Notes under the pieces: model-generated
Databases searched by the model: none
The model's input: the letters and a program-made list of their open reading frames with translations, nothing else
What the model was told of the DNA's origin: nothing
Translations under genes and position numbers: made by a program
Virus record (IMG/VR): IMGVR_UViG_3300042864_000637
Span: 1 to 32,375 of that record
Reading direction: 5' to 3' (one strand)
Source of the DNA: a virus
DNA length: 32,375 bases
Part shown: positions 1 to 32,375 of the stretch, piece by piece
Numbering within the stretch: the first letter of the stretch is position 1
How the letters are laid out: the number at the start of each line of letters is the position of its first letter

Positions 1-1
1 C

Positions 2-598
2 GCTGGCGGCGTCGGCGCCTTTGCGGCCATGGGCCGGATCTACGGCATCAACCTGCCCGAGAGCGAGGCCAGGAAGATGGTGGACGCCTGGCGGCGGGCG
101 AACTCCTGGTCGGTGCCGTTCTGGCAGGGGCTGGAGGAGGCATACACGCGGGCGATACGGAACCGCGGGCATGAGTTCACCGCCGGACGCATCACTTATT
201 TGTTCGACGGCCAGCATCTTTGGTATGCTCTGCCTTCCGGCCGCGTCCTCTGTTATCCCTTCGCGCGGCTTGAGCCCGAGGGCGTCACCTATGCGAAAGC
301 CTCCTGGAAGCCCGCCGCGGACGCGACAGAGTGGCCCCGCGCGCGGCTCTGGAAGGGGCTCGCGTGCGAGAACGTGACCCAGGCCACCGCGCATGATCTG
401 CTTCGTCACGCCCTGCGCCAGCTAGAGGCCGAGGGTCACGACGTCGTGCTGCACGTCCATGACGAGGTGGTGGTCGAGACGAACGACCCGGAGGCGGCGC
501 AGGCCGCCATGCAGCGCATCATGTGTTCACCTCCAGCCTGGGCGGCAGGGATACCGCTCAACATCGAGGCTGCGGTGATGACACGCTACGGTAAATAG
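2..598 (+). CDS. DNA polymerase, family A, C-terminal part (cut by window edge)
   Basis: The reading frame is open to the left edge, so this is the last 198 residues of a longer protein. It begins within the family A motif B region (residues AGGVGAFAAMGRIYG, the glycine-rich end of the fingers O-helix). It ends with the palm motif C, VHDEVVVE, whose Asp-Glu pair binds catalytic metal. The stretch ENVTQATAHDLLRHAL just before motif C is also typical of phage polymerases. The product would replicate phage DNA. The stop at 598 is followed closely by the primase-helicase gene, so the two probably form one replication operon. An internal ATG at 29 is in frame but lies inside the conserved O-helix, so it is not the true start. 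The 3'-5' exonuclease domain, if present, lies outside the window. Confidence 0.93.
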   Translation, partial: AGGVGAFAAMGRIYGINLPESEARKMVDAWRRANSWSVPFWQGLEEAYTRAIRNRGHEFTAGRITYLFDGQHLWYALPSGRVLCYPFARLEPEGVTYAKASWKPAADATEWPRARLWKGLACENVTQATAHDLLRHALRQLEAEGHDVVLHVHDEVVVETNDPEAAQAAMQRIMCSPPAWAAGIPLNIEAAVMTRYGK

Positions 599-606
599 GG
601 GAGAGG

Positions 607-2922
607 ATGATGGACTTCGTAGAGTTCCTGCAAGGGCTCGCGCCCAAGGGTGAGACGCTGTTGGTGGTGCGGCAGAAGGCGGTCATGCGAGACGGTCAGC
701 AGGCGCTGCACGCTGACGGCACGCTGAAGTATACTTGGCCCGCCTTCCTGCCGTCCAAGCGGCGGCACGACGGCGGATCGTGGTACGGCAACACCGGCTC
801 TTTCATCATCGACCGCTTCATGGACGGCCAGCCGTCAGCGGCGGCGGCCTGCTGCGAATACGTCCTGGTGATGATGCTCGACGACGTGGGGACGAAGGCG
901 AAGACGCCGCCCCTGCCGCCGACATGGATCATGCAGTCGAGCGAGGACTCGTTCCAGTGGGGCTACGCCTTCGCGGAGCAGCCGACCAAGGGCGAATTCA
1001 CCGCGGCCATGACGGCCATCGCAGAGGCCGGCTACACAGACCCTGGTGCGGTCAACGCCGTCCGCAACTTCCGACTGCCTGGGTCGGTTAACGTCAAGCC
1101 TGGCCGCGACGGCTTCAAGGCGCGGTTGGTCGAGTTCCACCCCGAACGCGAGTTCACTCTCCCGCAGATCTGCGAGGCCCTGGGCGTCACGCCAGCGGCG
1201 GCCGACACGGCGTCCCAGAGCGTCTTCCGCCTGCGCGACACGGGCAAGGACGCGGTGCTGGAGTGGCTGAACGAGCAGGGCCTCGTCCTGTCGGCGGCCA
1301 ACCAAGAGGGCTGGCTGGGCGTCGTCTGCCCGAACGCCGCCGAACACACGACCGGCCAGAATGAGGCTCGCTACAACCCGATCAACCGCGCCTTCTGCTG
1401 CTACCACGGCCACTGCGAGCATCTGGACAGCAAGGCGTTCTTGCAGTGGGTCTGCGACCAGGGCGGCCCCCGCGCTGGCCACGGCCTGCGGGACGAGCTG
1501 CTGGCGGAGCAGATGGCCCGCACCCTCGACAAGCTGACGCCGACCGAAAACTTCCCCGACCGCGCCGCCGAGATCATCGCAGAGGTGGACCGCAAGGAGC
1601 TGGGCCGGGTCGAGAAGGCGGGCTGGTACGAACGCTTCGCCTATGTTCTCTCGGACGACTGCTATTTCGACTTGGAGGACCGGCGGGAGATCAGCCGCAA
1701 CGCCTTCAACGCGCTGTTCCGCCACATCCCCTGCCGGTCCATCCACAGCGGCAAGAAGATCGAGGCGTCCACCTGCTACGACGAGAACCGCCAGGCGATG
1801 GGCGCCCGCGTCCTGGTGGGCGTGACCTACGCCGCCGGCGAGAGCGTGCTGGTGTCGCGCAACGCCGAGGTCTACGGCAACCGCTGGGTCAACGCCCGTC
1901 CCGACGTGTCGAAGTCGCCTAGCGGCGATGTGACGCGCTGGCTCGACCATTGCCGCCGGCTGGTGCCGGATCCGCGCGACCTTGATCACATCTGGGACGT
2001 GATGGCGTTCAAGGTCCAGAACCCGCGCGTGAAGATCAACCACGCGATCCTCCACGGCGGCCACGGCGGCAGCGGCAAGGATACGATGTGGGCGCCGTTC
2101 ATGTGGGCGGTCTGCGGCCCGACGCTGGTGAACCGCGGCCTCATCGACGGCGACACGATCAACAGCCAGTGGGGTTACGCGCTGGAGAGCGAAGTCATCC
2201 TTCTGAACGAACTGAAGGAGCCGGAGGCGCGGGAGCGCCGGGCGCTGGCGAACCGGCTGAAGCCGATCATCGCCGCCCCGCCGGAATACTTGGTTGTGAA
2301 CCGCAAGGGCCTGCACCCTTACGACACCCTCAACCGCGCCTTCGTCCTGGCGTTCTCCAACGACATGATCCCGCTCACGCTGTCGAGCGATGACCGGCGT
2401 TGGTTTGTGATCTGGTCCACGGCGACCCGCATGGATCCGAAGGAAGCGTTGGCGATGTGGCGCTGGTACAAGGATGAAGGCGGCTTTGCTACCATCGCCC
2501 GCTGGCTGTACGCCCGCGACGTGTCGGCGTTCAATCCTGGCGCGGCGCCGCCCATGACGGACGTGAAGACGTCGCTGGTCGAGCATAGCATGAGCATGGC
2601 CGAGAGCGTCATCGTCGAGCTGGTGCGGGGGCGGCGGGGTGAGTTCGCCCGCGGCGTGATCGGCGGGCCGTTCCACGCGATCTGCGATCGCCTCCAGGCG
2701 GTGATGCCGTCGGGTGCGAAGGTGCCGCCCGCGGCGCTGCTGCACGCGATCCAAGAGGCCGGCTGGGTGGATATCGGGCGGGTGGACTCGGGAGAGTACA
2801 GGACGAAGAAGCACATATTCGCCGCGCCTGAGCTTGCGCGGGCTCTCAGCAAGAGCGACCTTCGGCGCATGATCGAGGAGCCCTCGGCGCCGAAGGTCGT
2901 GGATCTTAAAGTCGTGGGGTGA
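607..2922 (+). CDS. Phage primase-helicase (AEP/RepB-type primase plus SF3/D5-like helicase, DUF5906)
   Basis: A 771-residue two-part replication protein. The N-terminal ~200 residues look like an archaeo-eukaryotic-type (RepB-like) primase: an acidic strand MMLDDVG, then WIMQSSEDSFQWGYAF and NFRLPGSVNVKPG. A Cys/His-rich linker around residues 240-270 ends in FCCYHGHCEH and is likely zinc-binding. The C-terminal half is a superfamily 3/D5-type helicase. It has Walker A GGHGGSGKDT (K491), an acidic strand LLNELKEPE near 533-541, a sensor strand LAFSND (N585) and an arginine-finger segment SSDDRRWFVI (R597/R598). It would prime and unwind DNA for the neighbouring polymerase. Two ATGs lie in tandem at 607 and 610 behind a GGGGAGAGG ribosome site, and the second has the better spacing. 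The 3' end overlaps the convergent gene that ends at 2906 by 17 bases. The primase subfamily assignment is less certain than the helicase. Confidence 0.88.
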   Translation: MMDFVEFLQGLAPKGETLLVVRQKAVMRDGQQALHADGTLKYTWPAFLPSKRRHDGGSWYGNTGSFIIDRFMDGQPSAAAACCEYVLVMMLDDVGTKAKTPPLPPTWIMQSSEDSFQWGYAFAEQPTKGEFTAAMTAIAEAGYTDPGAVNAVRNFRLPGSVNVKPGRDGFKARLVEFHPEREFTLPQICEALGVTPAAADTASQSVFRLRDTGKDAVLEWLNEQGLVLSAANQEGWLGVVCPNAAEHTTGQNEARYNPINRAFCCYHGHCEHLDSKAFLQWVCDQGGPRAGHGLRDELLAEQMARTLDKLTPTENFPDRAAEIIAEVDRKELGRVEKAGWYERFAYVLSDDCYFDLEDRREISRNAFNALFRHIPCRSIHSGKKIEASTCYDENRQAMGARVLVGVTYAAGESVLVSRNAEVYGNRWVNARPDVSKSPSGDVTRWLDHCRRLVPDPRDLDHIWDVMAFKVQNPRVKINHAILHGGHGGSGKDTMWAPFMWAVCGPTLVNRGLIDGDTINSQWGYALESEVILLNELKEPEARERRALANRLKPIIAAPPEYLVVNRKGLHPYDTLNRAFVLAFSNDMIPLTLSSDDRRWFVIWSTATRMDPKEALAMWRWYKDEGGFATIARWLYARDVSAFNPGAAPPMTDVKTSLVEHSMSMAESVIVELVRGRRGEFARGVIGGPFHAICDRLQAVMPSGAKVPPAALLHAIQEAGWVDIGRVDSGEYRTKKHIFAAPELARALSKSDLRRMIEEPSAPKVVDLKVVG

Positions 2923-3109
2923 CGCGGCCCAGCGTCGCGTTGGACTGGATCCGGACGTCGCGGTTGCACCAAGTCCAACACGCGCCGTCCTCATCCTGGA
3001 AGCAGACCCACATAAGGTCTGCTTCCGGGCCGTAGTCGATCACCAGATGCGCCCACGCCTTCCCTTTAGGCGTGAGCAGCGGCAGGGGCGGGTTAAGCTG
3101 CGTCAGCAT
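2906..3109 (-). CDS. Conserved small phage protein, 67 aa, function unknown
   Basis: A 67-residue protein that ends the leftward gene chain. The core DYGPEADLMWVCFQDEDGACWTWCNRDVR, here spread over residues 26-53, resembles short proteins I recall from phages of alphaproteobacteria. No function is known to me. It is rich in Trp and acidic residues and has no membrane segment. Its ATG shares one base with the stop of the preceding gene (TGATG at 3107-3111), which indicates translational coupling. The 3' end runs 17 bases into the convergent primase-helicase gene, leaving no room for a separate terminator. Confidence 0.7.
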   Translation of the reverse strand: MLTQLNPPLPLLTPKGKAWAHLVIDYGPEADLMWVCFQDEDGACWTWCNRDVRIQSNATLGRVTPRL

Positions 3110-3324
3110 CAGCCGCCCCTGTATTCCAGCCCGGTGACGGCGGCGGCCTCTAGGATGTCCTTCGCTGACCGCACCAGCGTCTCGGCCAGCCGCAGCGCCT
3201 GTATGGGCGTCAGCTCGACCACGCGGTCATCCTTGTGGTCCAGGCCATGCAGGACGAGCTGCACCCGCTCGGGGTGGGCGTACGCGAAGGCTTCGCGCAC
3301 AGGACCCATGACGCGGTCGCTCAT
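3109..3324 (-). CDS. Hypothetical protein, 71 aa
   Basis: I choose the ATG at 3324 rather than an upstream in-frame start because it forms an ATGA overlap with the stop of the preceding gene, matching the chain around it. The upstream extension is only Arg-rich low-complexity sequence. The protein is soluble and mostly helical. Its middle reads VQLVLHGLDHKDDRVVELTP and its C-terminal half is a predicted helix (QALRLAETLVRSAKDILEAA). I do not recognise a family. The position suggests a small accessory protein of the early region. Confidence 0.65.
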   Translation of the reverse strand: MSDRVMGPVREAFAYAHPERVQLVLHGLDHKDDRVVELTPIQALRLAETLVRSAKDILEAAAVTGLEYRGG

Positions 3325-3539
3325 CGTGCGGCCTCTGCGGCGGCGTCGATTGCTTGCAGCAGGGCGAAGCACTGCCCCGCCCGGCGGCCTGCGTTGCTGG
3401 ACATGCGCGCGGCGTTTGGTTCAGGGACTCCGCTCCAGTCGTGTTGCATCCGGGTCTGCCAGACGCGGTTATCATCCACGATGGCGCGCAGCAGCGGCAG
3501 GAGATCGGCCGGTACGGCCACGTTGATCGTCTCGGTCAT
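3321..3539 (-). CDS. Hypothetical protein, 72 aa
   Basis: The ATG at 3539 is preceded by AAAGGA with suitable spacing, so I prefer it to the in-frame GTG at 3578. That GTG overlaps the upstream stop but has a poor ribosome site. The protein begins MTETINVAVPADLLPLLRAI and continues through helical sequence. The pattern of a short beta-like strand followed by helices is compatible with a small ribbon-helix-helix or similar fold, but I see no diagnostic residue. Its end overlaps the next gene by ATGA. Function unknown. Confidence 0.62.
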   Translation of the reverse strand: MTETINVAVPADLLPLLRAIVDDNRVWQTRMQHDWSGVPEPNAARMSSNAGRRAGQCFALLQAIDAAAEAAR

Positions 3540-3574
3540 TGTTCCGTATCCTTTGTCGGTTGCTTTTGTTTGCG

Positions 3575-3877
3575 TCACGCGCTGGCGATCTCGCGCACCA
3601 GCCGAGCGCCGGCGGGTGTCGCGGTCAGCTCGACCAAACGGCGGTCCATCATGGAGACGCGGCGCTTCAACAGGCCCAGCTCGACCAACTTGTCGGCGGT
3701 GCGCGTGACGACAGGCGCCGACACGCCCAGCGTGCGCGCCAAGATCTTGTTACTCTCGCCGGGGTACTCAGCCACCAGGGCCAGTATGGCGATCTGGCGG
3801 CAGGTCATGTTGGCGTCAGGCTGCGAGGCCAGAATGAACGCCTGCGCCTCGGGCGGGATGGTTAGGATGTCGGTCAT
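3575..3877 (-). CDS. MarR-like winged-helix transcriptional regulator
   Basis: A 100-residue protein whose core matches the MarR winged-helix fold. Helix MTCRQIAILALVAEYP is at about residues 24-39. The helix-turn-helix NKILARTLGVSAPVVTRTADKLVELGLLKR lies at about 43-72. The wing RVSMMDRRLVELTATPAG (about 73-90) has the paired basic residues expected at the DNA backbone. It is shorter than the usual 140-150 residues because the N- and C-terminal dimerisation helices are largely missing. The ATG at 3877 is preceded by GAAGGGA, and an in-frame start further up adds only unrelated sequence. It could bind operators in the phage genome or act on host genes. The palindromes at 8633-8817 are one possible target, but this is inference. 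Confidence 0.8.
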   Translation of the reverse strand: MTDILTIPPEAQAFILASQPDANMTCRQIAILALVAEYPGESNKILARTLGVSAPVVTRTADKLVELGLLKRRVSMMDRRLVELTATPAGARLVREIASA

Positions 3878-3891
3878 GTTGTGTCGTCCCT

Positions 3892-4200
3892 TCACGTTGT
3901 TGCGTATCTGCACGGGGCGCACAGTCGGTTATGCGCCCCCTCGCTGTCAAAGGTTTTCTTGCACCGCAGGCAAGCCCGCGGGGTAGTGTTGGGCTTCACG
4001 TCCAGCGGACGCTTCAGCCGGGCGCGGAATTGCGCTTGCGCTTGCGCCGTGCGGGTCTGGCTGGCCCACCAAGCGCTTAGGCCCTTGGCGGTGATGTTCC
4101 CTACCTCCTCGGCCAGTTGGTCCCATGTCCGGCCCTGCTGGCGGCCCTGCGTGACGATCTCCAGCCGCCGGGCGATGAAGTCACTAGCGTGGACCGGCAT
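3892..4200 (-). CDS. Putative DNA-binding protein: helix-turn-helix plus C-terminal zinc ribbon
   Basis: A 102-residue protein. The start at 4200 is set by a TGATG overlap with the preceding stop, and the longer frame upstream is Arg/His-rich antisense-like sequence. The N-terminal half (about residues 7-48) has a helix-turn-helix-like pattern, with TWDQLAEEVG followed by AKGLSAWWASQ. The C-terminus holds four cysteines in a zinc-ribbon arrangement, C77-x2-C80 and C94-x2-C97, in the context FDSEGAHNRLC. That Cys arrangement is common at the C-termini of small alphaproteobacterial and phage proteins. The layout recalls GcrA-like proteins, but I do not claim that identity. With the MarR-like gene just downstream, this part of the early region looks regulatory. 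Confidence 0.68.
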   Translation of the reverse strand: MPVHASDFIARRLEIVTQGRQQGRTWDQLAEEVGNITAKGLSAWWASQTRTAQAQAQFRARLKRPLDVKPNTTPRACLRCKKTFDSEGAHNRLCAPCRYATT

Positions 4201-4427
4201 CAGCACCCCCGCAGCGGCATGACGTTGCCGGTGGGCTGGCCGTCCCAGTCCTGCCGGCGCCAGTGCGGCGGCACCGTTTGGCCCTCCAGCAGCCGCGCCC
4301 GCTCGACTAGGTCGGGCATGATCAGCGCCAGTAGTTCCAGCGCCACGATGGCGCGGGCGGGGTCGCCCTCGGTGGCCATGGCGGCGGCCATGTCGGCAAT
4401 GGCCGTGAGGTCGTCGGTCAGGCTCAT
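4200..4427 (-). CDS. Hypothetical protein, 75 aa
   Basis: A small helical, acidic protein beginning MSLTDDLTAIADMAAAMATEG. It continues with a helix, ARAIVALELLALIMPDLVERARLLEG, and a short Trp-containing tail (PPHWRRQDWDGQPTG). It is joined to the preceding gene by an ATGA overlap and to the following one by TGATG. That is strong evidence of real, coupled translation. I do not recognise a family. There is no membrane segment or metal-binding motif. Confidence 0.65.
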   Translation of the reverse strand: MSLTDDLTAIADMAAAMATEGDPARAIVALELLALIMPDLVERARLLEGQTVPPHWRRQDWDGQPTGNVMPLRGC

Positions 4428-4669
4428 GACGTGGCTTTTGCTTTGGCCGCGGCAGCCTTAAACGGCGGAAGCTCTGGGAATGCAGCCCAATGCGTCCACC
4501 ATTTTTTGGTGGTAGCAGGACGCCCAGCCGCGTAGATAATAGTCTCGCCATACTCTAGTTCGGCAATAGCGGTAACAAGAACGCCGTCCAGTAAATCCGC
4601 AACAAATATGCGCTCCCCGTGCGGGATAGTTTCGATTGGGCGCCATTCAACGATGGATGTAAGGCTCAC
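4424..4669 (-). CDS. DUF551-like phage protein
   Basis: An 81-residue protein with the DUF551-type signature: an N-terminal WRPIETIPHGERIFVAD and a C-terminal WWTHWAAFPELPPF. In the family this is usually W-x-P-I-x-T-x-P-x-D/H-G near the start and T-H-W-x-P-L-P-x-P-P at the end. Function unknown; the family is frequent in early or accessory regions of phages. The start is a GTG at 4669, preceded by GGGAGAAAAGAA and overlapping the upstream stop as GTGA. The ribosome site lies within the last codons of the upstream coiled-coil gene. DUF551 domains are often found with Ea22-like coiled-coil proteins, which fits the three coiled-coil genes immediately upstream. Confidence 0.75.
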   Translation of the reverse strand: MSLTSIVEWRPIETIPHGERIFVADLLDGVLVTAIAELEYGETIIYAAGRPATTKKWWTHWAAFPELPPFKAAAAKAKATS

Positions 4670-4920
4670 TTCTTTTCTCCCGACAGTAAATTACGCGCCT
4701 TTATGACTGGCTCCATGTCTTGATCGCGCTTTTGTTTTTCTCTTTGGTATTTATGCGTCGTGTCGCCATATCTGTGCATGATCTCCGCTTCAAGATCATC
4801 GGCACATTCCTTCAGCGCCGCTCGCAGCCGCTCAATTTCGTCGGCGCCTTCATTTCGCAGCATGTTTTCGTCGGCGCTGGTGTGGATTCCGGCCCGCAGC
4901 CGCTTAATGATGTCGCTCAT
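4666..4920 (-). CDS. Coiled-coil protein, tandem paralogue 1 (MSDI-RLR family)
   Basis: An 84-residue, highly charged helical protein beginning MSDIIKRLRAG and containing ADEIERLRAALKEC, a coiled-coil heptad pattern. It ends SGEKK. It is the most diverged of three adjacent paralogues (the others start at 5111 and 5380) that share the N-terminus M-[ST]-D-I-x-x-R-L-R, an EIE-[KR]-L-R core and a G-E-K-[EK] tail. The start at 4920 forms ATGA with the upstream stop. GGAGAAAAGGA just before it comes from the last codons of that upstream gene. Similar short proteins are widespread in phages and resemble the N-terminal part of Ea22-like proteins. Function unknown. Confidence 0.7.
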   Translation of the reverse strand: MSDIIKRLRAGIHTSADENMLRNEGADEIERLRAALKECADDLEAEIMHRYGDTTHKYQREKQKRDQDMEPVIKARNLLSGEKK

Positions 4921-5111
4921 TCCTTTTCTCCTAGCGCATCGTTCGCGATGCGCCAATAGTCAGCCACATATGACATGGGGTGTGCGTCTTGCGTGCGCCT
5001 TTTAATCTCTCGCAGCGCCGCCCGCAGCTTTTCGATTTCCTGCGCCGCAGTTTCCATGTCGCCTTCGCTTGGTTCTGCGTCTAAACGCAGCCGCTCAACG
5101 ATGTCGCTCAT
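4917..5111 (-). CDS. Coiled-coil protein, tandem paralogue 2
   Basis: A 64-residue protein beginning MSDIVERLRLDAEPSEGDM, followed by AAQEIEKLRAALREI (coiled coil) and ending DALGEKE. The first ~35 residues are nearly the same as those of the gene starting at 5380 (VERLRLDAEP is identical), so the two arose by tandem duplication. The C-terminal part differs (YVADYWRIANDAL here). It is linked to both neighbours by ATGA overlaps. The GGAGAAAAGGAATGA junction at its end is repeated almost exactly at its own start. Function unknown. Confidence 0.72.
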   Translation of the reverse strand: MSDIVERLRLDAEPSEGDMETAAQEIEKLRAALREIKRRTQDAHPMSYVADYWRIANDALGEKE

Positions 5112-5380
5112 TCCTTTTCTCCCAGCGACGCGCGGGCTTCTTCAATTAACCACGCAGGAACACCGTCGTAAAAAGACCGGCGCATTTGTGCCCCGACAGT
5201 CATGCCGCCTGTGCCACGCTCAACCATGTAACCTGCATCGCAAGCATTCAGCACATCTTGCAGCGCCTCCCTCAGCCGGTTGCGCTCCTGGCGCAGCCGC
5301 TCAATTTCGGTAGCCGCTTCTTCCATGTCGCTTTCAGTAGGTTCTGCATCTAAGCGCAGCCGTTCCACGATGTCGGTCAT
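5108..5380 (-). CDS. Coiled-coil protein, tandem paralogue 3
   Basis: A 90-residue protein starting MTDIVERLRLDAEPTESDM. The coiled coil (EIERLRQERNRLREALQDVLNAC) is longer than in the other two copies. A middle insert contains Gly and Met residues (ERGTGGMTVGAQMRRSF), and the end is ARASLGEKE. The ATG at 5380 overlaps the upstream stop as ATGA, so I discard the longer upstream extension. This is the first of the three tandem paralogues in transcription order, and the pattern suggests duplication followed by divergence of the C-terminal half. Function unknown. Confidence 0.72.
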   Translation of the reverse strand: MTDIVERLRLDAEPTESDMEEAATEIERLRQERNRLREALQDVLNACDAGYMVERGTGGMTVGAQMRRSFYDGVPAWLIEEARASLGEKE

Positions 5381-5616
5381 GGGCGGGTCTCCTGCATGGT
5401 GGGCTTGGCGGGCGGTCGGACGGGCTCGCGCTTGTTGTGGTGCGACCATACGGCCTCAGCCTCGTCCAGTTGGCGGCCGAGGTCGGCCAGGATCCGCTGG
5501 ATGCGCCAGTGTTCTTCCCAGCCTTCGGGGGCCTGCCGCAGCAAGTCCTCATGGACGGCGATGGAAGCGCACAGCACGCGGATCGTCCTAAACGGTGGCG
5601 GTGTGGTGCGGATCAT
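5377..5616 (-). CDS. Hypothetical protein, 79 aa
   Basis: A soluble protein of 79 residues if started at the ATG at 5616, which forms an ATGA overlap with the stop of the small membrane protein gene upstream. An in-frame TTG at 5622 sits 7 bases from a GGAGG and is a real alternative, adding two residues. The middle is helical with many Glu/Arg/Trp residues (HEDLLRQAPEGWEEHWRIQRILADLGRQLDEAEAVW). The C-terminus is Pro/Arg-rich. I do not recognise a family. Confidence 0.62.
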   Translation of the reverse strand: MIRTTPPPFRTIRVLCASIAVHEDLLRQAPEGWEEHWRIQRILADLGRQLDEAEAVWSHHNKREPVRPPAKPTMQETRP

Positions 5617-5735
5617 GGCCAACGATCATCCTCCGCGTCGATACGGCGCAGCAGGATGTATCCGGCCAGCAGTGCCAGCCCGATGGCGGCCAGCAGGACG
5701 GCCAGCCCTAGCTTGATCCAGTCAATTACTTCCAT
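5613..5735 (-). CDS. Very small single-helix membrane protein, 40 aa
   Basis: This short gene encodes MEVIDWIKLGLAVLLAAIGL, continuing ALLAGYILLRRIDAEDDRWP. One hydrophobic helix spans roughly residues 8-29, with a short acidic N-terminus and an RR-containing charged C-terminus. The positive-inside rule suggests the C-terminus is cytoplasmic. The ATG at 5735 has an AGGGGG ribosome site about 10 bases upstream, and the stop overlaps the next ATG as ATGA. Tiny membrane proteins in phage early regions often act on host envelope processes or superinfection, but nothing here shows which. Confidence 0.65.
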   Translation of the reverse strand: MEVIDWIKLGLAVLLAAIGLALLAGYILLRRIDAEDDRWP

Positions 5736-5833
5736 TGCGGTCTATCCCCCTTGTGTGTAACGGTACCTGTGGCGGTGCTGCGGTGGTCGCGCCCGCCGTG
5801 CGCTGTGGCCGTCCTCCCCCATGGCCCGCGCAT

Positions 5834-5874
5834 CGCCCGGCCCGTCACGTTCGTCCCGCGTGACGGGCCGGGCG
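5834..5874. terminator. Strong GC hairpin (16-bp perfect stem)
   Basis: CGCCCGGCCCGTCACG at 5834-5849 pairs perfectly with 5859-5874 around a 9-base loop. It lies just downstream of the stop at 5880 on the leftward strand and before the next leftward gene at 5735. No T-run follows on either strand, so it is not a standard intrinsic terminator. It may be a factor-assisted terminator, an RNA-processing or stability element, or a protein-binding site. Confidence 0.5.
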
Positions 5875-5879
5875 GCGGA

Positions 5880-6095
5880 TCACGGAAGCCGCACCCGGAC
5901 ATCAATCCCGACCGCGTAGAATATGACGGCCTTCGCGCGGTCCTCATCGTCATATTCGACGGTGATCCGGTCGGGGTGCGTGCGCTCGTCCGCTATGGTG
6001 ATGCCGTCGCGCGCGGCCCGCCATTGGGCGTAAAGCGCGGCCCGGTAGCGTTGCAGATCGTCGCCCCGAAAGCGGTGGTGCATGTCTTCGCTCAT
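5880..6095 (-). CDS. Hypothetical protein, 71 aa
   Basis: A small soluble protein beginning MSEDMHHRFRGDDLQRYRAALYAQWRAARDGI, so helical at the N-terminus. It ends in a beta-like segment (ITVEYDDEDRAKAVIFYAVGIDVRVRLP). An AAGAGGGGA ribosome site precedes the ATG at 6095. The start also overlaps the stop of a 23-codon gene upstream as ATGA. A 16-bp perfect hairpin follows its stop directly, which may mark the end of a transcript. No family recognised. Confidence 0.63.
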   Translation of the reverse strand: MSEDMHHRFRGDDLQRYRAALYAQWRAARDGITIADERTHPDRITVEYDDEDRAKAVIFYAVGIDVRVRLP

Positions 6096-6163
6096 GGTGT
6101 TCCCCTCTTGCGTAGGACGGCCGCGGCGATGGCCACGGCGCGGATGAGTAGGTCTAGGATCAC
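6092..6163 (-). CDS. Micro-ORF, 23-aa hydrophobic peptide
   Basis: The peptide reads MILDLLIRAVAIAAAVLRKR followed by GTP. It has a short hydrophobic helix and a basic C-terminus. The evidence that it is translated is positional. Its GTG start overlaps the preceding stop as GTGA at 6160-6163, and its stop overlaps the next start as ATGA at 6092-6095, filling the gap between two coupled genes exactly. The ribosome site (GAGCGGA) is weak. The reading could also be chance, with the downstream gene using its own good ribosome site. Confidence 0.4.
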   Translation of the reverse strand: MILDLLIRAVAIAAAVLRKRGTP

Positions 6164-6375
6164 GGTGCGTTAGTCCGCTCGGCCATCATGCCATGCAGGT
6201 GCGCCAGTGTGCTGCTGGCGTCCTCGCAAAGCCAATGCAGCCCCATCACAACGCCTTGCGGGAGGCGGGCGATTTCAGCGTCCGCGTGCAAGGCTTGCAG
6301 CCGGTCCAGAATGGACGCGAGACGCCCGCCAATGGCGGCGGCGTTGATGGCGGCGGGTGTGGGTCGGTCGGTCAT
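6160..6375 (-). CDS. Hypothetical protein, 71 aa
   Basis: I place the start at the ATG at 6375, which overlaps the upstream stop as ATGA and has GGAGGAG at about 8 bases. An in-frame start six codons upstream lacks such support. The protein is helical and His-containing (GGRLASILDRLQALHADAEIARLPQG, then LHWLCEDASSTLAHLHGMMAE). No Cys/His arrangement is convincing as a metal site. Family unknown. Confidence 0.65.
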   Translation of the reverse strand: MTDRPTPAAINAAAIGGRLASILDRLQALHADAEIARLPQGVVMGLHWLCEDASSTLAHLHGMMAERTNAP

Positions 6376-6608
6376 GCCAGATACTCCTCCCATGCGGCGA
6401 CGATAGCGTAATCCGGCGGCAGCGCGTCCCTGTCGTGCGGATCCGCGCGGTAGTGCTCGCGGGCGTTGTGCAGCAGGCTGGCCAGGGCTTCATCCGGTTC
6501 GGGATCATGCGCGGTCGAGTAGGCCAGCGTGTCGCCCTGCCATAGCTCGACACTGGCGACGGCGCCGCATGCATCGCGGCGCCAGATGACGATGGGATAG
6601 TAGCTCAC
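6372..6608 (-). CDS. Hypothetical protein, 78 aa
   Basis: Begins at a GTG (6608) preceded by AAGGGGAG. The sequence MSYYPIVIWRRDACGAVASVELWQG looks like beta strands. The rest is acidic and helical (EPDEALASLLHNAREHYRADPHDRDALP), ending DYAIVAAWEEYLA. It resembles small alpha/beta phage proteins in composition, but I do not recognise a family. It is coupled to the following gene by an ATGA overlap. Confidence 0.65.
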   Translation of the reverse strand: MSYYPIVIWRRDACGAVASVELWQGDTLAYSTAHDPEPDEALASLLHNAREHYRADPHDRDALPPDYAIVAAWEEYLA

Positions 6609-6623
6609 GGTGCGTTGCTCCCC

Positions 6624-6854
6624 TTAGCGGCGGCAGATGAAGGCGAAGCCGGAGCCGGGCAGGCTCCCGCCGTCCATGTCCTCGGGCCAGCCAAAGCGAC
6701 GCGCCAGCGCCACGGCGGCAGCCTTGTGGTTCTCATAGATGCCGATGGCGTGGTCCCATGAGACGATGACGCTGCCCGCGTCTGCGGTGGCCTTCACGCG
6801 GCCCGGCAGGCGATTGGTCGGGCCGAGGAATTTGGTTTGGATGGCTTGATACAT
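6624..6854 (-). CDS. Conserved small phage protein, 76 aa (MYQAIQTKFLGPTN type)
   Basis: The N-terminus MYQAIQTKFLGPTNRLPGRVKA, followed by VSWDHAIGIYENHKAAAVALARRFGW, is typical of a small phage/prophage protein family that I recall as conserved but uncharacterised. The fold looks like short beta strands followed by a helix. The ATG at 6854 has AAGGGGA upstream. Its leader shares an 18-19-base segment with the leader of the small membrane gene at 5735. A 70-base gap upstream may hold a promoter. Confidence 0.72.
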   Translation of the reverse strand: MYQAIQTKFLGPTNRLPGRVKATADAGSVIVSWDHAIGIYENHKAAAVALARRFGWPEDMDGGSLPGSGFAFICRR

Positions 6855-6889
6855 GGTCTATCCCCTTGTGTGCGGTGGTCGCAGGAAAA

Positions 6890-6918
6890 TCTGTAGCGTT
6901 ATGCGTGCCGTGACGCAA
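6890..6918 (-). promoter_or_regulatory. Possible leftward promoter before the 6854 gene
   Basis: On the minus strand TTGCGT (6913-6918) is followed 17 bases later by TACAGA (6890-6895). The -35 is reasonable and the -10 is weak. It lies in the only sizeable gap (6855-6924) of this part of the gene chain. Confidence 0.3.
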
Positions 6919-6924
6919 TAGGTC

Positions 6925-7017
6925 TTATGGCGTCACGATCAGCAGCAGCCAAAGCGCGCCAAGTAGCAGCGCGAGGGTGGCGGCGTGGCCGAGGGCGGTG
7001 GCAATGGTGCGGAGCAT
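6925..7017 (-). CDS. Very small single-helix membrane protein, 30 aa
   Basis: The peptide is MLRTIATALGHAATLALLLG followed by ALWLLLIVTP. It is almost entirely one hydrophobic helix with a basic N-terminus, so the N-terminus is probably cytoplasmic. GAGAGGA lies about 9-10 bases before the ATG at 7017, and the preceding gene stops 14 bases upstream. It belongs with the two other tiny membrane peptides of this region (5613-5735 and 6092-6163). A longer in-frame extension upstream is Arg/Pro-rich and overlaps a better-supported gene, so I reject it. Confidence 0.58.
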   Translation of the reverse strand: MLRTIATALGHAATLALLLGALWLLLIVTP

Positions 7018-7031
7018 GGGTGCGGATCCTC

Positions 7032-7229
7032 TCACTTGCTGGCGGGCGGGTGGGTGGTGCTGCCGGGATTGGCAGCGGCGAAGCGGTGCGCGCGTGCCTC
7101 CGGCAGGTAGAAAGCGCGGCCATCGGGCAGGACGACGCACCACTTGGCGGCGGCTGCTGCGGCCATCAGCGCGCCGATACCGGGCGGCAGCAGTGGGTCA
7201 TCCCGAAACGGGTCAGCGGGGCGGGGCAT
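7032..7229 (-). CDS. Hypothetical protein, 65 aa
   Basis: Begins MPRPADPFRDDPLLPPGIGALMAAAAAAKWCVVLPDGRAFYLPEARAHRF. The short beta segment KWCVVLPDGRAFYL is the most protein-like part. It is preceded by TAAGGA at about 9 bases. The C-terminus is Pro/Thr/His-rich and probably disordered. No family recognised. It sits 12 bases after the preceding gene in the leftward chain. Confidence 0.6.
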   Translation of the reverse strand: MPRPADPFRDDPLLPPGIGALMAAAAAAKWCVVLPDGRAFYLPEARAHRFAAANPGSTTHPPASK

Positions 7230-7241
7230 GTGTGCAGGTCC

Positions 7242-7484
7242 TTAGATCGGGTTGCTATCGAGGAAGGCGCGGGCGCGCTCGTGCTGCGCCATGTTCTGTT
7301 CGCGAAGGCGCAGGGCGCGATGCATCTGCGCGAGATGGGCAGCCTCGCCCGCAGCATTGCCGCGCCGCATGGCTTGATCGGCCAAGCGTTCCGCCCACAA
7401 GGCCTCACGGTTCCACCCTTGCGCCCGCTTGAGCGCGGCGGCAGATTGGCGGGTTGCCTTCACGATTGCGACTAGATCGGCCAT
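7242..7484 (-). CDS. Hypothetical helical protein, 80 aa
   Basis: An almost wholly helical, Arg/Ala/Glu-rich protein (MADLVAIVKATRQSAAALKRAQGWNREALW, then RLADQAMRRGNAAGEAAHLAQMHRALRLREQNM). It is likely a helical hairpin or coiled coil. It has its own candidate promoter (TTGCGC, 17 bases, TATGCT) and a leader sharing 15 identical bases with the leader of the GP88 gene. This suggests co-regulation with that gene. Function unknown. Confidence 0.65.
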   Translation of the reverse strand: MADLVAIVKATRQSAAALKRAQGWNREALWAERLADQAMRRGNAAGEAAHLAQMHRALRLREQNMAQHERARAFLDSNPI

Positions 7485-7498
7485 GTGTGCGTTGTCCT

Positions 7499-7513
7499 AT
7501 CGGTTGCGACAAG
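7499..7513 (-). repeat. 15-bp leader repeat, copy 1 (other copy 8314-8328)
   Basis: The minus-strand sequence CTTGTCGCAACCGAT occurs here and at 8314-8328, each time directly between a -10-like element and the start codon. Similarity extends on the -10 side (CTTAT-GCTTCC here against CTTATACGCTTCT there). It may be a shared transcribed leader or operator. Confidence 0.6.
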
Positions 7514-7516
7514 GGA

Positions 7517-7545
7517 AGCATAAGGATGCGCCCCGTAGGGCGCAA
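7517..7545 (-). promoter_or_regulatory. Sigma70-type leftward promoter with overlapping hairpin
   Basis: On the minus strand TTGCGC (7540-7545) and TATGCT (7517-7522) are separated by exactly 17 bases, and they precede the gene starting at 7484. A 7-bp palindrome (7527-7533 with 7538-7544, loop of 4) fills the spacer. It could act as an operator or as the terminator stem of the preceding GP88 gene. Downstream of the -10, 7499-7513 is identical to 8314-8328. Confidence 0.55.
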
Positions 7546-7559
7546 CCCTTTCTATTGCA

Positions 7560-8297
7560 CTATGCGGCCACCCGGACCACAAAGCCAGACGTGTCGCGGC
7601 GGGCCTTTGCACCCTTCGGCGTGAGCCCGACAATGGTGCCGCGCGGGTCTAGGTGGCGAAGGTCGTGCGCGTCCCCGTCGATAACGCGCATGCCGTTCCA
7701 CATGGCGGGGACGCGATCGAAGACGACGGCCGCATTGCCACCTTGCGCCACGATATCCGCGACAGTCGCGTCGTTTTCTTCGTTGCGCGACAGTGTGAGG
7801 TGGTAATTAGCGGGCAGCGCGCGCCGCATGCGGCTCGCGATTTTGGTGTAATCCACGAATTGGATATGAGGGAACGCGTCCATAAGGTTGCGGTACCGCA
7901 CGCCCGCGCGCTCGCAGGCAATGCCTTCCCACGCGATATCCGTGGATCCGTTCATACGGACGCAAAGGCGCAGCCCCATGCGGGTCGCCTTGTGTTCGGC
8001 TAGCTCAATCGACCGGACCACATCGGCCATGTAGGCCGCGCGGTCACGCATGAACCGGCGCGCCTTATCAATGCGAGACTGGCGCACGGAATTGATATCC
8101 GTATCTCGCGCGACCATGGAGGCCTGCCCGCTATACCAGCCAAGGCATGCGGCGCGGCAGCCTGCGGTTGCCTTCGGGCAGAGATCTCCCACGCCCGCAA
8201 CGCTGGCGGGCGCCATGTAGTGGATGGCGTTAAGGTATCCGTAGCCTTGCGCCTTGATGGCCTTCGCGCTGTCGACGCTAAAGATTGTGTTTTGCAT
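7560..8297 (-). CDS. GP88-family phage protein (radical-SAM-like features)
   Basis: A 245-residue protein from the ATG at 8297. A further 30 upstream codons are in frame but run into the promoter region. It matches my recollection of the phage 'gene product 88' family (first named in mycobacteriophages): an N-terminal Cys cluster LCPKATAGCRAACLGWYSG (C40, C47, C51), then NSVRQSRIDKARRF and MNGSTDIAWEG. Alternating beta/alpha segments follow (IQFVDYTKI, YHLTLSRNEEND, NAAVVFDR, GTIVGLTPKG). The three clustered cysteines, then a strand-TK-R pattern and a strand ending in SRNEEN, resemble Fe-S radical-SAM-like phage proteins such as DUF5131, so an Fe-S enzyme is possible. That is inference; the family has no established function that I know. 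It is the first gene of the leftward unit and has its own promoter. Confidence 0.75.
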   Translation of the reverse strand: MQNTIFSVDSAKAIKAQGYGYLNAIHYMAPASVAGVGDLCPKATAGCRAACLGWYSGQASMVARDTDINSVRQSRIDKARRFMRDRAAYMADVVRSIELAEHKATRMGLRLCVRMNGSTDIAWEGIACERAGVRYRNLMDAFPHIQFVDYTKIASRMRRALPANYHLTLSRNEENDATVADIVAQGGNAAVVFDRVPAMWNGMRVIDGDAHDLRHLDPRGTIVGLTPKGAKARRDTSGFVVRVAA

Positions 8298-8313
8298 GGT
8301 CCGACTGTCCCTA

Positions 8314-8328
8314 ATCGGTTGCGACAAG
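8314..8328 (-). repeat. 15-bp leader repeat, copy 2 (other copy 7499-7513)
   Basis: Identical to 7499-7513. It lies between the candidate -10 (8334-8339) and the GP88 start codon at 8297. Confidence 0.6.
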
Positions 8329-8333
8329 AGAAG

Positions 8334-8361
8334 CGTATAAGCCACTTCGCAGCCGATGCAA
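8334..8361 (-). promoter_or_regulatory. Sigma70-type leftward promoter of the GP88 gene
   Basis: On the minus strand TTGCAT (8356-8361), 16 bases, TATACG (8334-8339). It would start the whole leftward unit from the edge of the repeat-rich intergenic region. Confidence 0.45.
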
Positions 8362-8560
8362 CAGAAAATGTAGCGCCAGATGCACATTTTTTCCGACGCC
8401 AGGCGGGCTAGGATTTTATTCTAGCCTAGCGCGGGATTTCGGCGGTTTGCGTGGCGGTTTCGGTAGGGCGGTGCGGCGGCTAAACCGCCGAACTGCCGAA
8501 GCAAAAAGCGCCGCTATGTCAACGCGGTAACGCGGGCTTTCGGCGGTTTCGGTAGTGCTG

Positions 8561-8615
8561 TTGTTATATTGTTTAGATATAGTAGGTATATATACCTATA
8601 GTATATTATAGGTTT
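8561..8615. repeat. AT-rich island of overlapping palindromes
   Basis: About 55 bases almost without G/C in a GC-rich genome. TAGGTATATATACCTA (8583-8598) is a perfect 16-bp palindrome. It overlaps CCTATA-N6-TATAGG (8595-8612). It could serve as a DNA-unwinding element or hold promoter -10 elements. Repeat elements flank it on both sides, in opposite orientations. Confidence 0.6.
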
Positions 8616-8632
8616 AGGGGTCTGCTAACATT

Positions 8633-8817
8633 TTCGGCACTGCCGAAACTGCCGAACTGCCGAAACCCGCTCGCCCTCGACGCCACACCGCCGCATCCTG
8701 CCCGCGCCAGTGCCATGTCTCTGCTCGACGTCGTTCGGCATAGCCGAAACTGCCGAACACTGCCGAACGCTGAATGTCTCGGCTTGATCGCTTTCGGCAT
8801 TGCCGAAACTGCCGAAC
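8633..8817 (+). repeat. Three copies of a 25-bp palindrome-plus-direct-repeat element
   Basis: Copies at 8633-8657, 8734-8758 and 8793-8817 each read TTCGGCA, two variable bases, then GCCGAAACTGCCGAAC. All 23 fixed bases are identical. Each holds an inverted repeat (TTCGGC/GCCGAA) and a second GCCGAA half-site one turn away. Extra TGCCGAA half-sites follow copies 1 (8658) and 2 (about 8761). Start-to-start spacing is 101 and 59 bases. These look like binding sites for a dimeric protein. Confidence 0.8.
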
Positions 8818-8892
8818 GCTGGCGCCAGCTGGCTGCGCGCCTGGCGTGGTGTTACGTTATAACATACCGCCTGGCCCTGGCGGGATGCGATG

Positions 8893-8953
8893 TGCAATAG
8901 ATTGTATGGCGTATACAGTCAGCCCGCGGCCCATTGCCTGTAATAGATTGTAT
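8893..8953 (+). promoter_or_regulatory. Paired 15-bp direct repeats with a TATAAT; possible late promoter
   Basis: TG[CT]AATAGATTGTAT occurs at 8893-8907 and 8939-8953, 46 bases apart. The second copy runs into a perfect TATAAT (8951-8956) on the strand of the late genes. No good -35 hexamer stands 16-18 bases upstream. An activator-dependent promoter is possible, with the repeats as activator sites. Confidence 0.4.
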
Positions 8954-9040
8954 AATGCAGGCAGCCGGGGGGAGGGGGCCGGCGGGCCGCCCGGTCCAGG
9001 GCCGGAGGGGCTACAAACAAAATTTTTTCGTAGAAATTTT

Positions 9041-9061
9041 TTGCAACACAGCTTGTTGCAA
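9041..9061. other. Hairpin before the small terminase gene
   Basis: TTGCAACA (9041-9048) pairs with TGTTGCAA (9054-9061) around a 5-base loop. AAATTTTTT occurs twice just upstream (9020-9028 and 9034-9042). It would lie in the leader of the late transcript. The T-runs precede the stem on the plus strand, so it is not a standard rightward terminator. Confidence 0.4.
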
Positions 9062-9104
9062 CGCGCCATTTGCACCCGCGTCACACAACATGGTACAAGC
9101 GGGC

Positions 9105-9557
9105 ATGTCGATCTTCTCCCTCCCGTATGAGCCGCGGCGGCTGCAAGCGACGGAAGCGCGGCTGGAGGCCATCTACAACGCGGCGCGCAAGGGCCTGCGT
9201 GGGGACACGCTGGCGCTGGCCGCCGGAATGCGCCCCGCAGAGTACCGCAGCCTCTGCGAGTTCGACCCGCTGGCGGCGCTGGCCGAGGAGAAGGGGCGCG
9301 CCGACGGCGAGATGGAGATGTCGGAGGTGCTGCACACCGCCGCCCGCGAGGGCGACGCCAAGGCGGCGCTGGACATCCTCAAGCACGTCCACGGCTGGGT
9401 GGCAAAGCAGGCCGTGACGGTCGAGGTCAACCAGACGATCTCGATCACGAACGCGCTACAGGAAGCGCAGCGCCGCGTCATCGAGGGCGCCGCAGAGTCC
9501 GTCACCACCATCGAAGACGCACAGCCCTACCCGGAGCGCGTTCGTGCAGACGGTTAA
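9105..9557 (+). CDS. Terminase small subunit (putative)
   Basis: A 150-residue protein directly before the large terminase gene and overlapping it by 14 bases, the standard terS-terL arrangement. P22 gp3 is of similar length. The N-terminal half (EARLEAIYNAARKGLRGDTLALAAGM, then YRSLCEFDPLAAL) has a helix-turn-helix-like pattern typical of the DNA-recognition domain. The middle is helical (EMEMSEVLHTAAREGDAKAALDILKHVHGW), as expected for ring assembly. The C-terminus has a short beta segment (AVTVEVNQTISI). Start choice is uncertain. ATG 9105 follows a weak AAGCGGG, and ATG 9090 has no ribosome site. The repeats upstream could be part of a packaging signal. Confidence 0.78.
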   Translation: MSIFSLPYEPRRLQATEARLEAIYNAARKGLRGDTLALAAGMRPAEYRSLCEFDPLAALAEEKGRADGEMEMSEVLHTAAREGDAKAALDILKHVHGWVAKQAVTVEVNQTISITNALQEAQRRVIEGAAESVTTIEDAQPYPERVRADG

Positions 9558-11067
9558 GTACTCGCCCGACGACGAGATGGAGCTGATGAGCCGGCTGTGG
9601 ACGCCGGCCATTAAGGACAACCCGCTGAAGTTCGTGCTGTTCGCCTTCCCGTGGGGCCAGAAAGGCACGCCGCTGGAACACTTCCAGGGGCCGCGCAAGT
9701 GGCAGCGCGAGGTGTTGCAGAACCTGGCTGACCACATCCGCAGCAACAACGGCAAGGTGGACTTCGACACCTTCCGCATGGCCATCTCGTCCGGCCGCGG
9801 CATCGGCAAGTCGGCGCTTGTCTCCTGGCTGGTCATCTGGATGCTGACGACCAGGATCGGCTCGACGACCATCGTGTCGGCTAATAGCGAGGCGCAGCTT
9901 CGCTCCGTCACCTGGGCCGAGATCACCAAGTGGCTTTCAATGAGCCTCAACAGCCACTGGTTTGAGGTCAGCGCGACGCGCGTCATGCCGGCAAAGTGGC
10001 TGACGGAGCTGGTCGAGCGCGACCTCAAGATGGGCACGCGCTACTGGGGCGTCGAGGGCCGGCTGTGGTCGGCTGAGAACCCCGACGCCTACGCGGGCGT
10101 TCACAACTTCGACGGCGTGATGCTGATCTACGACGAGGCCAGCGGTATCGACGACACCATTTGGTCGGTCGCTGCGGGCTTCTTCACCGAGAACACGCCG
10201 CACCGCTTCTGGCTGGCGTTCAGCAACCCCCGCCGCAACGCGGGGTACTTCTACGAGTGCTTCCACTCCAAGCGGGACTTCTGGGGCACGAAGATTGTGG
10301 ACGCCAGGTCGGTCGAAGGCACCGACAAGCAGGTCTACCAGCAGATCATCGACGAGTACGGGCCGGACAGCACCCAGGCCCACGTCGAGGTCTACGGGCA
10401 GTTCCCCAACGCCTCCGACGACCAGTTTATCGGCGCCAGCTTGGTGGACGACGCCATGCGCCGCCCGGCGTACAAGGATCCGTCGGCGCCCGTCGTGCTG
10501 GGGGTGGATCCGGCGCGGTTCGGCAGTGACAGCACGGTGCTGGCCATCCGCCAGGGGCGCGACGTCGTCGCCATCAAGCGGCACAAGGGCGACGACACCA
10601 TGACCGTCGTGGGCCACGTCATCGAGGCCATTGAGACGTACAAGCCAGCGCTGGTGGTTATCGACGAAGGCGGCCTAGGCGCCGGCGTCGTGGACCGGCT
10701 CAAGGAGCAGCGGTACAAGGTAAAGGGGGTCAACTTCGGCAACAAGTCAAAGAACCCGGTGATGTGGGGCAACAAGCGCGCCGAGATGTGGGGCGAGATG
10801 CGGGAGTGGCTTAAGACGGGGTCAATCCCGCAGGACCGCTTCCTCAAAAACGACCTGACCGGGCCGATGATGAAGCCCGACAGCAAGGGTACGATCTATC
10901 TGGAGAGCAAGAAGGACATGAAGGCCCGCGGGCTGGCCAGCCCCGACGCCGCCGACGCCATTGCCGTCACCTTCGCCTTTCCGGTGGCCCATCGGGAATA
11001 TGTGGACAGAACCCTGCGGCGCAATTATGCTGCGGGCGGCATACAGACGTCTTGGATGGGATCTTAA
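9544..11067 (+). CDS. Terminase large subunit
   Basis: A 507-residue packaging motor, close to P22 gp2 in size. The ATPase domain has Walker A SSGRGIGKS (K89) and Walker B MLIYDEA (D197, E198). The RNase H-like nuclease domain shows LGVDPARFGSDST (D322), LVVIDEGGLGAG (D374) and SPDAADAIAVTF (D471), the three acidic positions that bind metal. It would cut concatemeric DNA and drive it into the prohead through the portal encoded downstream. The start is a GTG at 9544 with GGAG about 8 bases upstream, inside the end of the small-subunit gene. Confidence 0.95.
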   Translation: MQTVKYSPDDEMELMSRLWTPAIKDNPLKFVLFAFPWGQKGTPLEHFQGPRKWQREVLQNLADHIRSNNGKVDFDTFRMAISSGRGIGKSALVSWLVIWMLTTRIGSTTIVSANSEAQLRSVTWAEITKWLSMSLNSHWFEVSATRVMPAKWLTELVERDLKMGTRYWGVEGRLWSAENPDAYAGVHNFDGVMLIYDEASGIDDTIWSVAAGFFTENTPHRFWLAFSNPRRNAGYFYECFHSKRDFWGTKIVDARSVEGTDKQVYQQIIDEYGPDSTQAHVEVYGQFPNASDDQFIGASLVDDAMRRPAYKDPSAPVVLGVDPARFGSDSTVLAIRQGRDVVAIKRHKGDDTMTVVGHVIEAIETYKPALVVIDEGGLGAGVVDRLKEQRYKVKGVNFGNKSKNPVMWGNKRAEMWGEMREWLKTGSIPQDRFLKNDLTGPMMKPDSKGTIYLESKKDMKARGLASPDAADAIAVTFAFPVAHREYVDRTLRRNYAAGGIQTSWMGS

Positions 11068-11070
11068 GAC

Positions 11071-11532
11071 ATGTCGAGCAACACCAAGCCGATTGGCGTC
11101 GCCTACGAAGACCAAAACATTGTCGGCGCTGATACCGTCAGCGCAACAACCGTCAGCGGCACTGACGTCAACGGCGTGGACATTTACGCCTCCGACGAGA
11201 TTGGCTACGCGGCAGCCGCGCAGAGCACCGTCACGCAGTTGACCGACAAGTCCACGGGCGTGACGATTAACGCCTCAGCGGGCCAAATTACGATGAACAA
11301 TGCTACCCTCAACGCTACTACCAATGTTGCGTTTACTATGACCAACAGCAAAATATCCGCCAAAGATTTAGTGATTGTCAACGTGGCTGGCGGCGTGGCG
11401 TCAAATGTAACCTACAACTGCTGGGTTTCAGGCCACACGGCTGGTTCTTGCGCGTTTGTCCTGCGTAACATCTCAGCCGGTCCGTTATCCGAAGCCGTCG
11501 TGTTGAACTTTGCCATTATCCATTGCGTGTAA
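11071..11532 (+). CDS. Beta-rich virion protein, putative head decoration or fibre-like
   Basis: A 153-residue Thr/Ser/Ala/Val-rich protein. It has a low-complexity repeat-like N-terminus (VSATTVSGTDVNGVDIYAS) and a beta-strand C-terminal domain (STGVTINASAGQITMNNATL, then AFTMTNSKISAKDLVIVNV). The block TQLTDKSTGVTINA-GQITMNNATL is one I recall from many uncharacterised phage structural proteins. It begins 4 bases after the terminase stop with a weak ribosome site. It probably sits on the capsid surface, but that is inferred from composition and place. Confidence 0.6.
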   Translation: MSSNTKPIGVAYEDQNIVGADTVSATTVSGTDVNGVDIYASDEIGYAAAAQSTVTQLTDKSTGVTINASAGQITMNNATLNATTNVAFTMTNSKISAKDLVIVNVAGGVASNVTYNCWVSGHTAGSCAFVLRNISAGPLSEAVVLNFAIIHCV

Positions 11533-11533
11533 G

Positions 11534-11791
11534 ATGCCAAAAAAAAGCGTATCGCTGGCCGTAGGCCGCGGCGAGAAGCTACCGACGAGCAAGGGCGCCG
11601 GCCTGACTGCAAAGGGCCGGGCCAAGTACAATCGCGAGACGGGCTCCAACCTCAAGCCCCCGGCGCCCAGCCCCAAGACCGAGGCTGACAAGGGCCGCAA
11701 AAAGTCCTTTTGCGCCCGCATGGCGGGTGTGGTAGCCAAGTCGGAGAACGCCGACCGCGCCAAGGCAAGCATGAAAAGGTGGAAGTGCTGA
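11534..11791 (+). CDS. Small basic phage protein, DUF6321-like, 85 aa
   Basis: A Lys/Arg/Ser-rich protein with the blocks GAGLTAKGRAKYNRETGSNLK and GRKKSFCARMAGV. These match the DUF6321-type signature I recall from environmental phages. The start at 11534 follows the previous stop by one base. The first of three consecutive small basic genes between terminase and portal. Strong positive charge suggests contact with DNA or with the inside of the capsid. No function is established. Confidence 0.72.
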   Translation: MPKKSVSLAVGRGEKLPTSKGAGLTAKGRAKYNRETGSNLKPPAPSPKTEADKGRKKSFCARMAGVVAKSENADRAKASMKRWKC

Positions 11792-11952
11792 TGGCCAAGC
11801 CAGGTCTTTACGCTGCAATCCACGCCAAACGCGCCCGCATCGCCGCCGGCTCTGGCGAGAAGATGCGGAAGCCCGGCAGCAAGGGCGCGCCCACCGCGGC
11901 TGCGTTCCGCGAGTCTGCCAAGACTGCCAAGCCCGCGAAGAAGGGTAAGTGA
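11791..11952 (+). CDS. Small basic conserved phage protein, 53 aa
   Basis: Begins MAKPGLYAAIHAKRARIAAG and continues SGEKMRKPGSKGAPTAAAFRES with a Lys/Ala-rich end. The pattern GLYAxIHAKRxRIAxGSGEKMRKPGSKGAPTxxAF, spread over most of its length, is one I associate with many uncultured aquatic phages. The ATG overlaps the upstream stop by one base (TGATG). Highly basic, so probably binds DNA or a partner in the head. Function unknown. Confidence 0.72.
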   Translation: MAKPGLYAAIHAKRARIAAGSGEKMRKPGSKGAPTAAAFRESAKTAKPAKKGK

Positions 11953-11953
11953 C

Positions 11954-12094
11954 ATGCCTCTGGTGAAGTCCACCTCCAAAGAGGCGTTTCGCAAGAACGT
12001 GAAGGCTGAGATTGCCGCCGGTAAACCGGCCAAGCAGGCGGTCGCAATCGCGTACTCGACCAAGCGCGAAGCGGCCAAGAAGGGCAAGAAGTAA
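11954..12094 (+). CDS. Small basic conserved phage protein, 46 aa
   Basis: Reads [20 protein letters not shown], then [20 protein letters not shown] and a lysine-rich tail. The block [18 protein letters not shown] recurs in very many phage small proteins near head genes. The ATG is one base after the previous stop. It completes a run of three basic mini-proteins. No function is known to me. Confidence 0.7.
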
Positions 12095-12096
12095 GC

Positions 12097-12618
12097 ATGG
12101 ACCGGCCAACGGTATCCCGGCAGGAGGCGATAGCTGCTGGCGCAGCGCGCTACTTTACGGGCGTACCCTGCCGTAACGGGCATGTGGCCGAACGCTATAC
12201 CGCTAACAAAACTTGCTGCGAGTGCGGCAACGCAATTGCAAATAGAGCGAAGGCTAAGGACCGCCAAAAGTACACCGCATCTTCTGTGGCTTGGGGTCGC
12301 GCTAACCCTGCTAAACTGGCGGAATACCAGCGGCGCAAAACCGCAAAACGCCCCGCGCAACGAAATTTATGGACTGCCAACTACCGAAGCGCAAAAGACG
12401 CGCGCCAACCGCAGTGGCTTTCTCTCTCGCATTTGCTTGAGATGGAGTCCGTCTACACCTACTGCTTCGCGCTTCGTAGCATTGGTTTAGACTACCACGT
12501 TGACCACATAGTGCCCCTTCGCGGCAAAACCGTTTCCGGGCTACATGTGCCTTGGAATTTGCAGTTGCTTCCTGGCCGAGAAAACATGAGCAAGGGGAAC
12601 TCGTTCAGTGGCAGCTAA
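12097..12618 (+). CDS. HNH homing-type endonuclease, free-standing
   Basis: A 173-residue protein with an N-terminal Cys/His cluster (C25, H29, C40, C41, C43), likely zinc-binding. The C-terminal HNH nuclease motif is [12 protein letters not shown] (H134, D136, H137), then NLQLL (N154) and ENMSKGN (N163, K166). Such genes cut DNA at a specific site and spread between related phages. It lies between the third basic mini-gene and the portal gene, visibly less GC-rich than its neighbours, with many A/T third positions and AAA codons. This suggests recent arrival. The portal gene's ribosome site (AAGGGGAA) and GTG start lie inside its 3' end, with an 11-base overlap. Confidence 0.88.
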
Positions 12619-14764
12619 CGACGTTCAAGCAGCGGGCAAAGTGTCCGACTCTGACGATACGGAGCGTCTGTCTGTTATGCGGCGCCGCTATACGCTGGCA
12701 ATTTCAGCGTATTCGGACAGCCGTGAAGATGAGTTGGACGACCTGCGCTTCATGGCGGGCAGCCCGGACAATATGTGGCAGTGGCCAGCTGACGTGCTGG
12801 CCACCCGCGGGTCGGTGCAGGGCCAGACGATCAACGCCCGCCCTTGCCTGACGATCAACAAGCTGCCGCAGCACGTCCGTCAGGTGACGAACGAGCAGCG
12901 CCAGAACCGCCCGACGGGCAAGGTGATCCCGGCCGACGACCGCGCTGACGTGCGTGTGGCTGAGATCTTCGACGGCATGGTCCGGCACATCGAGTACATC
13001 TCGGACGCCGACGTTGCCTACGACACCGCCTGCGACAACCAAGTCACCTACGGCGAGGGCTACATCCGCCTTCTGACCGAGTACTGCCGCGACGACAGCT
13101 TCGACCAGGACATCAAGATCGGGCGCGTCCGCAACGCCTTCTCGGTCTACATGGACCCCACCATCCAGGATCCGTGCGGTTCGGACGCCGAGTGGTGCTT
13201 CATCACCGAGGACGTCAGCAAAGCCGACTACGAGCGGATGTTCCCAGACGCGGCGCCGATCTCCAGCCTTATGACGCAGGGCGTGGGCGACCAGAGCCTG
13301 TCGCAGTGGCTGTCGGAGGACATGGTTCGCATCGCGGAGTACTTCTACTACGAACACGAAGACGCGACGCTGCACCTCTACCCGGACAACATCACGGCCT
13401 TCGCCGGCACGCCGCAGGACAAGGCCCTCAAGGCCATGTTCGGCAAGCCGCTGCGGACCCGCAAGGTGGACCGCAAGAAGTGCAAGTGGCTCAAGACCAA
13501 CGGCTTTGAAGTGCTGGAGGAGCGCGACTGGGCGGGCAAGTGGATCCCGGTCGTGCGTGTCGTCGGCAACGAGTTCGAAGTGGACGGCCAGCTCTACGTC
13601 TCGGGCCTTGTGCGGAACGCTAAGGACGCCCAGCGCATGTACAATTACTGGGTTAGCCAGGAGGCCGAGATGCTGGCCTTGGCCCCCAAGGCACCCTTCA
13701 TTGGCTATGGCGGCCAGTTTGAAGGCTACGAAATGAACTGGAAGACGGCCAACACGAACAACTGGCCGTACCTGGAGGTCAACCCGGACGTCACCGACGG
13801 CGCCGGCTCGCCTTTGCCGCTGCCCCAGCGCGCTCCGCCGCCGCTGGCCCAGACGGGGCTCATCCAGGCCAAGCTGGGCGCCTCTGACGACATCAAATCC
13901 ACCACAGGGCAGTACGACAGCAGCCTTGGCGCCCAGAGCAACGAGCGGTCTGGCCGGGCCATCCTGGCGCGCGAGAAGCAGGGCGACACCGGGACGTACC
14001 ACTTCGTCGATAACCTTTCCCGCGCCATCCGCTACGTCACGCGCCAGCTCGTCGATATGATCCCGAAGATCTACGACACCGCCCGCGTGGCCCGCATTGT
14101 GGGCCTCGACGGCGAGGTCGGCATGGTCCGCATCAACCCGACGCAGCCGGAGCCCGTGAAGGAGATCCGCGACGAGAACGGGCTGGTGATCGACAAGATC
14201 TACAACCCGTCAGTCGGCACCTACGACGTCTGCGTGACCACTGGGCCTGGCTACATGACAAAGCGCCAGGAAGCCCTGGACGCCATGTCCATGCTGCTCC
14301 AGTCGAACCCGCAGCTTTGGACCGTCGCGGGCGACCTGTTCATCAAGAACATGGATTGGCCAGGCGCTCAGGAGATGGCCGCGCGCTTCGCCAAGATCAT
14401 TGACCCGAAGGTCATGGAAGGCGAGGACCAGTCGCCCGAGATGCAGATGGCCAAGATGCAGATCGAGGCGCTGACGAAGGAGCTGAACCAAGTCGTTGGG
14501 ATGCTCCAGCGCGTCGAGCAGTCCATCGAGGCCCAGGAAGTGCAGATCAAGGCGTATGACGCCGAGACGAAGCGCATTTCGGCCGTCCAGGCCGGCATGA
14601 CGCCGGAGCAGATCCAGGACATCGTGATGGGCACCATCGCCGCGGCGCTGGATACGGGCGATATTGTGGGCCGAGACACCCCGATGGAGCGCCAGATGCC
14701 CGTCATGGAGCCCGAAATGGCCCCTCTGCCGCCTGAAATGGCCCCAGGAGGGCCGATGCAATGA
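12608..14764 (+). CDS. Portal protein, P22 gp1-like
   Basis: A 718-residue protein, close to the 725 residues of P22 gp1. Recognisable parts are an N-terminal helix ([27 protein letters not shown]), [41 protein letters not shown], and [32 protein letters not shown] in the stem/crown part. The C-terminus is Gln/Met/Glu-rich and helical (coiled coil about residues 610-670), ending in a Pro/Met-rich tail. Twelve copies would form the DNA channel, docking the terminase outside and the gp4-like factor below. The GTG start at 12608 is behind AAGGGGAA within the HNH gene. ATGA links its end to the next gene. Confidence 0.92.
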
Positions 14765-15126
14765 GCAACTGCGCCGAGTTCATCGGGATGCTGTTTTTGG
14801 CCCGCGATACGGCCCATTCCGTGCATCTGAACACCCGCAGCTACGCCAAGCACAAGGCCCTTCAGAAGTTCTACGAGGGCGTTATCGACCTCGCGGACAC
14901 GCTGGCCGAGGCATACCAGGGCCGGCACGGGCTGATCGGGCCGATTGCGCTCATGTCGGCCAAAAAGACCAACAACATCGTCGAGTTTCTTGAGGACAAC
15001 CTCAAGGACATCGAGGACATGCGCTACAAGGTCATGGACAAGAGCGATACGGCGCTTCAGAACATCGTTGACGAAATTGTCGCGCTGTATCTCTCTACGC
15101 TGTATAAGCTCAAGTTCCTTGCTTAA
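14761..15126 (+). CDS. Dps/ferritin-like phage protein (DUF5856-like)
   Basis: A 121-residue helical protein coupled to the portal gene by ATGA. The first helices hold H19, H31, D46 and E50, i.e. H-x11-H-x14-D-x3-E. That is the same spacing as the Dps ferroxidase ligands (from memory H51, H63, D78, E82 in E. coli Dps). The surrounding text (LFLARDTAHSVHLNTRSYAKH, spanning about 11-31, then KFYEGVIDLADTLAEAY) also reads like Dps helices A and B. The remaining helices are SAKKTNNIVEFLEDNLKDIEDM and VDEIVALYLSTLYKLKFLA. It is shorter than Dps proteins (about 150-170 residues). It might store iron, protect DNA, or be a virion component that kept only the fold. I recall the DUF5856 name for this type but cannot confirm it here. 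Confidence 0.62.
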   Translation: MSNCAEFIGMLFLARDTAHSVHLNTRSYAKHKALQKFYEGVIDLADTLAEAYQGRHGLIGPIALMSAKKTNNIVEFLEDNLKDIEDMRYKVMDKSDTALQNIVDEIVALYLSTLYKLKFLA

Positions 15127-15139
15127 GGACGTCGCACCG

Positions 15140-15442
15140 ATGGAACTGCTGAAGCCTCTGTCCAAAGCCGATTTTCCGGCTCAGACCGCATCCTTTACCG
15201 GGACCGCGGCCAACACGACGGGCTGGAATGCGGGGCCGCAGGGCGTCGTCATCTGGTCTGACCAAGCTTGCTACGTTGAGGTGGGCGAGGGCGCTGTAGC
15301 TACGACGGCCAGCACGCCCATCCCTGCTCAGACCCCCATTCCTTTTGCGGTCCCGATCACCGTCAGTGGCGTCTGGCGCGTCAGCGCCATTCGGGTGGCC
15401 ACGGACGGCGTAGTGTACTGCAAGCCGATCAACAAGGCTTAA
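15140..15442 (+). CDS. Small beta-rich virion protein, 100 aa
   Basis: Starts MELLKPLSKADFPAQTASFT behind AAGGAC at about 10 bases. It continues with beta-like segments (GVVIWSDQACYVEVGEGAVAT, ITVSGVWRVSAIRVATDGVVY). The composition (Ala, Thr, Val, Gly) and location among head and tail genes suggest a structural protein, for example decoration. I do not recognise a named family. A longer in-frame extension upstream overlaps the Dps-like gene and is rejected. Confidence 0.6.
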   Translation: MELLKPLSKADFPAQTASFTGTAANTTGWNAGPQGVVIWSDQACYVEVGEGAVATTASTPIPAQTPIPFAVPITVSGVWRVSAIRVATDGVVYCKPINKA

Positions 15443-15445
15443 GCC

Positions 15446-15607
15446 ATGGGGTTTGCCGGCGCGCTTCGGAACGGGCTTGCTATCGGGTTGGGTAGCATCG
15501 CCACGTTGTTTTCCGGCTATGGGCCGGACCAAGCGCAAGGCAACCTTGAAACTGAGAACGGGGATAACCTCGTTCAAGAAAATGGCGGTCTAATTTTGCT
15601 GGAGTAG
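15446..15607 (+). CDS. Small hypothetical phage protein, 53 aa
   Basis: Reads MGFAGALRNGLAIGLGSIAT at the N-terminus, a Gly/Ala/Leu-rich possible membrane or lipid-contacting helix. The end is LVQENGGLILLE. Short repeats of the ENG-LLLE type are common in small phage virion proteins. It starts 3 bases after the previous stop and ends 4 bases before the tail-fibre gene, filling the gap exactly. There is no strong ribosome site, so coupling is likely. Confidence 0.55.
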   Translation: MGFAGALRNGLAIGLGSIATLFSGYGPDQAQGNLETENGDNLVQENGGLILLE

Positions 15608-15611
15608 CCAC

Positions 15612-16976
15612 ATGGCTGACGTCAAGATTTCTGCCCTTCCTGCTGCGTCTACACCCCTTGCAGGGACGGAGGTGCTGCCGATTGTGCAGAGCGGCACGAC
15701 TGACCAAGTTAGCGTCGCCAATCTGACCGCTGGCCGCACGGTCAATGGCGCGGCATTTACTGCGACTGGTACGGTGTCTGGAGCTACGGTCACCGCGTCT
15801 GGCACGGTGTCTGGAGCTACGGTCACCGCGTCTGGCACCGTGTCTGGCGCCACCGTCTCCGGCACCACCGTAAACGCTGGCGCAGGAACCGTTTCCGCGC
15901 CGTCTATCTCGCCCACCGGCGACAGCAACACGGGCATCTTCTTTCCGGCGGCCGACACCATCGCTTTCTCAGAGGGCGGTGTTGAGGCGCTGCGCCTCGA
16001 CAGCACCGGCAACGCGACATTCACCGGCACCGCCGTGATGTCCAGCAGCTTCCTGCGGAACCGGCTGATCAACGGCAACATGTACATTGCCCAGCGGGCC
16101 ACGTCGGCCACCGTGACGGCTGGTACGGGCGTGCCTACGGCCAGCACAGGCTACCCCTGCGTGGACCGCTTCTTTGTCTACAGCACGGGCGCAAACGTCA
16201 CGGCAGCACAGGTGTCGGGCGCCGGGGCGAACCGCAACCTGCTTCGCATCACGGGCGCCGCATCTGTTACGGCGGTCGGTATTGGCCAGCGCATTGAGGC
16301 GCTTAACAGCTATGATCTTGCTGGCCAGACTTGCACGCTGTCGGTCGATCTTGCCAATTCGCTTCTGACGACGGTGACGTGGACGGCAAGCTACGCCACG
16401 ACCGCCGACACCTTCGGCACCATTGGCACGCCGACCAAGACGCAGATTGCCACTGGTACGTTCACGATCACCAGCACGCTGACGCGCTACTCCGTCAACA
16501 TTGCGGTGCCCGCCGCGGCGACGACCGGCGTTGAGATCCTGTTTACTGTGGGCGCGCAGACGAGCGGCACTTGGGACGTCGGAAACGTGCAGTTTGAGCC
16601 CGGTTCCATCGCCACGCCGTTTGAACGCAGGCAGTTTGGGCAGGAACTGGCGCTGTGTCAGAGGTATTTTTTCAAGACATACAACACTTCAGTAGCTATT
16701 GCTTCAGTGTCGTCAGATGGGCAAGTATTTACCATTGCGAATAATGGCGGAACAGCTTTTGCAACATGCTCGTTCGCGGTTGATATGAGGGCGGCACCTA
16801 CGGTCGCGTTCTATAATTCATCTACGGGGGCATCGGGGACATGGAGAGACGGCGGAGGAACTGACAGGGCCATGACGGCAAGTGTTCCTGGAACCCGCCA
16901 AACTTCGTTCTCTAGCACTACGGTGGCCGCAAACTCCACTGTTGGCGGTCAGCTAACTGCATCGGCGGAACTCTGA
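15612..16976 (+). CDS. Tail fibre protein
   Basis: A 454-residue Thr/Ser/Ala/Gly-rich protein. The N-terminus MADVKISALPAASTPLAGTE is a widespread phage fibre/virion start. Residues about 51-85 are tandem 11-residue repeats (TVSGATVTASG type) expected to form a trimeric beta shaft. NTGIFFPAADTIAFSEGGVEALRLDSTGN is a typical fibre segment. FLRNRLINGNMYIAQRAT-YPCVDRFFVY leads into a jelly-roll-like, carbohydrate-binding-type domain ending EPGSIATPFERRQFGQELALCQRYF. The last ~100 residues are encoded by noticeably more AT-rich DNA and probably form an exchangeable receptor-binding tip. Its place between portal and scaffold is unusual. Confidence 0.8.
   Translation: MADVKISALPAASTPLAGTEVLPIVQSGTTDQVSVANLTAGRTVNGAAFTATGTVSGATVTASGTVSGATVTASGTVSGATVSGTTVNAGAGTVSAPSISPTGDSNTGIFFPAADTIAFSEGGVEALRLDSTGNATFTGTAVMSSSFLRNRLINGNMYIAQRATSATVTAGTGVPTASTGYPCVDRFFVYSTGANVTAAQVSGAGANRNLLRITGAASVTAVGIGQRIEALNSYDLAGQTCTLSVDLANSLLTTVTWTASYATTADTFGTIGTPTKTQIATGTFTITSTLTRYSVNIAVPAAATTGVEILFTVGAQTSGTWDVGNVQFEPGSIATPFERRQFGQELALCQRYFFKTYNTSVAIASVSSDGQVFTIANNGGTAFATCSFAVDMRAAPTVAFYNSSTGASGTWRDGGGTDRAMTASVPGTRQTSFSSTTVAANSTVGGQLTASAEL
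15771..15836 (+). repeat. 33-bp tandem repeat inside the tail-fibre gene
   Basis: 15771-15803 and 15804-15836 are identical 33-base units (11 codons each), followed by a diverged third unit from 15837. They encode the shaft repeats and could expand or contract by slippage without a frameshift. Confidence 0.8.
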
Positions 16977-16978
16977 CC

Positions 16979-17164
16979 ATGTACACCAACGCCCAATACA
17001 TCGCCTTCAACGGCGTCAACACCAGCATCCGCTGCGACATCAACGGCGTGACTTCGTTCGTGCCGCTTGACCCAGCCAACACCGACTACCAGGACATCAT
17101 GGATCTGGTAGCGGCGGGTGAACTCACAATCGCCCCTGCGGATGAGCCGAGCAAACCCAAATAA
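16979..17164 (+). CDS. Small conserved phage protein beside the tail fibre, 61 aa
   Basis: Reads MYTNAQYIAFNGVNTSIRCD, then INGVTSFVPLDPANTDYQDIMDLVAAGELTI and a short charged tail. The block INGVTSFVPLDPxNTDYxxIM is common in short phage proteins next to fibre genes (XkdW-like or fibre-assembly-like). It starts 2 bases after the fibre stop. It may be a fibre chaperone or cap. A clear hairpin follows its stop. Confidence 0.72.
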   Translation: MYTNAQYIAFNGVNTSIRCDINGVTSFVPLDPANTDYQDIMDLVAAGELTIAPADEPSKPK

Positions 17165-17170
17165 GATTTT

Positions 17171-17194
17171 CAGCCGGCAGCAAGCTGCCGGCTG
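17171..17194 (+). terminator. Hairpin terminator after the fibre cassette
   Basis: CAGCCGGCAG (17171-17180) and CTGCCGGCTG (17185-17194) form a perfect 10-bp stem with a CAAG loop. No T-run follows, so termination may be partial. It separates the fibre cassette from the scaffold-coat genes. Confidence 0.55.
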
Positions 17195-17238
17195 ACATCC
17201 GTACTGGTGCGGTTCACCAGGGATCGTAAGGATCGAAA

Positions 17239-18024
17239 ATGTCTACCGAAGACGTTAACACCCTAGCGGAAGCACCCGCGCCGGAACAGGCAGCCACGGC
17301 GGCGCCTGCCCCCGACGTTTCTACGCCGGCCGAAACGCCGAACGAGGCGTCCAAGACCTTCACACAGGAGGAACTGGACGCGATTGTCGGCAAGCGCCTT
17401 GCCCGCGAACAGCGGAAATGGGAGCGAGAGCAAGCCCAAAAGCTGGCCGAGCTTGAGGCGAAACGGGCAATGCCCGTCAATCCTCCGGCACCTGACGATT
17501 TCGACAACGCTGCCAAGTACGCAGAGGCTTTGGCCGAGCAGAAAGCGCAGGAGTTGCTTCGACAGCGTGAGGCGTCCCAGCAGCAGGCTAAGGTGATCGA
17601 AGCCTACCATGAGAAAGAGGAAGCCGCCCGCGGCAAGTACGACGACTTTGAACAGGTCGCGTACAACCCGAGCCTTCCTGTGACTGATGTTATGGCCCAG
17701 ACCATCCAGGCTTCTGACGTTGGCCCCGATATCATCTACTGGCTTGGGACCAACCCGAAGGAGTCTGCGCGTATCGCCAACCTGTCTCCGTTTATGCAGG
17801 CCAAGGAGATCGGCAGGATCGAGGCCAAGCTGGCCGCCGACCCTCCGGTTAAGAAGACGTCAACCGCCCCGGCCCCTATTGCTCCGGTGACGGCTCGCTC
17901 GACGTCCACGCCTGGCTACGACACGACGGACCCCCGTTCCGTCAAGAACATGTCTACGTCGGAGTGGATCGAGGCCGAGCGCCTGCGCCAGATCAAGAAG
18001 TGGGAAGCCACACGCAACCGCTAA
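17239..18024 (+). CDS. Scaffolding protein
   Basis: A 261-residue, highly charged protein directly before the coat gene, the standard scaffold position. The N-terminal ~45 residues are Pro/Ala/Glu-rich and disordered. A long coiled coil follows (FTQEELDAIVGKRLAREQRKWEREQAQKLAELEAKR, about 41-76, with more to about 130). The C-terminus (STSEWIEAERLRQIKKWEATRNR) is a basic helix of the kind that contacts coat subunits in P22 gp8. It would guide procapsid assembly and then leave. AAGGA precedes the ATG at 17239. P22 scaffold is about 300 residues, so length is compatible. Confidence 0.85.
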   Translation: MSTEDVNTLAEAPAPEQAATAAPAPDVSTPAETPNEASKTFTQEELDAIVGKRLAREQRKWEREQAQKLAELEAKRAMPVNPPAPDDFDNAAKYAEALAEQKAQELLRQREASQQQAKVIEAYHEKEEAARGKYDDFEQVAYNPSLPVTDVMAQTIQASDVGPDIIYWLGTNPKESARIANLSPFMQAKEIGRIEAKLAADPPVKKTSTAPAPIAPVTARSTSTPGYDTTDPRSVKNMSTSEWIEAERLRQIKKWEATRNR

Positions 18025-18036
18025 GGAACCTTTGAA

Positions 18037-19242
18037 ATGGCAAACTCGCTTCTTACTATCGACATGATCACCAGGAAGGCCCTGGAGATCCTTGAGAACA
18101 ACCTCGTCCTCACCCGCAACGTGAACCGCCAGTACGACGACAGCTTTGCCGTCGAAGGCGCGAAGATCGGCTCCACCCTCCGCATCCGTCTGCCGGACCG
18201 CGCGCTGGTGACCGATGGTGCGGCCCTCCAGGTGCAGGACGACAACGAGCAGTTCACCACGCTGACGGTCTCCAGCCAGAAGCACATCGGTGTGAACTTC
18301 ACCTCGGCCGAACTCACCATGCAGCTCGACGACTTCGCCGAGCGCGTGCTGAAGCCTCGTATTTCGCAGCTCGCGTCCAGCATCGACGCGGACGTGGCGA
18401 ATGCGTACAAGTCGGTCTTCCAGTCGGTCGGCACCCCCGGCACGACCCCGGCCACTTCTCTGGTGCTGCTCCAGGGCCAGCAGAAGCTGAACGAGGCCGC
18501 CGCCGTGATGTCGCCGCGCTACGCGACCGTGAACCCGGCCGCCAACGCGGGCCTCGTCGAAGGCATGAAGGGCCTGTTCAACCCGACCGACACCATCAGC
18601 CGCCAGTTCAAGAACGGCATGATGGGCATGGGCGTGCTGGGCTACGACGAGATCAACATGTCTCAGTCGATCAAGCAGCACCAGACCGGCTCGCGTACCG
18701 GCGCGCACACGGTGACGACCACCGTGTCCACGCAGGGCCAGTCCACGCTGAACATCACCGGCACCGGCTCGCAGACGCTTGCCGCTGGCGACGTGTTCAC
18801 GATTGCCAGCGTGTTTGCGGTCAACCCGCAGACCCGCGAGTCCACGGGTTCGCTCCAGCAGTTTGTGGTGACGGAGGCCATTGCGGCGTCCGGCGGCGCG
18901 TACACCGCGGTCAAGATCTCTCCGGCGCTCTACACCTCGTCCAACGCGCTGGCGACCGTCGATAGCTTCCCGCAGTCGGGTGCGGTGATCACGTTCCTTG
19001 GTGCGGCCTCCACGTCGTATCCGCAGAACCTGATCTACCACAAGGACGCCATCTCGTTCGCCACGGCCGACCTGCTGCTGCCGCAGGGCGTGGACATGGC
19101 CTCTCGCCAGGTTCACAACGGCATCTCGCTGCGTGTCGTGCGCCAGTACGACATCAACAACGACCGCCTGCCTTGCCGTATCGACGTCCTCTACGGCTTC
19201 AACACCATCCGCCCGCCCATGGCCGTGCGGCTCTGGGGCTAA
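18037..19242 (+). CDS. Major capsid protein, P22 coat (gp5) family
   Basis: A 401-residue coat protein (P22 gp5 has 430). The start MANSLLTIDMITRKALEILENNLVLTRNVNRQYD is the P22-type N-arm. The HK97-like core has GSTLRIRLPDRALVTDGAALQVQDD and KHIGVNFTSAELTMQLDDFAERVLKPR. A Thr/Ser/Val-rich insertion, about residues 225-300 (VTTTVSTQGQSTLNITGTGS and following), matches the position of the P22 insertion domain. The end is RQYDINNDRLPCRIDVLYGFNTIRP. Codon use is the most strongly GC-biased of the window, as expected for a highly expressed gene. AAGGAA lies before the ATG at 18037. Confidence 0.92.
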   Translation: MANSLLTIDMITRKALEILENNLVLTRNVNRQYDDSFAVEGAKIGSTLRIRLPDRALVTDGAALQVQDDNEQFTTLTVSSQKHIGVNFTSAELTMQLDDFAERVLKPRISQLASSIDADVANAYKSVFQSVGTPGTTPATSLVLLQGQQKLNEAAAVMSPRYATVNPAANAGLVEGMKGLFNPTDTISRQFKNGMMGMGVLGYDEINMSQSIKQHQTGSRTGAHTVTTTVSTQGQSTLNITGTGSQTLAAGDVFTIASVFAVNPQTRESTGSLQQFVVTEAIAASGGAYTAVKISPALYTSSNALATVDSFPQSGAVITFLGAASTSYPQNLIYHKDAISFATADLLLPQGVDMASRQVHNGISLRVVRQYDINNDRLPCRIDVLYGFNTIRPPMAVRLWG

Positions 19243-19266
19243 GGCACAGGAAAGGAGAACACGAAC

Positions 19267-19683
19267 ATGGCGATTCCGAATGGCGGCGGCGGTTACCAGA
19301 TTGGTGACGGCAACCTCAACGAGCCTCTGATCGACGCGCTCCCCGATCCCGTCTCCGTCACTACGGCGGCGACGCTCACCCCGGCGCAGGTGCTGAACGG
19401 GCTGATCCTGGCGAACTCCGGGATCACCGCCGCGTCCGTCACCTACACTCTGCCGACGGTGGCGGATCTGGAACTCGTCCTGTCCAACTCGGACAAGGTG
19501 GGCACGGCGTTCACCTTCCGCCTGGTGAACCTCGGCACGTCCTCCGGCACGGCGATCATCGCCACCAACACCGGCTGGACGATCACGGGCTCGCTGACGA
19601 TGACCGTCCCGGTCACGACCGGCGCCCAGTTCGTCGCCCGCAAGTCTGCGGCCGGCGCCTGGGCCCTCTACCGCGTCGTGTAA
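19267..19683 (+). CDS. Putative capsid decoration protein
   Basis: A 138-residue beta-rich protein immediately after the coat gene, with a strong AGGAAAGGAGA leader. It begins MAIPNGGGGYQIGDGNLNEP and continues with strands such as SVTTAATLTPAQVLNGLILA, AFTFRLVNLGTSSGTAIIAT and QFVARKSAAGAWALYRVV. The pattern AxxLTPAQxxNGxI, strands, and AGAWxLYRV is common in small virion proteins. The strong translation signal and terminator behind it suggest a high-copy structural protein. Decoration is inferred from place and composition. Confidence 0.65.
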   Translation: MAIPNGGGGYQIGDGNLNEPLIDALPDPVSVTTAATLTPAQVLNGLILANSGITAASVTYTLPTVADLELVLSNSDKVGTAFTFRLVNLGTSSGTAIIATNTGWTITGSLTMTVPVTTGAQFVARKSAAGAWALYRVV

Positions 19684-19689
19684 TGTACC

Positions 19690-19715
19690 CGGCCCCCTGC
19701 TTCGGCAGGGGGCCG
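19690..19715 (+). terminator. Intrinsic terminator after the coat/decoration genes
   Basis: CGGCCCCCTGC (19690-19700) and GCAGGGGGCCG (19705-19715) form an 11-bp stem with a TTCG tetraloop, followed by ACCTTTTG. It is a good rho-independent terminator, probably partial, and would set high coat expression above the tail genes. Confidence 0.75.
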
Positions 19716-19731
19716 ACCTTTTGAGGCTCAC

Positions 19732-19944
19732 ATGCCAGTCATCTACCTTGAACACCCTCGGCACGGCGTTAAGGTCGCCTTCATGGACCTTGAGGCCGAA
19801 CAGGACGAGGAGAACGGCTGGTCGCGGATGGCGGAGGCAAACGCGGCCCCCGTCAATATGCTGGCACGCGCCGCTGGTGGTGATACAATGACCTCTGAGG
19901 CCCCGCGCCGTCGAGGCCGCCCGCGCGCCAACAAGGACGACTGA
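19732..19944 (+). CDS. Small conserved phage protein, 70 aa
   Basis: Begins MPVIYLEHPRHGVKVAFMDLEAEQDEENGW, a pattern I recall from short proteins between coat and tail-connector genes in many podophages. The C-terminus is RRRGRPRANKDD, an AT-hook-like basic stretch (RGRP core). GAGG precedes the ATG at 19732. Function unknown; DNA contact through the basic tail is possible. Confidence 0.7.
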   Translation: MPVIYLEHPRHGVKVAFMDLEAEQDEENGWSRMAEANAAPVNMLARAAGGDTMTSEAPRRRGRPRANKDD

Positions 19945-19945
19945 C

Positions 19946-20656
19946 ATGGCCACGGCAGGCGACATCATCAACGGATCGCTCCGCCTGCTGGGCGTGCTGG
20001 CCGAAGGCGAAACGCCGTCCTCTGAGACGTCTCAGGACGCGCTCAACGCCATGAACCAGATGATCGACAGTTGGAACACCGAGCGCCTCGCCGTGTTCTC
20101 GACCATTGATCAAGTGGAGACGTGGCCGCCCGGCGCGCTCTTTCGTACCTTTGGGCCGACCGGCGACATCGTGGGCGACCGCCCGATCCTAGTGGACGAC
20201 GCCACCTACTTTCGCGACCCGGCGACCGGCATCTCCTACGGCCTCAAGCTGATTAATCAGCAGCAGTACAATGGCATCGCCGTGAAGACCGTCACCAGCA
20301 CCTACCCCCAGGTGCTGTGGGTCAACATGACCTATCCGAACATCGAGATGTACGTTTACCCGGTGCCGACGAAGGTGCTGGAGTTTCACATTGTCTCTGT
20401 TCGCCCGCTGTCGCAGCCGGCCAATCTGGCCACTGAGCTGACCTTTCCGCCGGGTTACCTGCGCGCCTTCCGTTACAATCTGGCCTGCGAGATGGCACCG
20501 GAGTTCGGCGTTGAACCGACCCCACAGGTGTCGCGCATCGCCATGACGTCGAAGCGCAACCTCAAGCGGATCAACAACCCGGATGATGTGATGGCGCTGC
20601 CCTACAGCATCGTGGGCACCCGCCAGCGGTACAACATCTTCGCCGGCAACTACTGA
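19946..20656 (+). CDS. Tail accessory factor / head completion protein, P22 gp4-like
   Basis: A 236-residue protein starting MATAGDIINGSLRLLGVLAEGETPSSETSQDALNAMNQMIDSWN, the helical bundle typical of gp4-like head-tail connectors. Strand-rich segments follow (VLWVNMTYPNIEMYVYPVPT, LEFHIVSVRPLSQ), then the helix GYLRAFRYNLACEMAPEFG. It would bind under the portal ring and seal DNA in the head. It is longer than P22 gp4 (166 residues), as in many relatives. TGATG overlap with the next gene. Confidence 0.83.
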   Translation: MATAGDIINGSLRLLGVLAEGETPSSETSQDALNAMNQMIDSWNTERLAVFSTIDQVETWPPGALFRTFGPTGDIVGDRPILVDDATYFRDPATGISYGLKLINQQQYNGIAVKTVTSTYPQVLWVNMTYPNIEMYVYPVPTKVLEFHIVSVRPLSQPANLATELTFPPGYLRAFRYNLACEMAPEFGVEPTPQVSRIAMTSKRNLKRINNPDDVMALPYSIVGTRQRYNIFAGNY

Positions 20657-22209
20657 TGAAGACGCCGATCCTCGGATCTTCCTATGTGGCCCGCAGCGTT
20701 AACGCTGCGGACAACCGCATGGTGAACCTGTTCCCCGAGATCGTGCCCGATGCAAGCGGCGGTAAAGAACCGGCGTTTCTTCAGCGTGCGCCTGGTCTTC
20801 GCCTGCTTGCTACTCTCGGCAATGGTCCGGTGCGGGGGCTGTGGACGTTTGGTGGGTACGGCTACGCCGTGTCCGGCGACAAGCTGTACAAGATCGACTC
20901 CTTTTGGGTGGCGACAATCAAGGGCACCGTTACCGGCGCTGGCCCGGTGTCGATGGTGGACAACGGCACGCAGTTGTTCATTGCCGCTGGCGCTGACGGC
21001 TTCATCTACAACGCCAACACGGACGTCTTCGCCCAGATCACCGACCCGGACTTCCCCGGCGCGACGACCGTGGGCTTCATCGACGGCTACTTTGTCTTCA
21101 ACGAGCCGAACAGCCAGAAGTTCTGGGTAACGCAGCTCCTTGATGGTACGTCGGTTGACCCGCTCGACTTCGCCAGCGCCGAAGGTTCGCCGGACAACCT
21201 TGTCTCGCTGATCGTAGACCACCGCGAAGTCTGGCTGTTTGGTGAGACGTCGGTGGAGGTCTGGTACAACGCCGGGCTCCCTGACTTCCCGCTGGCCCGC
21301 ATCCAGGGCGCGTTCAACGAGATCGGTTGCGCCGCGCCGTTCTCCGTCGCCAAGCTGGACAACGGCGTCTTCTGGCTGGGTGCGGACGCCCGCGGGCGCG
21401 GCATCGTCTATCGGTCAAAGGGCTACAATGGCGAGCGGATCTCGACGCACTCGGTTGAGTGGCAGATCCAGCAGTATTCCGACATCTCTGACGCCACCGC
21501 TTACACCTACCAGCAGGACGGCCACTCCTTCTACGTTCTGAACTTCCCGACCGCCGACATTACTTGGGTGTACGACGTCGCAACGCAGGTGTGGCATCAG
21601 CGCGCTGGCTGGCTGAACAACCAGTTCACCCGCCACCGCGGCAACAACCAGATGTCGTTCAGCGACGAGATTGTCGTCGGCGACTACATTACGGGCGCGA
21701 TTTTCGCCTACGACCTCTCAGTCTACACAGAGGCGGGGTCTATCCAAAAGTGGCTGCGGTCGTGGCGTGCGCTGGCCACCGGCCAAAACACCCTTCTTCG
21801 CACGACGCAACACAGCCTTCAGCTTGACTGCGAAAGCGGCGTTGGCCTTGATGAGCCGGCTAACGTAATTGACCAGGCTCAAGCCGAGCAATTTTTTGCG
21901 TACATCACCGCCGAGTCTGATGAGCGTTTGTTAACTGAAAACGATGATTTTCTCTACGCTACGACGTCTACCTCGACAACCATGACCCCCATGGTCATGC
22001 TGCGTTGGTCGGATGATGGCGGCCACACTTGGTCGAACGAGCATTGGCGGTCGATGGGCCGTATCGGTCAGACCGGCCGCCGCGTCATCTGGCGCCGGCT
22101 GGGCATGACGTTGAAGCTGCGCGACCGCGTGTACGAGATTTCTGGCACCGACCCCGTGTCGATCACGATTATGGGCGCCGAACTCATCGCGAGCCCGACC
22201 CGTGCCTGA
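20656..22209 (+). CDS. Packaged DNA stabilisation protein, P22 gp10-like tail hub
   Basis: A 517-residue protein (P22 gp10 has 472). Family features are the start KTPILGSSYVARSVNAADNRMVNLFPE, then repeated beta-propeller-like segments (RGLWTFGGYGYAVSGDKLYKI, WLFGETSVEVWYNAG, GIVYRSKGYNGERISTHSVEW, WVYDVATQVWHQRAGW). The end is RMSMGRIGQTGRR-like (WRSMGRIGQTGRRVIWRRLG). It forms the hub below gp4, to which tailspikes or fibres attach. TGATG overlap upstream, 8-base overlap with the next gene. Confidence 0.9.
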   Translation: MKTPILGSSYVARSVNAADNRMVNLFPEIVPDASGGKEPAFLQRAPGLRLLATLGNGPVRGLWTFGGYGYAVSGDKLYKIDSFWVATIKGTVTGAGPVSMVDNGTQLFIAAGADGFIYNANTDVFAQITDPDFPGATTVGFIDGYFVFNEPNSQKFWVTQLLDGTSVDPLDFASAEGSPDNLVSLIVDHREVWLFGETSVEVWYNAGLPDFPLARIQGAFNEIGCAAPFSVAKLDNGVFWLGADARGRGIVYRSKGYNGERISTHSVEWQIQQYSDISDATAYTYQQDGHSFYVLNFPTADITWVYDVATQVWHQRAGWLNNQFTRHRGNNQMSFSDEIVVGDYITGAIFAYDLSVYTEAGSIQKWLRSWRALATGQNTLLRTTQHSLQLDCESGVGLDEPANVIDQAQAEQFFAYITAESDERLLTENDDFLYATTSTSTTMTPMVMLRWSDDGGHTWSNEHWRSMGRIGQTGRRVIWRRLGMTLKLRDRVYEISGTDPVSITIMGAELIASPTRA

Positions 22210-22780
22210 GAACATCACGCAGATCCCCGCCGCTCGGGTGCCGATTGCTGAAGACCCGGTGCCCTACCCTTCGCGGCCGTGGTATCGCTACCTCTACAAT
22301 CTGTTCGCCATCCTAGGCAGCGGCTCGCTTCGCAACGGCGCGTTTCACGACGAGACGACGCAGACGGCGGCAGCGCCCAATACCGCCTACTCGATGACGT
22401 TCAACAAGACCGACTACAGCCAGGGTGTCTATCTCGGCACGCCTACGTCTCGCGTCTATGTGGACCGCCCCGGCCTGTATAATTTTCAGTTTTCGGCGCA
22501 GTTTGTAAGCACAAACGCCGCCGCCAAAACCGTCTACATTTGGGCTGACGTCAACGGCACCGCCGTCCCGCAGTCCGCGACTACGATTACAATGAAAGGT
22601 TCTGGCGAAGCCTATTTGGCGGCCTGGAACTTCTTTCTTCGTATGAACACGGACGACTATTTTCGCTTGAGGTGGGCGACGGATAACACAAACGTATCTA
22701 TCCAAGCCTCCGCAGCAACCGCTTTCTCACCGGCGGTCCCTTCTGTTATCCTCACCGTTGCCGCGAACATAGGTGAATAA
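22202..22780 (+). CDS. Minor tail protein with C1q/TNF-like beta domain (putative)
   Basis: A 192-residue protein from a GTG at 22202, inside the end of the gp10-like gene. The N-terminal ~40 residues (EDPVPYPSRPWYRYLYNLFAILG) look like a virion-attachment helix. The rest has C1q/TNF-type jelly-roll features: AFHDETTQTAAAPNTAYSMTFN, VYVDRPGLYNFQFSAQF, KTVYIWADVNGTAVPQSAT, YFRLRWATDNTNVSIQA. Such domains trimerise and are common in fibre tips and head fibres. It may attach to the gp10-like hub. The end overlaps the next ATG (TAATG). Confidence 0.65.
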   Translation: MPENITQIPAARVPIAEDPVPYPSRPWYRYLYNLFAILGSGSLRNGAFHDETTQTAAAPNTAYSMTFNKTDYSQGVYLGTPTSRVYVDRPGLYNFQFSAQFVSTNAAAKTVYIWADVNGTAVPQSATTITMKGSGEAYLAAWNFFLRMNTDDYFRLRWATDNTNVSIQASAATAFSPAVPSVILTVAANIGE

Positions 22781-23844
22781 TGGCCGTCCTAACCCCCCAG
22801 CCTAAGATGCAGTTCACAACGGCGGCCGGCGTGCCTCTCTCGGGCGGCAAGGTCTACACCTACGTCGCCGGCACCACGACGCCGCAGGCGACGTTTACGG
22901 ACTACACGGGCGTTACGCCTAACACCAACCCGGTCATTCTCAACTCGCGCGGCGAGGCAAACATCTGGCTTGGCAGCGCGCTGTACAAGTTCCGCTTGAC
23001 CGACGTTAACGATGTTGAGATCTGGACGGTTGATTACATCTCGGCGCCCACATCAGCCGTCTCGCCCATCCTGTCGGGCAATGTTACCATCGACAGCGAC
23101 ACGCCGACGGCGGCCCTTAAGATTACGCAGACCGGCACCGGCCCGGTCTTGCGCGTGCAAGATAGCGCGGACCCAGACGCGACGCCGTTTATCATCGACA
23201 ACGCTGGTGGCGTCGGCATTGGGACGGCGACCCCGACGGCGGCGCTCGACGTAGTCGGGGACGTTGTAGTTTCTGGATCGTTGACGGCGGGGTCGGTGAC
23301 GGCGCTCTCTGTTGTGGGCTTCACCGGCATCGTCGCGTATTTTCCCGCGACAACTGCCCCAACGGGCTGGGTCAAGGCTAACGGCGCGCTGTTGAGCCGC
23401 ACCACATACGCTACTCTGTGGGCCTTCGCGCAGACCAGCGGCAATCTGGTGTCCGACGCGACTTGGGCGAGCAACAACCAGGGTGCGTTTTCGACCGGCG
23501 ACGGCAGCACGACCTTCCGCGTCCCTGACTTGCGCGGCGAGTTTTTGCGCGGCTGGGACGATGGCCGCGGTGTGGATAGCGGGCGCGCTATTGGATCGTT
23601 CCAGAGCGGAGAATTGGCAAGCCACACCCATACTGGCACCACCAGCACGGCCCCCGACCACGACCACGGCTACCTGTCGATTGATACGGCGGGTACGGGC
23701 AACACAAACGTCGCCGGAGCGAGCTTTGGTTCTGGTCTGACTGCGCCTGGCGGCGCTCACAACCATACTTTCACGACCAACGCCACGGGCGGCACCGAGA
23801 CACGCCCGCGCAACATCGCGCTTCTGGCGTGCATTAAGCTCTGA
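22780..23844 (+). CDS. Tail fibre protein with phage tail collar domain
   Basis: A 354-residue fibre. The N-terminal ~85 residues (MQFTTAAGVPLSGGKVYTYVAGTTTPQATFTDY, ANIWLGSALYKFRLTD) are a widespread phage fibre-attachment domain. A short Thr/Ala/Val-rich beta shaft follows (VGIGTATPTAALDVVGDVVVSG). From about residue 180 comes a tail-collar domain: GFTGIVAYFPATTAPTGWVKANG, TTFRVPDLRGEFLRGWDDGRG, and a His-rich SHTHTG/DHDHGY/HNHTF end typical of metal-bound collar tips. The end ETRPRNIALLACIKL is also typical. It binds the host surface or holds other fibres. Confidence 0.88.
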   Translation: MAVLTPQPKMQFTTAAGVPLSGGKVYTYVAGTTTPQATFTDYTGVTPNTNPVILNSRGEANIWLGSALYKFRLTDVNDVEIWTVDYISAPTSAVSPILSGNVTIDSDTPTAALKITQTGTGPVLRVQDSADPDATPFIIDNAGGVGIGTATPTAALDVVGDVVVSGSLTAGSVTALSVVGFTGIVAYFPATTAPTGWVKANGALLSRTTYATLWAFAQTSGNLVSDATWASNNQGAFSTGDGSTTFRVPDLRGEFLRGWDDGRGVDSGRAIGSFQSGELASHTHTGTTSTAPDHDHGYLSIDTAGTGNTNVAGASFGSGLTAPGGAHNHTFTTNATGGTETRPRNIALLACIKL

Positions 23845-23858
23845 CGGGGGGAGCGAAC

Positions 23859-24218
23859 ATGCCGACAACGCTGGTGGACGACCGAAAGGCGGGGCTGGCC
23901 GTAGGCTATGCCGCGACTGATTGGTCTTCGCCGGTTGACTATGAGGCATACGAAGCCGCGCTGGAAGATTGGACGGTGAAGGCTATCGTTCGGGACGGCG
24001 AGCGCATCGGCGCCGCCTACTTTAAGGACGGAGAGGTCCACGTTTCCATCCTGCCGGAGTGGCGAAAGAAGTGGGCGACCAAAGGCGTGATAGCGCAACT
24101 TTTTGCGGATGAAGGCGCGTTCAGCCGTATCGCGCCGGGGCACGACTACATGTTTGATATCTTTCGGCGGTTAGGGTTTAACGTCTACGACGACGGTAGT
24201 GTCGGAAGGGCCGCATAA
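23859..24218 (+). CDS. GNAT-like or internal virion protein, 119 aa (putative)
   Basis: A 119-residue alpha/beta protein. The central run VKAIVRDGERIGAAYFKDGEVHVSILPEWRKKWATKG resembles strands 2-4 and the start of the cofactor loop of GNAT acetyltransferases. The C-terminus FDIFRRLGFNVYDDG resembles the last strand of that fold. The classical Q/RxxGxG/A loop is not clear. Small GNAT-like proteins often occur at this place in podophage genomes. GGGGGGAG precedes the ATG at 23859, and TAATG couples it to the next gene. Confidence 0.5.
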   Translation: MPTTLVDDRKAGLAVGYAATDWSSPVDYEAYEAALEDWTVKAIVRDGERIGAAYFKDGEVHVSILPEWRKKWATKGVIAQLFADEGAFSRIAPGHDYMFDIFRRLGFNVYDDGSVGRAA

Positions 24219-25045
24219 TGGGTATCGAAACCGCCATCCTCGGCGCAGGCGCTCTCGGCGCTGGCGCTGGCGTCCTTGGTTCGCGTAGCGCGGCCCGCAC
24301 GCAGGCCAACGCGGCCCGCGACGCCGCTAACGCGCAGGTTGCTGCTGCCGACCGTGCTGCTACCGCGCAGCGGGAGATGTTTGAGCGCCAGGTGGAGCTG
24401 CAAGAGCCGTTCCGCCAGGCTGGCCTAAGCGCCCAGAACCGGCTGCTGACGCTGTTGGGGCTGGAGGGTGGCAACGCCGCCGACCCTAACTTTGGGCGTT
24501 ACACCCGCGACTTTAGCATGTCCGACTTTGAGGCCGATCCCGGTTATGGCTTCCGCATGAGCGAGGGTATGAAAGCCATCGAGCGGTCGGCGGCGGCCCG
24601 TGGCGGTCTGCTGTCGGGCGCTACCCTTAAGGGCGTGCAGCGGTTCGGGCAGGATCTGGCCTCGTCTGAGTACGGCAACGCCTATGCTCGCTACCAAGCC
24701 AACCGCAACGCGCAGCTAAACCCGCTTCAAGGCGTTCTTGGCCAAGGCCAGACCAGCACAAACGTTCTGACGAACGCTGCTGGCGACGTCGGCCGCGGCG
24801 TAGGTGGGACGTATATGAGCGCCGGTAACGCGCAGGCTTCGGGCTACACCGGAGCCGGTCAGGCCCGCGCGTCGGGCTATGTCGGCCAAGCCAACGCCCT
24901 GACGGGCGCGCTGTCGTCGGGTATGCAAAACTACTTGATGTACAACTACATGAACCCGACCAAACCGGGCTATGCTGGCCCCGGTGGTGGCTATGCGGCC
25001 CCTGGTCTTTCTCCGATGTTCAGCGGTTTCGGAAACGAGGGCTGA
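24218..25045 (+). CDS. DNA ejection protein, P22 gp7-like
   Basis: A 275-residue protein. The Gly/Ala-rich hydrophobic start (MGIETAILGAGALGAGAGVLG) leads into a long Ala/Gln-rich helix (AARTQANAARDAANAQVAAADRAATAQREMFERQVELQEPFRQAG). DFEADPGYGFRMSEGMKAIERSAAARGGLLSGATLKGVQRFGQDLASSEY is characteristic of gp7-like transfer proteins. The C-terminus is Gly/Tyr/Met-rich (YMNPTKPGYAGPGGGY). Ejected ahead of the genome, it would help build the channel across the cell envelope together with the next two gene products. Confidence 0.82.
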   Translation: MGIETAILGAGALGAGAGVLGSRSAARTQANAARDAANAQVAAADRAATAQREMFERQVELQEPFRQAGLSAQNRLLTLLGLEGGNAADPNFGRYTRDFSMSDFEADPGYGFRMSEGMKAIERSAAARGGLLSGATLKGVQRFGQDLASSEYGNAYARYQANRNAQLNPLQGVLGQGQTSTNVLTNAAGDVGRGVGGTYMSAGNAQASGYTGAGQARASGYVGQANALTGALSSGMQNYLMYNYMNPTKPGYAGPGGGYAAPGLSPMFSGFGNEG

Positions 25046-25050
25046 CGCAC

Positions 25051-26568
25051 ATGGTCGATAACACCATCGCCTTGCAGGTCCGCCCCTTCCAGATGCCCAA
25101 CATCGGGGAGCTGTACGGGCAGGCCCAAAACCTTCAACTCAACCGGATGCGGATGGAGGAGGCGCGGGAGACGGCGCAGGAGCGCAACGCGCTTCGCGGT
25201 CTGCTGTCGTCGGGTGTGGACATCAACACGCCGGAGGGTCTTAGCCAGCTTCGCCGCGTCGCACCTACGCTGTCGCCGCAGTACGAGCAGGCCGCATCTC
25301 AGCGGGCGTACCAGACGGCGCAGGTCGGGCGTCTCAGGGCGCAAACCGAAGCCGACGCGCTCAAGGTGGGCCGCGACCTATTCGCCGCCGCCACAACTCC
25401 TGAGCAGTACGGCGCCGCTCGGGCCTATGTGGCTGAACGGTTTCCGCAGTACGCCAGCTCCATTCCCGCGCAGTTTTCAGTTGAGAACGCCCGCCGGATT
25501 GCGGAGGGCGCCGAAGGGCTCCTGCGCCGCGTGACGGCAAATGCTGAGGGGTCACGACCCAACGAGTTCGAACGGGCGCTGCTTGGCGCGGGTATTCGGC
25601 CGGGCTCGCCTGAGTGGCAGGAGGCCATGCGTGGGCGCGCGACTAGCTTGACCGGCGGGCGCCAGCCTAGGTTGAACGTAAGCATTATGGACGGCCGCCC
25701 CGTAATTACCGACATGGATACCGGCGAGTTCTTCTTTGCGAGGGAAGCGCCGGGGGGCACTCAGCGAAACGCGGCGGCGCCCGTCGATCTCCGGCGCCCG
25801 CCGGCCGCTGCTCCGGCGGCGCCGCCCGCGCAGCCCGCAAACATGATGCTTCCCAACGCCGCTGCGCCAACACTCGCGGCGGGGCCAAATGCAGTCCCCC
25901 CTGCCGCCGCGCCGACGCTGGCCGAAGTGCGCGCGGAACAGGGTCAGCGCGCGATTACGCAGGCGGGCGGTGAGGCCCGCGCGCGAGAAGCGGGCACGCT
26001 GGAAGCTCGCTCGGCCGCAACTCAGCGGCGCGAGCAAGAACAGCTTACCCGCGCCATTAGCGAACTGGAGCGCATTACGGAGCGCGGCGGTCTTTTGGAG
26101 CGGTCTACTGGCGGCGGCCTTAACGCCATCGTGGATCGCTTTTTTGACTTCTTCAACGCGCCTACGTCCGGTGCTGTCGCTATCGGAGCGTTGCAGCCAA
26201 TCGCCGACGTCGTCACCAAAATGGTGCCGCGCTTTGAAGGCCCGCAGTCTAACGCTGACACGCAGTCTTACCGAGAGGCCGCAGGTCGCCTAGCTGATCC
26301 CACAGTTCCGAACGAAACTCGACTGGCGGCGGCGCGCGAAATCATTCGTCTGTTTCGCACTCGCGCAGACCAGTTTGAAACGGCCCCCAGCGCAAATGCC
26401 GCGCCGACTGGTGGCAATCAGCCGGCGCCTACCGGCACGCCTTCGCCTGCGCGCACGGGACAGCCGCAAACCCAGACCCAGACAACGTTCCGGGAAGGCC
26501 AGATAGCTAACGGGCCTAACGGTCAGCGTATTCAGTTTCGCAACGGTCAGTGGGTGCCCATGCGATGA
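25051..26568 (+). CDS. DNA ejection protein, P22 gp20-like position
   Basis: A 505-residue protein, mainly helical. The N-terminus MVDNTIALQVRPFQMPNIGELYGQAQNLQLNRMRMEEARETAQERNAL is typical of ejection proteins with a long coiled coil. A Pro/Ala-rich linker spans about residues 248-292. A second helical region follows (QRREQEQLTRAISELERITERGGLLERSTGG). The C-terminus is low-complexity (Pro/Thr/Gln), ending QRIQFRNGQWVPMR, a short tail motif common in virion proteins. Assignment rests on its place between the gp7-like gene and the large ejection gene. Confidence 0.7.
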   Translation: MVDNTIALQVRPFQMPNIGELYGQAQNLQLNRMRMEEARETAQERNALRGLLSSGVDINTPEGLSQLRRVAPTLSPQYEQAASQRAYQTAQVGRLRAQTEADALKVGRDLFAAATTPEQYGAARAYVAERFPQYASSIPAQFSVENARRIAEGAEGLLRRVTANAEGSRPNEFERALLGAGIRPGSPEWQEAMRGRATSLTGGRQPRLNVSIMDGRPVITDMDTGEFFFAREAPGGTQRNAAAPVDLRRPPAAAPAAPPAQPANMMLPNAAAPTLAAGPNAVPPAAAPTLAEVRAEQGQRAITQAGGEARAREAGTLEARSAATQRREQEQLTRAISELERITERGGLLERSTGGGLNAIVDRFFDFFNAPTSGAVAIGALQPIADVVTKMVPRFEGPQSNADTQSYREAAGRLADPTVPNETRLAAAREIIRLFRTRADQFETAPSANAAPTGGNQPAPTGTPSPARTGQPQTQTQTTFREGQIANGPNGQRIQFRNGQWVPMR

Positions 26569-29315
26569 GCAGCGCGCTTCCTCCCGGCTTTACGCTAGAA
26601 GAACCCCCCGCCCCTTCGTCGGCCGCGCTGCCGCCCGGCTTTACGCTGGAGGAAATGCCTGCCGACGGCGTCCCCGGCCCCCGCCGAGAACCGACTGGAC
26701 GCGGCGAAGGCCGACTGCCGTTTCTTAACCGCCAGATTGCCGAAACTCTCGGCATGCCCGTTGACTTTGTTAATTCGGTCCTTCGCATGGCCGGCGTGCC
26801 GGTTAGCGATCGGCCGTTCGGCGGTTCGGCCAGCATTGAGGCCGGCATGGCGCGGGCTGGCCGCGAGGCTGGCGTGACGATGGTGCCCGAGATCGGAGCG
26901 ACGCCCCAGACGCCTGGCGAGTACATAGCGGCCGGCGTTGGTAGCGCCGCGGGCATGCTTAACCCTACGGTTCTTGGGGCGCGCGTTGCGGCTAGAGTTG
27001 GCGGCCCGCTAGTTTCGCGCATAGGGCAAACCATTGCCGGCGCGCCAGTAGCGGCGCCGTTTACGACGGCGGGGACGGAAGTCGCCGCTGGTGCTGGCGG
27101 CGGCGCCGGTCGCTACATTGCGGAGCAGAACTACCCCGGCAACGAGCCTGTCGCGCAGTTGGCTGAACTTGGTGGCGGCTTGACCGGCGGTGTGGTCGCG
27201 CAGGCGCCTAGCCTGCTGCTGCGTACGCCTGGTGTTGCGACGGTCATTGATGCGGCTAAGTCGGTGTTGCCGTCCGGGGCGCGGAGGCGTGCGACTGAGC
27301 GGCTCTCGTCTTTGGTCGAAGATCCTTACGCGGCGTCTCGGACTGCCGCAGCGCCGACGATCAGCGATCTCACCCCCGCGCAGCGTACTGGCGAAGCTGG
27401 CCTGCTGGATCTTGAACGCGCCGTCGCCGCGGAGAACCCCGCCATCGCTCGGCAGTTGCGTGAACGGGCAGAGGCGGCGCAGGCCACGCTGCTGGCGGAA
27501 GCCCGCGCATTAGGTGGTCGTCCCGAGGACACGCGGGCGTTTTTGGAGGACCGCGTTACTCGACTGACTACTGCGCTGAACACCCGTGTTGAGCAGGCCC
27601 AAACGGAAGCCCGCCGTCGCATTGCGGCTTTGGAGCCGGGAGCGCCAGCGGCGGATGCGTCGCGCATCGCCCGCGAGGAGTTCGACCGGGCGTTCGCCGC
27701 CGCCCGCGCGCAGGAGAACGCGCTGTGGCAGGCTCTCCCGCAAGACTTGAGAATTGACACCGCACCGCTGTTTGAGCGGTTTGCGGCGCTGGTGGACGCC
27801 ACCCCTAGCACACAACGGCAAAACATCCCCGCCTTCGCACGGCAGTTCTTGGGCCGAGAAGCGCCGGACGAACAGACCGACGCCGTGCTGTCGCAGCTTA
27901 ACACGCTGTACCCCGGTGCGTTTCCGCAGCAGCCGTCGTCGCCGCGTCTGGGTGCGACGGCCAGCCCGGCCGAGTTGCAGGGGCTGCGGTCGGAACTGCT
28001 TGAGATACAGCGCGCCGCTCGGAAGGCTGGGCGCCGCAACGAGGCGCGCATTGCTGGCGAAATTGCCGATGACGTGCTGACCTCTCTTAACAGCCTGCCC
28101 GAAACGGGCGGTCCCTATGACGTCGCGCGCGAGTTCAGCCGCAACGTAAACGAAGTCTTTCGTGAAGGCGGCGCTGCGGCGCTTGCGCGGAGGACTGGGG
28201 GTGGCGAAGCCGCAGTAGCGCCGGAACTGACGCTTGAGACGCTGCTGGGCCGAGGTGGCCCTCGCGCTGACATCGCCGCGCGCGACCTGTTGGTGGCGAC
28301 CGGCAACAGCCCAGAGACACGGACGGCGATTGAGAACTACCTTACGCAGTCCTTCCGCAATACGGCGGTGTCCGGTGAAGGACGGCTGAAGCCGGAGTCG
28401 GCTACTAACTGGATGCGTCGGAACGCCGCGCTTCTGGATCGGTTCCCCGAGGTCCGCAACCAACTGGCCGAAGCTATGACGGCGCAAGGCCGCGCGGAGA
28501 CGCTGACCGCTCGCCAAGCTGGCGTGGAGCGCGGTCTGCTTCGGCGCGACGACAGCCGCGTGGAACGATTGCTCGACCAACGGCCAGAGAGCGCCGTCGC
28601 TCGCTTCCTCAACGCCGCGCCGGGCAAGGAGGTGGACCGCGTGTTCAGCGCCGACGATCCGGCGGCGTTGGCCGCGTCGTTGCGCCGCTCCGTGGACCGC
28701 GACCAGACCGGCCAGGCGCTGTCGGGGCTGCGAGGGGCCTTCATCGACAACCTGTTTGGGCGGGCGCGGCAGACGACGCCGGATGGGCCGGTCTTCAACG
28801 GCAGCGCCATCATGGACGCGCTGAACGACCCCAAGCAGGTGGCGGCGCTGGGGGCGGTGTTCGACGCCCCCGCGTTGCAGCGGCTGCGACAGATTGGCAC
28901 GGAACTGACTGCGCTGGAGCGCGCCCGCGGCGCGTCCGCGCGCGGCGGCGTTATCGAGGACATCCCGTCCAAGGCGCTCGACTTGGTCAGCCGTTTTGTT
29001 GCCGCGAGAACTGTGTCTGGCTTGGCCGAGTCGGCCATCGCTACCGGCGCTGTGCGTAGCTTTTTGGCAAAGATGACGACGGATCGCGCGCAGCGGCTGT
29101 TGTCGGACGCGATCACCAACCCGGAACTGTTCTCGACGCTGATGTCGCCGATAAGCACACCTAAACAGCAGGACATGGTGATGCGCCGGCTTCAAGGCTT
29201 CTTGGCTGGGTCGGCGGGACGCGCGGTTACGGGCGAGGAAGAAGACCGTCAGCCGGCGCCCAACGCTATGGCCCCGGCCGGCGCGTCGGGCAACGTCAAC
29301 GCCATGGTTCGCTAA
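26565..29315 (+). CDS. Large DNA ejection / internal virion protein, P22 gp16-like position
   Basis: A 916-residue protein, the longest of the window. I use the ATG at 26565, which overlaps the previous stop as ATGA. It opens with two copies of LPPGFTLEE (about residues 5-13 and 25-33), followed by NRQIAETLGMPVDFVNSVLRMAG. Gly/Ala-rich hydrophobic segments at about 130-205 could contact membranes. Very long Ala/Arg/Glu helices follow to the C-terminus (for example VSRFVAARTVSGLAESAIATGAVRSFLAKMTTDRAQRLL). No lytic transglycosylase or protease motif is evident to me. It would be ejected to form the trans-envelope channel. Confidence 0.75.
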   Translation: MSSALPPGFTLEEPPAPSSAALPPGFTLEEMPADGVPGPRREPTGRGEGRLPFLNRQIAETLGMPVDFVNSVLRMAGVPVSDRPFGGSASIEAGMARAGREAGVTMVPEIGATPQTPGEYIAAGVGSAAGMLNPTVLGARVAARVGGPLVSRIGQTIAGAPVAAPFTTAGTEVAAGAGGGAGRYIAEQNYPGNEPVAQLAELGGGLTGGVVAQAPSLLLRTPGVATVIDAAKSVLPSGARRRATERLSSLVEDPYAASRTAAAPTISDLTPAQRTGEAGLLDLERAVAAENPAIARQLRERAEAAQATLLAEARALGGRPEDTRAFLEDRVTRLTTALNTRVEQAQTEARRRIAALEPGAPAADASRIAREEFDRAFAAARAQENALWQALPQDLRIDTAPLFERFAALVDATPSTQRQNIPAFARQFLGREAPDEQTDAVLSQLNTLYPGAFPQQPSSPRLGATASPAELQGLRSELLEIQRAARKAGRRNEARIAGEIADDVLTSLNSLPETGGPYDVAREFSRNVNEVFREGGAAALARRTGGGEAAVAPELTLETLLGRGGPRADIAARDLLVATGNSPETRTAIENYLTQSFRNTAVSGEGRLKPESATNWMRRNAALLDRFPEVRNQLAEAMTAQGRAETLTARQAGVERGLLRRDDSRVERLLDQRPESAVARFLNAAPGKEVDRVFSADDPAALAASLRRSVDRDQTGQALSGLRGAFIDNLFGRARQTTPDGPVFNGSAIMDALNDPKQVAALGAVFDAPALQRLRQIGTELTALERARGASARGGVIEDIPSKALDLVSRFVAARTVSGLAESAIATGAVRSFLAKMTTDRAQRLLSDAITNPELFSTLMSPISTPKQQDMVMRRLQGFLAGSAGRAVTGEEEDRQPAPNAMAPAGASGNVNAMVR

Positions 29316-29327
29316 AGGTTGCCGCCT

Positions 29328-29558
29328 ATGTCGCAGGATCTTGTGAACCTCGTCATCGGCGTGGCCGGGGCGGCGATGGGCTGGATGCTGAAGGTCGTGT
29401 GGGACTCGATCCGCCTGCTGCAAAACGACATGAAGACGCTGGAGCGGGCGCTGCACACGAAGTACGTCAGCAAGGACGACTATCGGGCAGACATCCAGGA
29501 CATCAAGTCGATGGTGAAAGCCATCTTCGACCGCCTGGAACGCAAGGCAGATAAGTGA
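29328..29558 (+). CDS. Small membrane protein with coiled coil, lysis-associated
   Basis: A 76-residue protein from the ATG at 29328 behind AAAGG. One hydrophobic helix (LVNLVIGVAGAAMGWMLKVVW, about residues 5-25) is followed by a charged coiled coil (LLQNDMKTLERALHTKYVSKDDYRADIQDIKSMVKAIFDRLERKADK). The layout of N-terminal membrane anchor plus coiled coil fits an i-spanin-like or holin-accessory protein. It overlaps the following gene by one base (TGATG). Exact role unproven. Confidence 0.6.
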   Translation: MSQDLVNLVIGVAGAAMGWMLKVVWDSIRLLQNDMKTLERALHTKYVSKDDYRADIQDIKSMVKAIFDRLERKADK

Positions 29559-29782
29559 TGCAGGGCGTCCAGCGGCACATCCTGCTGGTTGCGATCTACA
29601 CGCTTGCAATGGTCATGCTCGCCATGGTGTTCGTACTCTTGGCGGGGCTGTTTGACCCACAGGTGAACAACGACAAGATCTTTGAGGTGCTAGGCCCCGC
29701 CTTTTCCACTATCGTCGGCGCGCTCGTAGGGCTGCTAGGCGGCCTGCGCCTTGCGCGGGCGTCAGAGGACCGAGACGGATAA
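29558..29782 (+). CDS. Two-helix membrane protein, possible holin
   Basis: About 74 residues from ATG 29558; the in-frame GTG at 29555 would add one. Two hydrophobic helices (ILLVAIYTLAMVMLAMVFVLLAGLF and VLGPAFSTIVGALVGLLGGLRLA) are joined by a short acidic loop. The end is charged (RASEDRDG). Size and topology fit a class II-like holin or holin partner. The Pam3 gp28-type gene 13 bases further on is a second holin candidate, so one of the two may be an antiholin. Confidence 0.6.
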   Translation: MQGVQRHILLVAIYTLAMVMLAMVFVLLAGLFDPQVNNDKIFEVLGPAFSTIVGALVGLLGGLRLARASEDRDG

Positions 29783-29795
29783 GTAGGAGGAAGGT

Positions 29796-29963
29796 ATGAG
29801 CAAGGACATTTGGCTGGGCCTAGCCCGGCACATCCTGACCGCGCTGGGCGGCGTCTTCGTCGCGCGCGGTTACATCGACGCCAGCTCGGCCGACGCCGTG
29901 GTTGGCGCCGCCATCACCCTTGGTGGCGTGGCTTGGTCTGTAGCCGACAAGAAGATGCGATGA
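29796..29963 (+). CDS. Pam3 gp28-family putative holin, 55 aa
   Basis: Reads MSKDIWLGLARHILTALGGV, then FVARGYIDASSADAVVGAAITLGGVAWSVADKKMR. The pattern RHxLTxxGGxxVAxGxID, then a Val/Ala-rich second helix and WSxxDKK, is that of the Pam3 gp28-type putative holin family. It has two short hydrophobic segments. An ideal AGGAGG lies 6 bases before the ATG at 29796, the best ribosome site of the lysis cassette. Its stop overlaps the endolysin ATG as ATGA. Confidence 0.8.
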   Translation: MSKDIWLGLARHILTALGGVFVARGYIDASSADAVVGAAITLGGVAWSVADKKMR

Positions 29964-30571
29964 TCTCTGCGAAGCTGATGCAGGGTCTGAACTGGTCAGA
30001 CCCTGCCGAGTGGGCTGCGGCGTTGGAAGGCCCCTGCCGCCAGTATGAGATCAACACGTCGAAGCGCGTGGCGATGTTCCTCGCCAACACCGGCCATGAG
30101 ACGGCCGGCGGCCGGAAGCTGCGCGAGAGCCTCAACTACCGCGCCGAGGCCCTGGTGAAACAATGGCCGCGCTACTTCACGCCTGAGTACGCCGCCGAGG
30201 TGGGCCGCACCGACAAGCAGCCGGCCGACCAGAAGGCGATTGCCGAGGCGGCCTATGGCGGGCGCATGGGGAACAAGAACCCCGGCGACGGCTGGCGTTT
30301 CATCGGCCGCGGTCTGATGCAGACCACGGGCCGGTATAACTACGAGCGCCTGGCTGAGATCGTGAACATGCCGGTGGACAGCCTGCCCGAGTGGATCGAG
30401 ACGCGGGAGGGCGCGGCCGAGAGCGCCGCGATCTTCTGGCACGCCAACAACTGCAACGACCTGGCTGACGCAGGCGCCGTTGACCGCTGCCGCCAGCGGA
30501 TCAACGGCGGCCTCATCGGGATCGACGACGTGCGCGCCCGCTACGCTACTGCGCTCGGGCTTCTGACGTAG
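29960..30571 (+). CDS. Endolysin, glycoside hydrolase family 19
   Basis: A 203-residue GH19 (chitinase-like) muramidase-type endolysin. NTGHETAGGRKLRESLNY carries the two catalytic-type glutamates E47 and E56. It continues GYGG-like AAYGGRMGNKNPGDGWRFIGRGLMQTTGRYNYERLA, equivalent to the family's GRGxxQxTGxxNY block, and DRCRQRINGGLIGIDDVRARY at the end. No signal peptide is seen, so it depends on the holins for release. The start at 29960 is fixed by the ATGA overlap with the holin; the longer frame upstream is holin DNA read in another frame. The end overlaps the convergent gene by 26 bases. Confidence 0.92.
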   Translation: MISAKLMQGLNWSDPAEWAAALEGPCRQYEINTSKRVAMFLANTGHETAGGRKLRESLNYRAEALVKQWPRYFTPEYAAEVGRTDKQPADQKAIAEAAYGGRMGNKNPGDGWRFIGRGLMQTTGRYNYERLAEIVNMPVDSLPEWIETREGAAESAAIFWHANNCNDLADAGAVDRCRQRINGGLIGIDDVRARYATALGLLT

Positions 30572-30749
30572 CTGCGTTCAAGATCTCGCGCCGTTCGCGG
30601 AGGTTCCGCAGAACGGTGAACCGCTGGTGCATACGGATCAGAAGGGTGGGCCGACGCTCACCCTTCAGTTCGTCCTGGATCATCTTCTCCAGCTCGTCTT
30701 CGCGCAGGCTACCCAATCGGGCGTTTAGCGCCCGCCAGTTAAGGCTCAC
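30546..30749 (-). CDS. Small conserved phage protein, 67 aa
   Basis: A charged helical protein: MSLNWRALNARLGSLREDELEKMIQDELKGERRPTLLIRMHQRFTVLRNLRERREIL. The pattern LxxRLGSLxEDELxxMIxxELxGxRRPTxxxRxHQRxxxLRxxRER recurs in many phages of proteobacteria, to my recollection. The GTG start at 30749 overlaps the helicase stop as GTGA, so the two are coupled. Function unknown; it may assist the helicase. It converges on the endolysin gene with no terminator between. Confidence 0.72.
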   Translation of the reverse strand: MSLNWRALNARLGSLREDELEKMIQDELKGERRPTLLIRMHQRFTVLRNLRERREILNAATSEARAQ

Positions 30750-32092
30750 GTCGGTGTTCCCTTCAGTTCATCCAAGGCAATGTCTGACACCGCCCGCTTG
30801 TCATACAGCGCAGCCCAGATACGCTCGTCAATAGTCTTGTTACTTAGTAACACGTAGACCCAGACCGGCTTGGTCTGGCCGCCGCGGTGCAGCCGCCCGA
30901 CCGTCTGCTCGTACAACTCCAGCGACCAGGGCAACGAGACGAACACCATCTTGTTGCCGCCGTGCTGGAGGTTCAGCCCGTGCCCGGCCGACTTCGGATG
31001 GATCAGCAGCAGTTCAATCTTGCCGGCGTTCCACCGGGCGATGGCGTCGGGGTGGTCGAGCGTCGCCGCGTTGGGGTAGCGGCGCAGCAGTTCGGCCAGC
31101 TCCTCGCGGTAGTTATAGACGACGATGGTGTTGTCCCGTTGGTTCTCGGTCAGGATATCGTCCAGCAGGTCGAACTTGTGCGGCGAGAACCAGATCGCCT
31201 GCTGCTCTACCGCAAACTTACCGGCCGTTTCTTGCGCTAGGGTCCGGCTATTGTAAACGAACCCGCTGGCCATCTGTTGCAGCTTGGTCGTGACAGCCGC
31301 CGCCGACAGCGCCGTGATCTGCTGGCCGCTCAGTTCGACGAGGTAGTCCTTCTTCATCTTCTCGTAGGGCGCCCGGTCAGCCAAGTCGCAGCGCATCTCG
31401 GTCGTGTAGAGCGGCGGCAGGCGGTCCTTGTACTCGCCGGGCTCTAGGACGTAGGTGGCCGGGCGGATGGCGTCCATGACGGCGCCCAGCGCGCCCTTGC
31501 GCGGCATCCACTCGCCGTACTCGCGGTTGAGGCAGACGAAGAACTTCTGGAGGAAGGCGCCCTTCGACCGGCCCAGCAGCTTCTGGTCCACGATCTTGCA
31601 CTGCCCGAAGACGTCCTCCAGGCCGTTTGACGTGAAGGATCCGGTCAGGCCCCAGCGCACGTTGAACGGCTCAATGTTCTTCTCCAGCGCCTTGAACCGC
31701 TTTCCCGACGGGTTCTTCAGCCGGGTCAGCTCGTCGAAGACGATGCCGTCGAAGCCGCTGAGATCTGGCGGCGCGGTCTGGAGGTTGTCGTAGTTGGTGA
31801 CGACGACGCGAGCGTCCGACGCGAAGGCCGCAGCCCGCTGGCGGGGCGTGCCGACGGCGACCGCCATCGACAGCCCCGGCGCCCACTTCGGCCCTTCGAC
31901 CGGCCAGACGTCGGTGCAGACGCGCTTCGGCGCCAGCACCAGCCACCGCTTGACGTGGCCGTCGGCCACCATCGCCGCCATAGCCGTCAGGGTGATCGCC
32001 GTCTTGCCGGCCCCCACGGGCGCCAGGATCATCCCCCGGTCATGCTCGTAGAGGAAGTCAGCGGCGTCACTTTGGTAGGGGCGGAGTTTCAT
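30746..32092 (-). CDS. SNF2-like DEAD/DEAH-box helicase
   Basis: A 448-residue superfamily 2 helicase with a Q-motif-like start LRPYQSDAADFLYEHDRGMILAPVGAGKTAI (Walker A K30). It continues with VVVTNYDNLQ, motif II FDELTRLKNPSGKRFKAL, motif III GLTGSFTSN, and C-terminal motifs LLIHPKSAGHGLNLQHGGNKMVFVSLPWSLELYEQTVGRLHRGGQ (Q..GRLHRGGQ is motif VI) and VLLSNKTIDERIW. This is the usual SNF2-type phage replication/recombination helicase. The ATG at 32092 overlaps the upstream transporter stop as ATGA; an upstream in-frame extension is Arg-rich shadow sequence. It probably works with the polymerase and primase-helicase encoded at the other edge. Confidence 0.92.
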   Translation of the reverse strand: MKLRPYQSDAADFLYEHDRGMILAPVGAGKTAITLTAMAAMVADGHVKRWLVLAPKRVCTDVWPVEGPKWAPGLSMAVAVGTPRQRAAAFASDARVVVTNYDNLQTAPPDLSGFDGIVFDELTRLKNPSGKRFKALEKNIEPFNVRWGLTGSFTSNGLEDVFGQCKIVDQKLLGRSKGAFLQKFFVCLNREYGEWMPRKGALGAVMDAIRPATYVLEPGEYKDRLPPLYTTEMRCDLADRAPYEKMKKDYLVELSGQQITALSAAAVTTKLQQMASGFVYNSRTLAQETAGKFAVEQQAIWFSPHKFDLLDDILTENQRDNTIVVYNYREELAELLRRYPNAATLDHPDAIARWNAGKIELLLIHPKSAGHGLNLQHGGNKMVFVSLPWSLELYEQTVGRLHRGGQTKPVWVYVLLSNKTIDERIWAALYDKRAVSDIALDELKGTPT

Positions 32093-32373
32093 GCGCGCAC
32101 TTTGGAGATCAGCCACGCCCAGATCGCGCCGCCGCACACCTTCGCGGCAAACTGAAGCACGATGATCTGCGGCATGAGGACGCCGAACGCGAGCGTCGGG
32201 AACACCAGAGAGTCCACGGCCGCGCCCGCCACGTTGGAGGAGTTGGCCCGGAACAGCCAAGAACCGCGGAGCTTGGAGAACACCAGCCAGTCAACGAGCG
32301 CCGCAACGGTGAACGCCGCCGAGGACGCGATGGCGATGTGGACCGCCGCAGGGTTGAGGATGAACGTCAGCGC
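32089..32373 (-). CDS. VUT-family (YhhQ-like) queuosine-precursor transporter, C-terminal part (cut by window edge)
   Basis: The frame is open to the right edge; 94 residues are visible. The segment SSAAFTVAALVDWLVFSKLR, followed by SWLFRANSSNVAGAAVDSLVFPTLAFG, is characteristic of the VUT/YhhQ family. Members import queuosine precursors such as preQ0/preQ1. The conserved SSNVAGAAVDS block in a membrane helix is present, and the last helices (PQIIVLQFAAKVCGGAIWAWLI) end in a short basic tail. Phages with 7-deazaguanine-modified DNA sometimes carry such transporters, so the flanking sequence to the right deserves attention. It is coupled by ATGA to the SNF2-like helicase. Confidence 0.85.
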   Translation of the reverse strand, partial: ALTFILNPAAVHIAIASSAAFTVAALVDWLVFSKLRGSWLFRANSSNVAGAAVDSLVFPTLAFGVLMPQIIVLQFAAKVCGGAIWAWLISKVRA

Positions 32374-32375
32374 GC

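Follow-up and report, generated by a model that had tools for sequence, protein, structure and literature searches.

The locus and its repeat array

The window analysed here, one complete IMG/VR record of 32,375 bases, looks like the genome of a freshwater-type phage within a large group of uncultivated phages. It carries a family A DNA polymerase gene, a primase-helicase gene and a set of leftward genes that includes those of a MarR-like protein and GP88. Between these leftward genes and terS lies an array of short repeats, and terS is followed on the right by terL, a P22-type portal gene and other structural genes (Table 1). The primase-helicase gene is about 5.5 kb away from the array. Two copies of a short word, TG(C/T)AATAGATTGTAT, are found between array and terS (8893-8907 and 8939-8953), with similar words in L089, L096 and L099 (L numbers denote the loci compared); they are perhaps a promoter or operator.

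Table 1. Coordinates of genes and sequence features in the window
Feature	Position	Strand	Details and basis
Family A DNA polymerase, end of gene	2-598		
Primase-helicase, 771 aa, DUF5906	607-2922	+	Predicted parts: AEP-like N-terminal region, Cys/His cluster of zinc-binding type, SF3-type helicase, C-terminal winged helix
Walker A of the SF3-type helicase	2056-2082		GGHGGSGKD
Predicted winged-helix region, residues 684-740	2656-2826	+	AlphaFold2, pLDDT about 80-94 across the stretch
Wing, residues 724-738	2776-2820	+	GRVDSGEYRTKKHIF; covariation
Covarying wing residues	2785-2787, 2791-2793, 2800-2802		D727, G729, R732
MarR-like protein	3575-3922		Among the leftward small genes; HTH domain
GP88	7560-8387		Leftward gene
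Left arm, outer iterons, inverted	8438-8465	-	TTCGGC at 8438, degenerate TTTCGGTA at 8458; sequence, and relatives with inverted iterons on this side
Left arm, direct half-sites	8482-8502	+	AAACCGCCGAACTGCCGAA; half-sites at 8487 and 8495, 8-bp pitch
Left arm, inner tandem pair	8538-8555	-	TTTCGGCGGTTTCGGTA, adjoins the AT-rich island; sequence
AT-rich island, putative DNA unwinding element	8555-8620	strandless	Palindromic GGTATATATACC; sequence
Right arm, element 1	8632-8665	+	Inverted unit 8633; direct units 8642, 8651, 8659
Right arm, element 2	8733-8768	+	Inverted unit 8734; direct units 8743, 8752, 8762
Right arm, element 3	8792-8817	+	Inverted unit 8793; direct units 8802, 8811
terS	9105 (start)		About 290 bp downstream of the array

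An earlier note on this DNA had described three 25-bp elements, each a palindrome plus an extra half-site. The elements are real: TTCGGCANNGCCGAAACTGCCGAAC occurs on the plus strand at 8633, 8734 and 8793 and nowhere else in the record, even when three mismatches are allowed, and 100 shuffles gave an expected count of 0. They are better described as one inverted and two or three direct units at a pitch of 8-10 bp, mostly 9 bp, and they form parts of a 9-bp iteron array with the core GCCGAA that flanks an AT-rich island on both sides. The additional half-sites that had been claimed after the first two copies are present (GCCGAA at 8659 and 8762), as are the diverged copies to the left of the island (about 8555-8620). 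Their proposed opposite orientation holds for 8437-8466 and 8539-8556; the pair at 8487/8495 is direct, so that the copy at 8485-8502 (GCCGAACTGCCGAA) is oriented like the right arm. The hexamer GCCGAA/TTCGGC occurs 15 times within 8438-8817 and is scattered elsewhere in the window, but pairs of half-sites at 8-10 bp spacing are almost confined to the array, and just two isolated pairs with 8-bp spacing lie outside it. Short repeats at a regular 9-bp pitch with an adjoining AT-rich stretch are what is expected of an iteron origin. GC skew, which had been suggested as a check for an origin, shows no turning point at the array and lends support neither way.

Layout and letters of the array among relatives

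Named relatives of the window phage are few, namely MW202483 (TerL 80%) and phage DSL-LC05 (TerL 70%), both environmental genomes (PMC10611076), and a nucleotide search with the array region matched no named phage. Bacterial contigs with close TerL relatives come from metagenome bins of Rhodoferax and of further lineages, most of them beta- or gammaproteobacteria, a weak hint that such bacteria may be the hosts. In total, we gathered 379 sequences, of which 249 contain both the primase and the intergenic region; 169 of these are non-redundant and 147 have firm iteron calls. The genomes are related to each other and fragmentary. Iteron calling imposes the pattern R[CT][CTG]NAN, and some calls are wrong, for example in L029 and L180. 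Earlier iteron patterns (TGNCNNAN) and an uncorrected hexamer call mis-assigned some classes because of reverse-complement ambiguity and a second CACTAAC repeat; they were superseded, and the result was then checked without any pattern.

The search for the motif in relatives had been set by the earlier note as a refuting test, and its outcome is twofold: the exact motif is absent outside the nearest relatives, TTCGGCANNGCCGAA being kept only by near-identical genomes among 80 TerL relatives, while an array with other letters is present at the same place. Among the 59 TerL-related sequences with enough upstream DNA (window included), lag 9 is by far the most frequent spacing of repeated 6-mers in the intergenic region (773, vs 312 at lag 10, mostly fewer than 160 at other lags and about 14 after shuffling). 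The iteron letters include GCCGAA, GCCGAG, GCGGAG, GCCCAA, ACCTAG, ACCCAA and GTCCAC, with repeats such as TTGCCTAGATTACCTAG (L009), (TGACCTATT)n (L012), (GCCTAAATG)n (L022), ATGACCCAA (L031) and ATTGTCCAC (L036). Iterons differ from those of the window even at 90-95% primase identity, within a composite element of the same type (for example, L088 CTCGGCATGACCGAGACTGCCGAG, L093 TCTAGGCATGACCTAGACTACCTAG, L099 TTGGGCACTGCCCAAACCGCCCA and L089 CTCCGCACTGCGGAGATTACGGA).

The arrangement around the AT minimum is kept. Across the 147 genomes iterons are oppositely oriented on its two sides, mostly minus on the left (356 minus, 111 plus) and mostly plus on the right (659 plus, 191 minus), and the inverted pair beside the AT-rich island at the inner end of the left arm is found again in relatives. 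Start-to-start spacing is 9 bp in 379 cases, the next most frequent being 18 bp (72), and the 60 bp of the AT minimum have a mean GC content of 0.23. The array layout is family-wide, and the exact motif is limited to close relatives. In cultivated phages of Vibrio that have distant primases (MZH0603, 1.021.A), a comparable 9-bp array was not found in the intergenic stretches read.

The same region holds other repeats and insertions. In many relatives the iterons are followed on the right by a second repeat family, which is palindromic (GTTAGTG-NN-CACTAAC) and has no 9-bp pitch (L083:9170-9370; similar in L073, L078, L079 and L245-L312), and short tandem microsatellites with differing units occur between iterons and terS (L026:9400-9475, L018:2100-2190, L009:9332-9391, L029:9287-9350). 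MW202483 has a homing endonuclease gene between the repeat region and terS (L164:10712-11158). In phage DSL-LC05 the homologous intergenic region contains many palindromes of the TGACCCACTGGGT type (L165:3570-4000); its annotated primase-polymerase was not found using the window primase, and its replication module has possibly been replaced.

The primase wing and the iteron letters

The primase-helicase matches DUF5906 and phage primase families, and a sequence search finds the NrS-1 polymerase (E 4e-10). The full-length AlphaFold2 model (pLDDT 77.7, pTM 0.46) retrieves with Foldseek the NrS-1 CTR (6k9c, 5.6e-15), D5/E5, ASFV PrimPol and SaPI5 PriRep1 (7ola, 7pds); sequence, Foldseek and DUF5906 agree in relating its SF3 helicase to NrS-1 CTR/D5. 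The N-terminal region matches the AEP domain of S-2L PrimPol in Foldseek (6zp9, E 1.2e-5, TMt 0.67); a Pfam match to an AEP domain was not obtained at the sequence level, and family searches with the protein gave no TOPRIM match. The C-terminal end is the most variable part of the protein in sliding diversity. A model of residues 640-771 from 27 sequences (mean pLDDT 78.7) shows helices followed by a hairpin, in which residues 727-732 form the loop between two strands, that is, the hairpin tip or wing. Matches of this predicted winged helix in the PDB are weak and mostly to winged-helix proteins (best E 0.09), and because of this weakness we do not assign it to a named family. The origin-binding domain of P4 was not among the top 50 PDB structure matches of the model, and no sequence match to it was found.

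The residues at this tip change together with the iteron. DSGEYRT goes with GCCGAA, DSSEYRT or DSTDHRT with GCCGAG, ESTDYRT with GCGGAG, ASSEYQT with GCCCAA, YSTDYLT with ACCTAG, GTVELMN with ACCTAT, ASGDFQS with ACCCAA and KSREFDS with GTCCAC. Normalised mutual information (MI) was computed for all 1278 primase and TerL columns in the 147 non-redundant genomes. For iteron position 6, residue 729 ranks first (0.51), followed by 727 and 732 (0.24 and 0.23), while the best non-wing column reaches 0.19 and the best TerL column 0.18. R729 is paired with C in 86 of 89 genomes, G729 with A in 25 of 26, and all four T729 genomes have G. At position 4 the top column is residue 727 (0.30), and residue 732 is paired without exception (G in all 7 genomes with R, C in all 19 with Q and in all 56 with D). 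When letters were permuted within 22 clades, defined by at least 85% identity over the N-terminal residues 1-660, none of 2000 permutations reached the observed value for any of the named residue-position pairs.

An unsupervised scan, which imposes no iteron pattern and takes as input just those 6-mers that recur after 9 or 10 bp, leads to the same part of the protein. Given N-terminal distance, the partial correlation with protein distance is 0.48-0.56 for 13-residue windows starting at 717-727, with a peak over residues 717-740; before residue 700 it is at most 0.22, and 0 of 500 permutations reach the peak. In close pairs iteron similarity is 0.74 when the wings are identical and 0.18 when at least 3 of 13 wing residues differ. 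With one clade left out at a time, position 6 is correctly predicted from residue 729 in 121 of the 129 genomes whose residue had been seen before (baseline 89/147), and three loci found later in bacterial bins (L382, L384 and L389, the last weakly) have R729 and iterons ending in AC, as predicted for position 6. The code for position 4 is less secure, since in the same procedure prediction from a single column was no better than that from several non-wing columns. The pitch also tracks the wing: GR. at residues 724-726 goes with 9 bp (125, vs 0 at 10 bp), R725 being associated with 9 bp, and GLL or GMC goes with 10 bp (7 vs 0, in few genomes). That the motif letters change in step with a few primase amino acids in about 150 related phages points to the primase-helicase as the recognising protein.

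Origin reading, alternatives and known systems

The earlier note had seen in the repeats binding sites for an initiator, a repressor or a packaging protein, and the repeat layout and the primase covariation favour the initiator. The primase-helicase was absent from its candidates, which do not follow the iterons in relatives. The MarR-like protein is only 60% identical in L094, which has the same iterons, and among 240 iteron-bearing genomes it was detected in 15. The zinc-ribbon protein (21/240) of L089, a phage with different iterons (GCGGAG), shows 100% identity to that of the window; that of L094, which has the same iterons (GCCGAA), shows 73%. TerS is universal, but none of its columns follows the letters of the iterons as closely as the primase wing. 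GP88 was likewise rejected as binder. A reading as DnaA boxes, which some classes resemble (TTGTCCACA), was set aside as well; a small DnaA-HTH-like protein went undetected in the window and in most genomes searched. Such a protein, leftward and annotated 'dnaa protein helix-turn-helix', is present in MW202483 (L164:7083-7379, minus strand), with relatives in L029, L113, L120-L124, L126, L134 and L137.

The repeats, their conserved layout, the changes of letters, the covariation with the wing and the winged-helix model, all observed by computation, argue that 8438-8817 is probably (roughly 0.8) the replication origin, read by the phage's own AEP-primase/SF3-helicase through its wing. In the mechanism that we infer, the wing tip of the C-terminal winged helix (residues 727, 729 and 732) would contact the variable iteron letters. 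The primase-helicase would bind the iterons in this way and oligomerise at the inner ones beside the AT-rich island, where the bound protomers would assemble the SF3 helicase and melt the island; once the island is open, priming would fall to the AEP domain.

An alternative to the origin is that the array serves in packaging, as a pac/cosB-like site read by the small terminase. Small terminases bind repeats, the array lies just upstream of terS, and TerS is encoded by every one of the 147 genomes that have the array. However, the best TerS column has a normalised MI of 0.18 with position 6, vs 0.51 for primase residue 729, and 0.36 vs 0.45 for primase when the whole hexamer is considered; moreover, the TerS proteins of L089 and L098 are both 94.0% identical to that of the window although all three phages have different iterons, while L094 keeps the iterons with a TerS of 86.8% identity. 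We regard packaging as quite unlikely. That the repeats serve as operators through which a transcription regulator controls the divergent gene blocks would fit their place between these blocks and the HTH domain of the MarR-like protein, but the rarity of both candidate regulators and their behaviour in L089 and L094 make it very unlikely.

Covariation indicates recognition rather than initiation, and the array is unmarked by GC skew; the winged helix of the primase might hence bind the repeats mainly for transcription regulation or copy control, with the origin elsewhere. We consider this unlikely, as repeats around an AT-rich island together with a helicase-primase reader are the usual make-up of an origin (PMC4234260, PMC7581432) and half-site pairs outside the array are limited to the two isolated ones. 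Finally, since the genomes are related and all columns carry some phylogenetic signal, wing and iteron might agree through shared ancestry or linkage only and make no contact. The within-clade permutations, the confinement of the partial correlation to the wing region and the variation, regardless of iteron, of the genes between array and primase render this highly improbable.

The general scheme of the proposed origin is already known. According to two papers (PMC4234260, PMC10516667, citing Yeo 2002), gp-alpha of satellite phage P4 combines a primase, a helicase and a winged-helix domain that binds origin repeats. The window protein is predicted to have the same combination, but P4 has a TOPRIM primase in place of the AEP-like region, and homology to the P4 origin-binding domain was not detectable; furthermore, some 5.5 kb separate the window's gene from the array, whose letters differ between close relatives. 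In SaPI Rep and SCCmec Cch2 a self-loading helicase recognises iterons via its C-terminal domain, and PriRep1 has a fused AEP primase (PMC7581432); it is the SaPI5 PriRep1 structures that match our model. The SaPI origin lies directly downstream of rep, whereas the window array is distant from the primase gene and beside terS, and the window phage encodes a family A DNA polymerase of its own. NrS-1 primase-polymerase, the closest solved relative of the helicase part, primes depending on an 8-nt template sequence with two copies in the genome (PMC7102993), unlike the double-stranded iteron array and the predicted terminal winged helix here.

Matched change is also known: initiator residues or initiator type change together with iteron letters in the iteron-related domain of geminivirus Rep (PMC2974675) and in RepA/ori of the PLE satellites of Vibrio cholerae (PMC8263062). 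These initiators are unrelated and belong to other replication modes, while in the window the specificity is placed in the wing. RFX1-type winged helices recognise DNA by the wing and not by the recognition helix (PMC4333399), an analogy for which we claim no homology. The proposed system departs from the scheme of P4 and SaPI in its phage family, in the distance between gene and origin, in placing specificity in the wing and in how rapidly both partners change to match each other; in the open literature, an earlier report of matched initiator-iteron change in such phages was not found.

If the origin reading is right, an origin and its initiator would be assigned, from sequence alone, to a large group of uncultivated phages, and the natural series of matched protein-DNA pairs would allow the recognition code of a winged-helix wing to be read. 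It is an even bet that this uncultivated podophage-like family has kept one origin layout while repeatedly changing the address of its origin, with a few wing-tip residues forming a readable amino-acid-to-base code. Co-infecting relatives would then be unable to read one another's origins, and the pressure behind this may come from satellites or from nucleases that target origins, Odn among them. For the PLE satellites, a nuclease that requires iterons and escape through changes in the iteron region have been shown (PMC8263062). Why phage origins diversify would become testable, with incompatibility on co-infection, evasion of satellites and evasion of origin-targeting nucleases as possible causes.
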